Shown here: piece after piece, positions 1-64,000 of the stretch
Position numbering within the stretch: position 1 is the first letter of the stretch
Layout of the letters: each line of letters opens with the position of its first letter
NCBI GenBank assembly: GCA_002842515.1
Contig: PHDC01000003.1
Location: 1 to 64,000, forward strand
Direction of reading: 5' to 3'
From: Bacteroidetes bacterium HGW-Bacteroidetes-5
GTDB lineage: Bacteria; Bacteroidota; Bacteroidia; Bacteroidales; UBA932
DNA: 64,000 bases
The notes under the pieces: generated by a model
Seen by the model: only the letters and a program-made list of their open reading frames with translations
Databases searched by the model: none
What the model was told of the DNA's origin: nothing
Position numbers and translations under genes: made by a program

Positions 1-59
1 AGTAACTTCTTATTACGAAATTGTAGTCCCTTAAATCTAAATTTAACAGACCCAATCAT
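1..59 (-). CDS. possible N-terminus of an unidentified gene running off the left edge
   Basis: An ATG at 59 on the minus strand opens a frame with no stop through to base 1. Its 19 codons begin MIGSVKFRFKGLQ. A well-spaced Bacteroidetes-type promoter lies about 100 bases upstream on the same strand (161-191), with a purine-rich leader between them. That arrangement is why I call it rather than dismiss it as chance. The product cannot be identified from 19 residues, and the coding call itself is only moderately likely. Confidence 0.4.
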   Translation of the reverse strand, partial: MIGSVKFRFKGLQFRNKKL

Positions 60-160
60 TTTTTTTTGCTCGAAATAAATCTTAATTTATCTCTTTTTTC
101 TTTACCTCTTTATCTCTCTCAAAACTTCAAAGAACTAGCCGTTTTTTCTCAAACGGGCTG

Positions 161-191
161 CAAAGATAGCTACTTTTTTTTAACCTCCAAA
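161..191 (-). promoter_or_regulatory. candidate Bacteroidetes promoter reading left
   Basis: On the minus strand TTTG (188-191) is followed after 19 bases by TATCTTTG (161-168). This matches the Bacteroides -33/-7 consensus (TTTG, then TAnnTTTG). A bulged inverted repeat (arms AGCCGTTT and AAACGGGCT, 137-159) lies at or just after the expected transcription start and could form a leader hairpin. The remaining gene-free bases 192-332 show nothing I can assign. Confidence 0.55.
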
Positions 192-332
192 TTTTTCAGG
201 CAATTTTCGGGTAAAAGTGGCAACCGGTAAGGATGTATGACAATTTTATTATCTTAGCCAAAATTTAAAGAGCTATTGAAGGTTGCGTGTATTAGATTTC
301 TATACAAATCAGATTTTATAATTACGCTAATT

Positions 333-500
333 AAATTAATACGCAATGTGAGATTTAAATTAATACGCAATGTGAGATTTTAATTAATACGCAATATGAG
401 ATTTTAATTAATACGCAATGAGAGATTTTAATTAATACGCAATGAGAGATTTAAATTAATACATAATAAGAGATATTAACTAATACTCAAAAGGAATCTA
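333..500. repeat. 24-bp tandem repeat array before the C69 dipeptidase gene
   Basis: Six head-to-tail 24-bp copies occupy 333-356, 357-380, 381-404, 405-428, 429-452 and 453-476. A seventh, degenerate copy (477-500) runs into the translation start of the next gene. The core is AATTAATACGCAATGNGAGA. The first two copies are identical and divergence increases toward the gene. There are no spacers, so it is not a CRISPR array. The array occupies the place where the promoter and 5' leader of the gene at 505 should be, and no copy contains a TAnnTTTG box. Confidence 0.92.
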
Positions 501-504
501 TTTT

Positions 505-2193
505 ATGAAGAGGATAAATTATAATTTAACTTGGAGGGTCGCCGGAGTTCTCCTGTTTTCTTTAACTGGTATACAAAGCGGTGATGCCTGTACAAATCTT
601 TTAGTAACAAAGGGTGCATCGGTAAATGGCTCGTCTATGGTGAGCTATAGTGCAGATTCACACACAAGATACGGCACACTGGTTCACTATCCTGCAAAAA
701 CCTACCCAAAGGGTAGTATGGTTAAGATCTACGAATGGGGAAAAGATCGCTATCTGGGAGAGATTCCGCAGGTAGAGCGTACATACTCTGTTATAGGGAA
801 TATGAACGAGCATCAGATTATAGTGGGAGAGTCTACCTGGGGAGGAGTAAAAAGTCAGTTTGACCCGGAGGGGTTGGTAGACTACGGCTCTTTAATGTAC
901 CTGGCTCTGCAAAGGGCAAAAACCGCAAGGGAGGCAATAATGGTAATTACAGAGCTTGCAGATAGATATGGGTATGCTTCAACCGGTGAGTCAATCTCAA
1001 TTGCAGACCCCAACGAGGTGTGGTTTCTCGAAATTATTGGAAAGGCACCTAAAAAAGTAAACGGAGTTAATGTAAATAAAGGAGCTGTATGGGTAGCCGT
1101 TAGGATTCCTGACGGATACATATCTGCCCACGCCAATCAGGCCAGAATCACTACATTCCCTTTAAATGATCCCGAAAATTGCCTCTTTTCAAAAGATGTA
1201 ATTAGCCACGCACGTGAGCAGGGGCTATACAAAGGGAGCGATGCCAATTTTAGTTTTGCAGATGCTTACGGGCCTGCAGATGCCTCTACAATAAGAGGTT
1301 GTGATGCCAGAGTGTGGAGTTTCTTCAATAAATATGCACAGGAAGATATGGGACAATATCTCTCTTATGCAATGGGAGATGTGAGCAAAAAGCGGATGCC
1401 GCTCTATGTTAAGGCAAACCGCAAACTTAGCGTGAAAGATGTTGCGGATATGATGCGTGACCACTACGAAGGAACTGCAATGGATATGACAAAAGATATA
1501 GGGGCAGGTGGAAATTCACTCCCTTACAGATGGAGGCCGATGAGTTTTGAGGTAGATGGAAAATCTTATCTTAACGAAAGGGCTATTGCAACCCAACAGA
1601 CCGGTTTCTGGTTTGTAGGAGAGAGTCGCCCAAATATTCCAAACGAAATTGGTGGTATATTCTGGTTTGGGGTGGACGATGCAGCGACATCTCCCCTAAC
1701 ACCTGTTTACACCAGCTCATCCGCAATCTCAAATCACTATGCTTTGGGTAACGGCTCTATGATCGAGTACTCTCAAACCTCTATGTTTTGGATAACAAAC
1801 AGAATCGCACAATTTGCCTATCTGAGATACAACCATATCGGGGCAGAGGTAAGGTCAATAATTGACCGGCACGAAAATGCCCGTCTCAAAGAGGTGGAGG
1901 CTATAGATAAAACTGCGATGATGCTATACAAGGAGAATCCGGAATATGTGCGTGAGTTCCTCACTAACTATTCGGTCAATACCGCCAATGGGCTATTCGA
2001 TAAATGGAAGAAGCTAGATGAGTACCTTCTGGTCAAATATATCGATGGGAACACCAAAAAGCAGAACCCCGACGGGAGTTTTATGAACAACGGGCACTCG
2101 CCTTTAATTCCTCCCGCCCCCGATTTTCCCGGATATACAGAGATCTGGAAAAAGGCAGTTAAAGAGCAGGCCGGTTGCAGACTTACTCTCTAG
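505..2193 (+). CDS. secreted C69-family dipeptidase
   Basis: This 562-residue protein has an N-terminal export signal ending near residue 28, followed by ACTNLLVTKGAS, the start of mature peptidase family C69. In that family the cysteine after processing (here Cys29) is the N-terminal nucleophile that hydrolyses dipeptides. Full-length similarity to C69 proteins is visible, for example the GDACT start, the STWGG region and the FWFGVDDAA segment. Its likely place is the periplasm or outside the cell, trimming peptides for uptake. It stands alone, preceded directly by a 24-bp tandem repeat array that may affect its expression. The start is the only ATG that gives a plausible signal peptide. The family call is firm; the true substrate is unknown. 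Confidence 0.9.
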   Translation: MKRINYNLTWRVAGVLLFSLTGIQSGDACTNLLVTKGASVNGSSMVSYSADSHTRYGTLVHYPAKTYPKGSMVKIYEWGKDRYLGEIPQVERTYSVIGNMNEHQIIVGESTWGGVKSQFDPEGLVDYGSLMYLALQRAKTAREAIMVITELADRYGYASTGESISIADPNEVWFLEIIGKAPKKVNGVNVNKGAVWVAVRIPDGYISAHANQARITTFPLNDPENCLFSKDVISHAREQGLYKGSDANFSFADAYGPADASTIRGCDARVWSFFNKYAQEDMGQYLSYAMGDVSKKRMPLYVKANRKLSVKDVADMMRDHYEGTAMDMTKDIGAGGNSLPYRWRPMSFEVDGKSYLNERAIATQQTGFWFVGESRPNIPNEIGGIFWFGVDDAATSPLTPVYTSSSAISNHYALGNGSMIEYSQTSMFWITNRIAQFAYLRYNHIGAEVRSIIDRHENARLKEVEAIDKTAMMLYKENPEYVREFLTNYSVNTANGLFDKWKKLDEYLLVKYIDGNTKKQNPDGSFMNNGHSPLIPPAPDFPGYTEIWKKAVKEQAGCRLTL

Positions 2194-2233
2194 TTTCACT
2201 ATTTTAAACAACAACTTAGGTTTGATTAGAAAA

Positions 2234-2273
2234 TTTACAAAAAAATAGTAAAAGATTTTACCATTTTTGTAAA
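2234..2273. promoter_or_regulatory. AT-rich inverted repeat before the YeiH-type gene
   Basis: The arms TTTACAAAAA...TAGTAAAA and TTTTACCATTTTTGTAAA are near-perfect complements, forming a dyad of about 18 bp per arm. It lies between the dipeptidase stop and the next gene and is not followed by a T-run, so an operator fits better than a terminator. Confidence 0.5.
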
Positions 2274-2279
2274 TAAAGC

Positions 2280-2287
2280 TATATTTG
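2280..2287 (+). promoter_or_regulatory. candidate -7 box for the YeiH-type gene
   Basis: TATATTTG matches TAnnTTTG and sits 58 bases before the chosen ATG at 2345. No TTTG at the usual 19-bp spacing is seen, so only half of the consensus is present. The inverted repeat at 2234-2273 lies immediately upstream, where a regulator could act. Confidence 0.4.
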
Positions 2288-2344
2288 CAAGTGCCGTAAG
2301 GCAAACCTAATGCTCTTGTGTGTATAAACTATGAACTTCATCTT

Positions 2345-3598
2345 ATGAAAAAATTCTTAAATCAATTCAAAAACGAAGATTGGATTGCTACATTTATCGG
2401 GGCAATCCTTATCATTCTGGTAATTTTTGTCCCGTCACTGGGCAAGGTCAAGTATCAATTCCCTGAAGGATACCCGCTCTGGTTTTCAAAGGTACCCTTC
2501 GAAGTTACCAAGTTTATTTTTATAGCTGCCCTTAGCTTTGCAGGATTAAAAATCCTGGGAGTAAAGATGAAGTGGTTTGCTGCGTCATTCCTCTTTATTT
2601 ACGGAATGTCATTTCTTGCACAATACTTAAGCGGACTCTCATTTATCAAGAGCACAGGATTTGAGGCAGTATTCTTCTCTGTAGCTATCGGGCTTTTAAT
2701 AAGGAATACAGTTGGTCTGCCAAAATGGATGGAGCCGGCAGTCAGAAGCGAATTTTACATTAAGGCAGGTCTTGTAATTCTTGGAACATCAATCGTGTTC
2801 GGTGAGATAATGAAGGCGGGATCATATGGTATGATTCAGGCTATTGTTGTGGTTATATCTGTATGGTACTTCTCTTTCTGGCTTGCCAGGAAAATGGGGG
2901 TAGATAAAGAGATGGCTGTAATGTTATCCAGCGCTGTTTCAATTTGTGGAGTATCGGCAGCAATTGCATCCTGCGGAGCAATTAAAGGAGATGGAAAAAA
3001 ACTCTCCTTTGTTGTATCTCTGGTTTTGGTGGTTGCTGTTCCAATGATGTATATAATGCCATTTCTCTCTAATTTAATGGGGCTTACACAAGAGGTTGCC
3101 GGGGCCTGGCTGGGAGGGACAATAGATACCACAGGGGCTGTTGTGGCTGCAGGAAAGTTCCTTGGAGATGTTGCAGAATCACAAGCAGTTATCATTAAAT
3201 CTTCACAGAATGTACTCCTTGGTGTTGCAGCTTTTGCAATCTCTATATATTGGTCTTACAGAGGCACAAACACAGAGATAAAGCCTACACCTTCAATTCT
3301 TTGGGAGAGGTTTCCAAAATTTGTTCTGGGTTTTATACTGGCTTCAGTTGTATTTAGTTTCTTCCTTGAGCCTGCTACTGCCAAATCTTTGGGGGGAGCA
3401 GCAAAAGCACTCAGAGAGACACTATTCTCTGTTGCATTCGTTTCAATTGGCTTAGAGACAGATTTCAGAAAGATATTTACCAAAGAGAATAATAAATATA
3501 CAGCTACATTCCTAATTGCGCAGCTGTTCAATGTGCTCCTTACACTTTTGGTTGCATTCCTGCTCTTTGGAAAGTATGAGTTTTCGTTTGGATTTTAA
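2345..3598 (+). CDS. YeiH/UPF0324 family membrane protein (putative sulfate exporter family)
   Basis: A 417-residue, very hydrophobic protein with about ten membrane segments. It has the family's glycine-rich stretches, including SSAVSICGVSAAIA and AWLGGTIDTTGAVVAAG. It belongs to the UPF0324/YeiH group, which databases label putative sulfate exporters although transport has not been firmly shown. The frame extends upstream to a GTG at 2318, but I chose ATG 2345 because MKKFLNQFK is a natural start and the extra nine residues are not. A TAnnTTTG box at 2280 allows either start. It is convergent with argH and has no obvious operon partner. It acts in the inner membrane; the substrate is unknown. 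Confidence 0.85.
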   Translation: MKKFLNQFKNEDWIATFIGAILIILVIFVPSLGKVKYQFPEGYPLWFSKVPFEVTKFIFIAALSFAGLKILGVKMKWFAASFLFIYGMSFLAQYLSGLSFIKSTGFEAVFFSVAIGLLIRNTVGLPKWMEPAVRSEFYIKAGLVILGTSIVFGEIMKAGSYGMIQAIVVVISVWYFSFWLARKMGVDKEMAVMLSSAVSICGVSAAIASCGAIKGDGKKLSFVVSLVLVVAVPMMYIMPFLSNLMGLTQEVAGAWLGGTIDTTGAVVAAGKFLGDVAESQAVIIKSSQNVLLGVAAFAISIYWSYRGTNTEIKPTPSILWERFPKFVLGFILASVVFSFFLEPATAKSLGGAAKALRETLFSVAFVSIGLETDFRKIFTKENNKYTATFLIAQLFNVLLTLLVAFLLFGKYEFSFGF

Positions 3599-3621
3599 AT
3601 CTCTGTTTGAAACGCAAATCT

Positions 3622-4920
3622 TTATAGATTAAAGAGCTCCAGAGCTTTCTGCATCTTTGCATTAATCTCACAATTAGATAGATTGCCTATACTCCCTTTA
3701 TGAGTATGGGCAATTCTCTTTGGAGGCGTAAAAGTCCCGCTGTTAACCTCAACTCCAACCTCTTTATATGCATCCCTGAAAGGGGTCCCCTCTAGAACTC
3801 TTCTGTTTACCTCCTCTACAGTAAAGAGATAGTTATACTTTGGATCTTTAAGTATCTCATTATTAATCTTTATGTTATTAAGCATAAAGATTGTCATCTG
3901 CAGCACCTGATGGGCTGAGTCTATTGCAGGAAAGAGTATCTCCTTAAGAAGTTGAAAGTCGCGGTGGTATCCGTGAGGCAGATTCTTTGTAAGCAAACTG
4001 ATTTCGTTTGGAATACTCTCTGCCATATTGCATCTGCCTCTTATAATCTCCCAAACATCGGGGTTTTTCTTATGCGGCATAATGCTGGAACCGGTTGTAA
4101 GCTCGTCCGGGAAGGAGATAAAGCCGAAATTACCACACATATACATTATTGCGTCACTGGCCAACTTGTTGAGTGTAGAGGCCAGGGCTGCCAGGGCAAC
4201 TGCCACGGCCTTCTCTGTCTTGCCTCTGCTTATTTGTGCAGCAACAGAGTTATAGTTTATTGTACTAAAGCCAAGCAGTTCAGTTGTAAGATCTCTGTCC
4301 AGAGGAAAGGAGCTGCCATAACCAGCTGCAGATCCCAGCGGGTTTTGATCTGTCACTCTCATTGCGGCAGCGAACATATAGATATCGTCAATAAGGGTCT
4401 CTGCATAGGCTCCAAACCAAAGGCCAAAAGATGACGGCATAGCAATCTGCCCGTGGGTATAGCCTGGCATAAGAATCTCTTTATGCTCTTCACTCAGCTT
4501 TTGCAGCAGGTTAAAAAGAGTGAGAATTTCATCTTTCAGGGAGTTGATCTCCCATTTAAGATATAGCTTAATATCAGTAAGAACCTGGTCATTTCTGGAC
4601 CTTCCGCTGTGAATCTTCTTTCCTACCTCTCCCACTCTTTTAGTTAGAATAAGCTCAATTTGTGAGTGAATATCCTCTACACCGTCTTCCAGTTTAAAGC
4701 TGCCCGAAGCAATCTCCTCCTCTATCAACTTAAGCTCTTTTGTAAGTAACTCCAGCTCTGCAGATGTTAAAAGAGATATACGCTCCAACATCTGAATATG
4801 TGCAAGAGAGCCCTTCACATCAAATGGCGCCAGACGAAGATCCAGCTCCCTGTCACGACCCACAGTAAAGCTCTCAACCAAGGCATCTGCACTCAACCCC
4901 TTACTCCATAAAGTACTCAT
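3622..4920 (-). CDS. argH: argininosuccinate lyase
   Basis: Splits argininosuccinate into arginine and fumarate, the last step of arginine synthesis, in the cytoplasm. At 432 residues it is slightly shorter than the usual 450-470. It carries the fumarase/aspartase superfamily signature GSSIMPHKKNPD (277-288), which includes the catalytic serine loop, and the conserved SGRSRNDQV segment (105-113). It is the last gene of the minus-strand arginine operon. Its ATG overlaps the stop of the deacylase gene upstream by four bases (ATGA), indicating coupled translation. Identification is secure. Confidence 0.97.
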   Translation of the reverse strand: MSTLWSKGLSADALVESFTVGRDRELDLRLAPFDVKGSLAHIQMLERISLLTSAELELLTKELKLIEEEIASGSFKLEDGVEDIHSQIELILTKRVGEVGKKIHSGRSRNDQVLTDIKLYLKWEINSLKDEILTLFNLLQKLSEEHKEILMPGYTHGQIAMPSSFGLWFGAYAETLIDDIYMFAAAMRVTDQNPLGSAAGYGSSFPLDRDLTTELLGFSTINYNSVAAQISRGKTEKAVAVALAALASTLNKLASDAIMYMCGNFGFISFPDELTTGSSIMPHKKNPDVWEIIRGRCNMAESIPNEISLLTKNLPHGYHRDFQLLKEILFPAIDSAHQVLQMTIFMLNNIKINNEILKDPKYNYLFTVEEVNRRVLEGTPFRDAYKEVGVEVNSGTFTPPKRIAHTHKGSIGNLSNCEINAKMQKALELFNL

Positions 4921-6008
4921 ATTTTTAAATTTAGCTTTTCAATAAAATTTATATATCCTTTTATACCACAGCACAGCTCATCTAAAGTTACATATTCGTC
5001 TGCTCTGTGCGATCTTGATGAATCTCCCGGCCCCATCTTTATTGCCGGCACACTCAACCTCATCCAGTCCGATGTGGTTGGCGAAACATAGCTCTCAACA
5101 GAACAGAGCTCCAGAGTTTTCATAAGAGGATGACCGACAGGGGTTGCAGATGATCTGTTGCTTAAGTTTCTGGCCTTAAGGTCACTCTTTACGATTTCCT
5201 TAAGCTCATTAAGTATCTCAGTGTTATCGTAAACATCTGTTGGTCTTATATCTATCACAAAGCTGCATAATTCGGGTACAACATTATGCTGTGAACCGGC
5301 AGCGATCTGAGTAACAGTCATCTTTACCTCACCCATTAACGGAGATATCTTATTAAACTTATGCTCTTTAATCTTTATAATATCATCTAAAGCTAAGTAT
5401 ATTGAATTTACTCCCTCTCCCCTGGCTGCGTGACCACTCACACCCTTTGCACTCCCGTCAATTACCAGCAAACCCCTCTCGGCTATGGCTGCTTTCATCT
5501 GTGTAGGCTCTCCTACTATAGCAGCATCAATCCTTCCGGCCTCTTTCAAAGCGAGCGATATCCCGTCAGCTCCCGAGTTCTCCTCCTGGGCAGATATTAG
5601 CAGAAGCAGATTAAAATCCAATTTTCCCTGTTGCTTAAACCATAAAAAAGCCTGAATCATTGAGACAACAGATGCTCCGGCATCGTTGCTCCCAAGCCCC
5701 AAAACTTTATCATTGTCAAGTGGTGGGTTGAAAGGGTCGAATGTGTACCCCTCTGTAGGCTTAACTGTATCTATATGTGAGTTTAACATTAAAACAGGAG
5801 CATCAACAGAGGCACAGTTTAAACGGGCTATTATATTGTTTTGAACCCTCTCAACTGTAACTCCTTTAGATTTAAGATAGGCAGATACAATTGCCGCACA
5901 CAAAGACTCCTCACAAGAGAATGATGGCACAGAGACCATCTTTCTTAAAAGATTTGCGGCATCTTCCAGATATGTACTCAACTCTTTTTCGGTTATAGCC
6001 GGGGTCAT
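4917..6008 (-). CDS. argE: ArgE-like M20 deacylase (probable N-acylcitrulline deacylase)
   Basis: A 363-residue M20-family zinc peptidase/deacylase. Visible metal-site motifs are NSHIDTV (His78, Asp80), GSNDAGA (Asp109), SAQEENSG (Glu142/Glu143) and VGEPT (Glu167). In bacteria that use an ArgF'-type transcarbamylase, this enzyme removes the acyl group after carbamoylation, turning N-acylcitrulline into citrulline for ArgG. The transcarbamylase in this operon carries Pro90, so I infer that the acyl group is succinyl. The gene sits between argB and argH and overlaps argH by four bases. The M20 family is broad, so the substrate rests on operon position rather than on sequence. Confidence 0.85.
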   Translation of the reverse strand: MTPAITEKELSTYLEDAANLLRKMVSVPSFSCEESLCAAIVSAYLKSKGVTVERVQNNIIARLNCASVDAPVLMLNSHIDTVKPTEGYTFDPFNPPLDNDKVLGLGSNDAGASVVSMIQAFLWFKQQGKLDFNLLLLISAQEENSGADGISLALKEAGRIDAAIVGEPTQMKAAIAERGLLVIDGSAKGVSGHAARGEGVNSIYLALDDIIKIKEHKFNKISPLMGEVKMTVTQIAAGSQHNVVPELCSFVIDIRPTDVYDNTEILNELKEIVKSDLKARNLSNRSSATPVGHPLMKTLELCSVESYVSPTTSDWMRLSVPAIKMGPGDSSRSHRADEYVTLDELCCGIKGYINFIEKLNLKI

Positions 6009-6042
6009 AGCAGATAGTTGTTTTTAAAATATTCCTTTGTAG

Positions 6043-6816
6043 CTACTTTAAAACAGTTCCCTTATTGTTACCAAGGTTTGAGGCGTGTTTTATAAATACC
6101 TCAGATACACCGTTATCTATTGCAAAGAATGCATTATCCATCTTTGGGATCATTCCGTCTCTTATAACTCCCGAAGCCTTTATTGATTCGTAATTTACCC
6201 TGGTAATGAGTGGAATTATAGACTCCTCATCATCCGGATTTGAGAGAACACCCTGTTTTTCGAAACAGTAGATAAGACGGGTGTAGTAATCTCTGGAGAG
6301 GGCAATGGCAATGGAAGAGGCCATTGTATCTGCATTGGTGTTAAGGATAGATCCGTTACGATCGTGAGTAATTGCACAAAATACCGGAGTGATTCCTTTG
6401 CCTAGCATACTGAGTAAAAATCCTGTATTAATTTGATGCGGGTCTACATCTCCAACGTAGCCAAAATCTACCGGAACAGGAGATCTTCTTACAGCTGGTA
6501 CACAATCTGCATCAGCTCCGGATAGACCAATAGAGTTACACCCTATTTTTTGCAATTTAGCAACAATACTCTTATTTATCCATCCCGCATATACCATCGA
6601 GACCAACTTTAACGTCTCCAGATCTGTAATTCTTCTACCCTGATGCATCTTGGTTTTAATCCCTAACTTGTCTGCCATCTCGCTTGCCAAAACTCCTCCA
6701 CCGTGTACAAGAATTTTTGGACCATCAATTTTTTCAAACTTTTCCAGGAAAACCTCCAGCTCATCCGGCCGGTCAATAATGTTCCCTCCAATTTTAATTA
6801 CAGTTAATGTTTTCAT
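6043..6816 (-). CDS. argB: N-acylglutamate kinase (ArgB)
   Basis: An amino-acid-kinase-family protein of 257 residues that phosphorylates the gamma-carboxylate of N-acylglutamate. The N-terminal KIGGNIID (8-15) and LVHGGGVLA (37-45) loops bind phosphate and nucleotide, and LNTNADTMASSIA is typical ArgB. It is somewhat short for the family (usually about 260-300), with a brief C-terminus and no N-terminal arginine-feedback helix. In this operon the substrate is probably N-succinylglutamate, by inference from ArgF'. About 44 bases separate it from argF'. The family call is firm; the acyl group is inferred. Confidence 0.92.
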   Translation of the reverse strand: MKTLTVIKIGGNIIDRPDELEVFLEKFEKIDGPKILVHGGGVLASEMADKLGIKTKMHQGRRITDLETLKLVSMVYAGWINKSIVAKLQKIGCNSIGLSGADADCVPAVRRSPVPVDFGYVGDVDPHQINTGFLLSMLGKGITPVFCAITHDRNGSILNTNADTMASSIAIALSRDYYTRLIYCFEKQGVLSNPDDEESIIPLITRVNYESIKASGVIRDGMIPKMDNAFFAIDNGVSEVFIKHASNLGNNKGTVLK

Positions 6817-6860
6817 AACAAGCTTTTTAAAATTATTAAAATTGATGACGCATATATTCT

Positions 6861-7814
6861 CTAGAGTGCTTTTAGCATCTCTCTTATTACAACCTGCGCA
6901 GATACCACTCTGTTTGCAGCTTGCGGAACGACAATTGATCCGGCCCCCTCTATCACATCGTCACTTACAATCATATTTCTTCTGACAGGTAAACAGTGCA
7001 TAAATTTGGCATTGTTGGTGAGTTGCATCTTTGCAGAATCTACCATCCAACTTCTGTCGATATTGAGTATTTGACCATAAGTAGCATCATTAAATGACGA
7101 CCAATTCTTAGCATATATAAAATCTGCACCCTCAAATGCTTTTAGATTGTCATACTCTACCTTTGCGTTACCAACAAAATCTTCTGAAAGCTCATACCCC
7201 TTGGGATGGGTAATAACAAACTCATAGTCGCTTCTATTCATCCACTCTGCAAAGGAGTTGGCTACTGCTTGTGGCAAAGCTTTGGGATGAGGTGCCCAGG
7301 TAAGAACTACCTTGGGTCTTTTAACTGTTTTATACTCCTCAATTGTTATAAGATCTGCAAAACTTTGTAGCGGGTGCCTGGTTGCTGCCTCCATACTAAA
7401 TACAGGTCTGCCGGAGTACTCAATAAACTGGTTTATTACAGTTTCATTATAATCTTCTGTTTTATTCTGAAGCCCGGCAAATGCTCGCACTCCGATAATG
7501 TCACAATATGAGCCCATTACCGGAATAGCCTCCAGGATATGCTCCGGCTTGTCGCCATCCATAATTACGCCTCTCTCGGACTCAAGTTTCCAGGCTCCCT
7601 GATTAATATCCAAAACAATGACATTCATTCCCAGGTTCATTGCCGCCTTTTGTGTACTCAGCCTGGTTCTTAAACTGGAGTTGAAAAATATCATTAACAG
7701 CGTTTTGTTGTGCCCAAGGGCAGAATCTGCAAAAGGAGCTGTTTTAACCTCTTTTGCAAGTTCAAGAGCCCTGTCTAAAGGGCCTATATCGTTAACACAG
7801 GTAAATTTTTTCAT
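6861..7814 (-). CDS. argF': N-succinylornithine (ArgF'-type) transcarbamylase
   Basis: A 317-residue transcarbamylase of the ArgF' group. It transfers a carbamoyl group to N-acylornithine, giving N-acylcitrulline. The carbamoyl-phosphate loop reads FFNSSLRTRLS (43-53), where ordinary OTCases have STRTR, and MHCLPVRRNMIV is the ArgF' C-terminal signature. Residue 90, in GDKPEH, is proline. In published work on this family, Pro at this position marks succinylornithine enzymes (Bacteroides fragilis, Pro90), while Glu (Xanthomonas, Glu92) marks acetylornithine enzymes. The lineup with the B. fragilis protein, as I recall it, is nearly gap-free. Its operon neighbours supply the steps before and after. 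Confidence 0.95.
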   Translation of the reverse strand: MKKFTCVNDIGPLDRALELAKEVKTAPFADSALGHNKTLLMIFFNSSLRTRLSTQKAAMNLGMNVIVLDINQGAWKLESERGVIMDGDKPEHILEAIPVMGSYCDIIGVRAFAGLQNKTEDYNETVINQFIEYSGRPVFSMEAATRHPLQSFADLITIEEYKTVKRPKVVLTWAPHPKALPQAVANSFAEWMNRSDYEFVITHPKGYELSEDFVGNAKVEYDNLKAFEGADFIYAKNWSSFNDATYGQILNIDRSWMVDSAKMQLTNNAKFMHCLPVRRNMIVSDDVIEGAGSIVVPQAANRVVSAQVVIREMLKAL

Positions 7815-7816
7815 AA

Positions 7817-8977
7817 TTAATGTGACTCTTTGATTTTAATAATAGCCTTTTCAAATCTTAACAAAAAGAGGTCAATCTCCTCCATCGTTACGGTTAAGGG
7901 GGGTAGTAAGCGAATTATGTTGCTCTTTGCACCGCCTGTGAAGATTTTCTGGTCAAACAGCAGATTATCTCTCACCGGTATAAACTCCGCACTCATCTCT
8001 ACTCCAATCATCAGCCCTTCACCTCTAATCTCCGAAATAACACCTTCGGGATGGTTATCCCAAATCCTCTTTAGACCTCGCTTTAAATAGGCCCCCTTTA
8101 GAGCAGCAGCCTCTACAAGGCCTTCATTTTCAATAATCTCAAGAACTGCTATTGCAGCTGCACAGGCAAGATGATTTCCTCCGAATGTGGTTCCCAGCAT
8201 TCCCATTTCTGCTTTAATCATTGGGGAGATAATTGTACCGCCAATTGGGAATCCATTTCCCATACCTTTAGCAGTCGTTACTATATCTGCTTTAATCCCC
8301 GAGAGCTGATGTGCAAAAAATTTTCCACTTCTGCCGTATCCACTCTGAATCTCATCTACAATAAGTACAACACCATTTTTTGTCGCCTCCTCTCTGAGCG
8401 ATTTCAGGAATGAGTGCTCCGGTGAGTAGATGCCGGCCACCCCCTGAATTCCTTCAACAATCACAGCTGCATACTCTCCGCCGGAGAGCTCTCTCTTTGC
8501 CGCCTCAATGTCATTTAGCTGAACAAATTCAACTTTATGAAACGAGTTGAAAGGGCTTACAATCTTAGGAATATCTGTAACTGCAACAGCACCGGAGCTG
8601 CGTCCGTGAAACGCTCCTCTGAACGCCAATATCTTGGACTTTCCGGTGTGAAATGAGGCAAGTTTGAGAGCATTCTCGTTTGCTTCAGCACCCGAATTTG
8701 AGAGAAAAAGTGAGTAATCTTCGTAACCGCTAAGCCTGCCTAATCTTTGGGCCAACTCCTGTTGAAGCGGATTTATGACCGAATTGGAGTAAAATGATAT
8801 CTTCTCCAACTGATTTATTAGCTTCCCGTTATATTTCGGGTGCGAATGCCCCACGGAGATAACTGCGTGACCACCGTAGAAGTCCAGATACTCAACGCCA
8901 TCCCTGTCCCAGACACGACAACCTTTTGCTTTAACCGGCTCTATAGGCCACAGTTTATATACATCAAATGTATTCAT
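7817..8977 (-). CDS. argD: N-acylornithine aminotransferase
   Basis: A class-III PLP aminotransferase of 386 residues that converts N-acylglutamate semialdehyde plus glutamate to N-acylornithine. Visible landmarks are the phosphate-binding SNSGAEANENAL, IVDEIQSGYGR (Asp208 holds the pyridine nitrogen) and TTAKGMGNGFPIGG with the Schiff-base Lys237. Length and motifs fit ArgD, and the operon position between argC and argF' settles it against other members such as GabT. Only two bases separate its stop from the argF' start, so translation is probably coupled. It acts in the cytoplasm. Confidence 0.95.
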   Translation of the reverse strand: MNTFDVYKLWPIEPVKAKGCRVWDRDGVEYLDFYGGHAVISVGHSHPKYNGKLINQLEKISFYSNSVINPLQQELAQRLGRLSGYEDYSLFLSNSGAEANENALKLASFHTGKSKILAFRGAFHGRSSGAVAVTDIPKIVSPFNSFHKVEFVQLNDIEAAKRELSGGEYAAVIVEGIQGVAGIYSPEHSFLKSLREEATKNGVVLIVDEIQSGYGRSGKFFAHQLSGIKADIVTTAKGMGNGFPIGGTIISPMIKAEMGMLGTTFGGNHLACAAAIAVLEIIENEGLVEAAALKGAYLKRGLKRIWDNHPEGVISEIRGEGLMIGVEMSAEFIPVRDNLLFDQKIFTGGAKSNIIRLLPPLTVTMEEIDLFLLRFEKAIIKIKESH

Positions 8978-8988
8978 ATCATTATCAA

Positions 8989-10023
8989 TTAAAAGGCACT
9001 ACCCTTTAGTCTAAGGGCGCTGCTCTCCTCTATGGAGAACATAAGATTCATATTTTGAACGGCTTGGCCGGATGCCCCCTTAAGGAGGTTATCAATTACA
9101 GATGTTATATGCCAGTAACCGTTGTGGCTCTCTATATGTAAAAGGGTTTTGTTCGTATTAACAACCTCTTTCATCGATATCGGTTCTCTTGATATCTTCA
9201 CAAAAGGCGAACCCAAGTAGAAGCTGTTGTAAAGTGAGTAAACCTGCTCTAAAGTTAGATCTCCGGTGATTTTTGTGTATATGCTTGCAAAGATACCTCT
9301 GGTAAAATCTCCTCTTATTGGAACAAAATTTATATTGGGGATCTCACCCAATGCAGCGGAATGCTCTTGGGTTGCAGATGACAAACTTTTTGCGGATATC
9401 GTTTCCAGAACTCTCTTAATCTCTCCAAGATGCTGATGGGTAAATGGTTTGTAAACAGAGATATTGGAATCTCTGTAGCTAAAGTGAGTGCTCTCGGAGA
9501 GACTTTTTCCTGCCCCTGTAGACCCTGTAATAGCGTGAATATGAATATCGTCATTCAATTTTGCATCGACAGCCAAAGGCAAAAGAGCTAAAAGAATGGA
9601 TGTTGCAAAACAACCCGGGTTTGCTATGTATTTTGCCTTTACTATCTCCTCCCTGTTGAGTTCGCAAAGTCCATAAACAAAATCTTCACCTTTGTAATGT
9701 GTGTCCAATCTAAAATCGTTTCCTAAATCTATAATTTTGCAGCTTTCGGGCAGATTTAGCTCATCCAGATATCTCTTTGAGAGTCCGTGACCCAGAGTGA
9801 GAAAAATAAGGTCAATCTCCTTACGCCCCTGTGGTGAGCTAAGGTCCGAAGTGAAACGCAGATTGGTATCTCCCGTGAGGTCTTTATGAACTGACGAGAC
9901 CATCTCCCCGGCAAGAGTGCTGCTTAAAACAGCCGAAATCTCAACCATTGGGTGGTTTAGTAGTATTCTCAGGAGCTCACCGGCTGTATATCCGGTTCCT
10001 CCGGCAATTGCAACTCTAATCAT
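8989..10023 (-). CDS. argC: N-acyl-gamma-glutamyl-phosphate reductase
   Basis: The NADPH-dependent reductase that turns N-acylglutamyl phosphate into the semialdehyde. At 344 residues it is family length. GGTGYTAGE (8-16) is the nucleotide-binding loop, and NPGCFATS contains the catalytic Cys138. HQHLGEI and ITGSTGAGKS are also typical ArgC segments. Its first eight bases overlap the end of argG, so the two are translationally coupled. Identification is secure; the acyl group is inferred to be succinyl from ArgF'. Confidence 0.96.
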   Translation of the reverse strand: MIRVAIAGGTGYTAGELLRILLNHPMVEISAVLSSTLAGEMVSSVHKDLTGDTNLRFTSDLSSPQGRKEIDLIFLTLGHGLSKRYLDELNLPESCKIIDLGNDFRLDTHYKGEDFVYGLCELNREEIVKAKYIANPGCFATSILLALLPLAVDAKLNDDIHIHAITGSTGAGKSLSESTHFSYRDSNISVYKPFTHQHLGEIKRVLETISAKSLSSATQEHSAALGEIPNINFVPIRGDFTRGIFASIYTKITGDLTLEQVYSLYNSFYLGSPFVKISREPISMKEVVNTNKTLLHIESHNGYWHITSVIDNLLKGASGQAVQNMNLMFSIEESSALRLKGSAF

Positions 10024-11206
10024 CTTTGTGTACTGAATAATAGATTTTCAAAGGGTTGGCAAGAACCTTGGTGAACCCGATTACATCTTGCCCGGTGAAG
10101 GATTTGTTTGCCTCCCCGTACTCTCCGAACTTACTGCTCATAAGATCGTATGGTGTCTCACACCCTAAAATGGCAAAATGATAAGGACGCAACTCTGCCT
10201 CAACAACTCCGGTAACATATTTTTGGGTATCATCCATAAACACCTCAATATTTCTCATCAAAGGATCCAGATACTGAGCCTCGTGCATCAGCTGGCCATA
10301 CCAACCGGCAAGTTGCTCTTTCCAGTATAACTGCCCTTTTGTTAAAGTATGCTTCTCCAGCAAATGATGCCCTTTTACTAAAATAAGCGGAGCAGGAGCC
10401 TCAAATCCAACTCTCCCCTTTATTCCAATAATTGTATCTCCAACGTGCATATCCCTCCCTACACCATATTTACCACCAAGTTCGTTTATTGATCTTATGA
10501 TTTCAACGGGGTTATCTCTCTTGCCGTTAAGAGCTACCGGCTCTCCCTTTTCAAATGTTATCTTAATTCTAACGGGTTCTGTAAGGGATATCTGCGATGG
10601 GTAGGCATCTTCCGGGAGTACTCCGGCGGATGAGAGTGTCTCGACACCTCCGACACTTGTGCCCCATAGTCCCTGATTTATAGAGTATTTCGCCTTTTCC
10701 CAGGAGAAGTTAAACCCTTTGCTTTGCAGATAGTTAATCTCCTCCATTCTGGTTAAAGAGAGCTCCCGGATGGGTGCCAGAACTTTAACAGAGGGGGCCA
10801 TAACCTCAAAAACCAGATCAAATCTCACCTGATCGTTTCCCGCTCCGGTGCTGCCGTGGGCAACATATGAAGCATCAAGTTTTTTAACGTGATCCAATAC
10901 AGCCATCGCCTGAAAAATCCTCTCGGAACTGACAGAGAGCGGATATGTAGAATTTTTTAATATATTTCCAAATAATAGATACTTAATACCTTTCCGGTAG
11001 TACTCCTCAACTACATTTATATTTACGTGAGAGGCTGCTCCAAGCTCCAGAGCCCTCTGCTCAATACGACTCTCCTCCTCGGGAGAGAACCCCCCTGTGT
11101 TAACCATTACTGTATGCACCTCCAACCCCTTCTCCTGCTTAAGATAGGGAACACAAAATGATGTATCCAGCCCTCCGCTGAATGCTAATACGACCTTCTC
11201 CTTCAT
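10016..11206 (-). CDS. argG: argininosuccinate synthase
   Basis: Condenses citrulline and aspartate at the cost of ATP to make argininosuccinate. The protein has 396 residues, the standard length. The P-loop-like AFSGGLDTS (8-16) near the N-terminus binds ATP. HGSTGAGNDQVRF and the segment around GRDMHVGDT are characteristic of the family. It is the second gene of the operon, four bases after the GNAT gene and overlapping argC by eight bases. It acts in the cytoplasm. No regulatory site is recognised inside it. Confidence 0.97.
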   Translation of the reverse strand: MKEKVVLAFSGGLDTSFCVPYLKQEKGLEVHTVMVNTGGFSPEEESRIEQRALELGAASHVNINVVEEYYRKGIKYLLFGNILKNSTYPLSVSSERIFQAMAVLDHVKKLDASYVAHGSTGAGNDQVRFDLVFEVMAPSVKVLAPIRELSLTRMEEINYLQSKGFNFSWEKAKYSINQGLWGTSVGGVETLSSAGVLPEDAYPSQISLTEPVRIKITFEKGEPVALNGKRDNPVEIIRSINELGGKYGVGRDMHVGDTIIGIKGRVGFEAPAPLILVKGHHLLEKHTLTKGQLYWKEQLAGWYGQLMHEAQYLDPLMRNIEVFMDDTQKYVTGVVEAELRPYHFAILGCETPYDLMSSKFGEYGEANKSFTGQDVIGFTKVLANPLKIYYSVHKDD

Positions 11207-11210
11207 TTTA

Positions 11211-11840
11211 CTATTTTTTAGACGAAATAATTGAATTAATCTTAACCAGTGGGTTAATTATAAGTGTTTTACCTGCAGATACCAAGGCCGGAGCAAATTT
11301 TGACTTAGGCACTTCGGCAGGATCGTAGAGAAGCCCTGTACAGAGGCACATCTTATAGTCATTTCTCTGAAGAACATCAAAGTTTCTGCAACCCTGACAC
11401 CCTTTCCAGAACTCCTTATCGTCTGTAAGTTCAGAGAAGGTTACAGGTTTAAACCCTAACTGGGTGTTGAGTTTCATTATTGCAAGGCCGGTAGTAATAC
11501 TAAAGATCTTCGCATTTGGGTAGAGCTTTTTTGAAAGTTCAAATATCTTGGTCTTCACCTTCTTTGCCAAACCTTGGTTTCTGTATTTATGAGCGATTAT
11601 AAGGCCTGAGTTTGCAACAAACTTACTGTGACTCCAGGTCTCAATATAAGCAAATCCTGCCAGCTCCTTACCGTCAAGTGCAATTACAGCCTTAGATGAG
11701 ACCATTTTTTGGGCTATATACTCCGGACTCCTCTTTGCTATTCCGGTTCCGCGCTCCAATGCAGATATATATACCAACTCGCAGATAGCATCTGCATAAA
11801 TAACGTGGCTTGAATCAGCCACATAAATGTTTATATTCAT
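11211..11840 (-). CDS. GNAT acyltransferase at the head of the arg operon (candidate N-acylglutamate synthase)
   Basis: A 209-residue GNAT-fold protein. The acyl-CoA pyrophosphate loop is visible as HKYRNQGLAKKVK (about residues 84-96). A cysteine set follows (CQGC, then CLC about ten residues later), which could bind a metal. The operon has no argJ or canonical argA, so the first step, acylation of glutamate, is unassigned except for this gene. I recall that Bacteroides fitness work assigned a similar GNAT gene to N-succinylglutamate synthesis but cannot verify it here. As the first gene it may also set operon expression. Family certain, role inferred. Confidence 0.75.
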   Translation of the reverse strand: MNINIYVADSSHVIYADAICELVYISALERGTGIAKRSPEYIAQKMVSSKAVIALDGKELAGFAYIETWSHSKFVANSGLIIAHKYRNQGLAKKVKTKIFELSKKLYPNAKIFSITTGLAIMKLNTQLGFKPVTFSELTDDKEFWKGCQGCRNFDVLQRNDYKMCLCTGLLYDPAEVPKSKFAPALVSAGKTLIINPLVKINSIISSKK

Positions 11841-12047
11841 CGTAGAATTAAACAGTTTAAAATGTAAATATGTAAATAATATGCAGGAGACTATACCTGC
11901 GTAGATTTACGGCACAAGGCCGGATAATAAACAGCTGCCCTTCCTAGGCACATCGTCGGACGTGTCTATGATTAAAGTTAGAGTTGATATGTGCGCTGTT
12001 ATGTTTCATTATCGCGGCAAAGGTAAAAGAAATATTTATAAAATCAT

Positions 12048-12055
12048 TACCTTTG
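12048..12055 (+). promoter_or_regulatory. -7 box for the OPT transporter gene
   Basis: TACCTTTG fits TAnnTTTG. It lies 21 bases before the ATG at 12077 and inside the longer TTG-started frame. It therefore favours the shorter protein start. No clear TTTG lies 19 bp upstream. Confidence 0.45.
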
Positions 12056-12076
12056 AAGACTAAACTTAAAAAAGAT

Positions 12077-14074
12077 ATGGAACATACCAACAGCAAGCCA
12101 AAAGGGCTCCCGGAAAACGCTTATCGCGAATTAAAAGAGGGTGAAGAGTATAAACCACTTATGTCTGCGGGAAAGAGCTATCCCGAAGTGACACCCTGGT
12201 CGGTTTTTATGGGTGTAATTATGACTGTTATTTTTTCGGCAGCTGCCGCATATTTGGGACTGAAAGTAGGTCAGGTATTTGAAGCAGCCATTCCCATAGC
12301 CATTATTGCAGTTGGCCTTTCGGGTGCCTTAAAGAGGAAAAATGCTCTTGGAGAGAATGTTATTATTCAGTCTATAGGAGCCAGCTCCGGAGCTATTGTA
12401 GCAGGAGCTATCTTTACAATGCCCGCTCTCTATATACTTCAGGCAAAATATCCGGAACTTACAGTAGATTTTGCAAAGGTGTTTATGAGCTCCCTCCTGG
12501 GAGGAGTTTTGGGTATTCTATTCCTGATTCCATTCAGAAAATATTTTGTCTCCGATATGCACGGAAAGTATCCTTTCCCGGAAGCTACAGCTACAACCCA
12601 GGTTCTTGTTAGCGGAGAGAGCGGTGGAAGCAGTGCTAAAGTTCTATTAATGAGTGGTCTTGTTGGAGGTCTTTACGATTTTATCGTCTCTACTTTTGGC
12701 TTCTGGTCCGAAGTCTTCTCCTCCCGGGTTTTACCTTTTGGAGAGATGGTTGCCACTAAGGCAAAGGTGCTTCTTAAAATAAATGTGGGTGCTGCAGTTT
12801 TGGGGCTTGGATATATTGTAGGTCTTAAATATGCCTTTATTATTTGTTGTGGATCTATGCTCATATGGTTTGGAGTAATTCCTCTGATGAATATCTTTTT
12901 CGGTGCGCAGGTTATTGACCTTATGGGTACAGGAATAACTCAAACAATCTCTCAAATGGCCCCGGAGCAGATCTTCCGTGATTACGGAAGGCATATCGGT
13001 ATTGGTGGTATAGCAACAGCAGGTATAATAGGAATTATCAAATCTGCAGGTATTATTAAAACTGCATTTGGTATGGCTGCAAAGGAGTTCAAAGGGGGCT
13101 CGGATGTTAACAAAAATGTACCCAGGACACAAAAAGATCTTCCTATGAAGATTGTTGCCATCGGTATTGGAATTGCATTAATAGCAACCTTTATCTTCTT
13201 CTACTTTGGTGTTGTAAACAATCTGCTTCACGCAATTATTGCAATTCTGGTGGTGGGTGTTATTGCTTTCCTCTTCACAACAGTAGCAGCCAATGCAATT
13301 GCGATAGTTGGAACCAACCCGGTAAGCGGAATGACCCTTATGACACTTATTCTTGCATCAGTTATTATGGTAGCATCGGGATTAAAGGGGACAGCGGGAA
13401 TGACAGCCGCACTTATTATCGGGGGCGTTGTATGTACTGCTCTCTCTGTAGCCGGTGCATTTATTACAGATCTTAAGATTGGATATTGGCTGGGATCAAC
13501 ACCTATAAAACAGCAGCAGTGGAAGTTTCTCGGAACACTTGTGGCAGCGGCTACCGTGGGTGGAGTGATGATAATTCTTAACAAGACATATGGTTTTGTT
13601 GGTGAGCACGCTCTGGTTGCACCTCAGGCAAACGCAATGGCGGCGGTAATTGAACCGTTGATGTCCGGTGGAGGTGCTCCGTGGCTTCTTTACGGAATTG
13701 GTGCAATTATCTCTATTACACTTGCATTCTTAGGTATCCCTGCTTTGGCCTTCTCTCTGGGTATGTTTATCCCTCTGGAGCTAAACCTTCCTCTTCTGGT
13801 TGGTGGAGCAGTAGCCTGGTTTGTCTCTACCAGAAGTAAAGATGAGAAGCTAAACAATGAGAGAAAAGAGAGAGGAACACTTATTGCCTCCGGGTTTATT
13901 GCCGGTGGTGCCCTAATGGGAGTTATGAGTGCCATTATTCGTTTTGCAGGTATTAATCTTACCAGCAAGGAGTGGATGGAGTCTGTTCCTGCCGAGTATC
14001 TGGCCCTCTTTATGTATGCAATTATTATAGTTTACCTTGCCTGGGATAGTTTAAGAGCCAAGCTGGAGAAATAG
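12077..14074 (+). CDS. OPT-family oligopeptide transporter
   Basis: A 665-residue inner-membrane protein with about 14-16 hydrophobic segments. It belongs to the OPT/YSL superfamily of proton-coupled peptide or metal-chelate importers. Family landmarks are AAYLGLKVGQVFEA near the N-terminus, KYPFPEATATTQVL, and NAIAIVGTNPVSGMT in the second half. The frame extends back to a TTG at 11984, but I chose ATG 12077 (MEHTNSKPKG). That start is soluble and typical of the family, and a TAnnTTTG promoter box lies inside the longer version. A ZIP metal transporter follows after 19 bases and peptidase T after that, which suggests peptide uptake followed by hydrolysis. The substrate is not known from sequence. 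Confidence 0.9.
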   Translation: MEHTNSKPKGLPENAYRELKEGEEYKPLMSAGKSYPEVTPWSVFMGVIMTVIFSAAAAYLGLKVGQVFEAAIPIAIIAVGLSGALKRKNALGENVIIQSIGASSGAIVAGAIFTMPALYILQAKYPELTVDFAKVFMSSLLGGVLGILFLIPFRKYFVSDMHGKYPFPEATATTQVLVSGESGGSSAKVLLMSGLVGGLYDFIVSTFGFWSEVFSSRVLPFGEMVATKAKVLLKINVGAAVLGLGYIVGLKYAFIICCGSMLIWFGVIPLMNIFFGAQVIDLMGTGITQTISQMAPEQIFRDYGRHIGIGGIATAGIIGIIKSAGIIKTAFGMAAKEFKGGSDVNKNVPRTQKDLPMKIVAIGIGIALIATFIFFYFGVVNNLLHAIIAILVVGVIAFLFTTVAANAIAIVGTNPVSGMTLMTLILASVIMVASGLKGTAGMTAALIIGGVVCTALSVAGAFITDLKIGYWLGSTPIKQQQWKFLGTLVAAATVGGVMIILNKTYGFVGEHALVAPQANAMAAVIEPLMSGGGAPWLLYGIGAIISITLAFLGIPALAFSLGMFIPLELNLPLLVGGAVAWFVSTRSKDEKLNNERKERGTLIASGFIAGGALMGVMSAIIRFAGINLTSKEWMESVPAEYLALFMYAIIIVYLAWDSLRAKLEK

Positions 14075-14093
14075 AGTTATTATTGATTGAATT

Positions 14094-14897
14094 ATGGAAG
14101 GTAATTTCTGGCTGGCGTTCTCTCTTACAGTTGTTGCAGGGCTGTCCACTGCCATTGGCAGTGCAGTGGTTCTCTTTACAAAAAAATTCTCCCCAAGATT
14201 TCTTGCAGCCTCTTTGGGTTTCTCTGCAGGAGTGATGATTTTTATCTCTCTAGTTGAGCTATACGGAGATGCAAAAGAGTCCCTGATTAACCTTTTTGGA
14301 GAGAGTAAAGGAGATTTTATCACCCTGTTATCATTCTTTGGAGGGATAGCTATTATTGCGATTATTGACTACCTGGTTCCATCTTACGAAAACCCTCACG
14401 AACCAGGTGAACTCTCTATTAAAGAGAGCAAGGCCAGGGTGACCAAAGAGGGGATGATGAGGCTGGGGATGATGTCTGCTTTTGCAATAGGAATTCACAA
14501 CTTCCCCGAAGGTATTGCAACCTTTGTTACAGCTATGAATGACCCTAATATGGGGTTAAGCATAGCAATCGCAGTGGGTATACACAACATCCCGGAGGGA
14601 ATTGCGGTTGCAGTTCCTATCTATTATGCAACTCAAAGCAAAGGGAAGGCCTTCTTTCACTCCTCTCTCTCCGGTCTTGCCGAGCCTATTGGTGCAATTG
14701 TGGGCTATTTCCTTCTCTCTTTCCTGTTCGACGAATCATTTATGGGCATAATTCTTGCCGGAGTTGCAGGTATTATGGTTTACATATCTCTTGACGAACT
14801 GCTCCCTACTGCAGAGAAATACGGAGAGCACCACCCCGCTATAATAGGGGTGATTGCAGGAATGGCCGTTATGGGTGGAAGTATGCTGTTTCTTTAG
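14094..14897 (+). CDS. zupT: ZIP-family divalent metal transporter (ZupT-like)
   Basis: A 267-residue inner-membrane protein with about eight hydrophobic segments. The paired metal-binding signatures HNFPEGIATF and HNIPEGIAVA lie in adjacent helices, as in ZupT, which imports zinc and other divalent cations. There is no extended histidine loop. It lies 19 bases after the OPT gene and 39 before pepT. Peptidase T is a zinc enzyme, so zinc supply may be linked to it, although this is only a contextual guess. Length and motifs fit the family well. Confidence 0.92.
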   Translation: MEGNFWLAFSLTVVAGLSTAIGSAVVLFTKKFSPRFLAASLGFSAGVMIFISLVELYGDAKESLINLFGESKGDFITLLSFFGGIAIIAIIDYLVPSYENPHEPGELSIKESKARVTKEGMMRLGMMSAFAIGIHNFPEGIATFVTAMNDPNMGLSIAIAVGIHNIPEGIAVAVPIYYATQSKGKAFFHSSLSGLAEPIGAIVGYFLLSFLFDESFMGIILAGVAGIMVYISLDELLPTAEKYGEHHPAIIGVIAGMAVMGGSMLFL

Positions 14898-14936
14898 CAT
14901 AGAAATTTGATATAGACAATTTAAAAAAGAGATCTT

Positions 14937-16169
14937 ATGAAAGATAAAATACTGGAAAAATTCCTTAGATACATATCTGTGGATACAGCATCTGACCCGG
15001 AATCATCTTCACAACCGAGCAGCGCCAAACAGCTGGACCTATCCCGGATGTTGCTTAAAGAGCTTAAGGAGATGGGCATTGTGGATGCCTCTCTGGACGA
15101 ATTCGGTTATGTAATGGCCACAATACCATCGAACTTGCCAGCAGAAAAAAAGGTTCCTGTTATAGGCTTTATTGCTCACGTAGATAGCGCACCTGACGCT
15201 CCCGGAGCGGGTATCAACCCTCAGATTATCAAAGAGTACAATGGAGAGGATATCGTCATTAACAAGGATAAAAATATGATAATGAAGGTTGAGGAGTTCC
15301 CGGAGCTTCTTAAATATAGGGGTCAGACCATTATCACTACAGACGGAAATACCCTGCTTGCTGCAGACGATAAGGCGGGTATTGCAGAGATTATGTCTGC
15401 TGCTGAGTATATAATGGGCAACCCCGATTTTATGCACGGAGAGATAAAGATTGGTTTTACTCCTGATGAGGAGATTGGGCGTGGTGTAGATAAGTTTGAT
15501 GTTACCAGGTTTGGGGCAGAGTATGCATACACCCTTGACGGTGGAGAGATAGGAGAACTTGAATACGAGAACTTTAACGCAGCATCTGCAAAGATCTTTA
15601 TTCAGGGGAGAAACATCCATCCGGGGTATGCCAAAGATAAGATGATCAATGCAATAATACTTGGTACAGAGTTCAACTCTCTTTTGCCTGTTGAGCAGAG
15701 ACCGGAGTTTACCCAGCACTATGAGGGGTTCTTCCATATCATCCGCTTTGACGGAACTGTGGAGGAGGCTACAATCCAATATATTATCCGTGACCACGAC
15801 TTTGAGAAGTTCGATTTCAAGAAAAATCTTATCGAAGAGTCTGTCACATATATGAACAAAAAGTATGGTCGCGGAACATTCCGTCTTGAGCTGAAAGATC
15901 AATATTTCAATATGAAAAAACAGGTTGAACCTCACTATCATATTGTAGAAAAGGCGGTTACAGCAATGGAGATGGCCGGAGTAAAACCTCAAATCAAACC
16001 TATCCGCGGAGGGACAGACGGCGCGAGACTCTCATTTATGGGTCTCCCCTGCCCTAACATCTTTGCCGGAGGTCACAACTTCCACGGGCGTTATGAGTAC
16101 ATCCCTCTTGAGAGTATGGCCAAGGCTACCGAGGTGGTTTTGAATATTATTAAGCTTTATGCGAAATAG
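14937..16169 (+). CDS. pepT: peptidase T (tripeptide aminopeptidase)
   Basis: A 410-residue M20B zinc exopeptidase that removes the N-terminal residue of tripeptides in the cytoplasm. Metal-site motifs are in order: IAHVDSAPDAPG, LLAADDKAGIAEIM, GFTPDEEIGRG and, near the C-terminus, GGHNFHGRYE. TDGGEIGELEYENFNA is a typical PepT stretch. Length matches the family. It follows the OPT and ZIP transporter genes on the same strand, giving a plausible peptide uptake and breakdown unit. Identification is secure. Confidence 0.96.
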   Translation: MKDKILEKFLRYISVDTASDPESSSQPSSAKQLDLSRMLLKELKEMGIVDASLDEFGYVMATIPSNLPAEKKVPVIGFIAHVDSAPDAPGAGINPQIIKEYNGEDIVINKDKNMIMKVEEFPELLKYRGQTIITTDGNTLLAADDKAGIAEIMSAAEYIMGNPDFMHGEIKIGFTPDEEIGRGVDKFDVTRFGAEYAYTLDGGEIGELEYENFNAASAKIFIQGRNIHPGYAKDKMINAIILGTEFNSLLPVEQRPEFTQHYEGFFHIIRFDGTVEEATIQYIIRDHDFEKFDFKKNLIEESVTYMNKKYGRGTFRLELKDQYFNMKKQVEPHYHIVEKAVTAMEMAGVKPQIKPIRGGTDGARLSFMGLPCPNIFAGGHNFHGRYEYIPLESMAKATEVVLNIIKLYAK

Positions 16170-16218
16170 TGTTCGGGTTAATCTTACACATTTTAGACAT
16201 TTTTAAAATTAGAAAAAT

Positions 16219-16533
16219 ATGCTACTAACAACAACATCTACACTCCAGGGAAAGGAGATTGAACAATACTACGGGCTGGTTTCTGGCGAGTCGATTATCG
16301 GAGCAAACATCCTTAAAGACTTTATGGCGGGTATCCGCGACATAGTTGGCGGCCGTTCGGGCTCTTATGAGAGGGTTCTTAGAGAGGCCAAAGAGGATGC
16401 CATAAGAGAGATGACTGCACAGGCTGCCTCACTGGGAGCCAATGCAATTATTGGAATTGACCTTGATTACGAAACCATTGGTGGCACAATGCTTATGGTA
16501 ACGGCCGCCGGCACAGCAGTGAGGTACAAATAG
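16219..16533 (+). CDS. YbjQ/UPF0145 family protein
   Basis: A 104-residue soluble protein with the complete pattern of the YbjQ (UPF0145) family. It opens [18 protein letters not shown], continues through [13 protein letters not shown] and GRSGSYE, and ends with [16 protein letters not shown]. Members assemble as pentameric rings in known structures, but their role is not established. It lies 49 bases after pepT and 70 before the aminotransferase-like gene, in the same direction. Family call firm, function unknown. Confidence 0.9.
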
Positions 16534-16603
16534 ATTTCCGGGAATTTTCTCCGGGATATAATCCTGAGAGTTTACCTGGGATTTCCGGATTAAACATATA
16601 GAT

Positions 16604-17767
16604 ATGTTCGATTTTGACAAAGTGGTCGACCGCAGGGGTAGCTCCTGCTTTAAATATGATGCGCGGAGAGAGGTTTTCGGAAGGGAAGATATTCTCCCTA
16701 TGTGGGTGGCCGATATGGATTTCCAGTCGCCCCCTTGTGTGATTGATGCGGCCAGGAGGTTGTGTGACCTTGGTGTTTTTGGCTACACCTACCGCTCAAG
16801 GGAGTCCAAAGAGCTTTTCATTCAGTGGGTTCTCGAAAGGTATGGCTGGAAAATAGGTATTGAGCAACTCTCATCCTCTCCGGGAATTGTGGCTGCTTTG
16901 CCTGTAGCAATTATTGCATTTACATCTGTAGGCGATAAAATTCTTATTCAAACTCCGGTTTACCCGCCGTTCCACGCAATAGTGAAGGAGAACGGCCGCG
17001 AGCTGGTATGCTCACCCCTTAAAATTCAAGAGGATGGTTATGTGATTGACTGGGAGAATTTTGAAAGTAAACTTGCAGGTGGAGTGAAGATGTTTATAAT
17101 TAGTAACTCCCACAACCCTATAGGCAAGGTGTGGAGTTACGATGAGCTAAAGAAGATGGGCGAACTCTGTTGCAAATATGGTGTTTTGATCTTCTCCGAC
17201 GATATCCACGCAGATCTTGCACTTTACGGTAACCGCCATACCATTATGGCCGGTATCTCGCACGAGATTGCAATGAACACTATAACCGCAATGGCCCCAA
17301 GCAAGACCTTTAATATTGCAGGGATGCTAAACTCGGTGATTATTGCCGAAAACGACGAAATTCTGAAACGTTTTGATAAAGAGCTTAATAAACTCCATTT
17401 GGGTCTGGGAAACATCTTCGGCCATATAACGATGGAGGCGGCCTACAGAGATGGAGGCCCGTGGCTGGAGGAGCTTTTGCGCTATCTGGAGAGAAACATA
17501 GATTTCGCCTACGATTTTATTAAGGCAGAGGTTCCCGGGGTCACCTTCTTTAAACCACAGAGCTCCTTCCTGTTATGGCTCGACTTCCGTGGTACCGGCC
17601 TGCCTCACAAAGAGGTGGCAAACAGACTCCTAAACGATGCCAAACTGGGCCTAAACGACGGACTCACCTTTGGCCCCGACGGCGAAGGATTCTTTAGAAT
17701 GAACATCGGCACCCCGCTATCGGTGGTGCAGGATGGGATGGAGAGGCTGCGCAAGATTTCACTATAA
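16604..17767 (+). CDS. MalY/PatB-type PLP enzyme (probable cystathionine beta-lyase)
   Basis: A 387-residue fold-type I PLP enzyme of the MalY/PatB group. Members cleave the C-S bond of cystathionine or related cysteine conjugates to give homocysteine or a thiol, ammonia and pyruvate. Landmarks are MWVADMDFQSP near the N-terminus, NSHNPIGKVW, SDDIHADL, and APSKTFNIAG with the Schiff-base Lys234. Length is standard. Apart from co-orientation with the upstream genes, nothing in the context specifies its substrate. A role as an aminotransferase cannot be excluded from sequence alone. Confidence 0.88.
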   Translation: MFDFDKVVDRRGSSCFKYDARREVFGREDILPMWVADMDFQSPPCVIDAARRLCDLGVFGYTYRSRESKELFIQWVLERYGWKIGIEQLSSSPGIVAALPVAIIAFTSVGDKILIQTPVYPPFHAIVKENGRELVCSPLKIQEDGYVIDWENFESKLAGGVKMFIISNSHNPIGKVWSYDELKKMGELCCKYGVLIFSDDIHADLALYGNRHTIMAGISHEIAMNTITAMAPSKTFNIAGMLNSVIIAENDEILKRFDKELNKLHLGLGNIFGHITMEAAYRDGGPWLEELLRYLERNIDFAYDFIKAEVPGVTFFKPQSSFLLWLDFRGTGLPHKEVANRLLNDAKLGLNDGLTFGPDGEGFFRMNIGTPLSVVQDGMERLRKISL

Positions 17768-17793
17768 CACTCTACCATTGCATCCAGTAAAGG

Positions 17794-18885
17794 TCATCTC
17801 ACCTTGAAGGTGATGAGGATAGCGTTTGAGTTAAGTGTGGCAGCGGGGAGTTGGGGAATGGAGTCAATTGGGGGATCAATTAGGAAAATCAAGTGGTTGT
17901 CTGAGGTAAGTGATTTTGCAGGACCAAAGGTCAGGTATTTGGAGTTGTTCCGGATTGCGTTTGTTATTTGTGTCTTGCCACTGGCTTTATTGTGGAGCAG
18001 ATGGTAGAATTTTTGATAGTTGGCATCTGTTACATAGATGTAAATGTAATTCTCATTTTCCAAATACCTGCCTATATTGTAAGGATTTACAGTTGTAAGA
18101 AACTCCATAAATGCATCAGAACTCTTCTCTAAAATAGTTTTATCGTAAGCTCTATCTTTAAAATCTATAGTAGTAACTTGCCTTGGGCCACTCTTTGTTA
18201 TCTCATAAACATCCCCGGTGAACCATGTTTTAAAAAAAACATTTCCGTTTGAGACCTGAATACTTTCGTCACGCATCGGAGTACGGAAAGCGTTATTCTT
18301 TTCAATTGGCAGATATCTCTCCTTAACGCCCCCTGCTTTATCTATTGTATATAACTGAGCATTACCAATTTTTACGTTTTCATCGGCAACCTGCCCCTTG
18401 CAAAACAGATATGATCCATCGTCGAATTTTGTAAAAGAGTACGGATACCCTTGAATCTTAAATGTTGAGATAAATACACCATCATTGTTGTAGATGTAAA
18501 GCTGTTGTGCCATAAGGGAGAGGAATTCTATATTGCCGTTAGCCGGATCGATGCAAAAATCTTCGACTGCAGAGTACTCGGTAGGTCCTCGACCTCGTGT
18601 CCCGATAGAGTTCAGAAACTTACCCGAATGATCAAACCTGTGAACAACCATTGTACTATTGTCAAAAAAATAGTAAGAGCCGTCACTCTCAACCATTTTA
18701 GAGTCTGAACTCACAATCGGTGAACCGATAGAATCCAACGGAGTAAAGCCTACTAGTTCCATCGACTCATTCGAGAAGATGTCACAATTCTCCTCCTCCG
18801 AAAAATTTATGGTTGTGACTTTTGAATCCTTATGTGCATTACAGGATAACATAAAAAGGCAAGCAGATAGAATGATGGTTTTCAT
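17794..18885 (-). CDS. six-bladed beta-propeller lipoprotein (DUF4934-like)
   Basis: A 363-residue predicted lipoprotein. MKTIILSACLFMLSC gives a lipobox ending at Cys16. The body resembles the Bacteroidetes six-bladed propeller family (DUF4934), with motifs such as HRFDHSGKFLNSIGTRGRGPTEY and blade-like repeats of aromatic and aspartate residues. The frame extends upstream to 18948, but the ATG at 18885 gives a proper lipoprotein signal. No ligand or partner is known. It is isolated and convergent with the MalY-type gene. Distant paralogs occur at 47.1-48.4 kb and, broken, at 50.1-50.7 kb. A small dyad (TAGTGA/TCACTA, 18895-18917) precedes it. Confidence 0.8.
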   Translation of the reverse strand: MKTIILSACLFMLSCNAHKDSKVTTINFSEEENCDIFSNESMELVGFTPLDSIGSPIVSSDSKMVESDGSYYFFDNSTMVVHRFDHSGKFLNSIGTRGRGPTEYSAVEDFCIDPANGNIEFLSLMAQQLYIYNNDGVFISTFKIQGYPYSFTKFDDGSYLFCKGQVADENVKIGNAQLYTIDKAGGVKERYLPIEKNNAFRTPMRDESIQVSNGNVFFKTWFTGDVYEITKSGPRQVTTIDFKDRAYDKTILEKSSDAFMEFLTTVNPYNIGRYLENENYIYIYVTDANYQKFYHLLHNKASGKTQITNAIRNNSKYLTFGPAKSLTSDNHLIFLIDPPIDSIPQLPAATLNSNAILITFKVR

Positions 18886-19056
18886 AGGATTTAATAGTGA
18901 GTGATAATAATTCACTAAATTACACATAATTGCGTAAAAATTGAACAATTGACTCTTAGAATTCCAATTTTTTCAATAGTGTTTCAAGATTCTTACGCCC
19001 AATAAAGTTTAACCAATTCTTCATCGCGATTATAAAATTTCATCACTTTCTTTTTT

Positions 19057-19079
19057 ACGGCGGTAAATTTTACCCCCGT
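19057..19079. promoter_or_regulatory. inverted repeat upstream of the threonine promoter
   Basis: ACGGCGGTAAA and TTTACCCCCGT form an 11-bp dyad with one mismatch and a single central base. It lies about 60 bases before the thr promoter and between two divergent transcription units (lipoprotein on minus, thr on plus). It is not followed by a T-run on either strand, so an operator is more likely than a terminator. Apart from this and the small dyad at 18895-18917, bases 18886-19137 show nothing assignable. Confidence 0.4.
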
Positions 19080-19137
19080 TGCAATGATAGTTTTTTATGA
19101 TTTTTCATGAATTTCTGCGTGGGATTGCAAAAAAAAA

Positions 19138-19167
19138 TTTGTTTTTAAAATTTTTCGCATAGATTTG
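19138..19167 (+). promoter_or_regulatory. threonine operon promoter
   Basis: TTTG (19138-19141), an 18-bp spacer and TAGATTTG (19160-19167) match the Bacteroidetes -33/-7 consensus. The expected transcription start is around 19172, giving a leader of roughly 20 bases before the Thr/Ile leader peptide at 19192. Confidence 0.75.
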
Positions 19168-19191
19168 TGATTATAAAACGTAAAATTTTTT

Positions 19192-19275
19192 ATGATTCTA
19201 AATTCATCAACTTCATCGGCCATCGTTATTACAACGATTACGATTACAACTACAACAACACTGTTGTATGGATGA
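19192..19275 (+). CDS. thrL: threonine/isoleucine leader peptide
   Basis: A 27-codon frame (ATG 19192, TGA 19273-19275) rich in regulatory codons: nine threonines and five isoleucines. The dense run at 19231-19260 reads TTITITTTTT. Such peptides couple ribosome speed at Thr/Ile codons to transcription termination. The stop codon lies inside the strand-2 segment of the attenuator (19271-19282), exactly where a terminating ribosome should block the anti-terminator. It is too short for ordinary gene finding, but the composition, the promoter upstream and the terminator downstream together make it convincing. Confidence 0.92.
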   Translation: MILNSSTSSAIVITTITITTTTTLLYG

Positions 19276-19340
19276 AGTTGGCATTGAATAAATTCAATAA
19301 ATAATATAGCCGGCTTCATTTAAATGGGGCCGGTTTTTTT
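19208..19340 (+). promoter_or_regulatory. threonine operon attenuator with mutually exclusive hairpins
   Basis: Four segments can be read directly. Segment 1, CAACTTCATC (19208-19217), is perfectly complementary to GATGAAGTTG in segment 2 (19271-19280). Segment 2, ATGAAGTTGGC (19272-19282), pairs with segment 3, GCCGGCTTCAT (19309-19319), in eleven positions including two G-U pairs. Segment 3 pairs with segment 4 (to 19333) to form the terminator. A ribosome that stalls at the Thr run (19231-19260) has covered segment 1 and leaves 2 free to pair with 3, giving read-through. A ribosome that reaches the stop blocks 2, and the 3:4 terminator forms. With no translation, 1:2 forms and transcription terminates. 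Confidence 0.88.
19310..19340 (+). terminator. rho-independent terminator of the threonine attenuator
   Basis: CCGGCTTCA and TGGGGCCGG form a nine-pair stem (two G-U pairs) around a six-base loop, followed directly by seven T residues (19334-19340). It sits 35 bases after the leader-peptide stop and before the first structural gene position. Confidence 0.92.
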
Positions 19341-19366
19341 ATGTATAACTTAATAACATTTAAACT

Positions 19367-19568
19367 ATGAAGGTTTTAAAATTCGGAGGGTCGTCCGTTG
19401 GCAATAAAGAGATCGTGCAATAAAATTGCTTATATTAGCGAGAGAGGCCTTTACAAAGCTGAGCCGAAGAGAATTGTGGTAGATTGTCACGGTACAACTC
19501 CATTTAATAATTTGAGATCAAGTAATAACATATTGTCTTTCAGAAATAAGTATTGTAATGAGAACTAA
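19367..19568 (+). pseudogene. thrA: remnant of thrA (aspartokinase-homoserine dehydrogenase)
   Basis: ATG 19367 opens MKVLKFGGSSVGN, the unmistakable N-terminus of aspartokinase (KFGG-[ST]-SVG), but the frame stops at 19421 after 18 codons. Further on, another frame ending at TAA 19566 contains PFNNLRSSNNILSF (19500-19541). This matches the C-terminal homoserine dehydrogenase pattern P-F-x2-L-x2-S-[DN]-N-I-[IL]-x-F seen in bifunctional ThrA proteins. About 800 codons that should lie between are missing. The position, just after the Thr attenuator and overlapping the thrB start, is where thrA belongs. The N-terminal match is firm, the C-terminal one good. Confidence 0.85.
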
Positions 19569-20514
19569 AAACAAAGAGATAAGGGTTTTTGCCCCGGCCA
19601 CCGTCTCCAATATTGCTTGTGGATTTGACGTTATGGGGTTTGCTATTGATATGCCGGGAGATGAATTGGTTTTGAGGGTGAGTGAAAAACCGGGGGTGCG
19701 GATTGTGAAGATTACCGGTGACAATGGCCGGCTAACCTACAATCCGGAGTTTAACACCGGGGGTAAACCTATACTCTCTATGATGAGGGCTTTCGGGATA
19801 GATTGCGGTGTCGAGATCGAGATTCACAAGCAGATGCCCCTTGGAAGTGGGCTTGGTTCGAGTGCTGCAAGTGCAGTGGCTGCAGCTTTTGCAATGAATA
19901 AGCTTTTTGAACTGAATCTCTCCGAAAGTGAACTGCTCCCTTTTGCTATTGAGGGTGAGATGATTGCCAGTGGCTCCCTTCACGCCGATAATGTTGCCCC
20001 GGCTCTCTATGGGGGCTTTGTTCTCATCCGCAGTTACCACCCCATTGACATAATAAAACTTGACGTTCCCAAAGAGCTCTTCTGCTCGGTGATCCACCCC
20101 CACATTGAGATCTCTACCAAGGAGGCCAGAGAGTTGCTTCCGGAGCAGATTCCGCTCTCTACAGCTATAAGACAGTGGGGAAACACCGCAGCACTTGTGG
20201 CCGGGCTCCTTAAGAGTGACTTCGCTCTTATTGGCCGGTCGCTGGAGGATTTTGTTGCAGAGCCTGTTCGGTCCCGTTTGATTCCGGGGTTTGCGCAGAT
20301 GAAGCAGGCGGCTCTGGATGCCGGTGCTATCGGTTGCAGCATAAGTGGCTCGGGTCCCTCGCTCTTCGCCCTCTCCGATTCGCGGGATAGGGCAGATAAA
20401 ATTGCCAAATCTATGCAGATGGCTCTCAATACCTTTAAACTTGGGTCCGATCTATATGTTTCTGCCGTAAATACCCAGGGACCGCGGATTTTGAACTGCC
20501 AGACTTTTGCGTAA
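19558..20514 (+). CDS. thrB: homoserine kinase
   Basis: A GHMP-family kinase of 318 residues that phosphorylates homoserine with ATP. FAPATVSNIACGFDVMGFA is the ThrB N-terminus, and PLGSGLGSSAASAVAAA (94-110) is the ATP-binding GHMP motif. GCSISGSGPSLFAL near the C-terminus is the third GHMP motif. The ATG at 19558 lies within the last codons of the thrA remnant. The gene is downstream of the Thr/Ile attenuator and 101 bases before thrC. Homoserine must now come from enzymes encoded elsewhere because thrA is broken here. Confidence 0.96.
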   Translation: MRTKNKEIRVFAPATVSNIACGFDVMGFAIDMPGDELVLRVSEKPGVRIVKITGDNGRLTYNPEFNTGGKPILSMMRAFGIDCGVEIEIHKQMPLGSGLGSSAASAVAAAFAMNKLFELNLSESELLPFAIEGEMIASGSLHADNVAPALYGGFVLIRSYHPIDIIKLDVPKELFCSVIHPHIEISTKEARELLPEQIPLSTAIRQWGNTAALVAGLLKSDFALIGRSLEDFVAEPVRSRLIPGFAQMKQAALDAGAIGCSISGSGPSLFALSDSRDRADKIAKSMQMALNTFKLGSDLYVSAVNTQGPRILNCQTFA

Positions 20515-20615
20515 GTATCTGCATACCAATACTATAAAAATTCCAAAATTCTAAAAACTTCAAACCACAAATTGCATCATCCACAATTACAACACATTAC
20601 ACAAAACTCTGCCAG

Positions 20616-22100
20616 ATGATTCTCTTTAGCACAAATAACAAAAACTACAAAGTAAGTTTCCGGGAGGCTATCCTGCAGGGGCTTGCTCCCGATGGCGGGC
20701 TATTTATGCCACAATCGCTGCCCCACTTCTCTCCGGCATTCATCAACAACTTAAGGGGTTTAAGTTTTAGTGAACTCTCTTTTCGGCTTTCCAAAGAGAT
20801 CCTTGCAGATGAGATTCGTTCCGGGGAGATTCCGGAGAGCGATTTGGAGAGAATTGTTTACAAAGCTCTCAACTTTGATGCTCCGCTCATAGATATGGGT
20901 AACAACACTTATGTCCTTGAGCTTTTCCACGGCCCTACCCTTGCCTTCAAGGATTTCGGAGCGCGATTTCTGGCCGGGATGATCTCCCACTTTGGAGTTG
21001 AGAAAACTGTGGTGCTCGTTGCCACCTCCGGCGATACGGGAAGTGCTGTTGCAAATGGCTTTCACAATGTACCGGGCGTAGATGTCGTGATTCTCTACCC
21101 ATCCGGGAAAGTGAGCAAAATTCAGGAACAACAACTCACAACCCTCGGAGGTAATGTCACCGCCCTTGAGGTCAACGGCACCTTTGATGACTGCCAGCGA
21201 ATGGTAAAAGAGGCCTTTGCAGATACCGCCCTCCGCAAACGACTCAACCTCTCATCTGCAAACTCCATCAACATCGCCCGCCTCCTCCCCCAATCATTCT
21301 ACTACTTCTACGCAGCCGCACAACTTGCAACCCGTGATTCCCAATTGTCCGGCGGGCCATCTCACCTCTCCGGCAGTGCATCTCACCTTTCCGGCAGTGC
21401 ATCTCACCTTTCCGGCGGGCCATCTAACCCGGCCGGTGAACGGCCTCTTGTATTCTCGGTGCCAAGCGGCAACTTTGGAAACCTCACCGCCGGACTCTTT
21501 GCAATGCAGATGGGACTTCCGGTCCACCGCTTTGTTGCCGCCGTAAACTCCAACGATATCTTTCCCAAATATCTGCAAACAGGCAAGTTCGAACCAAAAC
21601 CATCCATACCCACCCTCTCAAACGCAATGGATGTAGGCAACCCAAGCAACTTCGCCCGTATCCAAGCCCTGTTTGGCAATGCGGACGCCGCCGGGAAAGT
21701 GATCTTCAGCCACTCCTACTCCGACTCTCAAACCCTTGAAGCAATCCGCGAAATCTACACCCAACACAACTACCTGATGGACCCCCACGGCGCCGTCGGC
21801 TACCTCGCCCTCCAGGAGTATCTAGCTTGCCGGCAAAGCAATTTGCACCAGCACAGCGATTTGAACCTGCCAGCCGACTCACGCAACATCAACACTATAA
21901 CCGACTTAGGAGACATTGCTAACAATTTCAATTCCATTATATTGGAGACTGCCCACCCCGCAAAATTTGCCGAAACGGTTGAGAGCGCAACCGGCGTTAA
22001 AGTCAAAATCCCAGATTCCCTTGCAAGATGCCTCAAGCTAGAGAAGATCAGTAAAAAAATGAATCTTTCGGAGTTTTTGAAGAACTTTGGCAGTGTTTGA
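20616..22100 (+). CDS. thrC: threonine synthase with a repeat-expanded loop
   Basis: A PLP enzyme of 494 residues that converts O-phosphohomoserine to threonine. GPTLAFKDFGARF holds the Schiff-base Lys112, VATSGDTGSAVANGF binds the substrate phosphate, and FSVPSGNFGNLTAG binds PLP phosphate. Residues 242-276, between FYYFYAAAQLA and the last motif, are a 7-residue tandem repeat (SHLSGSA and variants) that I would not expect in the family. A second soft, polar stretch lies around 405-440. Both probably form surface loops and leave the active site intact. It ends the thr operon at a strong bidirectional terminator. The second half is noticeably richer in G+C than most neighbours. Confidence 0.95.
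   Translation: MILFSTNNKNYKVSFREAILQGLAPDGGLFMPQSLPHFSPAFINNLRGLSFSELSFRLSKEILADEIRSGEIPESDLERIVYKALNFDAPLIDMGNNTYVLELFHGPTLAFKDFGARFLAGMISHFGVEKTVVLVATSGDTGSAVANGFHNVPGVDVVILYPSGKVSKIQEQQLTTLGGNVTALEVNGTFDDCQRMVKEAFADTALRKRLNLSSANSINIARLLPQSFYYFYAAAQLATRDSQLSGGPSHLSGSASHLSGSASHLSGGPSNPAGERPLVFSVPSGNFGNLTAGLFAMQMGLPVHRFVAAVNSNDIFPKYLQTGKFEPKPSIPTLSNAMDVGNPSNFARIQALFGNADAAGKVIFSHSYSDSQTLEAIREIYTQHNYLMDPHGAVGYLALQEYLACRQSNLHQHSDLNLPADSRNINTITDLGDIANNFNSIILETAHPAKFAETVESATGVKVKIPDSLARCLKLEKISKKMNLSEFLKNFGSV
21339..21443 (+). repeat. 21-bp in-frame tandem repeat inside thrC
   Basis: Four copies of a 21-bp unit (21339-21359, 21360-21380, 21381-21401, 21402-21422) encode SQLSGGP, SHLSGSA, SHLSGSA and SHLSGGP. 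A fifth, degenerate copy follows to 21443 (SNPAGER). Copies two and three differ by a single base, which points to recent slippage or unequal exchange. The reading frame is kept. Confidence 0.92.
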
Positions 22101-22128
22101 TGAAACAACTTGTTATTTAAATAATTAC

Positions 22129-22164
22129 AAAAGTCAGTTTTCCACATTTGGAAAACTGACTTTT
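22129..22164. terminator. bidirectional terminator between thrC and the esterase gene
   Basis: AAAAGTCAGTTTTCC and GGAAAACTGACTTTT are a perfect 15-bp inverted repeat around a six-base loop. The stem has A-runs at its base on one side and T-runs on the other in both directions. It separates two convergent transcription units. Confidence 0.93.
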
Positions 22165-22209
22165 ATATAAAGTTGATATGCTGTGTATTACATCAAACAC
22201 TGGCAAAGG

Positions 22210-23583
22210 TTACCTTACCGGCAGTGGTGATAGTGCCCAGCCGGTTGCTGTTGAGATATAGGGAATGAGTACCATAGCCAGTTTTTGTTGGCCGCTGTAG
22301 TTGGGGTGACCCACAGAACCGAGATCTGAATCGGAGTTGTAGACCCCCTGCAGATAGGCGGTAAAGTGGAGCTTTTTATCTGCTCTCTCCCGTACGAACT
22401 CCTGCAGATATTCAAATGAGGGTCCGCGATTAGGGGCAACGCAGAGAATTGGAACATCTCCGTACTTCTCTCTTAATCTGTCAATTATTATTGAGTAGGC
22501 TCCCAGAAACTCCTCCTTGAGAGGATGTGGTTTGGTCGAGAAATCGTTTGAGCCCAGGTTGATAACTACTATATCAGGCTTGTAGGAGGTGAAGTTCCAC
22601 ATCTGCCCGGGTTCCATATCGAAAGTCTGGAGCATCTTGTCTTTCATAGATATGCGGGATACTCTTGAAGTATCTCCATAATTTCTTGCGGCTCCCCATC
22701 CGGAGTGGGCGATAAGGGTGTAGTCGGCGTTAAAGTATCTGGAGATTATGGCTCCGAAGGCCAGGTTACAGTTCTCTGTCGAGGCAAGAAATTTTTCATC
22801 CTTAGATTTTCCCTCTGTACCAAACCCAACAGTTAATGAGTTCCCAATAAATTCTATATGTCTTGTTCTTCCCGGATTGTACTCCAGAATCTTCCCGGTT
22901 TTAGAGAGATACAGAGTGTGGATTGTACTCTTTCCCTGCTCACCCTCGCTCCTCTTTTGCAAACGAACTACATTGTTCTTGCCCTTTAGACCGCTGGCAA
23001 GCACAATGACCGAATCCTTCCCGAATGTTTCTACTACCCCTTGTTCAACTCCGTTAACAAAAAGGTTGTAATAGTTCTTGCGGGTGTCGGATACCTTTAT
23101 AGCCAGAAAGCTGCCTCTGAATCTGAGCTCCATATAGGAGCCGCTCCAGTCAAAACTTACAGAGCCATCCTCATTTTTTACTATCCTGCCGGTATATCTG
23201 ATATTTGAATGGTCTCCGGGGATCTCTTTTTTAAAATTGAGAGGAGTCATTGTGCCCCCCTTTTGAATTTGAGACTGGGCCCTTAATCGCTTGCGCTTCA
23301 TCTGCTCAACAGACTGCATATGTGCACGATTATGAAACTCATTCGTTGACTCCATTATCCACATATGGTCTTTCTGAGCCTGAGCGTGTGCAGCATTATG
23401 AGTTTGAAGTGCCTGATTATGAGCCTGTGTATGTGCTTGAGTGTGTGCCTGCATCAATTGGTTTTGCGCCTCTATGTTTGCGCTTGTTTGAGCCTGGGAT
23501 ACAACCTCTTGGCCACTTATATTCACATTAAAAGAGAGAAAAAACAAGAGTGAGAGGGCTGCTGCAGATTGTTTTGTAACCAT
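22210..23583 (-). CDS. secreted SGNH/CE2-like carbohydrate esterase with a His/Gln/Ala-rich N-terminal stretch
   Basis: A 457-residue protein. A signal peptide (1-24) is followed by a low-complexity region (about 33-72) of repeated AHTQ/AHNQ/AHAQ units and a short coiled segment. Next come a beta-sandwich domain (about 125-235, SFDWSGSYMELRFRGS) and an SGNH hydrolase domain with FIGNSLTVGFG (Ser249), NLGSND (Asn346) and GHPNYSG (His426). This two-domain order is that of carbohydrate esterase family 2, which removes acetyl groups from sugars. It is the last gene of the polysaccharide-utilisation operon. Acetyl-sugar removal before glycosidase action is a plausible job; the substrate is not known. 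The N-terminal repeat is unusual for the family. Confidence 0.85.
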   Translation of the reverse strand: MVTKQSAAALSLLFFLSFNVNISGQEVVSQAQTSANIEAQNQLMQAHTQAHTQAHNQALQTHNAAHAQAQKDHMWIMESTNEFHNRAHMQSVEQMKRKRLRAQSQIQKGGTMTPLNFKKEIPGDHSNIRYTGRIVKNEDGSVSFDWSGSYMELRFRGSFLAIKVSDTRKNYYNLFVNGVEQGVVETFGKDSVIVLASGLKGKNNVVRLQKRSEGEQGKSTIHTLYLSKTGKILEYNPGRTRHIEFIGNSLTVGFGTEGKSKDEKFLASTENCNLAFGAIISRYFNADYTLIAHSGWGAARNYGDTSRVSRISMKDKMLQTFDMEPGQMWNFTSYKPDIVVINLGSNDFSTKPHPLKEEFLGAYSIIIDRLREKYGDVPILCVAPNRGPSFEYLQEFVRERADKKLHFTAYLQGVYNSDSDLGSVGHPNYSGQQKLAMVLIPYISTATGWALSPLPVR

Positions 23584-23653
23584 TTGAATAACTTTTAATT
23601 AAACTTAATTTATCTTTGATAATACAAATCAGTTACCTCAATTGTTGCTTGGA

Positions 23654-23734
23654 TTTTGATTTGGATTAAATTTTATCTAAAATATTGGTTTACGATTTAT
23701 TTTTGATTTGGATTAAATTTTATCTAAAATATTG
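23654..23734. repeat. 34-bp direct repeat with 47-bp period
   Basis: The 34 bases at 23654-23687 recur exactly at 23701-23734 (core TTTGGATTAAATTTTATCTA). The flanking 13 bases are also similar (TTACGATTTA against TTACAATTTG). The second unit therefore includes the last bases of the fusion gene at 23737, so this looks like a tandem duplication of that gene's 3' end. It fills most of the 153-bp gap between two operon genes. Confidence 0.9.
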
Positions 23735-23736
23735 TA

Positions 23737-26700
23737 TTACAATTTGGTTTGGGCGGGGCTTATTATTTCTCCTCTAAAATTTATGCCAAAATTCTCAAAT
23801 GGATTTAAAATTTTATCAATCAACACTGCACAATCAAGACGGGTTAGAGCTCTTTTACCCTTAAGAAGTTTTATGTAATCTTGCAACTCTTTGGTTTGGT
23901 CTTGGCTGGCGCTCTTGTCTATGAGGGAGATAAATTGTGAAATTGACTCCAGAGTAACAAAGTTATCATCTCCAAATTTAGATGAGATAATTGTGAATTC
24001 GTTATGACTCTTTTTAGCACCATCCTTAAGATCTGTACCCAAGGCCTCACCATAAAACTCTTTGAGCCCGGCAGCGAGTTCGCTATTTTTGATTAGAGAG
24101 TCTGCATAGAACCAGGTTTGATTCTCCCACCCCTTGTTTAGCCCGACACCTTTGATAATTCCCGTAACACCAACCCTCTGGAGAGTTTTAAAATGGGGAT
24201 GATCTACAGGTAGATCCAGATAAGGAAGAAGATATCCCCTACCCTTAAGAATCTCTGTTTGAACATCTCTAACCGGCACCTCTGCAATTTTGCCCCCTTT
24301 TGCAGATGCCAGCGCTGCCATTACTCCGGCAGCCTCACCAATCTGTAAGACTACAGGCTGGAGGCGGGTTGTACCATTTACAAGGTTTGTTACTGAGATA
24401 GATTTCTCGGCAACAATCAACCCCTGCTGCTCCTTGGGAATCAATGTTCCCAAAGGGAGTCCGTAAGATGGTACAGGATAAAAATGCAGGTCCGGGAGGG
24501 CTTCCCAACCTTCGTACCGTGTGTGGTGATGGTCTACAGGATAGTCCCCGACACCAATCGCCGTGCGATATAGCTTCTCTTTCTGAGTATAGGGGTCGGA
24601 TATATGGTTGATTGTAAATCTTACAACACCATCTATTCTGCGCGACTCCCTGTGATATGGTATAAATGGAAATCTGTCTGCCGTTGGAAATTCATCATCT
24701 GCAAGAGCCAGTTTATTAAAACCAAGCTCTGTCTGCATATAATAGAGAAACGAGAGAGAGTGTTGTTTAGCCTTCTCAAGTTCAATGGCCCTCTGCTCGC
24801 TGGTCAACTCAAGGATATTGGTATAGTAGTCGTTGCCCTCTATAGGCCAGTTAATCATATACTTGTTATTTGGCAACTTGCCGTAGGTAATCATCATCTG
24901 CGGGCTCCACAGACGCTGCTTCTCCTTTGGATTTTTGCACCTCTTGCTTATTGTAGAGCAGTAGAATAGTGTAGGGTTGTAATTGAGTGGCTTTGTAATG
25001 GTCATATCCCTGTCATACTCCTTGAGAACCATCACATAGGTGAGGTCTTGAATAATATGATTCTCCTGTAGGGGTGCAATCACCTCTCCCGTTACCGCCC
25101 TTGAGTCCATCCCGATATTGTAAGCTACTCCAACCTTTTTGGCTATATCTCCAAGTTCGGTGGCATCAATTAAAACCTTTGCAGATATATTTACTGTTTG
25201 CCCATCTCTCTCCACGCCTAATGTCCAATGCCCGTCCGGGTTGCCGGTAATAGTGCCGGTGCTGATGCCTGCAACAGGGCCGGAGTTGTTGCCTGTGCTG
25301 TTGCCGGTGTTGCCAGTAGTATTGTCGGTAATATTGCTCACAGTGCTGCGGAACCAGACAGTGAGAAGCCTCTCTTTTGCAACCATATTTGCGAAGATCT
25401 TTGCCCCGACAGATGGTTCAAAAAGTGTATTGGAGACCCATCCGGTCTTAAGCCCCTGAATACCGCCATACCTCATTTCCAAAGAGTCCCTAAATCTGCC
25501 CCAGATTCCACCCTTTAACTTATGGTTACCATCTGCAGCACTCACTCCCGAAGATGTGAGCATCCCGCCAAGCCAGTCAAACTCTTCAATTATGAGTGTC
25601 CTGGCTCCCATTGCAGCTGCCCGGACTCCGGCGGCAGTGCCGCTTGCACCACCTCCAACAATCACAACATCGTAGCTGGTTCGGCTCTTTAACTTTTCTG
25701 TATATCTGTTCCCAAACCTGTCTGTAGCGACAACAGTAACTTCTGATGTCTCACTTTTTGGCTTTGCACGGAATAGTTTGTCTGTAAGCGACGGGTAGAT
25801 CCATTTATGCTCAAGTTTATCCTTGTTTGAATAGATCTCTCTTGCCATCGGGTCATACCCCTCAAACCGCTCCATTGAAGATGTAAGCACCCCATCTTCA
25901 TAAAGCTCCACTCTCCACGAAGGATCATAATTCCAGATATTTGCAACGATATAGCCTTTGAAAGAGAGATCATCTTCTGCTGTGTAGAGGCGCATCTGAT
26001 GCTCTTTTGGCTTACCCGAAGATTTATAGTACCAGCTTAGAGAGTCGCCATTGGCAATATAGACTCCATACCCTTTGGGAGTTCCATCTGTGCACAACTC
26101 TCCCTGCCACCAGGCGCCCGACATAGCTGCCGTAACGTGTTCAAAGAGATTTGCAGATATAACCTCATTGTGGTTCGTGTGCATATGGCCCGAAATGATA
26201 TGGGTATTATAGGGCTCCAGAATTTTATAGAGTCCTTTGTGGTTTGCCATTGTAGTACCAGCCTTCTCGTAGCTAAACTTGTCACGATCCTTTTTGCCGA
26301 TTGTGGTTGGAATATGGAGCGCCACCACCACAGTAGAGCCTTTGGGAACATAGGCCAAATCTCTTTCCAGCCAACTTAACTGCTTCTCTTCCAGATATCC
26401 TATATAGTAATACTCTCTGCCTACATAGAAGCAGTCATTGAGAACAACATAGTGAATATTACCGACATTAAAAGAGTAGTAAGAGGGGCCATACATCTGC
26501 TCATACTTCCATTGAGTGGTTTCGAACGAGCGTCCGTAGTTGACCATATCGTGATTACCCATTGCGTTAAAGAATGGCAGCCCGCTTTTGGCCATCACCC
26601 GGTTGTATTCGGGATAGAGTTTATGGTCGTGAGAGATAAGGTCTCCCGGGGCAATTCCGTGAAAGGGGATTTTGTAACCGGATACTGTGTTTTTTATATC

Positions 26701-27114
26701 GGCAACACCCTCTTCAAGCAGTTTAAACTCCTTTGCAGAGTAAATCTGAGGATCTGCCACTACAACAAAACCGTGTGATATATCACTAATCTCCTTTTTG
26801 TTGAGAACGTAGTCGTAACTTTTTCTCTTACTCTCTTTAGGCTCTATCGGGAGAAAGAACTTCACAACACCATCGATTACCGGAGCGGAGTAACCGGCAG
26901 GAAGAGAGAGATAAACAAAGCTGCTCTCATCTGCAGCCTCAAGTGTATAGCGCCCGCTGTTACCTGTAACGGTGAAGTTCTTACCATCTGTAACAACAAC
27001 TCCTGCCACAGGGGCAGAACCGGCAGTAACCCTGCCTTTTATTGTAACTGCCTGCAAGACTATGCCGCAAAGCGAGAATATTACTATTAATGAAAGGGTT
27101 ATTGCTCTTCTCAT
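23737..27114 (-). CDS. fused calcineurin-like metallophosphoesterase and FAD-dependent oxidoreductase
   Basis: A single open frame of 1125 residues. A signal peptide (1-22) precedes a small beta domain (23-100). The metallophosphoesterase core follows, with VVADPQ (Asp121), PGDLISHD (Asp158), AMGNHDM (Asn187, His188), VALHIPT (His267) and SGHMHTNHNE (His310, His312). A C-terminal beta domain runs to about 475. From 481 an FAD oxidoreductase begins at once: YDVVIVGGGASGTAAG (dinucleotide-binding loop), EEFDWLGGMLTSSG, and a long FAD_oxidored-type body to the end. Residues 591-627 are an Asn/Thr/Gly-rich insert. Both halves keep their key residues. A periplasmic or outer location is likely from the signal. 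In context it should act on a sugar or glycan fragment; the substrates are unknown. Confidence 0.85.
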   Translation of the reverse strand: MRRAITLSLIVIFSLCGIVLQAVTIKGRVTAGSAPVAGVVVTDGKNFTVTGNSGRYTLEAADESSFVYLSLPAGYSAPVIDGVVKFFLPIEPKESKRKSYDYVLNKKEISDISHGFVVVADPQIYSAKEFKLLEEGVADIKNTVSGYKIPFHGIAPGDLISHDHKLYPEYNRVMAKSGLPFFNAMGNHDMVNYGRSFETTQWKYEQMYGPSYYSFNVGNIHYVVLNDCFYVGREYYYIGYLEEKQLSWLERDLAYVPKGSTVVVALHIPTTIGKKDRDKFSYEKAGTTMANHKGLYKILEPYNTHIISGHMHTNHNEVISANLFEHVTAAMSGAWWQGELCTDGTPKGYGVYIANGDSLSWYYKSSGKPKEHQMRLYTAEDDLSFKGYIVANIWNYDPSWRVELYEDGVLTSSMERFEGYDPMAREIYSNKDKLEHKWIYPSLTDKLFRAKPKSETSEVTVVATDRFGNRYTEKLKSRTSYDVVIVGGGASGTAAGVRAAAMGARTLIIEEFDWLGGMLTSSGVSAADGNHKLKGGIWGRFRDSLEMRYGGIQGLKTGWVSNTLFEPSVGAKIFANMVAKERLLTVWFRSTVSNITDNTTGNTGNSTGNNSGPVAGISTGTITGNPDGHWTLGVERDGQTVNISAKVLIDATELGDIAKKVGVAYNIGMDSRAVTGEVIAPLQENHIIQDLTYVMVLKEYDRDMTITKPLNYNPTLFYCSTISKRCKNPKEKQRLWSPQMMITYGKLPNNKYMINWPIEGNDYYTNILELTSEQRAIELEKAKQHSLSFLYYMQTELGFNKLALADDEFPTADRFPFIPYHRESRRIDGVVRFTINHISDPYTQKEKLYRTAIGVGDYPVDHHHTRYEGWEALPDLHFYPVPSYGLPLGTLIPKEQQGLIVAEKSISVTNLVNGTTRLQPVVLQIGEAAGVMAALASAKGGKIAEVPVRDVQTEILKGRGYLLPYLDLPVDHPHFKTLQRVGVTGIIKGVGLNKGWENQTWFYADSLIKNSELAAGLKEFYGEALGTDLKDGAKKSHNEFTIISSKFGDDNFVTLESISQFISLIDKSASQDQTKELQDYIKLLKGKRALTRLDCAVLIDKILNPFENFGINFRGEIISPAQTKL

Positions 27115-27126
27115 ACTTTTTTAGAA

Positions 27127-28287
27127 TTAGAGTTTATCCAGAATCATCCAACATTGATAGAGGGCACGCGGTACGTGAAAACAACCTTTCCATTTACCCC
27201 CCTTAAGATCCAGCAGAACCTCACCACGACGGTTGAGATAGCCAAACCACTCTTTGTGCTCCCTGTCCTTGAATTTATCCCAGCTATATTGGTGCAGCTT
27301 CTCAAACCATTTGAGCGACTCTTTGCTTCCAGTTAATTGATAGGCCTTTAGCATTGTAATCATACTCTCCACATGGACCCACCATAATTTTTGGTCCCAC
27401 TCCAGCTGCTGGGTAGGGTGTCCCTTTACATCCATAAAGTAGAAGATTCCCCCATACTCTTTATCCCACCCATACTCTATGGTTTTTAAAGCTATCTCAA
27501 CCGCTTTTTTAATAATATCATCTCTGCCAAGCTTTACTCCAAGATCCATAATAAACCACATAGCCTCCAGTGAGTGACCGGGATTTATTAACCTCCCCTC
27601 AAATGAGTCGCTAAACTCTCCCCCTGCCGTTACATTTTCCAGAATCAATCCCAGATCTTCTCTGTAGAAAACATTGAGAACCTCATCCAGACAGGTATTG
27701 ATTGTTTTATCTACCAAATCTTTATCTACAAGATGCTCAATCTCAAGAGCAAGATTGCACATTATCATTGGCAGGGAGAACCCCTTTAGCTCTCTGGTTC
27801 CGGGATAGGCTTTGTTCCACATCCCTTTAGGGTTATCCTGTTTCTCTATTATCTTATTGAATGTCTTTTTTGCGATCTCTCCGTACTCTTTGTTTCCGGT
27901 TGCCAGGCTAAGCTGAGCAAATGCCATTGTTGCAAAGGTGTAGGAGAAGATATTGTATGGTTGTATTAGGGGCTTCCCCTCTTTGGTAAGAGAGAAGTAC
28001 CAGTTGTAATCTCCGTCGTGCCCATATTTGTTCAAAAAATCTGCCCCCTGTATTGCGCACTCCAGCCACTCACTCCTCCTCTCAACCCTGTTATACATCA
28101 TTGAGAAGAGCCACACCTGACGACCCTGCAGCCAAACAAACTTATCTGTATCATAAACTTTACCCTCTCTGTCAAGACAGGTAAAGTACCCCCCAAATTC
28201 ATCGTCCTGCGAATTATCCAGCCAAAATGGGAGAATATTATTTAAAAGCTCATCTCTATATTGATTCGCCAATAATTGAAAATCCAT
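27127..28287 (-). CDS. AGE-family (N-acylglucosamine 2-epimerase-like) epimerase
   Basis: A 386-residue soluble protein with the (alpha/alpha)6-barrel pattern of N-acylglucosamine 2-epimerases, including LQGRQVWLFSMMYN, GFSLPMIMCNLALE, NPGHSLEAMWFIMDLG and QKLWWVHVESM. Family members interconvert GlcNAc and ManNAc or epimerise beta-linked disaccharides. I chose ATG 28287 rather than the in-frame ATG 28305, because the latter overlaps the upstream gene by 17 bases. No signal peptide is seen, so it acts in the cytoplasm on sugars delivered by the locus. Monosaccharide versus disaccharide specificity cannot be told by eye. Confidence 0.85.
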   Translation of the reverse strand: MDFQLLANQYRDELLNNILPFWLDNSQDDEFGGYFTCLDREGKVYDTDKFVWLQGRQVWLFSMMYNRVERRSEWLECAIQGADFLNKYGHDGDYNWYFSLTKEGKPLIQPYNIFSYTFATMAFAQLSLATGNKEYGEIAKKTFNKIIEKQDNPKGMWNKAYPGTRELKGFSLPMIMCNLALEIEHLVDKDLVDKTINTCLDEVLNVFYREDLGLILENVTAGGEFSDSFEGRLINPGHSLEAMWFIMDLGVKLGRDDIIKKAVEIALKTIEYGWDKEYGGIFYFMDVKGHPTQQLEWDQKLWWVHVESMITMLKAYQLTGSKESLKWFEKLHQYSWDKFKDREHKEWFGYLNRRGEVLLDLKGGKWKGCFHVPRALYQCWMILDKL

Positions 28288-28288
28288 C

Positions 28289-29233
28289 TTATCTTTTATT
28301 ATCAAAAGTTCTTAAATATTCGGTATATCTGTTGTACAGATGCCCTGCCTGCAGATATGCCGACTGTGGACTCATAAAGTGTGAGAACTCGAAGGTTACT
28401 GCATTTGTGTAACCCGCTTTTTCTGCCAGCTTCAATTTTAGAAGCAGCTTCTCCCACTTGATGGGTAGAAACTTAATCGGCATATCTCTGTCGAAGGTCT
28501 CGGAGTTAGTCCAGCACTCAAGACCGTGTTTATCTGCCAGTTTTTTATTGATTGTAAGAAAATCTACCAGCTGGTCATACTCAACGTGTCCATCCTGAAA
28601 GGCAACAATATCTACTGCGCCCTTGATTCCGGCGAAAATCTCATCCCACTCCTGCTCGTGATTTGTGAGTGAAACAGATTCATCTTTATTTGTTTGTGAG
28701 TTGTACTGGCTGATATTCTTAATGCCGTCTATGTATGGCGAGATCATAGTTGGGAGTCCGCCCGATACCTCTTTGCAATATCTCCCGAGCCCGGCATAGA
28801 GATCTATAATCTTACCTGTTTTACGGCTGCACTCCTGAGATATATACCACCCCGAGAAAGATTTATAGTGACCATATCTCTCCCACACCTCATCGATAAC
28901 CAGCCGGTTTATCTCCGCCTCCTTCTCGTAATATCCTCTATCCCAGTATTTACCTGAGTCATACAGCCCAAAGAAGAACTTCATCCCCCATTTGTCGCTC
29001 AGTTTGAGGTACATCTCAACCAGATCTACCGGAGGGGTGTAACAACCCTCTCTCTCTGTGAGCACTTTAGATGGGAAGGTCTGCCAGCGTCTGTATCCGC
29101 TGCGAATGAGTATAACGGTATCTATCCCGGCCGCTTTCATATAGCCGAAATCTCTGTCCCACTCATCTGCTCCCCAATTCTGGTGAGGGATGTCGTGGCT
29201 TATTTCATCCAGGAAAGTGCCTTTTAACCTCAT
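28289..29233 (-). CDS. DUF4434-type TIM-barrel protein
   Basis: A 314-residue protein opening MRLKGTFLDEISHDIPHQNW. The pattern (MKAAGIDTVILIRSGY near the N-terminus, FFGLYDSGKYW, FSGWYISQEC in the middle) is that of the DUF4434 family, a glycoside-hydrolase-like TIM barrel. Glu in WYISQE and the acids in VAFQDGHVEYD are candidate catalytic residues. The frame extends back to 29311, but the ATG at 29233 avoids overlap with the upstream gene and fits the family start. No signal peptide is apparent, so it may be cytoplasmic. Activity has not been assigned to the family as far as I know. Confidence 0.75.
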   Translation of the reverse strand: MRLKGTFLDEISHDIPHQNWGADEWDRDFGYMKAAGIDTVILIRSGYRRWQTFPSKVLTEREGCYTPPVDLVEMYLKLSDKWGMKFFFGLYDSGKYWDRGYYEKEAEINRLVIDEVWERYGHYKSFSGWYISQECSRKTGKIIDLYAGLGRYCKEVSGGLPTMISPYIDGIKNISQYNSQTNKDESVSLTNHEQEWDEIFAGIKGAVDIVAFQDGHVEYDQLVDFLTINKKLADKHGLECWTNSETFDRDMPIKFLPIKWEKLLLKLKLAEKAGYTNAVTFEFSHFMSPQSAYLQAGHLYNRYTEYLRTFDNKR

Positions 29234-29270
29234 AGTTATAGAATTTGTTGTTATACAAATATGTTTAAAT

Positions 29271-30632
29271 CTATTTTTGTGCATTTGCAGCGTCAATTCC
29301 CGCTTTGACAAACTGCCACTGACTGTTCTGTTTTAAATGGATCATATCAAAAAAGAAGTAGCCGTCTCCCGCATTGATGCAAGCATCGACAGAGCTGGAG
29401 ATTGCCTGCCCCACATTAACACCTGCAGGAACCTGGCTTGGGTAGAAGAAGTTTCCGTCGGGACCTCCCGAGATTGGAACATCACCCATTGTCACCTCTT
29501 TTGCCTTTAGGCAGAAGCCCTGCATTGTCCACTCAGTTGCTCCGTACACTTTGTTTGCAGCTGCATATGCGCCTATAAGCAAGAAGTCCAGATGGTCTGC
29601 ATAACCGAAGTTCTTATAATCTGCAGTAGCCCAGCTATATTTTGACGATGTGTTGTATTTTGGACTTGCCCAGTTTACGCCAACATCATAGTAAGATGAG
29701 TACCAGCCTCCTACATATATTCCAAAATCAATGTTGGGGTTAACTCCTTTCACCCTGCCCTTTGCCTTTACAACAAAGTCGTGGATCACCTTAACCCTAA
29801 ACTCCAGCCACTTCTTAAAATGTTTGGGAAGCGGGTTTGGCAACTGACCAACCTTGGTTCCGGGAGGTATAATATCGTTAGGAAAGTTTGTAACCTTCTC
29901 GCCAATATAGCTCTCAAACTTCTGTCTGGTATATGCAGAGAAATCACTCTCAAACCCGTCGAAACGACCTCTGTCCAGAACGATTCCGTCCAGTGTAGGG
30001 TATCTTGCCAGATCTTCCAGAATTGTGCAGATATACTCCTGAACTTCGTCTCTTACAGGATTGAAGAACTTGGCATTATTGCTCGTCTGCATTATATTCT
30101 TTATACCTTCGGTTGTATTAAGCTCCGTTGCCCAGCTGCTCTTAGTGTTGTCACGAAAAAGCATCCCCTGCGACCCCAGGCTTGTGGTATTTCCTCCGGT
30201 AAATGTGTTTATGGCTGCGTAGACCTTAAGACCAAGCTTATGCCCTTCATCTATAAAGGCTTGCAGATAGTCCCAAGTTGCTGTTCTCTCCACTTTTGTG
30301 TAACCGCCGGGTAACCAGGCACCAAGCCAACTTACCTTATCTACAGCATTTGAGTTAAAAAGGATATCACCTGTTGTAGGTCTTACATCTACAATAACGT
30401 GCGTAAACCCGCTATTTTTGGCTATAATAAGATCTCTGGTAATATTCTCCTTGTTGTTTGCAAAATCGGGGAAATTAGCCGCCGCGTCTATCCATAAATA
30501 TTTTGGTTTTGCAGAGTTAAGTACTACCTCCTCCTGGGGCCACTCCCACTCCGGCGTTTTTGGCGCCTTACTGCAGGCAGAGAGTAAATTGATAACTAAA
30601 AGCGGCATAGCCAGCATTGTCAAAATCTTCAT
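29271..30632 (-). CDS. GHL10-type glycosyl hydrolase-like lipoprotein (second copy)
   Basis: A 453-residue predicted lipoprotein (LLVINLLSACSK, lipobox Cys20). It has the family-10-like hydrolase barrel: LWIDAAANFP, SGFTHVIVDVRPTTGD, EGHKLGLKVYAAINTFTGG, PTLDGIVLDRGRFDG (candidate acids) and a C-terminal AYAAANKVYGATEW region. It is clearly paralogous to the gene at 37342-38640 (the opening KPKYLWIDAAANF compares with KPKYMWIDCEANF). E. coli DigH (YddW), in the same GHL10 family, cleaves denuded peptidoglycan strands, so an amino-sugar polymer is a reasonable guess. The ATG at 30632 is chosen over an upstream start at 30704 because it gives the lipoprotein signal. Confidence 0.83.
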   Translation of the reverse strand: MKILTMLAMPLLVINLLSACSKAPKTPEWEWPQEEVVLNSAKPKYLWIDAAANFPDFANNKENITRDLIIAKNSGFTHVIVDVRPTTGDILFNSNAVDKVSWLGAWLPGGYTKVERTATWDYLQAFIDEGHKLGLKVYAAINTFTGGNTTSLGSQGMLFRDNTKSSWATELNTTEGIKNIMQTSNNAKFFNPVRDEVQEYICTILEDLARYPTLDGIVLDRGRFDGFESDFSAYTRQKFESYIGEKVTNFPNDIIPPGTKVGQLPNPLPKHFKKWLEFRVKVIHDFVVKAKGRVKGVNPNIDFGIYVGGWYSSYYDVGVNWASPKYNTSSKYSWATADYKNFGYADHLDFLLIGAYAAANKVYGATEWTMQGFCLKAKEVTMGDVPISGGPDGNFFYPSQVPAGVNVGQAISSSVDACINAGDGYFFFDMIHLKQNSQWQFVKAGIDAANAQK

Positions 30633-30694
30633 AATAATCCTGTTCACAATTTCGCAATTTTTATTTTCCCGAATATCACATAAAAAAGGCAATG

Positions 30695-30728
30695 TTTTCG
30701 GCACTCCCCTTGAGGAGAGTACCGAAAA
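30695..30728 (-). terminator. intercistronic hairpin after the SusCD-lipoprotein block
   Basis: TTTTCGG (30695-30701) and CCGAAAA (30722-30728) close a long stem that also pairs ACTC with GAGT and CCT with AGG, with two c/a mismatches. It lies between the DUF5018 gene stop and the next hydrolase gene. On the minus strand a T-run (CCTTTTTT) follows about six bases later. It probably lowers expression of the downstream enzyme genes relative to SusCD. Confidence 0.65.
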
Positions 30729-30746
30729 TCACCTTAAAGTTAATTA

Positions 30747-32420
30747 CTATTTATCAATACAATCAAATTCCCAGGCTACCAAACTGCGACAGTTACCATC
30801 TGTATAGTAAAGTCTCAGTTTATAACCATCCGGAGAAGGTATCATCAAAATGTCGCTTGATGCAAACACAGGAGTACCAAACTTACGCTCATTAGTTGTA
30901 AAGACTTTGGAAGGAGAGTTGTCCATCCTGTCTGTGAACTGTGTAAGGGTAGTTACATCAAACATATAACCAAGACACTGACTGTAAGTAAAGTGCATTC
31001 CTCCGTATACTGCCACATAGGTTGCTTTGTTGAACTCAACTGCATCAATTGTATTGAAGTTTGAGTTTGCGCCCCATTGTGAGGTTGCCAGCATTGCAAC
31101 ACCATTATTGGTTGCACCGTTAACTGCATTTATTTTGTTACCGGTTCCACCATAGTTGGTAATAAAGTAGTTTCCGTTTGTGTTTGTTGAACCGTAAACC
31201 ACATCGGTATTACCGGAGTTCCAGTTTACAATATTGGTTGCAACTATAGCTTCCGGTTGCCCTACAACTCCGTCTGTAATTACCCACCTCATAAATTCGT
31301 TATGTGCAGGAGGGTTAGCCCAGGCCCAGGTTGGAACGGTAATTATTGCATTCTTGGTGATATCTCCCTGAACTGAAATCTTCGCGCCTAATCTTGCACC
31401 TTTACCCAGAGTATAGGTCATAGTGATAAACTCCTCCGGTGCTTTGGTTACAGAGTTAGTCTTCCAAATTTTGAACACACCGTTTTTGGCCACATTGTTA
31501 CATAGAAGCATATTGCCTGCCTTATCTGCAGTTATTGCACCTCCGGTTAAATCCATACTACCTGCTATGAGACCCAGTTTCTCTCCTGTTGTACTGTTAA
31601 AGTAGTGCTGCTCTGTTCCTACACTAAGAACCAGGTGGTTACCGATAGCTGCAAGAGTGTGATTCTTATTTGCTGCATTTGTAATACCATACTTAATACT
31701 TAGGTCGTTAGCCCAAAGTTCACTCTGGCTTCCCGGACGGAAACCATAATTAATTTTTGGAGGGATGGTCTTCTTAACAGTGTAGTTGGCTTTTGAAACT
31801 CCATCGTGAGCAGTCACTGTAAAGACAACCTCTTGTGAGTAGTCTCTCGGAACAGATGGGTCGGGAGAGATTGTAGCGTGTGCAGATATCGCGATAGAGG
31901 CTGTAGACATACCAAGATTGTCAATGGTTATAAGAGAGATGCTCTTGGCATCTTCGTCAATAACACCTGTAATTGATGGTGTATTGAGTGTGAAGTTAAT
32001 AATTGCACACTTGTTGCTTTTGGTTCTTACTCCGGATATTCTGTAGCTCTTAACAGTGCCGTCTGCCTTTGTAACCGTAATTGGGTTCTGTTTTGTAAGA
32101 TCCATAACTGCAAGTCCCGGTTCAATAAATGTGTTGTCATCCAGGTTTGCAGATATCTTCATTTTGGTTATATCGGTAGGGTTTGTACTCTCTACCGGGT
32201 AGAACCAGGGAACAGGAATCACCAGGTCTGTAATATCCGGATTGGATATCTGCAGTGTGAATTTTGCATTTGCATCATTCTTAAACTCTCCGTCGGAGAA
32301 TTGTGCCGACAGGCTGTTTAGTCCTTGTCTCACCTCAAGGGGAACAAGTACTTCGGGTTTGTGACATCCGCTCAAAATTGTGAGCAGAGCAGCCAAAAAT
32401 ATGAATATATTCTTTTTCAT
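30747..32420 (-). CDS. DUF5018-type surface lipoprotein
   Basis: A 557-residue predicted lipoprotein: FIFLAALLTILSGCHKPE gives a lipobox Cys. The N-terminal half has Ig-like beta domains typical of DUF5018 proteins, which follow susD in many polysaccharide loci (KSYRISGVRTKS and VTVTKADGTV). The second half is a propeller-like domain with repeated short blades. Lipoproteins in this position are usually surface glycan-binding proteins that feed SusCD, which I infer here. The ATG at 32420 is chosen rather than 32444, which would overlap the susD stop. It follows susD closely. Confidence 0.78.
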   Translation of the reverse strand: MKKNIFIFLAALLTILSGCHKPEVLVPLEVRQGLNSLSAQFSDGEFKNDANAKFTLQISNPDITDLVIPVPWFYPVESTNPTDITKMKISANLDDNTFIEPGLAVMDLTKQNPITVTKADGTVKSYRISGVRTKSNKCAIINFTLNTPSITGVIDEDAKSISLITIDNLGMSTASIAISAHATISPDPSVPRDYSQEVVFTVTAHDGVSKANYTVKKTIPPKINYGFRPGSQSELWANDLSIKYGITNAANKNHTLAAIGNHLVLSVGTEQHYFNSTTGEKLGLIAGSMDLTGGAITADKAGNMLLCNNVAKNGVFKIWKTNSVTKAPEEFITMTYTLGKGARLGAKISVQGDITKNAIITVPTWAWANPPAHNEFMRWVITDGVVGQPEAIVATNIVNWNSGNTDVVYGSTNTNGNYFITNYGGTGNKINAVNGATNNGVAMLATSQWGANSNFNTIDAVEFNKATYVAVYGGMHFTYSQCLGYMFDVTTLTQFTDRMDNSPSKVFTTNERKFGTPVFASSDILMIPSPDGYKLRLYYTDGNCRSLVAWEFDCIDK

Positions 32421-32434
32421 AACTCCTTTCAATT

Positions 32435-34105
32435 TTACCTCCATTCAGGATATTGTTGTACTGCTGTATTATTCATCAACTCAGTCTCCGGAAGAGGAAT
32501 TCTGTACATCTTCTCCTGGAATGAGCGATCTTGCTTGTCGCAATCTACATAAAAGTAGGTGTATATTGCACCCTCTCTTACAATCTTTAGCCCGTGAACA
32601 CGGCTTGCTGCTCCGTTGTATTTAATATGAGCAAGTCTCCAGCGACGCATATCCCAGTACAGATGACCTTCGTATGCGAGTTCAATTTTACGCTCCTGTC
32701 TTATGGCCTCCATAAGGTCTGCTCCACTCTTATCGCTGTACGGGAGGTTAACCCTCTCTCTAATCTTTCTAACATCTGCATTGGCAACAGTAAAGTTGTT
32801 TAACATAAAGGCTGCCTCTGCTCTGTTAAGATAGACCTCTGCCATACGGATAGAGACCCAGGTTTGAGTACTTGCCTGAGAGTTAAGATCTATATGACTC
32901 TCATCTACAAGTTTTCTAAGGTAGTATCCTGTTGTAGATCTTCCCGAAGGATTCGGATCGTCTTTGAAAACGCTAAAGCCATCTTTTCCGTTCACATATG
33001 TCTCAATACTCCTGCCTTTCCAGCTTGCACCGTTATAGAGAATTGAGGCGTGGAAACGCACTTCAAGTTCTGCATAAGGGGGAGTTGTTGTAGTACCGTT
33101 TACATTGTGCCAGGTTGCCCAGTTAGGGAAACCGCCTGTGGCCTTCTCATAAGACTCAACCATCTCCTGAGTTGGTGTTGCACGACCTCCTACACCCGGT
33201 ACATCTCCGCCCGGTGAGAAGAGTTTATTGAAACCGTGGGTAGGACCGCCGGTCTGCATATAGTTGAACTCGAGAATTGACTCTTTGTTTCCTGTTGTTG
33301 CAGATTTAAACACTTTCTGATAATCTGCCACACTGTTTGCTTTTGGTAGATCGTAAATGCCAATGTTAATCACAGAGTCTGCAGCATCTTTAGCCACCTG
33401 CCATTTTTTGGCATATAACATCGCTCTGGATTGCATAGCAAATGCAGCACCTTTGGAAACCCTGCCGGTGTTTGCACCTGTCCAGGTTTTCGGAAGATTT
33501 TTAGCTGCAAAATCCAGATCTGCCCTTACCATCTCCCACCCTTGTGCCTCTGTACTTAGAGGGGTGCTCTTTGATATCTTGGTGAGATCTTCGTCGTAGA
33601 GAATAACATCCCCGCTTCTCTTAATTAACTGAAAATAGAGGAACCCACGGAAGAAACGAGCCTCTGCCTCAAAACGGGTTTTAGTTGCCGCGTCCAGGTT
33701 GGTTCCATATTTATGCAGTCCGCTAAGAAATTCGTTTACCCTTCTGATACGGGCATATAGATCATCCCACATTCCGAGGTGAAAAGCTGCTGTAGGTGCA
33801 GACATTCCGCCGTCTGCATATGCTACTATGTTGGCAAATCCAACGTGAGTACCTGGAATCATTGAGCCATACTTAAGCGTCTCTGTAAGACCCTCTGTAA
33901 GGCCAACCTGGCTGTCGCCACTGCCAAAAGCTCCATAAATATTTATATATGGGTAGAAGCCGTTAACATACAACTCAACTGACTCTGCGTTCTGCCACAC
34001 CATCTTATCTGAGAGTCTGTCGGTAGGATTCATATCCAGGAATTTGTTACATCCCGAAAGAGTCAAGCCGATCAATAATATAAGTGATAATATCTTTGTT
34101 TTCAT
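32435..34105 (-). CDS. susD: SusD/RagB-family outer-membrane lipoprotein
   Basis: A 556-residue protein with a lipobox (LILLIGLTLSGCNKFLDMNPTD), the SusD mark of Cys then FLD-x-NPTD. SusD-type TPR helices are visible: RFEAEARFFRGFLYFQLIKRSGDVIL, then RAEAAFMLN, and the C-terminal EGHLYWDMRRWR. SusD proteins cap the SusC barrel and bind the glycan on the cell surface. It follows susC by 13 bases and precedes the DUF5018 gene. Ligand specificity cannot be read from the sequence. Identification is secure. Confidence 0.95.
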   Translation of the reverse strand: MKTKILSLILLIGLTLSGCNKFLDMNPTDRLSDKMVWQNAESVELYVNGFYPYINIYGAFGSGDSQVGLTEGLTETLKYGSMIPGTHVGFANIVAYADGGMSAPTAAFHLGMWDDLYARIRRVNEFLSGLHKYGTNLDAATKTRFEAEARFFRGFLYFQLIKRSGDVILYDEDLTKISKSTPLSTEAQGWEMVRADLDFAAKNLPKTWTGANTGRVSKGAAFAMQSRAMLYAKKWQVAKDAADSVINIGIYDLPKANSVADYQKVFKSATTGNKESILEFNYMQTGGPTHGFNKLFSPGGDVPGVGGRATPTQEMVESYEKATGGFPNWATWHNVNGTTTTPPYAELEVRFHASILYNGASWKGRSIETYVNGKDGFSVFKDDPNPSGRSTTGYYLRKLVDESHIDLNSQASTQTWVSIRMAEVYLNRAEAAFMLNNFTVANADVRKIRERVNLPYSDKSGADLMEAIRQERKIELAYEGHLYWDMRRWRLAHIKYNGAASRVHGLKIVREGAIYTYFYVDCDKQDRSFQEKMYRIPLPETELMNNTAVQQYPEWR

Positions 34106-34118
34106 CTTATCTGTTTAT

Positions 34119-37100
34119 TTAAAAGGAGATTGTTAAACCGCCCATAATTGTTCTCTGCTGAGGATAGTACCCGTTTGTAACTCCGGGTCTTTCCGGATCG
34201 ATACCTGCCGGAAGGGCGCTTAAAGTAAATAGATTTGTCCCCTCTACATATAATCTGATGTTGTCGCTTCCGATTTTTGAAGTCAGATTCTTTGGAAGAG
34301 TGTAACCTATCTGAGCCGATTTCATTCTTACATACTTACCGTCTCTAAACCAGAATGTAGATGCATATGCATTATTTGTATTTGGAGGTGTAAGTGAAAG
34401 TCTTGGGAAGGTTCCGGTTACATTATCGGGCCTCCACGACTGCTCTACAAGATATACCGGAGAGTTTGCTCCTGCCTTGAAAGGTCTTGTATAGATTGTG
34501 TTATCGTCATTATAGTTATAGTAGGTACCAGTGAGAGAGATCTCGTTCATTGCACCTGCTGTGAATAGCATTGAGAAGTCCAGCCCCTTCCATCCTCCGT
34601 AGATATCAAGTCCTGCTGTTAACTCCGGTCTGTTACTCTTTCCAACCAGTGCGCGGTCCTGTGCATATGAGATTACACCGTCGCCATTAAGGTCTTCGTA
34701 CTTAATGTCACCCGGGCGAGGTCTTGCTCCCTGAATATAGGCAGAGTTATCTATCTCCGCTTCGCTCTGGAATAGTCCTATAGCAACCAAACCCGGCATT
34801 GCCCAAGGCGATTTACCAATCCGTTTTGCATAATCCGGAGTGTTTGGGCTATCCTGATATTTGAGATATCTTGTTTTTGCATAGCTGATATTTAGCTTTG
34901 CTCCGTAATGGAATGCTCCCACCCTGTTGTCGTGGGTAAGCATCAGATCCATACCTTTAGAATCTACACTGTTGTTATTGATATAGGTTGTGTAGTATCC
35001 TCCCATAGATCCCGGCATTGCACCCTGTGCTCCCAAAATATCCCAGGTGTAGTTGTAGAAAACATCAAATTCAACTCCAAGTTTCCTGCTCCATAAAGAG
35101 GCGTCAAAACCAAAGTTATAGGAGACCATCTTCTCCCAGGTAAGGTTAGGGTTTGCAATGGCAGTTGTCATAAGTGCATTCTGCTGCTGTCCGTTGAATA
35201 TCACCTGAGGAGTCGGGTTGGCGCCGCCAATAAAACTCATTGTGCTCAGGAAGGCATAAGGAGATACAGGGTCAGAACCTAAAACACCAACTGAACCTCT
35301 AATCTTAAGATTATCTACAAAATCAAATCCTCTGAAAAACTCTTCGTTAGAGATTCTCCAGCCCACAGATAGTGAAGGGAATAGACCCCATCTCTTGCCG
35401 GAGACATTACCGGCAAATTTATAAGATCCGTCATATCTTGCAGATAACTCTGCCAGATAACGGTTATCGTAGTCATACTTAACCCTACCTACAAAACCAA
35501 GGCTTCTGTTGGCATCGCTTGAGCCCGAAATTGGGCTGTCACTTGGAACTCTGGCCATATTCAGCTCCGGCAACTCTGTAAAGTAGAATCCTTTACCATA
35601 TGCTGCAAACTTATTACTGCCATAATCTCTTGACTCCATCAAAAACATTGCATCCACATTGTGTTTACCGAATATGTTTGCATAGTTAAGGCTAGTTTGG
35701 GTAAGAACTCTGCTCCACTGTGAGTACCCTTCGCCCAAAGTTCTATCTACCTGATTTCTTGCATCGGTTGTTAGTGCGTAAGAGATGTCTGCTGTAGTAG
35801 AGCTTGGAATAGTCTCAAGCAGCACTTTATAAGGGGTACTAAAATTCTTGGAGACAGTTCCGGTACGGTCATAACCACCTGTAAACTTAAGGTTAAGACC
35901 CTCTACCCAAGGCATATCCCATTTTAAAGAGATGTTTGTCTGGATTGAGTTTGAAACAGTTTTATGATTTCCGGAGAGGGTTGCTGCTGCAATAGGGTTG
36001 ATTGCATTGTTATATGCATTTCTACTTGCAACAGGAACTCCGCCAATTGACATAGGAAGATATGGGTGGGCATAAGCTGCCTGCTCGGCAACAGATAACC
36101 AGTCCGGAGTAGATACTCCGGCAGCCAGTGAACCACCTGCTCCGTAACCCGGGCCTCTGGTGTCACTCACGCTTCCGGCTATACCCAGTGTAAGAGTAAG
36201 ATTCTTGGCAATCTTGGCATCGATGTTACTTCTAAGGTTGTATCTTGAGAATGTAAAACTCTCTACATTACCCTTTTGATCTAAATAACTCAACGAAGCA
36301 AAATACTTAATATTATCTGTACCACCGGTTGCAGTTACATTGTGCTGCTCTGTGATTCCTATTTTATATGTCTCTTTTATCCAGTCTGTGTTTCCCCAAC
36401 CGTCAGAGTCGTCGCCGTTTGTCATTTTGCCAACCTGAGCTGCAGTGAAGACAGGATTGTTTCCGTCAAGCTCAAGGGCCTTATTGTACCAGTATGCATA
36501 TCCCGGTCCGTCCAGGAATTTCGGGAAGTTGGCATTCATCGAAGCACCAACAGATCCTTTATAACTGATTTTCGAATCGCCTGTTTTACCTTTCTTTGTG
36601 GTGATAATAATAACACCACCCGCACTCTGCATTCCATAAACTGCTGCAGATGAAGCATCTTTAAGAATAGAGACACTCTCTACATCGTTGGGGTCAATAT
36701 CATTTATTGAGCGTGGCATTCCATCTACAATATAAGATACTCCCGCTCTGGATCCGCGAATCCTCAACCCTGCAAAGTCTGCTCCCGGCTGGCCCGACTC
36801 CTGAACAGAAGAGAGACCTGCAACCCTACCTCCGAGAATACTGGAGATGTTGGTTGCCGGAGTCTTTAATAACTCGGAACCTTTAATTTGAGTTACAGAC
36901 CCTGTGAGACTCGATTTCTGCTGGGTTCCGTAACCAACCACAATAATCTCGTCCAGCGCAGAGGCCGACTCCTTCATTGTAATATTTATTGTGGACTGAC
37001 CGGTGTAATTCACAGCCTGGCTCTCCATACCAAGATATGTGAACTCAATTACACTACCTGCGGTTGCAGATATGGTGTAATTTCCGCGAAGGTCGCTTGC

Positions 37101-37289
37101 AGTATAGGTATTTGTCCCCTTGATGAGAACAACTGCACCTATAACCGGCTCCCCTCTGGTGTCGGTAATTTTACCTCTTACACTTGTTTGCGCATATGCA
37201 AAATAGGGGCAGAGTGTAAGGATGAACATAGTGAGCATAAGGGCCCGCAATGTCCGGAGATTCTTGAAAATCAGATGAACTTTTTCCAT
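34119..37289 (-). CDS. susC: SusC/RagA TonB-dependent outer-membrane transporter
   Basis: A 1056-residue protein. The signal peptide ends near residue 34 (YAQTS). A carboxypeptidase-regulatory-like domain follows (35-120: VRGKITDTRGEPVIGAVV, SDLRGNYTI). The SusC hallmark IVVGYGTQQKSSLTGSV marks the TonB box and plug start. The plug includes LRIRGSRAGVSYIVDGMPR and SVSILKDASSAAVYGMQSAGGV, and the rest is a 22-strand-type barrel ending in GGLTISF with the terminal Phe. With SusD it imports oligosaccharides across the outer membrane using TonB energy. A small hairpin (37325-37340) precedes it, so it may be expressed differently from the hydrolase gene upstream. Confidence 0.96.
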   Translation of the reverse strand: MEKVHLIFKNLRTLRALMLTMFILTLCPYFAYAQTSVRGKITDTRGEPVIGAVVLIKGTNTYTASDLRGNYTISATAGSVIEFTYLGMESQAVNYTGQSTINITMKESASALDEIIVVGYGTQQKSSLTGSVTQIKGSELLKTPATNISSILGGRVAGLSSVQESGQPGADFAGLRIRGSRAGVSYIVDGMPRSINDIDPNDVESVSILKDASSAAVYGMQSAGGVIIITTKKGKTGDSKISYKGSVGASMNANFPKFLDGPGYAYWYNKALELDGNNPVFTAAQVGKMTNGDDSDGWGNTDWIKETYKIGITEQHNVTATGGTDNIKYFASLSYLDQKGNVESFTFSRYNLRSNIDAKIAKNLTLTLGIAGSVSDTRGPGYGAGGSLAAGVSTPDWLSVAEQAAYAHPYLPMSIGGVPVASRNAYNNAINPIAAATLSGNHKTVSNSIQTNISLKWDMPWVEGLNLKFTGGYDRTGTVSKNFSTPYKVLLETIPSSTTADISYALTTDARNQVDRTLGEGYSQWSRVLTQTSLNYANIFGKHNVDAMFLMESRDYGSNKFAAYGKGFYFTELPELNMARVPSDSPISGSSDANRSLGFVGRVKYDYDNRYLAELSARYDGSYKFAGNVSGKRWGLFPSLSVGWRISNEEFFRGFDFVDNLKIRGSVGVLGSDPVSPYAFLSTMSFIGGANPTPQVIFNGQQQNALMTTAIANPNLTWEKMVSYNFGFDASLWSRKLGVEFDVFYNYTWDILGAQGAMPGSMGGYYTTYINNNSVDSKGMDLMLTHDNRVGAFHYGAKLNISYAKTRYLKYQDSPNTPDYAKRIGKSPWAMPGLVAIGLFQSEAEIDNSAYIQGARPRPGDIKYEDLNGDGVISYAQDRALVGKSNRPELTAGLDIYGGWKGLDFSMLFTAGAMNEISLTGTYYNYNDDNTIYTRPFKAGANSPVYLVEQSWRPDNVTGTFPRLSLTPPNTNNAYASTFWFRDGKYVRMKSAQIGYTLPKNLTSKIGSDNIRLYVEGTNLFTLSALPAGIDPERPGVTNGYYPQQRTIMGGLTISF

Positions 37290-37341
37290 AGAATGCCTTA
37301 GATTTATAAATGATTATTTTTAATTGACGATTGTCCGTCAG

Positions 37342-38640
37342 TTAGTTGCCTTTAATGCTCCTCTCCAGTGAACTCCACCAGTTTCTGGTAACGATATGTG
37401 ACATATCAAATATCATTACACCCCCGTCGTTACTCTTAAGAGCCTGTTCTACAGCCCTAAAAAATAGCTCTTCGTTACCTTCATACTGCTCTACATATAT
37501 AGAGCCCACAACCGGAACTACCCCTCTTGTAATCTCCTTTACCAGTTGCGAGCCACCCTCTACAGTGTACCAATATGTCCTGCTGTTATCCATTCCCGGT
37601 TCATCTCTGCGCCCCGGTTTCCCGGATGCATTGTCAAGATCTGCCTTAGTGACTGTTGTGTAGTATAATCCCGTCATATAGATATCCAGAAGCTCTGCGT
37701 ATCCGCTGTTCTTATAGTTTGGCGTTGCCCACCAAAACTCCTTTGACGGATCGTAATCTTTACTGGCAAAATTTACCCCTACATAGTAGTAGGTAGGATA
37801 CCAGGCACCTGTATAGTCACCTATAATAAGTTTTTTATTTACGCTGCGAAGCATATTGTGAACATCGATCATAAAATTCTTTATCACCATTGCCCTCCAC
37901 TCAGACCATAAAGGGAACAATTTTCCTGTCTTATACTCCATTTTCCCATCATCTTTCTTAACCCAGTAGAGGATATCATCTGGAAAGTTCTCCACTTTTA
38001 CTCCCGAGTACTCTTCGAAAAGTCTCTTGGAGAGTGGGCTAAAATCTGATGTTATATTATCGAACCTCATCCTGTCTAAAATAAGGCCATCCAATTTCTT
38101 ATACTTTGAAGCAAACTCACGAAGAATATCTAACTGATACTTTTGAACCTCCGGATTAGCAGGATTCATCATACCATTATAGTTCCATTTCATCTCACCG
38201 ATAGGCATCATCTTGCCCTCCCAGTAGACCTGGGACTGCCATTGCGGATACTGTTTATAGATAACCCCTCTGTTGAAGAAGTTGTGCCCGCCGGCAAAAA
38301 TATTAAGAGAGGCGTGAACCCGAAACCCGAGTTTGTGCCCCTCTTTAATAAATATTGCCATCATATCGAAATCTTCACTTCTGTAGTGCCCTTCCCACTC
38401 TCCCATATAAGGGGCAATTTTGCTCTTATAGAGAACCTCTCCCATAATGGATTTTACATCTACAACCACATCAGTAAATCCAATTTTTCTTAACCTCTCC
38501 AGGTAAAACCTGATAGAATCGGCCGATCCCATTCTTTGGAAATTGGCTTCGCAATCGATCCACATATACTTTGGCTTATCCTGGCCATTAACAGAGAGGC
38601 TCAAAATAAGAAGCGCTACAAAAATGATAAGTCTCTTCAT
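37342..38640 (-). CDS. GHL10-type secreted glycosyl hydrolase-like protein (first operon gene)
   Basis: A 432-residue secreted protein (signal peptide MKRLIIFVALLILSLSVNG). It is paralogous to 29271-30632. Shared blocks are KPKYMWIDCEANF, IGFTDVVVDVKSIMGEVLY, EGHKLGFRVHASLNIFAGG, LDGLILDRMRFD, and a C-terminal QLVKEITRGVVPVVGSIYVEQY. The family (GHL10, PF02638-like) is a TIM barrel; E. coli DigH in it cleaves denuded peptidoglycan glycan. It is the first gene after the operon promoter, so it may be needed early to generate inducing fragments. Unlike its paralog it lacks a lipobox and is probably periplasmic or released. Confidence 0.85.
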   Translation of the reverse strand: MKRLIIFVALLILSLSVNGQDKPKYMWIDCEANFQRMGSADSIRFYLERLRKIGFTDVVVDVKSIMGEVLYKSKIAPYMGEWEGHYRSEDFDMMAIFIKEGHKLGFRVHASLNIFAGGHNFFNRGVIYKQYPQWQSQVYWEGKMMPIGEMKWNYNGMMNPANPEVQKYQLDILREFASKYKKLDGLILDRMRFDNITSDFSPLSKRLFEEYSGVKVENFPDDILYWVKKDDGKMEYKTGKLFPLWSEWRAMVIKNFMIDVHNMLRSVNKKLIIGDYTGAWYPTYYYVGVNFASKDYDPSKEFWWATPNYKNSGYAELLDIYMTGLYYTTVTKADLDNASGKPGRRDEPGMDNSRTYWYTVEGGSQLVKEITRGVVPVVGSIYVEQYEGNEELFFRAVEQALKSNDGGVMIFDMSHIVTRNWWSSLERSIKGN

Positions 38641-38669
38641 AATTTTATTGTTTGTGTTCTATTTAACCA

Positions 38670-38722
38670 CAAACATAATAAATTATTTTATTCAAAAGCA
38701 AATTATAATAAATTATTTTATT
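38670..38722 (-). promoter_or_regulatory. promoter of the polysaccharide-utilisation operon with overlapping 18-bp direct repeats
   Basis: On the minus strand TATGTTTG (38670-38677) fits the -7 box. TTTG copies at 38699-38702 (21-bp spacing) or 38693-38696 (15-bp spacing) could serve as -33. An exact direct repeat, ATAATAAATTATTTTATT, occurs at 38675-38692 and 38705-38722, 30 bases apart. The first copy overlaps the -7 box and most of the spacer, and the second lies just upstream of -33. This is where a repressor would block RNA polymerase. The divergently encoded ROK protein is the obvious candidate. Confidence 0.65.
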
Positions 38723-38749
38723 AATTGAGCTTTAATTTGTCAATAAATG

Positions 38750-38779
38750 ATTCTATGGCAATAATTGATACCATAGAAT
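38750..38779. promoter_or_regulatory. 9-bp inverted repeat in the divergent control region
   Basis: ATTCTATGG (38750-38758) and CCATAGAAT (38771-38779) are perfect complements around a 12-base centre that itself contains CAATAATTG. It lies between divergent operons, so a terminator is unlikely and an operator is the better reading. The remaining bases 38780-38906 of this 322-bp region show AT-rich sequence but no other clear site. Confidence 0.55.
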
Positions 38780-38906
38780 TTTTATTAATTAAGTTTTTAT
38801 TACACTATATAATGGAATTGCGATTGCACAATTTGACCGCAGGTTCTTTCGTTAATAAATATATTCGAGTTATAGTCTCTAGTTAATAATATATTTTATT
38901 AATTAG

Positions 38907-38937
38907 TTTGTCTATTTTAAATATTATACTACTTTTG
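38907..38937 (+). promoter_or_regulatory. promoter of the symporter-ROK operon
   Basis: TTTG (38907-38910), a 19-bp spacer and TACTTTTG (38930-38937) match the Bacteroidetes consensus exactly. The expected start of transcription is about 20 bases before the ATG at 38963. Confidence 0.78.
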
Positions 38938-38962
38938 CGATAGTTTAAACCTAACAACAGCT

Positions 38963-40804
38963 ATGAGCCTATCCTGGATTGACATTCTTATTATGTGCTG
39001 CTACATTGTGGCAATAATATCTATTGGTTTCTACCTATCGAAAAGGGCAACCAAAAACATCGATACCTACTTTTTAGGTGGTAATAAAATCAAGTGGTAC
39101 TATCTGGGGCTCTCAAACGCCTCCGGGATGTTTGATATTTCGGGCACAATGTGGACAGTTGCCATTTTGTTTGTTTACGGACTAAAAAGTGCATTTATCC
39201 CCTGGCTTTGGCCGGTGTGGAACCAGGTATTCGTTATGGTATTCCTTGCAATCTGGATGAGAAGGTCAAATGTAATGACGGGTGCAGAGTGGATCTTAAC
39301 AAGATTTGGAGGGCGGGGAGGTAGATACTCTCATATAATTGTAATCTCTTTTGCCGTGATAAGCGTGATTGGCTTTATGGCCTACTTTTTTGAAGGGATA
39401 GGAAAATTTGCAATTATGATTCTTCCGTGGGATCTATCTGCAGATTTAGGATTTATGACACTCACATCTGCAAACTCATACGCACTCCTTATTATAGGTG
39501 TTACAACACTCTATACACTAAAGGGGGGTATGTTTAGTGTGGTTGCTGCAGATGTTTTTCAGTTCATAATAATGACCGTTTCTTGCCTGATAATAGGATA
39601 CATAGCATATACCTCAATTACCGGAGAGCAGATTGCTGCCCTTACACCTGCCGGATGGGACAACCTCTTCTTTGGATGGCATCTGGATCTTAACTGGGAT
39701 GGGCTTATGCCATCTCTAAGCGACAAGATAGCATCCGACGGCTACGACCTTTTTGGCCCGCTGGTAATGCTGATGCTCTTTAAAGGTATCTTTGCCAGCC
39801 TTGCAGGGCCGGTTCCAAGCTACGATATGCAAAGGATTCTCTCTACCCGCAAACCATCTGACGCAGCAAAGATGAGTGGGTTTACAATATTGGTTCTCTA
39901 TGCCCCAAGATACCTTATGGTTGCAGGCCTTGCTGCCCTTAGTATTGTCTACCTCTCACCCCAACTGGCCGGAATGGGTGCCAATGTAGACTTTGAGACA
40001 ATTCTACCAATGGCAATAACCAAATTTGTGCCTGTCGGGCTAAAAGGGTTGCTGCTCGCAGGATTACTGGCCGCATTTATGGGAACACTGGCTGCTTTTG
40101 TAAACTCGGCTCCTGCCTACATTGTTAACGACCTATATAAGAAATATATAAACCCCAACGCAGCCCCTAAAACCTATGTAAGATACAGCTATCTCGCCTC
40201 AATTATTCTGGTTGTGGTGGGAGTTGCATTCGGCTTTTACGCTAAATCTCTTAACTCCCTTACCCTGTGGATAACATCTTCTCTTTACGGAGGTTATGCA
40301 GCATCCAATGTACTTAAGTGGATCTGGTGGCGCTTTAACGGATACGGATACTTCTGGGGAATGCTTTTCGGACTAATGTCATCTACTATCAAACTGGTAT
40401 TCTTCCCTGAGATTGCAGATATCTATATCTTCCCGGCTATTCTGCTATTCTCATTTATCGGATGTTTTGCCGGAACACTGCTTACCAAGCCAGATTCCGA
40501 AGATTTGCTCAAAAAGTTCTATAAAAATGTAAGACCGTGGGGATTCTGGAAACCTATCCACGATAAGATTGTGGCAGAAGACCCTACATTTGAGGGAAAT
40601 AAAGATTTCAAAAGAGATGCTGTAAATGTGGTTGTTGGTATTGTTTGGCAGATGTCTCTGGTTGTGCTTCCAATTTATCTGGTAATTCATAACTACACTG
40701 CTATGTGGATAACGCTCTCTATAACTGTTGTTTCTATGGTTATCCTTAAATACAACTGGTACGATAAACTCAAATACGCCGACAAAGGGTACGAAAAGAT
40801 CTAA
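38963..40804 (+). CDS. sodium:solute symporter family transporter
   Basis: A 613-residue inner-membrane protein of the SSS family (sodium/sugar and related symporters) with about 14 membrane segments. Typical features are the N-terminal WIDILIMCCYIVAIISIGFYLSKRATK, YFLGGNKIKWYYLGLSNASGMFD and later GLLAAFMGTLAAFVNSAPAYI. The long C-terminal part includes a hydrophilic loop rich in charged residues (about 500-550). It is divergent from the polysaccharide operon and followed by the ROK regulator, so it very likely imports the sugar released by that operon, in the cytoplasmic membrane. The sugar is not known. Confidence 0.93.
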   Translation: MSLSWIDILIMCCYIVAIISIGFYLSKRATKNIDTYFLGGNKIKWYYLGLSNASGMFDISGTMWTVAILFVYGLKSAFIPWLWPVWNQVFVMVFLAIWMRRSNVMTGAEWILTRFGGRGGRYSHIIVISFAVISVIGFMAYFFEGIGKFAIMILPWDLSADLGFMTLTSANSYALLIIGVTTLYTLKGGMFSVVAADVFQFIIMTVSCLIIGYIAYTSITGEQIAALTPAGWDNLFFGWHLDLNWDGLMPSLSDKIASDGYDLFGPLVMLMLFKGIFASLAGPVPSYDMQRILSTRKPSDAAKMSGFTILVLYAPRYLMVAGLAALSIVYLSPQLAGMGANVDFETILPMAITKFVPVGLKGLLLAGLLAAFMGTLAAFVNSAPAYIVNDLYKKYINPNAAPKTYVRYSYLASIILVVVGVAFGFYAKSLNSLTLWITSSLYGGYAASNVLKWIWWRFNGYGYFWGMLFGLMSSTIKLVFFPEIADIYIFPAILLFSFIGCFAGTLLTKPDSEDLLKKFYKNVRPWGFWKPIHDKIVAEDPTFEGNKDFKRDAVNVVVGIVWQMSLVVLPIYLVIHNYTAMWITLSITVVSMVILKYNWYDKLKYADKGYEKI

Positions 40805-40838
40805 TAATTTGATAAATTTGTGTGCCTAATAAATAAAA

Positions 40839-42047
40839 ATGAATACCTCATTTCTTCAAAAGAGCTACGAAGGCAACAGAAGTGCCTCACTTAAAAAGGA
40901 CATAATTCGTCTTTTGGTTATCGGAGGTAACTATAGCATCACCGACATAAGCAAAGAGATGAACACAAGTGTTCCAACAATTACAAAATTGATTGTGGAG
41001 CTTATAAGTGAGGGGTATGTTCTTGACTTTGGAAAACAGGGAACAAACGGAGGAAGGAGGCCCAATGTTTATGGACTTAACCCGGACGCCGGGTACTTTG
41101 CCGGAGTAGACATAAGTAAAGACTCTATCTCCATAGGGGTAATTAACTTCAAAGGGGAGATGACCGAGTTCGCAGGTAACAAAGAGTTTGTTATGGAGAA
41201 CACAATCGAGTCTCTTGACTCACTCTGTTCTATAATTAACTCTTTCTTAAACAAACTCTCAATTCCAAGAGATAAGATTCTCTCGCTGGGTGTCAATCTA
41301 TCCGGGAGGGTCAACTCAGAGTCCGGATACAGCTACAGCTTCTATTTTCTTGGAGAGAAGCCGCTCTCTATGCTTATAGAGGAGAGGGTAGACTGCCCTG
41401 TCTATATAGAGAACGACTCTAGAGCGATGACCTATGGCGAGTTTATGATGGGAAGTGAGAGTCACGTTAAGAATATGATATTCATAAATGCCAGCTGGGG
41501 CCTTGGTATTGGAATAATAATGGATGGCAGGCTCTATTATGGCAAGTCCGGTTTCTCGGGAGAGTATGGACACTTTCCATTTTTTGACAACGAAATTATT
41601 TGCAGATGCGGTAAACGCGGATGCCTTGAAACAGGTGTTTCGGGATCTGCAATACATAGAATGTTTACCGAAAGGCTCAAAGAGGGCAGAGTCTCTATGC
41701 TATCCGGCAAATTCAACAACGGTCTGGAGATTACACTCGAAGATATAATGGATGCTCTCCAAAAAGAGGATGTGCTTGCAATTGAGATAATCGAATGTGT
41801 GGGTAATGAGATGGGAAAAGCTATATCCGGGCTCATAAATCTCTTCAACCCGGAGCTTATTGTACTGGGAGGTACACTTGCAGCCGCCAAAGAGTATATA
41901 ATGCTCCCAATAAGAAGCGCCATAAACAAATACTCTCTTATTCTCGTTAGCAAAGACACCAAACTTAAACTATCCCGCCTGGGAGAGAAGTGCGGAGTAA
42001 CCGGTGCCTGTATGCTCGTACGCAGCAAAACACTTGGGCTGCTTTAG
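40839..42047 (+). CDS. ROK-family transcriptional regulator
   Basis: A 402-residue protein. An N-terminal winged helix-turn-helix (about 18-75, YSITDISKEMNTSVPTITKLIVELISEGYV) precedes a ROK domain starting near GYFAGVDIS. The ROK zinc motif is present as CRCGKRGCLETG (Cys255, Cys257, Cys262), preceded by GEYGHFP. ENDSRAMTYGE keeps the aspartate that is catalytic in ROK kinases (Asp193), so it may still phosphorylate or at least bind a sugar. NagC/XylR-like members are repressors released by sugars. It is co-transcribed with the symporter (34-bp gap) and probably binds the direct repeats at 38675-38722. Confidence 0.9.
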   Translation: MNTSFLQKSYEGNRSASLKKDIIRLLVIGGNYSITDISKEMNTSVPTITKLIVELISEGYVLDFGKQGTNGGRRPNVYGLNPDAGYFAGVDISKDSISIGVINFKGEMTEFAGNKEFVMENTIESLDSLCSIINSFLNKLSIPRDKILSLGVNLSGRVNSESGYSYSFYFLGEKPLSMLIEERVDCPVYIENDSRAMTYGEFMMGSESHVKNMIFINASWGLGIGIIMDGRLYYGKSGFSGEYGHFPFFDNEIICRCGKRGCLETGVSGSAIHRMFTERLKEGRVSMLSGKFNNGLEITLEDIMDALQKEDVLAIEIIECVGNEMGKAISGLINLFNPELIVLGGTLAAAKEYIMLPIRSAINKYSLILVSKDTKLKLSRLGEKCGVTGACMLVRSKTLGLL

Positions 42048-42059
42048 TATTAACTCTAA

Positions 42060-44900
42060 TTATAATATTTTGTAATTTTGATCAATAACCCTTGATGCTC
42101 TCTCTTTGGCTATTCCCGTTTTATTTCCAAGATAAAAACGGTATGTAAAGCCTATCAAAAAGAGTTGTTTAATATTATTTGATTTTGTGATAAGAAGATA
42201 GTTATCGGAGTAGGTTTTTAAAATGTTACTATTTTGATTAAGAATATCATAGGCAGATAAAGTCAAATCGACCCTTCTGCGGAAGAGAGGTTTTGATAAA
42301 AATGCATTCCATATTGTAAATAAATCATCACTTCCGGAAATAAAGCCGGTGTACTTTCTTATATTAATATCTGATCTAAATATAAAATCTCCTGGCAGTT
42401 TTAAAACCACATCTCCGGAATAATTAAAAACCCATCCAATTTCCCGGGGCTTTCCAACTATTGAATATTGATTACTAATATTCTCTGCTTTTACACCAAT
42501 TATAAAATCAATATCCTCAAATTTTGTTGTCAGATTTAGGTTTGCTGAGGAATTTAAAGATTTTGAAGCAATTTTTATGGAATTTATATAAGAGAACCCC
42601 TTATTTAACATCATCTCTAATTTCCCAGTCAAAAAAAACTTGTTCTCATTAAAGAACGCGATATCATCATATCTGAACCCGAATATATAAAAGCCATCCT
42701 CATTAACCGGCATTGTATACTTGACCCCAAAATCGTCATACCAGGATTTCATTATTATTTTATTGAAAGCAATAGTACTAATAAAAGTGAGCGATCTGTT
42801 ACCATATGAATTTTCGGATTTCTGTTTTCTATCAAAAAATCTTTTGGGGTCAGTTGAGCGACCAATACCAAGTAATAATGTGTTATTAAACTCAGGTTTA
42901 AGATTAGGATTTCCGTTCGAAATATAAACAGGATTTGAGTTATCTTTAATAGGCTGTAATTGATTTATTGAAGGCGGTTTGCTATTACCTTTATACTGAA
43001 TAATAAACTTACCTACTCCTGCTTTATTATAGGAAAGATTCAATTCAGGAGCAATATTGGTCACTTTATTGGAAAAAATGGAAGAATCATTTAAAAATTT
43101 CATTATTAGTGGACTTATATTCAGGCCAATAGTATATGATAATTTCTCCTTATTCTGTACTTTGGGCATAATAGTTAAAGAGAAAGACTGATCTGTAATC
43201 TTATTAGTGTATTCACCCGAATAATCCTTGACTAATATACTATAACTATCGTTTAAACCCTTATTATATGTGTTTTTAACCATTTCATTTATCCTTGACG
43301 AAACGTTGTATTGAAATGATAAAATTAAATTCTTGAAAACCGGCTGAGAATATGTTAATCCGGAAGTTAACGAGATGTAATTATTACTGGTAGCAGATTG
43401 CTGGTTTACATTTATGACAGAATCAGAATTTGAGACAAAGTAATTATTGTTAGATATTTTCTGGCTTGAAGAATAGTCAATTGAGACATTAAACCTTATA
43501 CCTTTTCCGGTTTTAGATAATTTCTTAATTATACTTAAACTAACGCCTCCTCTATTAATATCTGAATTTCCAAACTCTTTGCCATATCCATAATTAATTG
43601 TATCTCCTAATGGGGTTTTTGAACTGTATTCTTTTGTATTGTTATCGGTATTTGTTGTTTTAAAGTAGTTGGCTTTTACTACAATCATATAATCTGACCC
43701 TGAATTCAAAGTTAAACCTGCCATAAATTTATGAATGCCATTTTTTGAATCTTCAATTTTTATCTGATCATCAATAATAATATTATCCGAAAGATAATTC
43801 TTTTGGTAAATTTCCATTTTAGAATCTTTATTGTCCTTATTGAAGGTGTAAGAAAAATCAGATTTTATGCTTTTTGAATTTTTATTAATAGCTGTATTAA
43901 TATTTGATCCGGCACTAAAACTATTAATATTTCCAACTGAAGTTGAAACTGACTTGGGTATATTTGCAGCTGTACCAATAAAGGCGTATTGATTCTGTTT
44001 GTCGAATTTTGCTAACATCCCATCTGTTTTATATCTGCTTTTCAGTCCAACAGATGCATTGCTATTACCTACCCACCCATTTATTTCGTTTTTAGTTTTC
44101 ACATCTGCCGTCTTTTTCGAATTACCATCGTCAATCCCTAAGAAGTCCAACTCTTCTGACCTTTTATCAAAGACTTTAACATTCTGCACTAATCTGGCGG
44201 GTAGAATTTTTGAAACATAGGAGGGATCACTTGTGAAAAAAGTTCTTCCATTTACCGTAATTTGTTCAAGGATTGACCCATTAACTGTAATCCTTCCATT
44301 TTTGTCAATAGCCCAACCAGGGAGTTTTCTGAAAAAATCTTCCAGCATATCGGACTCTTTAATGTCAAATGCAGATGCATTGTATTGAATGGTATCTCCA
44401 ATCATTTTAACAGGTATTGTCGTTGCCTTAACTTTTGCCTCATCTAAGAGAAAAGAACTCTCTTTCATACACTTAGTGCCTAAATCTTTTACAACGCCAA
44501 GTGAATCTAAAGAATTGCCATCTAAAAAAAATACATTATTAATAATTAGGGGGTGGAATCCAAGATACTCCAAAACAATATCGTATTTATACCATGGGCT
44601 TAATTTTTGAAAAACAATCTTTCCGGAAGAATCGGAAAGTGAATAATTATAAACCTCTTTTTTATCACTAATATCTATTTTACTATCATACCTGAAGAGC
44701 GATGCCGTTACAAATTCAAGAGGCTGATTGTTTGTACTATCTTTTACAAGCATAGTTATCTGAAAATTAGCATCTAATACTTTTGGCGAGGATATTGGTT
44801 TTTTATCTTGAGAAAAAATCAAATTCACATTTAAAAATAATAAAGTGATCAAATATTTTTTAACAATTGGTTTGAATCTATCTAAAAAAAATGCATGCAT
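42060..44900 (-). CDS. outer-membrane beta-barrel protein (OMP_b-brl_3-type, TonB-receptor-like)
   Basis: A 946-residue protein with a signal peptide (YLITLLFLNVNLIFSQ). A carboxypeptidase-regulatory-like domain (about 45-140) and a plug-like segment (SAFDIKESDMLEDFFRKLPGW, then ITVNGSILEQITVNGRTFF) lead into a long beta-barrel with many aromatic strand ends. The family is the PF14905-type outer membrane protein group, related to TonB-dependent receptors but usually not SusC. It starts an AT-rich stretch and lies downstream of a membrane-bound TPR/HTH regulator transcribed in the same direction, which may control it. Ligand unknown. Convergent with the ROK gene, 12 bases apart. Confidence 0.82.
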   Translation of the reverse strand: MHAFFLDRFKPIVKKYLITLLFLNVNLIFSQDKKPISSPKVLDANFQITMLVKDSTNNQPLEFVTASLFRYDSKIDISDKKEVYNYSLSDSSGKIVFQKLSPWYKYDIVLEYLGFHPLIINNVFFLDGNSLDSLGVVKDLGTKCMKESSFLLDEAKVKATTIPVKMIGDTIQYNASAFDIKESDMLEDFFRKLPGWAIDKNGRITVNGSILEQITVNGRTFFTSDPSYVSKILPARLVQNVKVFDKRSEELDFLGIDDGNSKKTADVKTKNEINGWVGNSNASVGLKSRYKTDGMLAKFDKQNQYAFIGTAANIPKSVSTSVGNINSFSAGSNINTAINKNSKSIKSDFSYTFNKDNKDSKMEIYQKNYLSDNIIIDDQIKIEDSKNGIHKFMAGLTLNSGSDYMIVVKANYFKTTNTDNNTKEYSSKTPLGDTINYGYGKEFGNSDINRGGVSLSIIKKLSKTGKGIRFNVSIDYSSSQKISNNNYFVSNSDSVINVNQQSATSNNYISLTSGLTYSQPVFKNLILSFQYNVSSRINEMVKNTYNKGLNDSYSILVKDYSGEYTNKITDQSFSLTIMPKVQNKEKLSYTIGLNISPLIMKFLNDSSIFSNKVTNIAPELNLSYNKAGVGKFIIQYKGNSKPPSINQLQPIKDNSNPVYISNGNPNLKPEFNNTLLLGIGRSTDPKRFFDRKQKSENSYGNRSLTFISTIAFNKIIMKSWYDDFGVKYTMPVNEDGFYIFGFRYDDIAFFNENKFFLTGKLEMMLNKGFSYINSIKIASKSLNSSANLNLTTKFEDIDFIIGVKAENISNQYSIVGKPREIGWVFNYSGDVVLKLPGDFIFRSDINIRKYTGFISGSDDLFTIWNAFLSKPLFRRRVDLTLSAYDILNQNSNILKTYSDNYLLITKSNNIKQLFLIGFTYRFYLGNKTGIAKERASRVIDQNYKIL

Positions 44901-45062
44901 ATGTGTAGTATAGAAAATATATAATAATATTGATAGCTAATAATTGATTATCAATAAAATAATGCGTTTTACATATTCTAATAATTTCAATTTTGTAAAT
45001 ATAACTACATCATTATCACATTAAAATAACAAACGTTTTTGCTGCGTTTTGCTGCGCATTTT

Positions 45063-45090
45063 TTACAGACAAAAAAATGATTGTCTGTAA
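45063..45090. promoter_or_regulatory. inverted repeat between the TPR/HTH regulator and the outer-membrane protein gene
   Basis: TTACAGAC and GTCTGTAA are perfect 8-bp complements 12 bases apart. They are flanked by repeated GCTGCG-like hexamers (for example 45040-45060 and 45106-45130). It precedes the outer-membrane protein gene on the minus strand and is not followed by a T-run on either strand, so I read it as a possible regulator site rather than a terminator. Confidence 0.45.
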
Positions 45091-45122
45091 TTTACAACTC
45101 TTCTGCTGCGATATGTTGCGCG

Positions 45123-46835
45123 TTAGCTGCGGTGATTCGGTTCGTTTTTGAAGATCAAGAATGTGCTTTCTGGGTCGAATGGAAGATTTTTAGTTGAAAG
45201 GATTTTTTCTTTTATCCTCGCTTTTATTGCTCTAACACTCGATTGCGTGTTATTGAGCAATTCAGAAATTTCTTTTGGACAAAATTTGAGGTCAAATAAA
45301 ACTAAAACAACTATTTCCATATCTGATAAAGTTGATAGATACTTAATATTTGGATTTGCAGAAATAAAAGAGTCACTATTTGCTACTTCAGAGAGTTTAT
45401 CCTTTGAAAGAGAGCGAAGAGTGGTGAGTGTTTCATTCAAATCATCAGACAACTCATTTGAAAATTTTCTGCTTCGGTTAGCATGTTTATTTACATCAAC
45501 AACCAATTTTGGTAAAGCCTCTCCTGATGTTTCGCGAAGCTTGCTGATTAAGTTGGTCCGTTTTAATTCGCTTTCTAAAACTTTTCTTTTTATCATACAA
45601 TCCTCTCTTTCAAGTTGAATTGTTTTATTTTTTTTTACAAGATATATATATGAAAAAGAAAAAAATAAAGCCAATATAAAAATAGATGCGGAAAGAATGA
45701 TTATAATAGTTTCTAATTTAAGTTGCATTTGAGTTAAATTACCTAATCTTGATTGCAAATTTCCAACTTTGTTCTTGTCCATTTCTGAATGATAAGTGAG
45801 GAAAGAAAGAATCTGTTTTTGATTGTACTCAAAGGCTAATTTAAAATCTCTCACCTCAAAATGTGGATTAGTTAGTAACTCATAATTGAGATGAAGAGGA
45901 TTCTCAGACGAGTTCTCAGTAAATTTTAGTGTAAGCTTTGTATACAATAAAGCACTGTCAGGATTATTAATAGTTATGTATTTTGAAGCAATTTGATTGT
46001 AAATATTTGTGTTCATTATTGTATCGCTGGCAAACTCAACAGCTATATCAAGCATTTTTTTTAGATACTCAAGAGATTTGTTTTGATCATTTTCTTGTGA
46101 ATAATATTTCTGCATTTTATCATAAACGTCATACTTTATATTTGGAGAAAGTGAGTCAATATTATTAAATGACCTAAGAAGAGTGAGAAATTTATCTTTC
46201 TTATTTTGAATCAGATATAATTCCATAAGTTCAAGTTTGGCCCTCTGAACCTCAATATGATATTCTAATTTTGAATTTAATTCTATGCTTTTTTCAAAAT
46301 GCTCTTCTATAATTTTAACTCGCTTTGTTGAAGATATTAAATCAGGAAAAGAAGAACTTTTGTTTGACATTAATACTCTCCCTAAGCAAGTATAAATTTG
46401 GCTTTTAAAGTCGTCGTCTTGAATGTTTTTTAAAAAATAGATTCTTTCTGCCATTCGTAAATCGGGATAAAACATAGGGGTGAGTAAATTATGTTTATCA
46501 TTTACAAGTCCCTTGTATAAAATAGATCGGCAAATATTTCGATAGTCTCTCCCTTTTTTATACCAATCTACGGCAAGTGAAATAACAGAATCATCTTTAT
46601 CGATAATCTCTGCTTTATTTCTAGCAATCGTTATTAATAGTGAATAATAAGCTCCGTTTTTTCTAGATAGATTTTTATGGTTCAAAGATTTGAGACTATC
46701 CAGAACTTCATCTGGCTTTTCGTACAATATCTTATCCCATTGCTGCAGTTGATCATAAATAATCTCCTGTTCACCCTTGAATGATAAGCATGATATTAGT
46801 TGGCATGAAAGTAAGATAATCAGTAGATTTCTCAT
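45123..46835 (-). CDS. membrane-anchored TPR protein with C-terminal HTH (putative transcription regulator)
   Basis: A 570-residue protein. An N-terminal hydrophobic segment with LLSCQLISC looks like a lipoprotein or membrane signal. Residues about 30-345 are helical repeats of TPR type. A membrane segment (about 375-400, IIIILSASIFILALFFSF) is followed by a coiled coil. The C-terminus (about 500-545) is a LuxR/sigma-4-like helix-turn-helix: LSDMEIVVLVLFDLKFCPKEISELL, NTQSSVRAIKARIKEKI. The layout, periplasmic sensor and cytoplasmic DNA-binding end, is common in Bacteroidetes regulators of neighbouring outer-membrane genes. The ATG at 46835 is chosen over a TTG at 46844. Target and ligand are unknown. 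Confidence 0.75.
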   Translation of the reverse strand: MRNLLIILLSCQLISCLSFKGEQEIIYDQLQQWDKILYEKPDEVLDSLKSLNHKNLSRKNGAYYSLLITIARNKAEIIDKDDSVISLAVDWYKKGRDYRNICRSILYKGLVNDKHNLLTPMFYPDLRMAERIYFLKNIQDDDFKSQIYTCLGRVLMSNKSSSFPDLISSTKRVKIIEEHFEKSIELNSKLEYHIEVQRAKLELMELYLIQNKKDKFLTLLRSFNNIDSLSPNIKYDVYDKMQKYYSQENDQNKSLEYLKKMLDIAVEFASDTIMNTNIYNQIASKYITINNPDSALLYTKLTLKFTENSSENPLHLNYELLTNPHFEVRDFKLAFEYNQKQILSFLTYHSEMDKNKVGNLQSRLGNLTQMQLKLETIIIILSASIFILALFFSFSYIYLVKKNKTIQLEREDCMIKRKVLESELKRTNLISKLRETSGEALPKLVVDVNKHANRSRKFSNELSDDLNETLTTLRSLSKDKLSEVANSDSFISANPNIKYLSTLSDMEIVVLVLFDLKFCPKEISELLNNTQSSVRAIKARIKEKILSTKNLPFDPESTFLIFKNEPNHRS

Positions 46836-46954
46836 AGTGGACAAAAGTAATAATTATCAATGATTTTTTACACTATCCGAATATATTGTAATTTTAAAAA
46901 ATTTCTCATACAAGTAGAGCATAATCAGCCGCATATATTCATTTCCAAAGCAAC

Positions 46955-47070
46955 TCTCACAGCAGGAACGCCAATTTCATCACGGGCTTAATAATAAACC
47001 CTTAGACCAGCAGGGCAAACTCAGCCGTAAGGAGCGAACTTGTGAGCGGATGAGGATTGGACGTTACCCG
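46955..47070. repeat. dispersed repeat, copy A
   Basis: About 115 bases that share a near-identical core with 50799-50936. Both contain CTCAGCCG, AAGGAGCGAACTTGTGAG and CGGATGAGGAT followed by GGACGT, and, further left, CTCACAGCAGGAA and an ACGGGCT segment with a run of A-rich triplets. It lies between a propeller lipoprotein gene and the regulator gene, in a 305-bp gap whose other bases show nothing assignable. It is not an insertion sequence: no frame and no terminal repeats are visible. Confidence 0.85.
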
Positions 47071-47140
47071 TTGTGCTAAGAGGTTATAAGCCCAAAACGT
47101 GTAAAAGAAGCGTTCCTACACTCTACAAAAATAATTACTC

Positions 47141-48376
47141 TCATTTCAGTTTCACCAGCACAACTACCGGGTTGTCGGTCTCTTTTAGACCGTCGGCTAT
47201 CTTTTTGAATTTATCAGACACTTTATGGGTTTGGGCGTGTTGAATAAAATCAAGGGCATCAATAAATGATATCATATACTCATCATCGCTGATATAAATT
47301 GGCCAAAACGCAGGGCCACCTTCAAAATCATCAACGAAGCCAATTTGAGTATAAGCCGGCTGATCTGCAAAAGTAAAAGCTCCGTTTGTCTTATTAAATA
47401 CAGCACAAGTAATTGGAAATAATATTTTTTTTCCGCTTCCAGATTTAGCCTCTCTTGGCTTATGAGCAAGTGATCCTAAATTAAACTGTAGGAATAAATA
47501 ATCTCTACTTTCAAAAATATCTGCATAAAGATAAATAACTGGAGAATTTGCTCCTGTACGACTATTGTAATCACTTTTTGGCTTAAATTCTCCATATTTT
47601 ATAATAAAAGCAGTGTCTATCTCTAAATTTTTATTAATACTTAAAACATACTCATCCAAACCATTTATTACTCTTACTGAATCTCTGAAGTTGAAAATTC
47701 GTGGGTCTGTAAACGAATACGCTCTTGACAGCTCACTTACAAGCTTTTTTTCTGCCTCGGGATATTTTATTGTAAGTTTATAATTTGACGTGGTATCCAC
47801 TACTACAACAGAGTAATCATTCACTTTAGCCATACTCACAGATAAGAAATAGGTATTTTCGTCCAATTTGCAAAATTTGGTAAAATTATAGCTGGATGAG
47901 TTGACATTTGTTCTGTAGTTAACAGATCTTATAAATTGGCCCCCAGATGTATACTCAGTAATTTTATCAAATGATCGTATGCAGATATTCCCTGTGCTAC
48001 TTTCAATTTGCAGATCGCTTATATATCCATACTCCTGCGGCCCTCTCCCATATCTATTGAATTGCCTTATAAACTCGCCTTTTGTGTTAAAAATTTTAAG
48101 TATTGAAGAGTGATGTCCCTTAACTTCATTAACATAGATAAGACTACCCTCAAAAAATAGGCCCCTACGCACGGTTCCAACAAGCGAACTATCATTTGTC
48201 CCTAAAGGAATATAAGAAATATCACTTGCTATCTCGGAGAGGCCAACGACTCTTCCTTTCCCAATGCTGCCCGCAACATCAATAACCCTAAGATCAAGCT
48301 TCTGATTATCACTATTTGATACACAGGAACTAAGAGAGATTAGTAAAGCTATTGCTATTAAAATTTTTTCTTTCAT
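47141..48376 (-). CDS. six-bladed beta-propeller lipoprotein (DUF4934-like), intact copy
   Basis: A 411-residue predicted lipoprotein (ALLISLSSCVSNSD, lipobox Cys). It begins with KLDLRVIDVAGSIGKGRVVGLSEIASDISYIPLGT, continues with propeller blades (FNTKGEFIRQFNRYGRGPQEYGYISDL) and ends with DKFKKIADGLKETDNPVVVLVKLK. It is more similar to the broken copy at 50082-50671 than to the propeller gene at 17.8 kb. The frame extends to 48424, but ATG 48376 gives the lipoprotein signal. It lies in an AT-rich stretch, just downstream of HipA. Ligand unknown. Confidence 0.82.
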   Translation of the reverse strand: MKEKILIAIALLISLSSCVSNSDNQKLDLRVIDVAGSIGKGRVVGLSEIASDISYIPLGTNDSSLVGTVRRGLFFEGSLIYVNEVKGHHSSILKIFNTKGEFIRQFNRYGRGPQEYGYISDLQIESSTGNICIRSFDKITEYTSGGQFIRSVNYRTNVNSSSYNFTKFCKLDENTYFLSVSMAKVNDYSVVVVDTTSNYKLTIKYPEAEKKLVSELSRAYSFTDPRIFNFRDSVRVINGLDEYVLSINKNLEIDTAFIIKYGEFKPKSDYNSRTGANSPVIYLYADIFESRDYLFLQFNLGSLAHKPREAKSGSGKKILFPITCAVFNKTNGAFTFADQPAYTQIGFVDDFEGGPAFWPIYISDDEYMISFIDALDFIQHAQTHKVSDKFKKIADGLKETDNPVVVLVKLK

Positions 48377-48464
48377 ACTAAAGATTTTTACAAAATAGTA
48401 AATAATAGATCTTTTTAAAATCATTTTTAAAATTAGTAATTGGTGAGATGGTCTAAGGCGTCTC

Positions 48465-49715
48465 TTACTGTCTAAAAGCCGGATTCATTAACTCCTGTTC
48501 GGAACGGGGTATACCAATTTTATCTGCCCAACCTCTCCATTGTTTAACGGAAGAAAGTACTTGTGCAAGAACTTGATCCATTTCTGAGGAATTTAGTCTA
48601 AAATATTCACCTACACTTTTAGCTAATTCAAAATCCAACGCATTATTGTCAATATCGATGTTTAGGGCTAAACCATTCTTATCTATAGATGGATTTAAAT
48701 CATAGGCAGGCGATAATTCCCATCCTTTATCTGTTAAAATAAATCCGTGATTTCGGAGATGATCGTCGGTGTTGGAAACCGCTATATTAAAAACGACCCT
48801 ACGCCATAGTTCTGTTAAATTCTCTTTGACATGACAACCATTTGATTCAATGAAGTCTACCAAGTCCAGATAACTCAAAGGATGATCCTTGATGGTCTCT
48901 TCATCGTTTCCCGTCATAGTCATAGCCGATGAAAAATGTATCCTATTTGTTCCTTCCCGGTCAAAACGTTTGGTGAAAAAGGTATGATACTGTCCACGTA
49001 ATTTCTCGATGCTACAGTATGACATTTTGATTCCTGCATTTATAGCCAATTGATAGGTTAAATACTCCCACGCCCCTTTATCGATGCTATCGTTTTTTGA
49101 TGGGAATTTCGCTATCCAAAGTTCACCCTGCTCATCTACAACATTCGCCTTTGGCCTTGCTCCACCCAAGGATGAGCCAGGTGCAACCAAAATATCCAAC
49201 CATTTTCTTATAGCATCGCTATCAGTATCATTCTCATAGTGCTCCACCGCTTGCTGCAGTTCACGGACCGTGGACCAAGGTGGTACCGCTTTTTCAATAT
49301 TATTATCCAGAAATGGACCTTCAGGATCAAGTTTAAAGCGCAAAGCCCCAATTCTAGTCACGTCATATATTCCGAGCAAGTAATCGATGTCGTATAAGTT
49401 TCGGGCTTTATTGCCTCTTGTTTTTGCCAAGAGGGTTTCACGACGTTTCATTAAAGTCCGTCCCCAAGTGTCAGGCATACTATCCATAAATAGCCCAAAA
49501 TTTTCTTTGTTATGGGGGAATTGCAGTCCAGAATAGAATTGAATATCTGGGTCGATAAGTCTGTGGCCTCCTGTTTTTAGCCAATCTTTATCGTATTCAA
49601 AACTAAAGGCTTTTCGACCTTTTGCTTGGTGGGCAGATAATATTCCTAACATCATTGGCTGGGACATCCCCTTCCAGTGTGCATAAACATAGATATCGAT
49701 TTTTGACGTCACCAT
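48465..49715 (-). CDS. hipA: HipA-family toxin kinase
   Basis: A 416-residue HipA protein. The N-terminal domain runs to about 145. The glycine-rich loop APGSSLGGARPKA (178-190) binds ATP and, in E. coli HipA, holds the serine whose autophosphorylation inactivates the kinase. NIAVSNTDDHLRNHGF (310-325) is the catalytic loop with Asp317, and SPAYDLNPS (335-343) contains the metal-binding Asp339. Family members phosphorylate glutamyl-tRNA synthetase or other targets and cause dormancy. All key residues are present, so it is probably active. The hipB gene lies one base upstream on the same strand. Target unknown. Confidence 0.93.
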   Translation of the reverse strand: MVTSKIDIYVYAHWKGMSQPMMLGILSAHQAKGRKAFSFEYDKDWLKTGGHRLIDPDIQFYSGLQFPHNKENFGLFMDSMPDTWGRTLMKRRETLLAKTRGNKARNLYDIDYLLGIYDVTRIGALRFKLDPEGPFLDNNIEKAVPPWSTVRELQQAVEHYENDTDSDAIRKWLDILVAPGSSLGGARPKANVVDEQGELWIAKFPSKNDSIDKGAWEYLTYQLAINAGIKMSYCSIEKLRGQYHTFFTKRFDREGTNRIHFSSAMTMTGNDEETIKDHPLSYLDLVDFIESNGCHVKENLTELWRRVVFNIAVSNTDDHLRNHGFILTDKGWELSPAYDLNPSIDKNGLALNIDIDNNALDFELAKSVGEYFRLNSSEMDQVLAQVLSSVKQWRGWADKIGIPRSEQELMNPAFRQ

Positions 49716-49716
49716 T

Positions 49717-49998
49717 TTACAGTAATTCTAAGTCTTGCAATTTCCTTCCGAATTCATCATCGGCAGCCAATTTTAAGAAATCGTCCTGCAAGCTAAGTAT
49801 TCGCAGGACATTAAAATAAGCCCCAATGGCGACCCCGGGATCACCTTTTTCAACCAAATACAAAGTAGAGCGCGCTATGCCTGCCCGTTCGGCCACTTGT
49901 ATAGACGTTAGTTTTCTACGCCTTCGCGCGAGCTTTATGTTCTCGCCCATTTTCTCCAAAAGCATCTTGTATTTAGGTAGGACCAAATGTTTTCTCAT
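49717..49998 (-). CDS. hipB: HipB-type antitoxin (XRE-family DNA-binding protein)
   Basis: A 93-residue protein with a helix-turn-helix of XRE type in residues 16-70 (GENIKLARRRRKLTSIQVAERAG, then IARSTLYLVEKGDPGVAIGAYFNVLRIL). It should bind HipA and repress their shared promoter. It lies one base before hipA. A long inverted repeat with a -7 box between its arms lies directly upstream (50002-50056), the expected HipB operator. The basic N-terminus RKHLVLPKYKM is normal for the group. Confidence 0.93.
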   Translation of the reverse strand: MRKHLVLPKYKMLLEKMGENIKLARRRRKLTSIQVAERAGIARSTLYLVEKGDPGVAIGAYFNVLRILSLQDDFLKLAADDEFGRKLQDLELL

Positions 49999-50001
49999 AT
50001 C

Positions 50002-50056
50002 AAATGTTTGTTATTTCATACAAATATAGTAAATGTGATTGAAATAACGAACGTTT
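50002..50056 (-). promoter_or_regulatory. hipBA promoter and inverted-repeat operator
   Basis: AAATGTTTGTTATTTCA (50002-50018) and TGAAATAACGAACGTTT (50040-50056) are complementary at 15 of 17 positions. Between them, on the minus strand, TATATTTG (50021-50028) is a perfect -7 box, so the arms cover the -33 region and the transcription start. This fits autorepression by HipB. Confidence 0.82.
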
Positions 50057-50081
50057 CAAAAAATATATCACTCGGATACTC

Positions 50082-50671
50082 TTATTTTAGTTTCACCAGC
50101 ACAACTACAGGGTTGTCGTCTTCTTTTAGACCGTCGGCTATCTTTTTGAACTTGTCAGATACTTTGTGGGTTTGGGCGTGTTGGATAAATTTATAAGCGT
50201 CAATTATAGTCACCATATAATCATCTTCACTTATATATTCCGGCCAAACTGCCGGACCACCCTCAAAATCATCAACAAAACCAAACTGGTTAATCTCCGG
50301 TTGATCTACATATTGAAATTGCCCGGTTTTTTTGTTGAAGAGTGAAGCTGTTATAGGTTCCTCTAACGTCTCCCCTCTTTCTCCTGCTTTACCTCCTTGT
50401 AACTTAATCCTTGGTTTTTTACAAAATTTAAGTATGTCAATGGAGGTGCAAGTAATGATTCATCATTGGTTTCTAAGGGTATATAGTCTATACTCTCTGC
50501 AATATCAGAAAGATTAACTACACTGGTTTTTCCGACATTCCCTGCTAAATCAATTACTCTTAAGTCCTTCGTTTTTTCTTCTTGTGTACAAGAGAATAAC
50601 GTAATCGTCATTACAATTAATAATATCAACCCTGATAAAAATAATCTACAAACTCTAAAATTATTACACAT
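50082..50671 (-). pseudogene. internally deleted copy of the DUF4934-like propeller gene
   Basis: The 5' part (50671 downward) has a lipoprotein signal (IVMTITLFSCTQ) and then DLRVIDLAGNVGKTSVVNLS, matching the intact gene's LRVIDVAGSIGKGRVVGLS. About 60 codons in, near 50430, similarity stops. A second frame (50460-50082) carries FGFVDDFEGGPAVWPEYIS and ends DKFKKIADGLKEDDNPVVVLVKLK, the family C-terminus. About 200 codons between are missing and the two halves are in different frames. At the DNA level the last 100 bases closely match the intact gene's end, so duplication and loss are recent. Confidence 0.9.
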
Positions 50672-50798
50672 ATTGATACCATTTAAATCAATTAAACAAC
50701 CCGAAAAATATTAAATACCGCTTAGGTACTCAGCACCCTAAAATTATGATAATTACTTTGTTTGAGCAAATAAATCTATTGATTTTTTTCAAAAGAAA

Positions 50799-50936
50799 TC
50801 TCACAGCAGGAATACAATTCTCTCCACGGGCTGTATAATAAAAACCCTTCGCAACAATAGGGCACACTCAGCCGGAAGGAGCGAACTTGTGAGCGGATGA
50901 GGATGGACGTGCACAATGAGGATTGACGTGCCCGTT
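50799..50936. repeat. dispersed repeat, copy B
   Basis: Second copy of the repeat at 46955-47070, with the same ordered blocks including AAGGAGCGAACTTGTGAG. Near its right end it carries about 20 extra bases, producing GAGGATGGACGTGC and GAGGATTGACGTGC in tandem. It sits directly after the namZ stop (50943) and before the deleted propeller gene. The rest of 50672-50798 is AT-rich with nothing assignable. Confidence 0.85.
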
Positions 50937-50942
50937 GACGGA

Positions 50943-52181
50943 TTACCTGTACAAATAGTATTTTTGGGATAGTTTCCGGAAGCTCTCTACATCTTTGTAC
51001 CAGTACTCTTTGATATCTTCGAAACGGTGGCGTTCGGAGAATTTAAGGCGGATATAGTCGCTGCCGGAGACCTGGTCAAACATACGAAACCGTTTAGGGT
51101 CTGCATTTTTAAAGACTGCCTTTTCGGGGTAGAGCTCTGCAAGAGCCTCCATTACATAAAATTGAATATCTGTAAGGGGTGCCTTCTGCTCATCCATAAG
51201 ATGGACCTGAACCCCCTGGAGGTTTTTCCCAACACCTACTGCGTAAAATGGTTTTATGTGCATAGGGCGGAAATGAACTCCGGGAATTGAGTAGTTGTTT
51301 AGAAGAGAGGCAAGTGATTGTGCCTCTATCCATTCGGCAGCAAACAGCTGGAAAGGAATTGTGTATCCTACACCTATTGAGATATATCCAAGCTCCCCAA
51401 GAATGCCTGAGACAGGATAGAAGAGAGAGGTCTCCGGTTGTGGAATATGTGGTGAAGATGGTACCCACTGCAGACCGGTCTTACCGAAGGTCATACATCT
51501 TCTCCACCCCTCCATTTTCACTACCTTCAGTTTGCATTTCATACCAAGCATATTCTCTTCATTAAGCATCATTGCAAGCTCCCCGCAGGTAAGCCCATAG
51601 ATATAAGGAATCTTGAACTGGCTCACAAAGGAGATAAAACCATCCTCTGCAAGATTTCCTTCAACTCTATTACCTCCCAATGGATTTGGTCTGTCCAGAA
51701 CAATGAACTCTATATTATTCTCTGCCGCTGCCTGCATAGCAAGCCCCATTGTGCTTATGTAGGTAAAGGAGCGACATCCTATGTCCTGAATATCATACAC
51801 AAGCACATCAATGCCCTCAAGCATCTCCTTTGTTGGTTTTCTTGTTGAACCGTAGAGAGAAAAAACTGGAATTCCGGTTTTAGGATCAGTTAAATTCTCA
51901 ATTTTATCTCCCGCGTGAACATCTCCCCTCACACCGTGCTCGGGGCCGAAAAGGGCAACCAGATTAACATTGGGAGCCTCAAAAAGTACATCAATTGTAG
52001 ATTTAAGAGTGTTGTCAAACCCGGTTGGGTTTGTTATCAGCCCTACCCTTTTACCTTCCAGTATTTTAAATTTCTGCTCTTTGAGCACATCTATACCGGT
52101 GTCTACATCCTGGGCCGGTAGTACGGCAGAAGCGAACATAAAGGAGATAGTGATCAATAACCTTGTTATTTTCATTTTCAA
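50943..52181 (-). CDS. namZ: NamZ-type exo-beta-N-acetylmuramidase (DUF1343, GH171)
   Basis: A 412-residue secreted protein (signal peptide to about AQDVD). The DUF1343 family was shown in Bacillus (NamZ) to release terminal MurNAc from peptidoglycan glycan fragments and now forms family GH171. Family blocks are GKRVGLITNPTGF, FGPEHGVRGDVHAGD, VYDIQDIGCRSFTYISTMG and FIVLDRPNPLGG. It ends the five-gene operon with GT2, DUF4922, SpoIID and AmpG, which fits recycling of peptidoglycan sugars. It probably acts in the periplasm before AmpG import. Family call firm; substrate transferred from characterised members. Confidence 0.92.
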   Translation of the reverse strand: MKMKITRLLITISFMFASAVLPAQDVDTGIDVLKEQKFKILEGKRVGLITNPTGFDNTLKSTIDVLFEAPNVNLVALFGPEHGVRGDVHAGDKIENLTDPKTGIPVFSLYGSTRKPTKEMLEGIDVLVYDIQDIGCRSFTYISTMGLAMQAAAENNIEFIVLDRPNPLGGNRVEGNLAEDGFISFVSQFKIPYIYGLTCGELAMMLNEENMLGMKCKLKVVKMEGWRRCMTFGKTGLQWVPSSPHIPQPETSLFYPVSGILGELGYISIGVGYTIPFQLFAAEWIEAQSLASLLNNYSIPGVHFRPMHIKPFYAVGVGKNLQGVQVHLMDEQKAPLTDIQFYVMEALAELYPEKAVFKNADPKRFRMFDQVSGSDYIRLKFSERHRFEDIKEYWYKDVESFRKLSQKYYLYR

Positions 52182-52207
52182 TTGTTATTAGTTTTTAATA
52201 TCCAATA

Positions 52208-54082
52208 TTAACTTTTAGCCGGAATTTTGCGTCCGAAGTTTTCATCAACCTTAATGAATGCTGTAACTACTATTGTGGTAACACAACATATCATAATCCA
52301 GTAGAAGAAATGCTCATAGCCAATCAACTCCTGAAGCCATCCCGCAGCCATTCCCGGGAGCATCATTCCAAGAGCCATAAACGCAGTACATATCGCATAA
52401 TGAGATGTCTTGTGCTCACCATCGGCAAAGTATATCATAAATAACATATATGCTGTGAATCCAAATCCATAACCGAATTGTTCTATAAATACACAAAGGT
52501 TAATTATAAAGAGATTATCCGGCTGAAAAACACTCAGATAGACAAAAGTTGCACACGTTAAAGATATGCTCCAGGCCATCGGCCATAGCCATTTTTTAAG
52601 ACCGCCTCTTGCAGCAATAATACCTCCGATGATTCCTCCAAGGGTGAGTCCCAGAATACCAATAGTACCATATACAAGACCAACCTGACCGGTTGTGAGC
52701 CCTAGCCCACCAACCTCTTTAGGGTCAAGAAGGAATGGAGATATTAACTTAACAAGCTGAGCTTCAGGGAAACGGTAGAGAAGCATAAAAGCAATTGCAA
52801 TTCCAGCCTGTTTTTTCTTGAAGAAAGATGCAAATGTGGCAAAAAACTCACGGAAGATTGTGCCGGCCGTAACCTCTTTAGCAGGCTTGTCGCTGGCAGG
52901 TCTTGGCAGGATATATTTATGATATAGCATAATAGCTATAAAGAAGCCGGATAAAATGAAGAATGTTACAGACCAGGCAAAAGATAAATTTCCGGAAATT
53001 CCTTTAAATGTAGTAGTTGCACTTGCATCCAGTTTAGAATCTACCTGAACCATTAGATAGGCAGGTTTGTTCCAATTTTCGGAGGTGAACTCCAATCTCT
53101 CTCCATAAGGGATGAATAAACTTTTATCTCCCTTGTCCAGTCTTGTATTGAGGACAAGTTTCTCTCCGGGAAGGGGTGCTTTGGAGAGCCTTACCTCAAC
53201 CAGCTGTGCACTCCCGGTTTTTGCGTTAACCAAACTCTCATCTATCTCAACTCCAAAGTTTCTCTTTATAAAACTGCTCAGAGGAGTGGCAACAGATCTG
53301 CTCCACCAACTTTCTCTTTTGCCGTTATTTACCCCACTACTCTCTTCTGCTGCAATAAAACCGTTTGAGATATTATGCTCAGATGCATAATTCTTTAGCA
53401 TAGCAACAGAGTCGGCAGGTACAGTTCTGGTACCTATATTAATTGCAGATGGAGTGGCAGAGAAGATATACTCATCTGCCTGAATTGTGTTTTGAGGGAG
53501 AAGAGTTGTATCTGCCTTAGGCATTACTATCTCCGACGCATAGGTTGGCGAAGCATTTACCTGTATTTTTACTGGTTCAAGACCTGTAGATGACTCAAGT
53601 GCTCCGGCAACGATAATTAAAAGTCCCTGACCGGCAATTGTGGCAACTCTGTAAAAGGTACTTCGAATGCCTACATACATCGCCTGTTTATTTGTGTCCA
53701 GGGCCAGCATATAGAAACCATCTGCAGCAATATCGTGAGTGGCAGAGCTGAATGCAACAAGCCAGAATATTGCAAGAGACCATTGGAAAAATGAGGTGGT
53801 CGGGATAGAAAAAGCAATTCCTGCCAGACCTGCACCTACAAGTAGTTGCATAGTGACAACCCACCACCTTTTTGTCTTGAGTAGATCTACAAACGGGCTC
53901 CAGAAGGGTTTAATAACCCAGGGCAGATATAGCCAGCTGGTATAGAGAGCAATATCTGTATTGGATATTCCAAGTCTTTTGTACATTATAACCGAGATGG
54001 TCATAACAGCCACATAAGGAAGCCCCTGCGCAAAGTAGAGTGAGGGGATCCACGCCCAAGGAGAGATTTTTCTATTACTCAT
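52208..54082 (-). CDS. ampG: AmpG-like muropeptide permease with a large periplasmic insert
   Basis: A 624-residue MFS transporter. The start (SPWAWIPSLYFAQGLPYVAV) and SSATHDIAADGFYM are AmpG-specific; AmpG imports anhydro-muropeptides into the cytoplasm. The E. coli protein has about 490 residues. Here a stretch of about 200 residues (163-365) is inserted between membrane segments five and six, on the periplasmic side by MFS topology. It is beta-rich, with FSATPSAINIGTRTVPADS and LVEVRLSKAPLPGEKLVL, and may bind substrate or a partner. The transporter sits between spoIID and namZ in the operon. The import role is inferred from family and context. Confidence 0.88.
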   Translation of the reverse strand: MSNRKISPWAWIPSLYFAQGLPYVAVMTISVIMYKRLGISNTDIALYTSWLYLPWVIKPFWSPFVDLLKTKRWWVVTMQLLVGAGLAGIAFSIPTTSFFQWSLAIFWLVAFSSATHDIAADGFYMLALDTNKQAMYVGIRSTFYRVATIAGQGLLIIVAGALESSTGLEPVKIQVNASPTYASEIVMPKADTTLLPQNTIQADEYIFSATPSAINIGTRTVPADSVAMLKNYASEHNISNGFIAAEESSGVNNGKRESWWSRSVATPLSSFIKRNFGVEIDESLVNAKTGSAQLVEVRLSKAPLPGEKLVLNTRLDKGDKSLFIPYGERLEFTSENWNKPAYLMVQVDSKLDASATTTFKGISGNLSFAWSVTFFILSGFFIAIMLYHKYILPRPASDKPAKEVTAGTIFREFFATFASFFKKKQAGIAIAFMLLYRFPEAQLVKLISPFLLDPKEVGGLGLTTGQVGLVYGTIGILGLTLGGIIGGIIAARGGLKKWLWPMAWSISLTCATFVYLSVFQPDNLFIINLCVFIEQFGYGFGFTAYMLFMIYFADGEHKTSHYAICTAFMALGMMLPGMAAGWLQELIGYEHFFYWIMICCVTTIVVTAFIKVDENFGRKIPAKS

Positions 54083-54110
54083 ATCTTAAAGTTTTTGTTT
54101 TAAAGTTAGG

Positions 54111-55424
54111 TTAATATCTCTTCTCCAGAGAGGCCCCCACAAAATAGTGGAGAAGAATCTGGTTGTAACTAAAACCTCTCTCCCCCATCACTGCGGCACC
54201 AATCTGACAAAGACCAACCCCGTGCCCCCATCCTGCTCCCTTAAGAGTAAATTTTGAAGGGTTTCCATCTTTATCTAACTCCCTCTCTACTATAAAGGCA
54301 GAGCTGTAGAGGTGAGAGTTAGATAGTGTGCGTCTTATCTCCAGCTCCTTACCAATGACACGCGTTCTCTTTGTGCCAACAATTTTAAGTTTGGTAAGCC
54401 TTCCGCTGGTGCCCCGCTCTACGGGAATAAGATCCAGAATGGTCCCATAATCGGTTCCTGAGCGCTTTGCAACCAGCTCCGAGATCTCCTGCTGAGAGTA
54501 ATCTACTCTCCATCTGTAGAAGTTAATTGTCTCCTGGTCGTAGTTATTGAGCACCTGTGATAGTATCACCTTATCCGATGTGTTACAGAAGGAGTCCGGC
54601 GAGGTAAGTATCCACTCTTTTGCATTACTTTCAATTGTAAGATCCGGCATTGGGGAGTCATCTGCAAGGTCTCTCTTTGCGGTGAGATATGGATATTTTA
54701 TATCCTCCCAGCAGTTTTGAAACTCTTCAAAAACCCCACCGCAGCTTTTTGAGTAGCGTGCGTCACAAATCTTTCCTTCGAACATCAACAACTCTCCCCA
54801 GGTTGCGGCTATCGCCTCTTTTACGATTTTGGTAGATGCTCTGGTGATTCCCTGATACCTCTGGCAGTGATCATCTGCACAGATATCAAATTTTGTGTGA
54901 TCTTCCCTGTCGTACCACCTGATTAGCTCGCCCTCTGTCTCGGTCATTGTGCTGTACACCTCTTTTGAGGCGGTTATCTCCCTGTTTTTCTCTATTTGGG
55001 CAAGCAGCCACGAGCGTGAAATAACGGCGTGTGCCTTTAGAAGCTCCAGTGAAGCAGTTGCGCTCATCTCCGAAGAGATCACAGATGTGAGATACTCCTC
55101 AACCCCCAGTATATTGATTGCAGTGATTTTACTATCCTCTGTAATAAGCTTTAAAGAGCCTTTAAAAACCTGGTTCTCTTTGCGTTCCCAGTGGAAGTTA
55201 ATGCCGATGGTAACATCCGTCAGTTCAAAAGAGGCCTGCTCCTCATTTACGGGATCAAACCGGATTGTATCATACAACTCACCTTTCCATTGGATTTTGT
55301 TATCCTTGAAGCTAACAGATTGCTCTCCCGAATACTCTTTGCCATTAAACAGAAAGGGGGTATTGAGTTTAAAGCCTATTTGGGGCTCAAACATTATTCC
55401 TACGCTCACTTTTGGCTCATTCAT
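54111..55424 (-). CDS. SpoIID/LytB-domain protein without signal peptide
   Basis: A 437-residue protein of the SpoIID/LytB family, whose Bacillus member is a lytic transglycosylase that cuts peptidoglycan strands lacking peptides. The core is LGVEEYLTSVISSEMSATASLELLKAHAVISRSW, where Glu119 matches the catalytic Glu. SpoIID-type C-DDHCQRYQG and SKSCGGVFEEFQ cysteine segments and the terminal GWGHGVGLCQIGA are present. No signal peptide or lipobox is visible: the sequence starts MNEPKVSVGIMFEP. It may work in the cytoplasm on imported fragments or be exported in an unusual way. It lies one base after the DUF4922 gene. Confidence 0.88.
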   Translation of the reverse strand: MNEPKVSVGIMFEPQIGFKLNTPFLFNGKEYSGEQSVSFKDNKIQWKGELYDTIRFDPVNEEQASFELTDVTIGINFHWERKENQVFKGSLKLITEDSKITAINILGVEEYLTSVISSEMSATASLELLKAHAVISRSWLLAQIEKNREITASKEVYSTMTETEGELIRWYDREDHTKFDICADDHCQRYQGITRASTKIVKEAIAATWGELLMFEGKICDARYSKSCGGVFEEFQNCWEDIKYPYLTAKRDLADDSPMPDLTIESNAKEWILTSPDSFCNTSDKVILSQVLNNYDQETINFYRWRVDYSQQEISELVAKRSGTDYGTILDLIPVERGTSGRLTKLKIVGTKRTRVIGKELEIRRTLSNSHLYSSAFIVERELDKDGNPSKFTLKGAGWGHGVGLCQIGAAVMGERGFSYNQILLHYFVGASLEKRY

Positions 55425-55425
55425 A

Positions 55426-56391
55426 TCACAGTATGGATTTAATTTTGTTTACAATTGCTAATGATTTCGGTTCAGATATGCAGATCTCGTTTAGAATCTC
55501 CCGGATATCGTTTTGGTCAATCTTTTCGAAATCCTTCTCGAGAGGTGTAATCATTACTCCTCCCAAATCTACCGAAGCGGGGCTCAGAAGTATGTTTGCC
55601 TCTCCCTCCGCAAAATAGTGGGAGGGGCGGTGCTTTTCGCGAATATATAACAGAGTGGTATAGATCTCTCTATCAAACCAGCAAAGGATATTTACCATCG
55701 GCTCCCTCTCTCCATCCTTAATCTCAAGGGTGGCAAATATCTTTTCAAAGAGGGTGTTTGCCTCAACGGCGCACGAGGACTCAATGGCTATCAATCCGTT
55801 AAAGACAGATTTAACGAGAGAGACCCTGCTCCTGTTTGATGTGAAGATATCTTCACGACCAAGAGATGCCAGCTCTCTCTCTATGGTAAGAAACCCTCTG
55901 TTCCCTGCCTGAAAATGAAAGTGGTCCGGTGCAGATGCTCCACATTTTGGGCCGTTATAAAAGAGTGTATACCCTTCAAGCTCCTTTGCCAGGTTTAACA
56001 TAGCGTCAAACCTGCCCGATATAAGCTGGTCTGTATGGGCCAGAAGCGGAATTGTGAGATGGCGGGGGAAGATTGGGAAGGGGTTTATAAGGACAGTATA
56101 GGGGTTCGCCTCATCTCTGTTATTGACATACTCCAGCCCCTTCTGGATTGCAGGCCTGTTCTCTTTACAAAGGAAACATTTTCTCTCGCTTATAGATTTG
56201 GCATCTACCTTTGCGGCAGATGATGTTATCCTGGCGGGGTTGAACTGAACCTTGAACGGGAAACCATCTACATTTACATCCTTTACCAAAACCCTCTCCA
56301 GCGCTTTATAGTTGGCCCCTGCCTGCTCCCAGGCTGCTAATTGCTCGTCAAAAAGAGCTGCAAGGTTGTGTGAATTGAGAGTTTCTGTCAT
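55426..56391 (-). CDS. DUF4922 protein, GalT/HIT-like
   Basis: A 321-residue soluble protein of the DUF4922 family. CFLCKEN (Cys72, Cys75) is a likely zinc site. NPFPIFPRHLTIP followed by HFHFQAGNRG (157-166) resembles the HIT superfamily, where GalT-type nucleotidyltransferases use H-x-H-x-Q as the active site. Here His157, His159 and Gln161 fit. Such enzymes move nucleotidyl groups between sugar phosphates, or split NDP-sugars with phosphate. In the operon it could process a sugar recovered from peptidoglycan, for example as an activation step before the GT2 protein. No member has a known activity as far as I know. Confidence 0.75.
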   Translation of the reverse strand: MTETLNSHNLAALFDEQLAAWEQAGANYKALERVLVKDVNVDGFPFKVQFNPARITSSAAKVDAKSISERKCFLCKENRPAIQKGLEYVNNRDEANPYTVLINPFPIFPRHLTIPLLAHTDQLISGRFDAMLNLAKELEGYTLFYNGPKCGASAPDHFHFQAGNRGFLTIERELASLGREDIFTSNRSRVSLVKSVFNGLIAIESSCAVEANTLFEKIFATLEIKDGEREPMVNILCWFDREIYTTLLYIREKHRPSHYFAEGEANILLSPASVDLGGVMITPLEKDFEKIDQNDIREILNEICISEPKSLAIVNKIKSIL

Positions 56392-56396
56392 TATAA

Positions 56397-57869
56397 CTAT
56401 TTTGAAGATCTCTTTTTGTTTAGAGCAATGCGTGCCATCAACTCCCAGGTGCGGATTCTGTCTTTGTATGTGTTGTGCCCGTTCATCTTAACTATATCCA
56501 GAGATGCATCTGAGTTTTCATCCCAGCGGCGGCAGTGGTAGAGTACATCGTAAACTCGTCCAATCTGAAAATTCCTTGAGATATTAAGCCCAAGAGCATA
56601 GTCCTCTCCGTAGCTGGTGTTTGGAACCTTAACATCTCTGAGGACAGGTGTGTAAAATGCGCGCGGAGCACCCAAACCATTTATTCTTAGAGCATTGTTG
56701 CGTCCGTTATCCGGAGTCCACTCTTTATGGTCAATAATTCCCGGAGCAATCATCTCCATATTGAAGTTGGTCATCATATATGTTCCCACAACCATTGCGC
56801 AGTTCTGCTCATAGAAGGCCTCCACAATTTTTTGAACCGTGTTCTCGTCACTGTAAACATCGTCGCTATCCAGCTGAATGGCAAATTTCCCGCATTTAGG
56901 GTGGTGAACTCCCATATTCCAGCAACCGCCAATACCGAGGTCAGTTCTGGCCGGCACTACGTGAATAAGTCTCTCATCCGAAGAGAACTTCTCAATTGCC
57001 TCATAGGTACCATCGGTTGAGTGGTTGTCCACAATAATCAGGTTGAACTTAAATTTGGTTTTTTGCATCAATACAGATTTCACTGCATCCTCTATGGTCT
57101 TTATCCTGTTATAAACCGGGATAATCACAGATGCTTCAACCTCAAAATTCCCCAGATTGAACTCAATCTTATCAAACTCAGGTTCCAGATAACCACCTAT
57201 AATTTTAAGGTGCTCTGTGCAGGCTGCCTCCATCTCTATCTGGACTGCGCGGTTTTTAGGATCTACATAGTCAAAGATCTTCTCTCCCGATTTACGGGTA
57301 TCCTGCTCAACCTCTGTGTAGAGGTACTCATTGATATGAACCAACTCTCCCTTTTGAGTCACCTTAAGACGAAGGTCATAAAGCCCCGCAAATTGGTATT
57401 TGGTGTTCATCTGAGCTGCAGCATCCTTAAGAGCTTGTGAGTTGTAAAAGAGAACCGACCCAAAGTTGAAATCATCCCTGAGGCTACCCATCTGGTATGT
57501 AACTACCGGGCTTGGCTTTTTAACCCCGTCAATAATCTGGAAATGGTCTGCATAGACCATTGCTGCAGATGTATCTGAAGCAAGTTTAACCATCCTCTCA
57601 AGAGCGAAAAGACCTAACACCAGTGTAGACTCTTTTGTGTAGATTAGTGAGTATTGCGAATCCGATCTCTCGGCAATCTTTTTAATGGCAGGAGTGCACT
57701 TCAATGATTCAATATGAACAATTTCACACCCTTCTATCTCTTGTGCAGATGTTTGTGTCGAAAGCAGATAAATCTTATTTACCAACATCGACTCCTTCAG
57801 CCCTTTAACTGTCTGTTCTACTTGTGCTTTATCCTGGTATGGAATGAAGCAGTTTACACATTTTGTCAT
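56397..57869 (-). CDS. GT2-family glycosyltransferase with a second, degenerate GT2-like half
   Basis: A 490-residue soluble protein that begins the operon. Residues 256-490 are a clear GT-A family 2 domain: ASVIIPVYNRIKTIEDAVKSVL, VDNHSTDGTYEAIE, and IQLDSDDVYSDE with the DxD motif. Residues 1-250 look like another, degenerate GT2 fold (IPYQDKAQVEQTVKGLK near the start). No membrane segment is seen, so it acts in the cytoplasm. In a peptidoglycan-salvage operon a transferase is unexpected and suggests that salvaged sugars are re-used for polymer synthesis. Its donor and acceptor are unknown. Divergent from nadBC. Confidence 0.82.
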   Translation of the reverse strand: MTKCVNCFIPYQDKAQVEQTVKGLKESMLVNKIYLLSTQTSAQEIEGCEIVHIESLKCTPAIKKIAERSDSQYSLIYTKESTLVLGLFALERMVKLASDTSAAMVYADHFQIIDGVKKPSPVVTYQMGSLRDDFNFGSVLFYNSQALKDAAAQMNTKYQFAGLYDLRLKVTQKGELVHINEYLYTEVEQDTRKSGEKIFDYVDPKNRAVQIEMEAACTEHLKIIGGYLEPEFDKIEFNLGNFEVEASVIIPVYNRIKTIEDAVKSVLMQKTKFKFNLIIVDNHSTDGTYEAIEKFSSDERLIHVVPARTDLGIGGCWNMGVHHPKCGKFAIQLDSDDVYSDENTVQKIVEAFYEQNCAMVVGTYMMTNFNMEMIAPGIIDHKEWTPDNGRNNALRINGLGAPRAFYTPVLRDVKVPNTSYGEDYALGLNISRNFQIGRVYDVLYHCRRWDENSDASLDIVKMNGHNTYKDRIRTWELMARIALNKKRSSK

Positions 57870-57935
57870 AATTTTTGCATTAAACTATTTAGGTTGCTAA
57901 GATATTCATAAGAGAGCAAACGAGCAAAAAAAGAG

Positions 57936-57949
57936 TTATATTAATATAA
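57936..57949. promoter_or_regulatory. perfect palindrome in the GT2/nadBC divergent region
   Basis: TTATATTAATATAA is a perfect 14-bp palindrome midway in the 103-bp gap between divergent genes. Given its position near the expected promoter of both, it is a candidate operator. Its AT content makes chance a real possibility. A weak -7-like TAAATTCG (57956-57963) lies just before nadBC. Confidence 0.35.
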
Positions 57950-57972
57950 AAAGCGTAAATTCGCCGCTTGCA

Positions 57973-60519
57973 ATGAAAAATGAGATGCAACAATACGATT
58001 ATCTTATAGCAGGGAGCGGTTTGGCAGGGCTTTATGCAGCCTTTGTGGCCTCAAAATACGGGAGCGTTGCAGTAGTTACCAAAAACAAGGTCTCCGACAG
58101 TAACACCTACTATGCTCAGGGGGGGATTGCATCTGTTACAGATAACGAAGATACTCCGGAATTTCACTCAAATGATACTATCACTGCCGGCAGGGGGTTG
58201 TGCAATCCTGTTGCGGTTGACACTCTTGTCAATGAGTGTCCGTTAAGAATAAAAGAGTTGATTGAAGATGGTATGAACTTCGATATGTCCGGGGGCGTTC
58301 TTGCCCTTGGTTTGGAGGGTGGCCACCGTAGAAGAAGAGTTCTGCACGCCGGAGGAGATATTACAGGAAGGAGAATAAGTGAGTTTATGACCGGGCAGAT
58401 TCTCTCCAACCCCAAAATAACCCTCTTTGAGAACCATCAGGCGCTGGAGATAATTCTGGACGGTAAAGGTGACGGGGGGAGATGTTTGGGACTTAAGGTC
58501 TGGAACTTCGACACCGGCAGAGTTGAAAATTTCTATGCCGGCAGCACAATTATGGCTTTAGGAGGAGCCTCTGCCATCTACTCAAGGACAACCAACCCAC
58601 AGAGTTCCATTGGAGATGGAGTTGCTCTCTGTTATAACGCCGGGTGCCAGATTGCAGATATGGAGTTCATCCAGTTTCACCCTACTACACTCTACTCTCC
58701 CGATAATAAGTCATATCTGATTAGTGAGGCTGTGCGTGGAGAGGGGGCACATCTGCTTAACCATAACGGAGAGAGGTTTATGGTAAACATCCATCCTCTT
58801 GCCGAACTTGCCCCCCGGGATGTGGTTGCTCAGGCAATTGAGAGGGAGATAAAGAGAGACCCTCACAACAGACCGTATGTATATCTATCGTTAAAACATC
58901 TTGATTCTGAAAAGATCAGGAGGCGTTTTCCCCATATTTTTCAAAAATGTGAAGATCTGGGGATCGATATGCGGGATAAGGTCCCAGTGGCACCTGCAGC
59001 TCACTATATGGTTGGAGGTGTTAAGAGCGATATTGACGGCAAGACCTCAATCACCGGGCTCTATGTTTGCGGAGAGCTTGCCTCTACCGGAATTATGGGT
59101 GCAAACAGACTTGCATCAAACTCTTTGGCAGAGTGCATCGTATTCGGTTACAGAGCCGTTATGAGTGCAAAAGAGCATCAAGCTTCAAATTTATTCGCTC
59201 AGGAGAGCCTTGATAGATATGTTGGATCTGCAACAGAGCCTCAATACTATATTGATTCTACAAAACAAGATGAATATTTCCGTATAAGAGAGCAAATCTC
59301 TTTGATAATGACCAGGTATGCCGGCATAGTAAGAGAGAGAGAGGGGCTGGAGAGTGCTCTGGCAGAGCTTGAGCAGATTAGGGAGAGCCTCTTCGCCGGT
59401 GATTGCGGGAGGGAGTTTTACTCCTCAATTTCGGAAAATCTGATAATTGTAGCCACTCTTGTTGTCAGCGGAGCTCTCTACAGAGAAGAGAGCCGTGGCG
59501 GACACTTCAGAAGCGACTACCCAAAAGAGAATATCTTTAATCTCTTCCATACTATCCAGCAAAAGGGGAAGATGAACGGAAGTCTATCTGCAAACTGGTA
59601 TGCTTCTGTCAAGAGACCAATGCCAAATAATAGAAAGGAGATCACTCCTAAAAAACAAAATAATCGCATTATGACTCATAATTCACTAATAGACAAAATT
59701 ATTGACCTGGCAATTGAGGAGGATGTTGCTTCGGGAGATATTACCACAAACTCAATAATCCTTGAGAAAACAAAGGCAACTGCCGTTTTCAAGATGAAGG
59801 CAGATGGTGTTGTGAGCGGAATAAGCATCATAAAGAGAGTTTTTGAGCACCTCGATAAGAACGTGATATGGAGACCATTTGTAAAAGATGGCGACAGTGT
59901 TAATAAAGAGGATGTTATTGTTGAGATTGAAGGTAGCTACCGCTGTCTTCTCACTTCGGAGAGAATAGCTCTGAATATCCTGCAGCGGATGTCCGGAATT
60001 GCAACTCTTACTGCCCAATTTGTAAAGGAGATTGAGGGTACCGATGCCAAGATTCTGGATACACGCAAAACTGCTCCGGGGCTAAGGGTTCTGGATAAAA
60101 TGGCTGTTGCGGCAGGGGGCGGAAAAAATCACCGTATGGGGCTGTACGATATGGTTCTAATCAAGGATAACCATATCAAGATTGCGGGCGGGATTAAAAA
60201 TGCGGTTTCTCAGGTTCGTGAAAACATCAATATGGGTATGAAAATTGAAGTAGAGACATCTAACCTGGATGAGGTGAGGGAGGCTGTGGAGTGTGGAGCA
60301 GATATTATAATGCTCGACAATATGGATAATGATACTATGAGGAGGGCTATAGAGATCATTGCAGGGAGGGCAGAGAGTGAGGCTTCGGGGAATATGACCC
60401 TCGACCGGGTGAAAGAGGTGGCTATGCTTGGAGTAAATTACATAAGCGTAGGGGCTCTCACTCACTCAATAAGTGCTCTGGATATAAGTATGAACGTAAC
60501 AGTTATACCGGATAATTAG
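57973..60519 (+). CDS. nadB-nadC: L-aspartate oxidase fused to quinolinate phosphoribosyltransferase (NadB-NadC)
   Basis: One 848-residue frame. Residues 1-535 are NadB: YLIAGSGLAGLYAAFVASK (FAD loop), TYYAQGGIASV, LEGGHRRRRVLHAGGDITG and AAHYMVGGV. It oxidises aspartate to iminoaspartate. A linker of about 30 residues (PNNRKEITPKKQNN) leads to NadC from Met567: EEDVASGDITTNSI, RIALNILQRMSGIAT, DTRKTAPGLRVLDK, KNHRMGLYDMVLIKDNH. NadC turns quinolinate and PRPP into NaMN. With nadA, 18 bases downstream, it covers the de novo route to NaMN. No stop or frameshift is visible between the halves. The internal ATG at 59671 could also give free NadC. Confidence 0.93.
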   Translation: MKNEMQQYDYLIAGSGLAGLYAAFVASKYGSVAVVTKNKVSDSNTYYAQGGIASVTDNEDTPEFHSNDTITAGRGLCNPVAVDTLVNECPLRIKELIEDGMNFDMSGGVLALGLEGGHRRRRVLHAGGDITGRRISEFMTGQILSNPKITLFENHQALEIILDGKGDGGRCLGLKVWNFDTGRVENFYAGSTIMALGGASAIYSRTTNPQSSIGDGVALCYNAGCQIADMEFIQFHPTTLYSPDNKSYLISEAVRGEGAHLLNHNGERFMVNIHPLAELAPRDVVAQAIEREIKRDPHNRPYVYLSLKHLDSEKIRRRFPHIFQKCEDLGIDMRDKVPVAPAAHYMVGGVKSDIDGKTSITGLYVCGELASTGIMGANRLASNSLAECIVFGYRAVMSAKEHQASNLFAQESLDRYVGSATEPQYYIDSTKQDEYFRIREQISLIMTRYAGIVREREGLESALAELEQIRESLFAGDCGREFYSSISENLIIVATLVVSGALYREESRGGHFRSDYPKENIFNLFHTIQQKGKMNGSLSANWYASVKRPMPNNRKEITPKKQNNRIMTHNSLIDKIIDLAIEEDVASGDITTNSIILEKTKATAVFKMKADGVVSGISIIKRVFEHLDKNVIWRPFVKDGDSVNKEDVIVEIEGSYRCLLTSERIALNILQRMSGIATLTAQFVKEIEGTDAKILDTRKTAPGLRVLDKMAVAAGGGKNHRMGLYDMVLIKDNHIKIAGGIKNAVSQVRENINMGMKIEVETSNLDEVREAVECGADIIMLDNMDNDTMRRAIEIIAGRAESEASGNMTLDRVKEVAMLGVNYISVGALTHSISALDISMNVTVIPDN

Positions 60520-60537
60520 AAGAAAGATTGCAGTAAG

Positions 60538-61464
60538 ATGGAAAGAGAAAAAATAATATCAGAGATAACCAGGCTAAAAAAGGAGAAGGATGTGATAATC
60601 CTTGCCCATTTTTACACAGACCCCGAGGTTCAGGATCTGGCCGATTATATTGGTGATTCTCTTGGGTTATCGCAGATGGCAGCCAATACAAGTGCAAAAA
60701 TAATTCTGTTTTGCGGAGTGAAATTTATGGCCGAAACCGCTTCAATTATCGCTCCCGGCAAAAAAGTGCTCCTGCCCGACCCCACATCGGGATGCTCACT
60801 GGCAGAGAGTATAAAGGGCTCAGATGTGATTGCCTGGAAAAAGAAGAATCCTAAAGGAGTAGTTGTCTCCTATGTAAATACTACTGCAGAGGTTAAGGCC
60901 TACACAGATATCTGTTGTACATCTGCAAATGCAATTGATGTCATTAACAGCATACCGGATGGCAAGAAGATATTCTTCATTCCGGACAAAAACCTCGCCT
61001 CCTATGTCAAGATAAAGACCGGAAAAGATATAGAGATCTGGAATGGTGATTGTTGCGTACACGAGTACTACGACACAAAGATGGTCCTGGACGAGGTCAA
61101 TAAAAACCCCGATGCCGAATTACTTATCCACCCGGAGAGCAACTGCTCTCACGACCCGCTCATCTACAAAAAACCAAACTCATACATTCTATCTACAACC
61201 GGAATGATTAAAAGAGTCGGAGTGTCATCTGCAAAAAGATTTCTGGTAGTAACCGAGCCGGGTGTAATCCACCGTATGAAAAAGCTATACCCCGACAAGG
61301 AGTTTATCCCCTGCGACGAGTACAACGAATGTATACAGATGCGCAAGATAACCCTCGAAAAGATGCTTATCTCACTCCGTGATGAAATTCACGAAGTAAA
61401 AGTTCCCGAAGATATCCGCCTGCGCGCCTACCCATCTATCGAAAAGATGCTAACCTTACATTGA
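60538..61464 (+). CDS. nadA: quinolinate synthase
   Basis: A 308-residue NadA that condenses iminoaspartate with dihydroxyacetone phosphate to quinolinate. HFYTDPEVQDLADYIGDSL is the classic N-terminal region. Three cysteines in the right places for the [4Fe-4S] cluster are Cys86 (DPTSGCSLAE), Cys172/Cys173 (WNGDCCVHE) and Cys259 (FIPCDEYNECIQM). It is second in the nadBC-nadA operon. Acting next to a fused NadB-NadC, it uses the product of one half and feeds the other. Length and motifs are standard. Confidence 0.97.
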   Translation: MEREKIISEITRLKKEKDVIILAHFYTDPEVQDLADYIGDSLGLSQMAANTSAKIILFCGVKFMAETASIIAPGKKVLLPDPTSGCSLAESIKGSDVIAWKKKNPKGVVVSYVNTTAEVKAYTDICCTSANAIDVINSIPDGKKIFFIPDKNLASYVKIKTGKDIEIWNGDCCVHEYYDTKMVLDEVNKNPDAELLIHPESNCSHDPLIYKKPNSYILSTTGMIKRVGVSSAKRFLVVTEPGVIHRMKKLYPDKEFIPCDEYNECIQMRKITLEKMLISLRDEIHEVKVPEDIRLRAYPSIEKMLTLH

Positions 61465-61533
61465 GATTGTCATAAGATCCAGGCAAAATCTTTTTTAACA
61501 CCTTCGGCACATTCAAATACCCTTTCGTCAACA

Positions 61534-61569
61534 TTTGCAATTTTTAAATTGGAGATATAGATAGTTTTG
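61534..61569 (+). promoter_or_regulatory. candidate promoter of the BNR-repeat lipoprotein gene
   Basis: TTTG (61534-61537) and TAGTTTTG (61562-61569) match the -33 and -7 boxes, but the spacer is 24 bp against the usual 19. The ATG lies 29 bases after the -7 box. Confidence 0.45.
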
Positions 61570-61597
61570 CCTCCTCAAAAACTAATAATCAACTCCA

Positions 61598-62572
61598 ATG
61601 AAAAGAAATTACATTATCTTGAAATTAATCGCTGTTTTTTTGCTCTTTTCGCTCTTGTCGTGTGAGAAAGAGAAGATAGTTATTGATAATCCGGGCGGAT
61701 ATGACTCCGATGCCCCTTTTGTTAAACTAGCATCTGCGACAACACAAATTTTAACCGACATCTCATTTATAAATAAAAATGAGGGAATGATCTGCGGAAG
61801 CTTTGGCTTTATTGCTAAAACCTCAAATGGCGGAAAAAGCTGGGAAGTGCTCAATTCGGGAATCAATCACTCATTTTTAAATGCCTTTATGCTCGACTCA
61901 AGAACTCTCTATATGGCCCGTATAGGTATTTATAAAAGCAGCAACTCCGGAAGCAGTTTCAGCCCTTTGGGGGTTTTAGCAGATTACTCAAACAGTATAT
62001 TCGGCATCTGCTTCTTTAACCAAAACGAGGGTGTTGTTATTAAAGGGAATCTAATTCTTAAGACCCGCAACGGAGGCTCTACCTGGGATGTTCAGTATGA
62101 CAGTGCAGAGAATATCACCAAGATGCAGTTCACATCAAAAACAGTGGGTTATGTTGCCGGGGGACGCAGTTACGACAATAACTCCAGAGGGGAGATCCAC
62201 AAAACCACAGATGGTGGTGAGAGTTGGAAGCAAATTCACCTGACCGATTCAAACATCAGCGCTCTCTATTTTATCAACAGTGAAAGAGGATTTTACACAA
62301 ACTACAACGATGAACTATTTCGTACAGTTGACGGAGGAAAAATCTGGAGAAAAATTTCAACTGTAGAGGCAGGAGCTCTCTCTTTGTGTTTTACGGGAGA
62401 GAGTATCGGCTATCTCTCAACATATAGTGGAAAGATTTTAAAGACTACTAATGGCGGTATCAGTTGGGAAGTGGTCTATGAATCTGCAAATGTGCCTATA
62501 AGCAAAATTATTTTTGTTGATAAAACAATGTATGCTATTGGGAATAACGGGCTGTTTCTTGTGAAAAAATAG
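61598..62572 (+). CDS. BNR/YCF48-like repeat lipoprotein
   Basis: A 324-residue predicted lipoprotein: AVFLLFSLLSCEKEK has a lipobox Cys. Five repeats of the Asp/Asn-box type follow: KTSNGGKSWEV, KTRNGGSTWDV, KTTDGGESWKQ, RTVDGGKIWRK and KTTNGGISWEV, spaced like propeller blades. This is the pattern of YCF48/BNR-repeat (photosystem-II stability factor-like) proteins, whose role in Bacteroidetes is unknown. It is convergent with the next gene across a terminator. It is probably anchored at the outer membrane. Confidence 0.83.
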   Translation: MKRNYIILKLIAVFLLFSLLSCEKEKIVIDNPGGYDSDAPFVKLASATTQILTDISFINKNEGMICGSFGFIAKTSNGGKSWEVLNSGINHSFLNAFMLDSRTLYMARIGIYKSSNSGSSFSPLGVLADYSNSIFGICFFNQNEGVVIKGNLILKTRNGGSTWDVQYDSAENITKMQFTSKTVGYVAGGRSYDNNSRGEIHKTTDGGESWKQIHLTDSNISALYFINSERGFYTNYNDELFRTVDGGKIWRKISTVEAGALSLCFTGESIGYLSTYSGKILKTTNGGISWEVVYESANVPISKIIFVDKTMYAIGNNGLFLVKK

Positions 62573-62585
62573 TTTTGATAAGCAA

Positions 62586-62613
62586 AAAAGGGTGACCTCA
62601 CGGCCACCCTTTT
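62586..62613. terminator. bidirectional terminator between convergent lipoprotein genes
   Basis: AAAAGGGTGACC and GGCCACCCTTTT form a 12-bp stem (one mismatch) around a four-base loop, with A- and T-runs at its ends. It lies 14 bases after one stop and 26 before the other. Confidence 0.85.
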
Positions 62614-62638
62614 CACAACCCAATTTAATTAACTAACA

Positions 62639-63472
62639 CTAAGTGGTCTTCTTTAATGTAATGGTTTTGGTTTTGGTTCCATCCGAAACAGTCGCTGTGT
62701 TATCTACTGTACCATCACCATAATCTATAGTCATTGTTTTACCATCTGCAAAAGTGGTCTTTGCAATCCCTTTTACTATCTCCGATGCAGATACTTTGAA
62801 AATAAGAGGAGTGGCAGCTTCGACAGTTCTTGTTCTGCTCTCATTCTTCTCATTTGTGATGGTCGTAGTTCCATATGTCTCGATTGTATCGTCATCTTTT
62901 GTTGTCGCAACCCCACCTTTAATAAGTCTGTTTAAAGATGATACTCTTTTTGTAAATTTAGTACCATCGGGAATGGTTACTTTGAAATCTTCCGTAATAA
63001 CTGCCTGCTGAGTGTTGGCATCGATATCGCGGGTAATTGTGCGCCCAACCCATCCGTTAAACAGATATCCATCTTCAACAAAATCAATGTATTTCACCTT
63101 TTGCTCGCTTCCGGTTTTGCCATTATTTACAATATAGGCAGCAAGCTGGCCTTTTCTAAGTTTACCGTCGGGGCCGGTGTTGCCGGCAGCTCCAAAATCT
63201 ACTAGGAATATCCTCACCCCGGAAGAGTCTCTTATTGTAATTGTTACAGTTCCTGTAAGATATTTTTCTCCCCAAATGGCTTTAGTTGCCGGATATGAGG
63301 CATTCATTTTCAGAATCTCTGCAAGAATAGCATCGGTAGACGCACTTGTTACTTCAATGAAAGAGTCCTGTTTTAACATTTCGTCTTTATTCTCGGAAAC
63401 CAACTCCTCTTTTGTACAAGATGACAAAATGAGAAGCGTAAAAGCTGCAACAGAAAAGATGAATTTTTTCAT
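62639..63472 (-). CDS. uncharacterised lipoprotein
   Basis: A 277-residue predicted lipoprotein: MKKFIFSVAAFTLLILSSC gives a lipobox Cys19. The rest is beta-rich, with repeated Thr and Lys runs, for example TITRDIDANTQQAVITEDF and DNTATVSDGTKTKTITLKK at the end. I recognise no domain. It is convergent with the BNR lipoprotein gene and divergent from the ECF sigma factor gene, which could control it or be unrelated. Confidence 0.7.
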   Translation of the reverse strand: MKKFIFSVAAFTLLILSSCTKEELVSENKDEMLKQDSFIEVTSASTDAILAEILKMNASYPATKAIWGEKYLTGTVTITIRDSSGVRIFLVDFGAAGNTGPDGKLRKGQLAAYIVNNGKTGSEQKVKYIDFVEDGYLFNGWVGRTITRDIDANTQQAVITEDFKVTIPDGTKFTKRVSSLNRLIKGGVATTKDDDTIETYGTTTITNEKNESRTRTVEAATPLIFKVSASEIVKGIAKTTFADGKTMTIDYGDGTVDNTATVSDGTKTKTITLKKTT

Positions 63473-63638
63473 AACTTGATCTATTTAAATTAATTTGTAA
63501 AATTCTAAGGCCTTATTAGCGATTCTTATCCCGAACCTATAATTTTAAGAAGAGAAAACCTGTATAAAGTTAAATTTAAAAAATTATTTTTTTAACTTTC
63601 CCTGCAGATTCTCTTCAAATAATAAACAATTAGTGCCG

Positions 63639-64000
63639 ATGCAGCATCCCAAAGATGAGTATATCCTCTCCCTCATTGGAGATGAGAAGACAAAAGAGAG
63701 AGGACTCTCTCTGCTGATCGACAAATATAAAGAGAGAATATACTGGCACATAAGGAGGCTTGTGGTGAGTCACGAAGATGCTCAGGATGTAATGCAGGAG
63801 ACATTTTTTAATGCTTGCCGCTATATAGACAGATTTGAAAGTGAGAGCCGTCTTTACACCTGGTTATACAGAATTGCCACAAATGAGTGTATAAGAGTGT
63901 TCCGGAAGAACAAGTTGATATTTACATCATACGACTCTGTAAAAGAAGAACTTATAAACAAACTATATTACGAAACTTCCGATGAGAGTGATAAGATAGT
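63639..64000 (+). CDS. ECF sigma factor, truncated by the window edge
   Basis: An open frame from ATG 63639 to the end of the window (120 codons, no stop). It starts MQHPKDEYILSLIGDEKTKE. SHEDAQDVMQETFFNACRYID is sigma region 2 (core binding and -10 recognition), followed by YTWLYRIATNECIRVFRK. The C-terminal region 4 lies outside. A GTG two codons upstream is an alternative start. An anti-sigma factor would be expected next. Identification as a sigma-70 family ECF factor is firm. Confidence 0.9.
   Translation, partial: MQHPKDEYILSLIGDEKTKERGLSLLIDKYKERIYWHIRRLVVSHEDAQDVMQETFFNACRYIDRFESESRLYTWLYRIATNECIRVFRKNKLIFTSYDSVKEELINKLYYETSDESDKI

Follow-up and report, generated by a model that had tools for sequence, protein, structure and literature searches.

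Does a leader that resembles thrL still act as a switch once the first gene of its operon is broken? This is the question raised by a locus in the 64,000-nucleotide stretch of DNA analysed here as a whole (the window), in which a leader gene rich in Thr and Ile codons and an intrinsic terminator stand before the remains of thrA and the intact genes thrB and thrC. Attenuation of the E. coli thr type is established, with a Thr/Ile-rich leader, mutually exclusive pairings, a GC hairpin and a T-run in thrL; the window shares all of these, and differs in that E. coli thrL controls thrABC and the window element thrBC. We regard it as very probable that the element works as thrL does, by ribosome-mediated attenuation of transcription, and that it now controls thrB-thrC. 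A sequence-only reading of the same DNA had already proposed E. coli-type attenuation, and anatomy, energetics, relatives and conservation speak for it, although the label "translational" that came with it was mistaken: this is attenuation of transcription, controlled by translation of the leader.

Anatomy of the leader, its helices and its promoter

The leader gene lies on the forward strand, as do all the elements of the switch, at 19192..19275, and encodes MILNSSTSSAIVITTITITTTTTLLYG, that is, 27 codons followed by TGA, with the nine Thr and five Ile that the sequence-only reading had counted and that translation of the open reading frame bears out. Segment 1 (19208..19217) has its partner at 19271-19280, within segment 2 (19271..19282), which is both protector and antiterminator arm and contains the leader stop codon (19273-19275), as had been noted. 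Segments 2 and 3 are separated by a loop with a small 6-bp hairpin (19283..19298); segment 3 (19308..19319) is the antiterminator or terminator arm, and segment 4 with its T-run (19324..19340) completes an intrinsic terminator of 12 bp.

Helix 1:2 (19208-19217 with 19271-19280) has 10 Watson-Crick pairs and helix 2:3 (19272-19282 with 19309-19319) has 11 pairs including two G-U, both exactly as drawn by eye in the sequence-only reading. Helix 3:4 had been given there as 19310-19318 with 19325-19333; it is present and seven T follow it, but it is longer, with 12 pairs instead of nine (19308-19319 with 19324-19335, three of them G-U) before the T-run at 19334-19340. Taken in isolation, the helices have energies of -11.8 (1:2), -13.9 (2:3) and -17.4 kcal/mol (3:4), and 2:3 reaches -16.4 kcal/mol when the small loop hairpin is included. 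This hairpin is probably not essential, since only 19 of the 25 nucleotides of 19283-19307 are identical in G007, another genome of the genus. The overall observation of a leader with three mutually exclusive helices is confirmed.

The locus has the features of the thrL kind: a run of Thr codons, a terminator before the first structural gene, genes for the same amino acid downstream, an antiterminator that excludes the terminator and a protector that excludes the antiterminator (with a caveat for helix 1:2 in G003 and 2:3 in G006, see below). In a permissive scan against Rfam, the Thr_leader family RF00506 gave the best match both by bits and by E-value, with 26.7 bits over 19207-19343; since the gathering cut-off of this family is 55, the element is not a member by Rfam's rule, yet it would work like the family. 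No Rfam family reaches its gathering score within the window, and none of the 28 permissive matches at 19100-19400 is named T-box, so a T-box riboswitch was rejected.

How often such pairings arise by chance was assessed by searching for a three-helix chain in which each helix has at least 9 bp and the arms are shared. Dinucleotide shuffling of the leader produced this chain 6 times in 3000; among 5108 tiles (154 nt, both strands of the window), 21 had it, one of them the leader itself. Because the chain recurs in this way, the helices on their own are not conclusive, and the remaining weight is carried by the Thr run, the T-run, the position before thr genes and conservation.

Upstream of the leader, at 19138..19167 on the forward strand, stands a candidate promoter of the Bacteroidetes type, with TTTG (-33) and TAGATTTG (-7) at a spacing of 18 nt. 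The pattern scanned, TTTG-N16-22-TAnnTTTG, has five sites over both strands of the 64 kb window; it also precedes the leaders of G001, G018 and G006, while G003 has the -7 box only, and in G007 both boxes are visible in the alignment with the window. The consensus of this promoter type is quoted in a passage of PMC7366714. The nearest gene upstream encodes a DUF5128 beta-propeller protein (17794..18948, reverse strand, true start uncertain) and is divergent, so the terminator cannot serve an upstream gene and was ruled out as the end of one.

Folding order and the proposed mechanism

The minimum free energy fold of 19170-19345 (-48.3 kcal/mol) contains 1:2 together with 3:4, and when 19255-19285 is kept unpaired 3:4 persists (-30.5). 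Prior to the transcription of segment 4, helix 2:3 has a probability of about 1.0. The competing hairpins 2:3 and 3:4 on which the sequence-only reading depended are thus both found, 3:4 (with 1:2) in the minimum energy fold and 2:3 before segment 4. We further placed the ribosome codon by codon and folded only the RNA downstream of it. In this ribosome-position model, an A site anywhere in the Thr run (codons 14-23) gives 2:3 a probability of 0.89-1.00 before segment 4, and an A site on the stop codon gives 0 for 2:3 and 0.95 for 3:4. The full transcript without a ribosome has 1:2 at 0.99 and 3:4 at 0.95.

On these grounds we infer that the element is best read as responding to charged tRNA-Thr. 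Transcription would start a few bases past the -7 box at 19160-19167. With ample charged tRNA-Thr, the ribosome would reach the stop codon in segment 2 and block 2:3, 3:4 would then form, and RNA polymerase would stop at the T-run. A shortage of threonyl-tRNA would hold the ribosome on the Thr codons at 19231-19260 and leave segment 2 free to pair with segment 3 before segment 4 exists, with read-through into thrBC as the expected outcome. In the absence of translation, 1:2 would form first and termination would be the end state.

Two features of the energetics count against a simple version of this scheme. Once segment 4 is present, equilibrium favours 3:4 over 2:3 at most of the stall positions. 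The exception is a ribosome stalled at codon 18 or 19, depending on the footprint assumed, where 2:3 has the lead (probability 0.83); one codon to either side the two helices are level. Read-through would therefore need 2:3 to form first and persist. Likewise, in free RNA ending between about 19319 and 19330, 2:3 outcompetes 1:2, so that termination without translation would rest on kinetics. According to these models, then, both outcomes hinge on the order of folding.

Decay of thrA, relatives and persistence of the leader

Behind the leader the sequence opens as thrA (MKVLKFGGSSVG) and stops after 18 codons (MKVLKFGGSSVGNKEIVQ, 19367..19423, forward strand), the first 13 residues being identical to those of G007. 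It is followed on the same strand, with an approximate start, by a frame-shifted C-terminal remnant of thrA, the end of the homoserine dehydrogenase (19407..19557), with 75% nucleotide identity to G007 over 149 columns and 81% to the thrA of G024 over 78 columns. From this comparison thrA of the window reads as a pseudogene. The first intact gene behind the attenuator is thrB, a homoserine kinase of the GHMP kinase type (19558..20514, forward strand), and thrC, threonine synthase, follows at 20616..22100 on the same strand. The "threonine operon" of the sequence-only reading therefore stands as far as thrB and thrC are concerned, and has to be narrowed to thrBC because thrA is broken. Inside thrC, window positions 21348-21429 hold an in-frame 21-bp tandem repeat of 3.9 copies that encodes a Ser/Gly/His-rich insert, a repeat also seen in G007 and, in shorter form, in G024. 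A megablast search of plasmids returned no match.

With thrA decayed, the switch would now govern only the branch from homoserine to threonine, and aspartokinase and homoserine dehydrogenase would be supplied by a second gene adjoining metX. A single homoserine dehydrogenase domain was matched in the genome of the window (2.82 Mb in 5 contigs, 92.85% complete); it lies away from thrBC, in an 812-residue AK-HSD frame between metX-like and asd-like frames, both named by reading the sequence. A further copy of homoserine dehydrogenase may lie in the 7% of the genome that is possibly missing.

Relatives show other stages of this decay. G024 has a thrA frame that is open up to the contig end, beyond which the leader would fall. 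The leader is present in G007, whose thrA has shrunk to 237 N-terminal residues and fragments of its homoserine dehydrogenase end. By eye, the remnants of the window and G007 skip the same stretch near the C-terminus (with E 0.32, the final piece of the BLAST match is a weak one), so that the two seem to have a second, C-terminal thrA deletion in common, and thrA was probably damaged before they split. G023 has a thrB with 97% identity to that of the window over 207 residues; its leader lacks both ends and is followed at once by thrB, DUF5128, the terminator and thrA having been lost from between. At this locus (L062, G023:C83) deletions have removed thrA, the terminator, the promoter side and the 3' half of the leader, so that the Thr run now sits immediately between thrB and a patB-like aminotransferase gene.

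Among the 25 genomes of the genus that were searched, 14 have a close thrB (at least 59% identity), and similar leaders precede thrA or a thrA remnant in five genomes other than that of the window, including G001, G018, G003 and G006. A covariance model built from five leaders matches 7 of the 25 genomes at E <1e-7 (the window's own G000, G001, G018, G007, G003, G006 and the remnant in G023), five of these seven having also trained the model. At E up to 0.1 some match, mostly weak, is found in 21 of the 25; of 11 weaker matches that we read, five are Asn or Phe/Tyr leaders and the other six (including G048, 54.9 bits) are terminators behind other sequence, or simple repeat. It counts against the attenuator reading that in five of the 14 genomes with a close thrB (G008, G011, G012, G021 and G022) the gene stands behind another gene, with no Thr leader within 520 nt. 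In two more of the 14 the upstream sequence is unreadable, G020 having N there and G024 ending its contig before.

All three helices are present in G007, G001 and G018; G003 has no clear 1:2 by eye, and in G006 2:3 is only weak. In 1:2, two pairs are changed on both sides in G001 and G018, with the arms matched by eye at a shift of one codon, and one pair each is changed on both sides in 2:3 and in 3:4. Of 500 shuffles, 59 attain the covariation score of 2:3 and, likewise of 500, 39 that of 3:4; for the number of doubly changed pairs the figures are 364 and 392. With five sequences from about three lineages, and shuffles reaching these values, covariation lends the structure weak support. The comparison of relatives that the sequence-only reading had suggested thus yielded the Thr leader and the three helices in G007, G001 and G018, but little by way of covariation. 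Outside the genus, five thrA upstreams from other genera of the family (among L064-L070, minus L065 and L069) gave no Thr leader with a terminator.

Conservation bears directly on the possibility that the element is a relic, a former thrABC attenuator that has had no function since thrA broke. That thrA is broken in both the window and G007 would fit such a relic, and the loss of the promoter side, leader 3' half, terminator and thrA in G023 shows that the switch can be lost. However, the leader and the terminator with its T-run are identical to G007 at 114 of 117 sites (81 of 84 in the leader, 33 of 33 at 19308-19340), while the thrA tail is identical at 108 of 142 sites, 138 of them aligned (Fisher p 2e-7, or 3e-6 counting aligned sites only), and the fourfold sites of thrB at 67 of 124 (p 1e-16 against leader and terminator). 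The fourfold sites of the leader itself are identical at 15 of 17 (p 0.008 against those of thrB). The thrB-thrC gap, identical at 50 of 101 sites with only 70 alignable, was left out of this comparison. On the other hand, conservation extends beyond the leader: 36 of the 39 sites in the first 13 codons of the dead thrA are identical in G007, and so are 87 of the 100 nt that precede the leader and contain the candidate promoter. Since leader and terminator are better conserved than the thrA tail and the thrB fourfold sites, the leader seems to have outlived thrA, and selection seems to have kept the switch after the loss of that gene. All three helices are intact, moreover, and the switch was kept although the damage to thrA probably dates back to the ancestor shared with G007. 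We consider a relic unlikely for these reasons.

Fainter still is the case for a leader that mainly yields a short terminated RNA of about 165 nt with its own role, for example as a trans-acting small RNA: a candidate promoter and a strong terminator do bound a short transcript, but such an RNA would not need a conserved reading frame, a Thr run or mutually exclusive pairing, and no Rfam family is found at gathering score in the window, which leaves this reading very improbable. Equally improbable is an action on translation, through coupling or by hiding the next start, instead of on termination. The stop codon of the leader does sit in segment 2, but thrB starts 282 nt past it, the closer start belongs to the dead thrA fragment, and the 12-bp hairpin with its seven T is shaped like an intrinsic terminator. 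We return, then, to ribosome-mediated transcription attenuation, in which we infer the promoter, the read-through when threonine runs out and the control of thrBC as it now stands.

Threonine and other leaders in the phylum and the genus

Leaders before thrA occur elsewhere in the phylum in two forms. A survey of the order started from 64 thrA places covering at least 689 of 785 residues at E <1e-160, and kept 61 after a contig-edge locus, the second copy of the window's own genome and L173 (start not recognised) were dropped. Automatic classes assigned 13 of the 61 upstreams to a Thr-rich leader with a GC hairpin over its last codons and without a T-run, 48 to neither type and none to the terminator type; by eye, L151 is of the terminator type and several more loci of the order show the stop-codon hairpin. 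Visual reading shows a Thr/Ile leader with a terminator in both L151 and L144, which the automatic terminator class had passed over; L150, classed with the terminators, may be of the hairpin type. In a second survey of 80 loci among the matches listed, four were too short; of the other 76, again among the matches listed, nine have a Thr leader with a terminator, eight a stop-codon hairpin and 59 neither. In 1200 random windows the terminator type turned up three times, and so did the stop-codon-hairpin type. None of 20 thr-leader loci of both types reached the gathering score of an Rfam family.

The terminator type is found in Sphingobacteriales (Pedobacter, Mucilaginibacter, Daejeonella, Parapedobacter, Sphingobacterium) and in Empedobacter, where, as in the window, a Thr/Ile leader and an intrinsic terminator precede thrA. 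A 2:3 helix of 6-9 bp is present in each of nine such loci, a count with no null behind it; the arm sequences are other than those of the window, 1:2 is found in 3 of the 9, and thrA is matched at full length. In some other members of the order and of Cytophagales a Thr-rich leader likewise precedes thrA, but a hairpin straddles its end and there is no T-run terminator. These stop-codon hairpins, with the sequence CCCCTTGGGG or CGGGGTRACCCG, lie 60-220 nt before thrA in L160, L161, L169, L184, L195, L200, L201, L206, L071-L074 and others, and the leaders may act via Rho or downstream RNA structure. The window leader was ruled out as one of them, its leader ending in segment 2 and a T-run being present.

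The earlier remark that few such systems have been worked out in the phylum may thus hold for experiments, but several Sphingobacteriales have Thr leaders of the terminator type. Vitreschak et al. (2004) reportedly predicted attenuators of amino-acid operons, thr among them, with Bacteroidetes/Chlorobi among the groups covered, and attenuators of amino-acid operons are also said to have been predicted by Lopatovskaya et al. (2010). Our literature search, to which most subscription journals were out of reach, found no paper on a Bacteroidetes thr attenuator. The Bacteroid-trp motif (RF01692), listed in a table of PMC2864571, is like the window element a proposed cis-regulatory RNA of Bacteroidetes, and differs in the amino acid, which by its name is trp.

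In the genome of the window itself, leader-plus-terminator units also precede asnA, pheA and hisG and carry the matching codon runs, which counts for the attenuator reading of the thr leader. Across the genus, 23 asnA loci were collected, of which two were too short to read, and 17 of the 21 readable ones have an Asn-rich leader and a terminator upstream; no Asn leader was found upstream of asnA in G005, G008, G011 and G022. Before asnA of the window's genome (L246, G000:C1:1264254-1264550) two Asn-rich leaders stand in tandem (G000:C1:1264476-1264550 and 1264288-1264368), each with a terminator behind it. G023 and G012 likewise have two terminated Asn leaders each, and G007 has a second Asn-rich frame with a putative terminator. 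In other families of the order, 30 asnA upstreams were fetched and none of the 22 readable ones has an Asn leader.

The gene for prephenate dehydratase (pheA) has a Phe/Tyr-rich leader in 12 of 14 readable genus loci (15 found). A His run lies upstream of hisG in 18 of 20 fetched loci, from 22 genomes with a match, and 17 of these 18 have a T-run behind a GC stretch. In the window's genome the Phe/Tyr-rich and His-rich leaders with their terminators are at G000:C1:410168-410289 (L270) and 1499872-1500015 (L309), respectively. trpE was found in one of the 25 genomes, with WWW in its leader. The 2:3 arm of the Asn and Phe leaders usually lies within the last leader codons. The asn, phe, his and trp figures are raw counts without a null, and those for phe, his and trp were made inside the genus only. 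We know of no precedent for asparagine-codon attenuators of asnA, and the literature search, again with most subscription journals out of reach, returned nothing relevant on an asnA attenuator. Whether ribosome-mediated attenuation is the general control of amino-acid operons in this genus, largely built within the lineage and including the asnA type, with the thr switch retargeted from thrABC to thrBC, we judge to be evenly balanced.

The design of the attenuator is itself known; less expected are the retention of the switch after the loss of thrA and the asnA leaders. The locus offers a clean and testable thr attenuator of the E. coli type in a phylum for which the literature searched gave no experimental paper, and the switch is predicted to keep threonine synthesis off until threonine becomes scarce. 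Furthermore, the relatives form a natural series, from the open thrA of G024 through the truncated gene of G007 and the scraps with a leader in the window to G023, where thrA and half of the leader are gone, and this series asks whether a leader can be maintained for the genes that remain after the first one of an operon has died. Taken together, the further leaders of the genus suggest attenuation, asparagine attenuation included, as a general strategy there.
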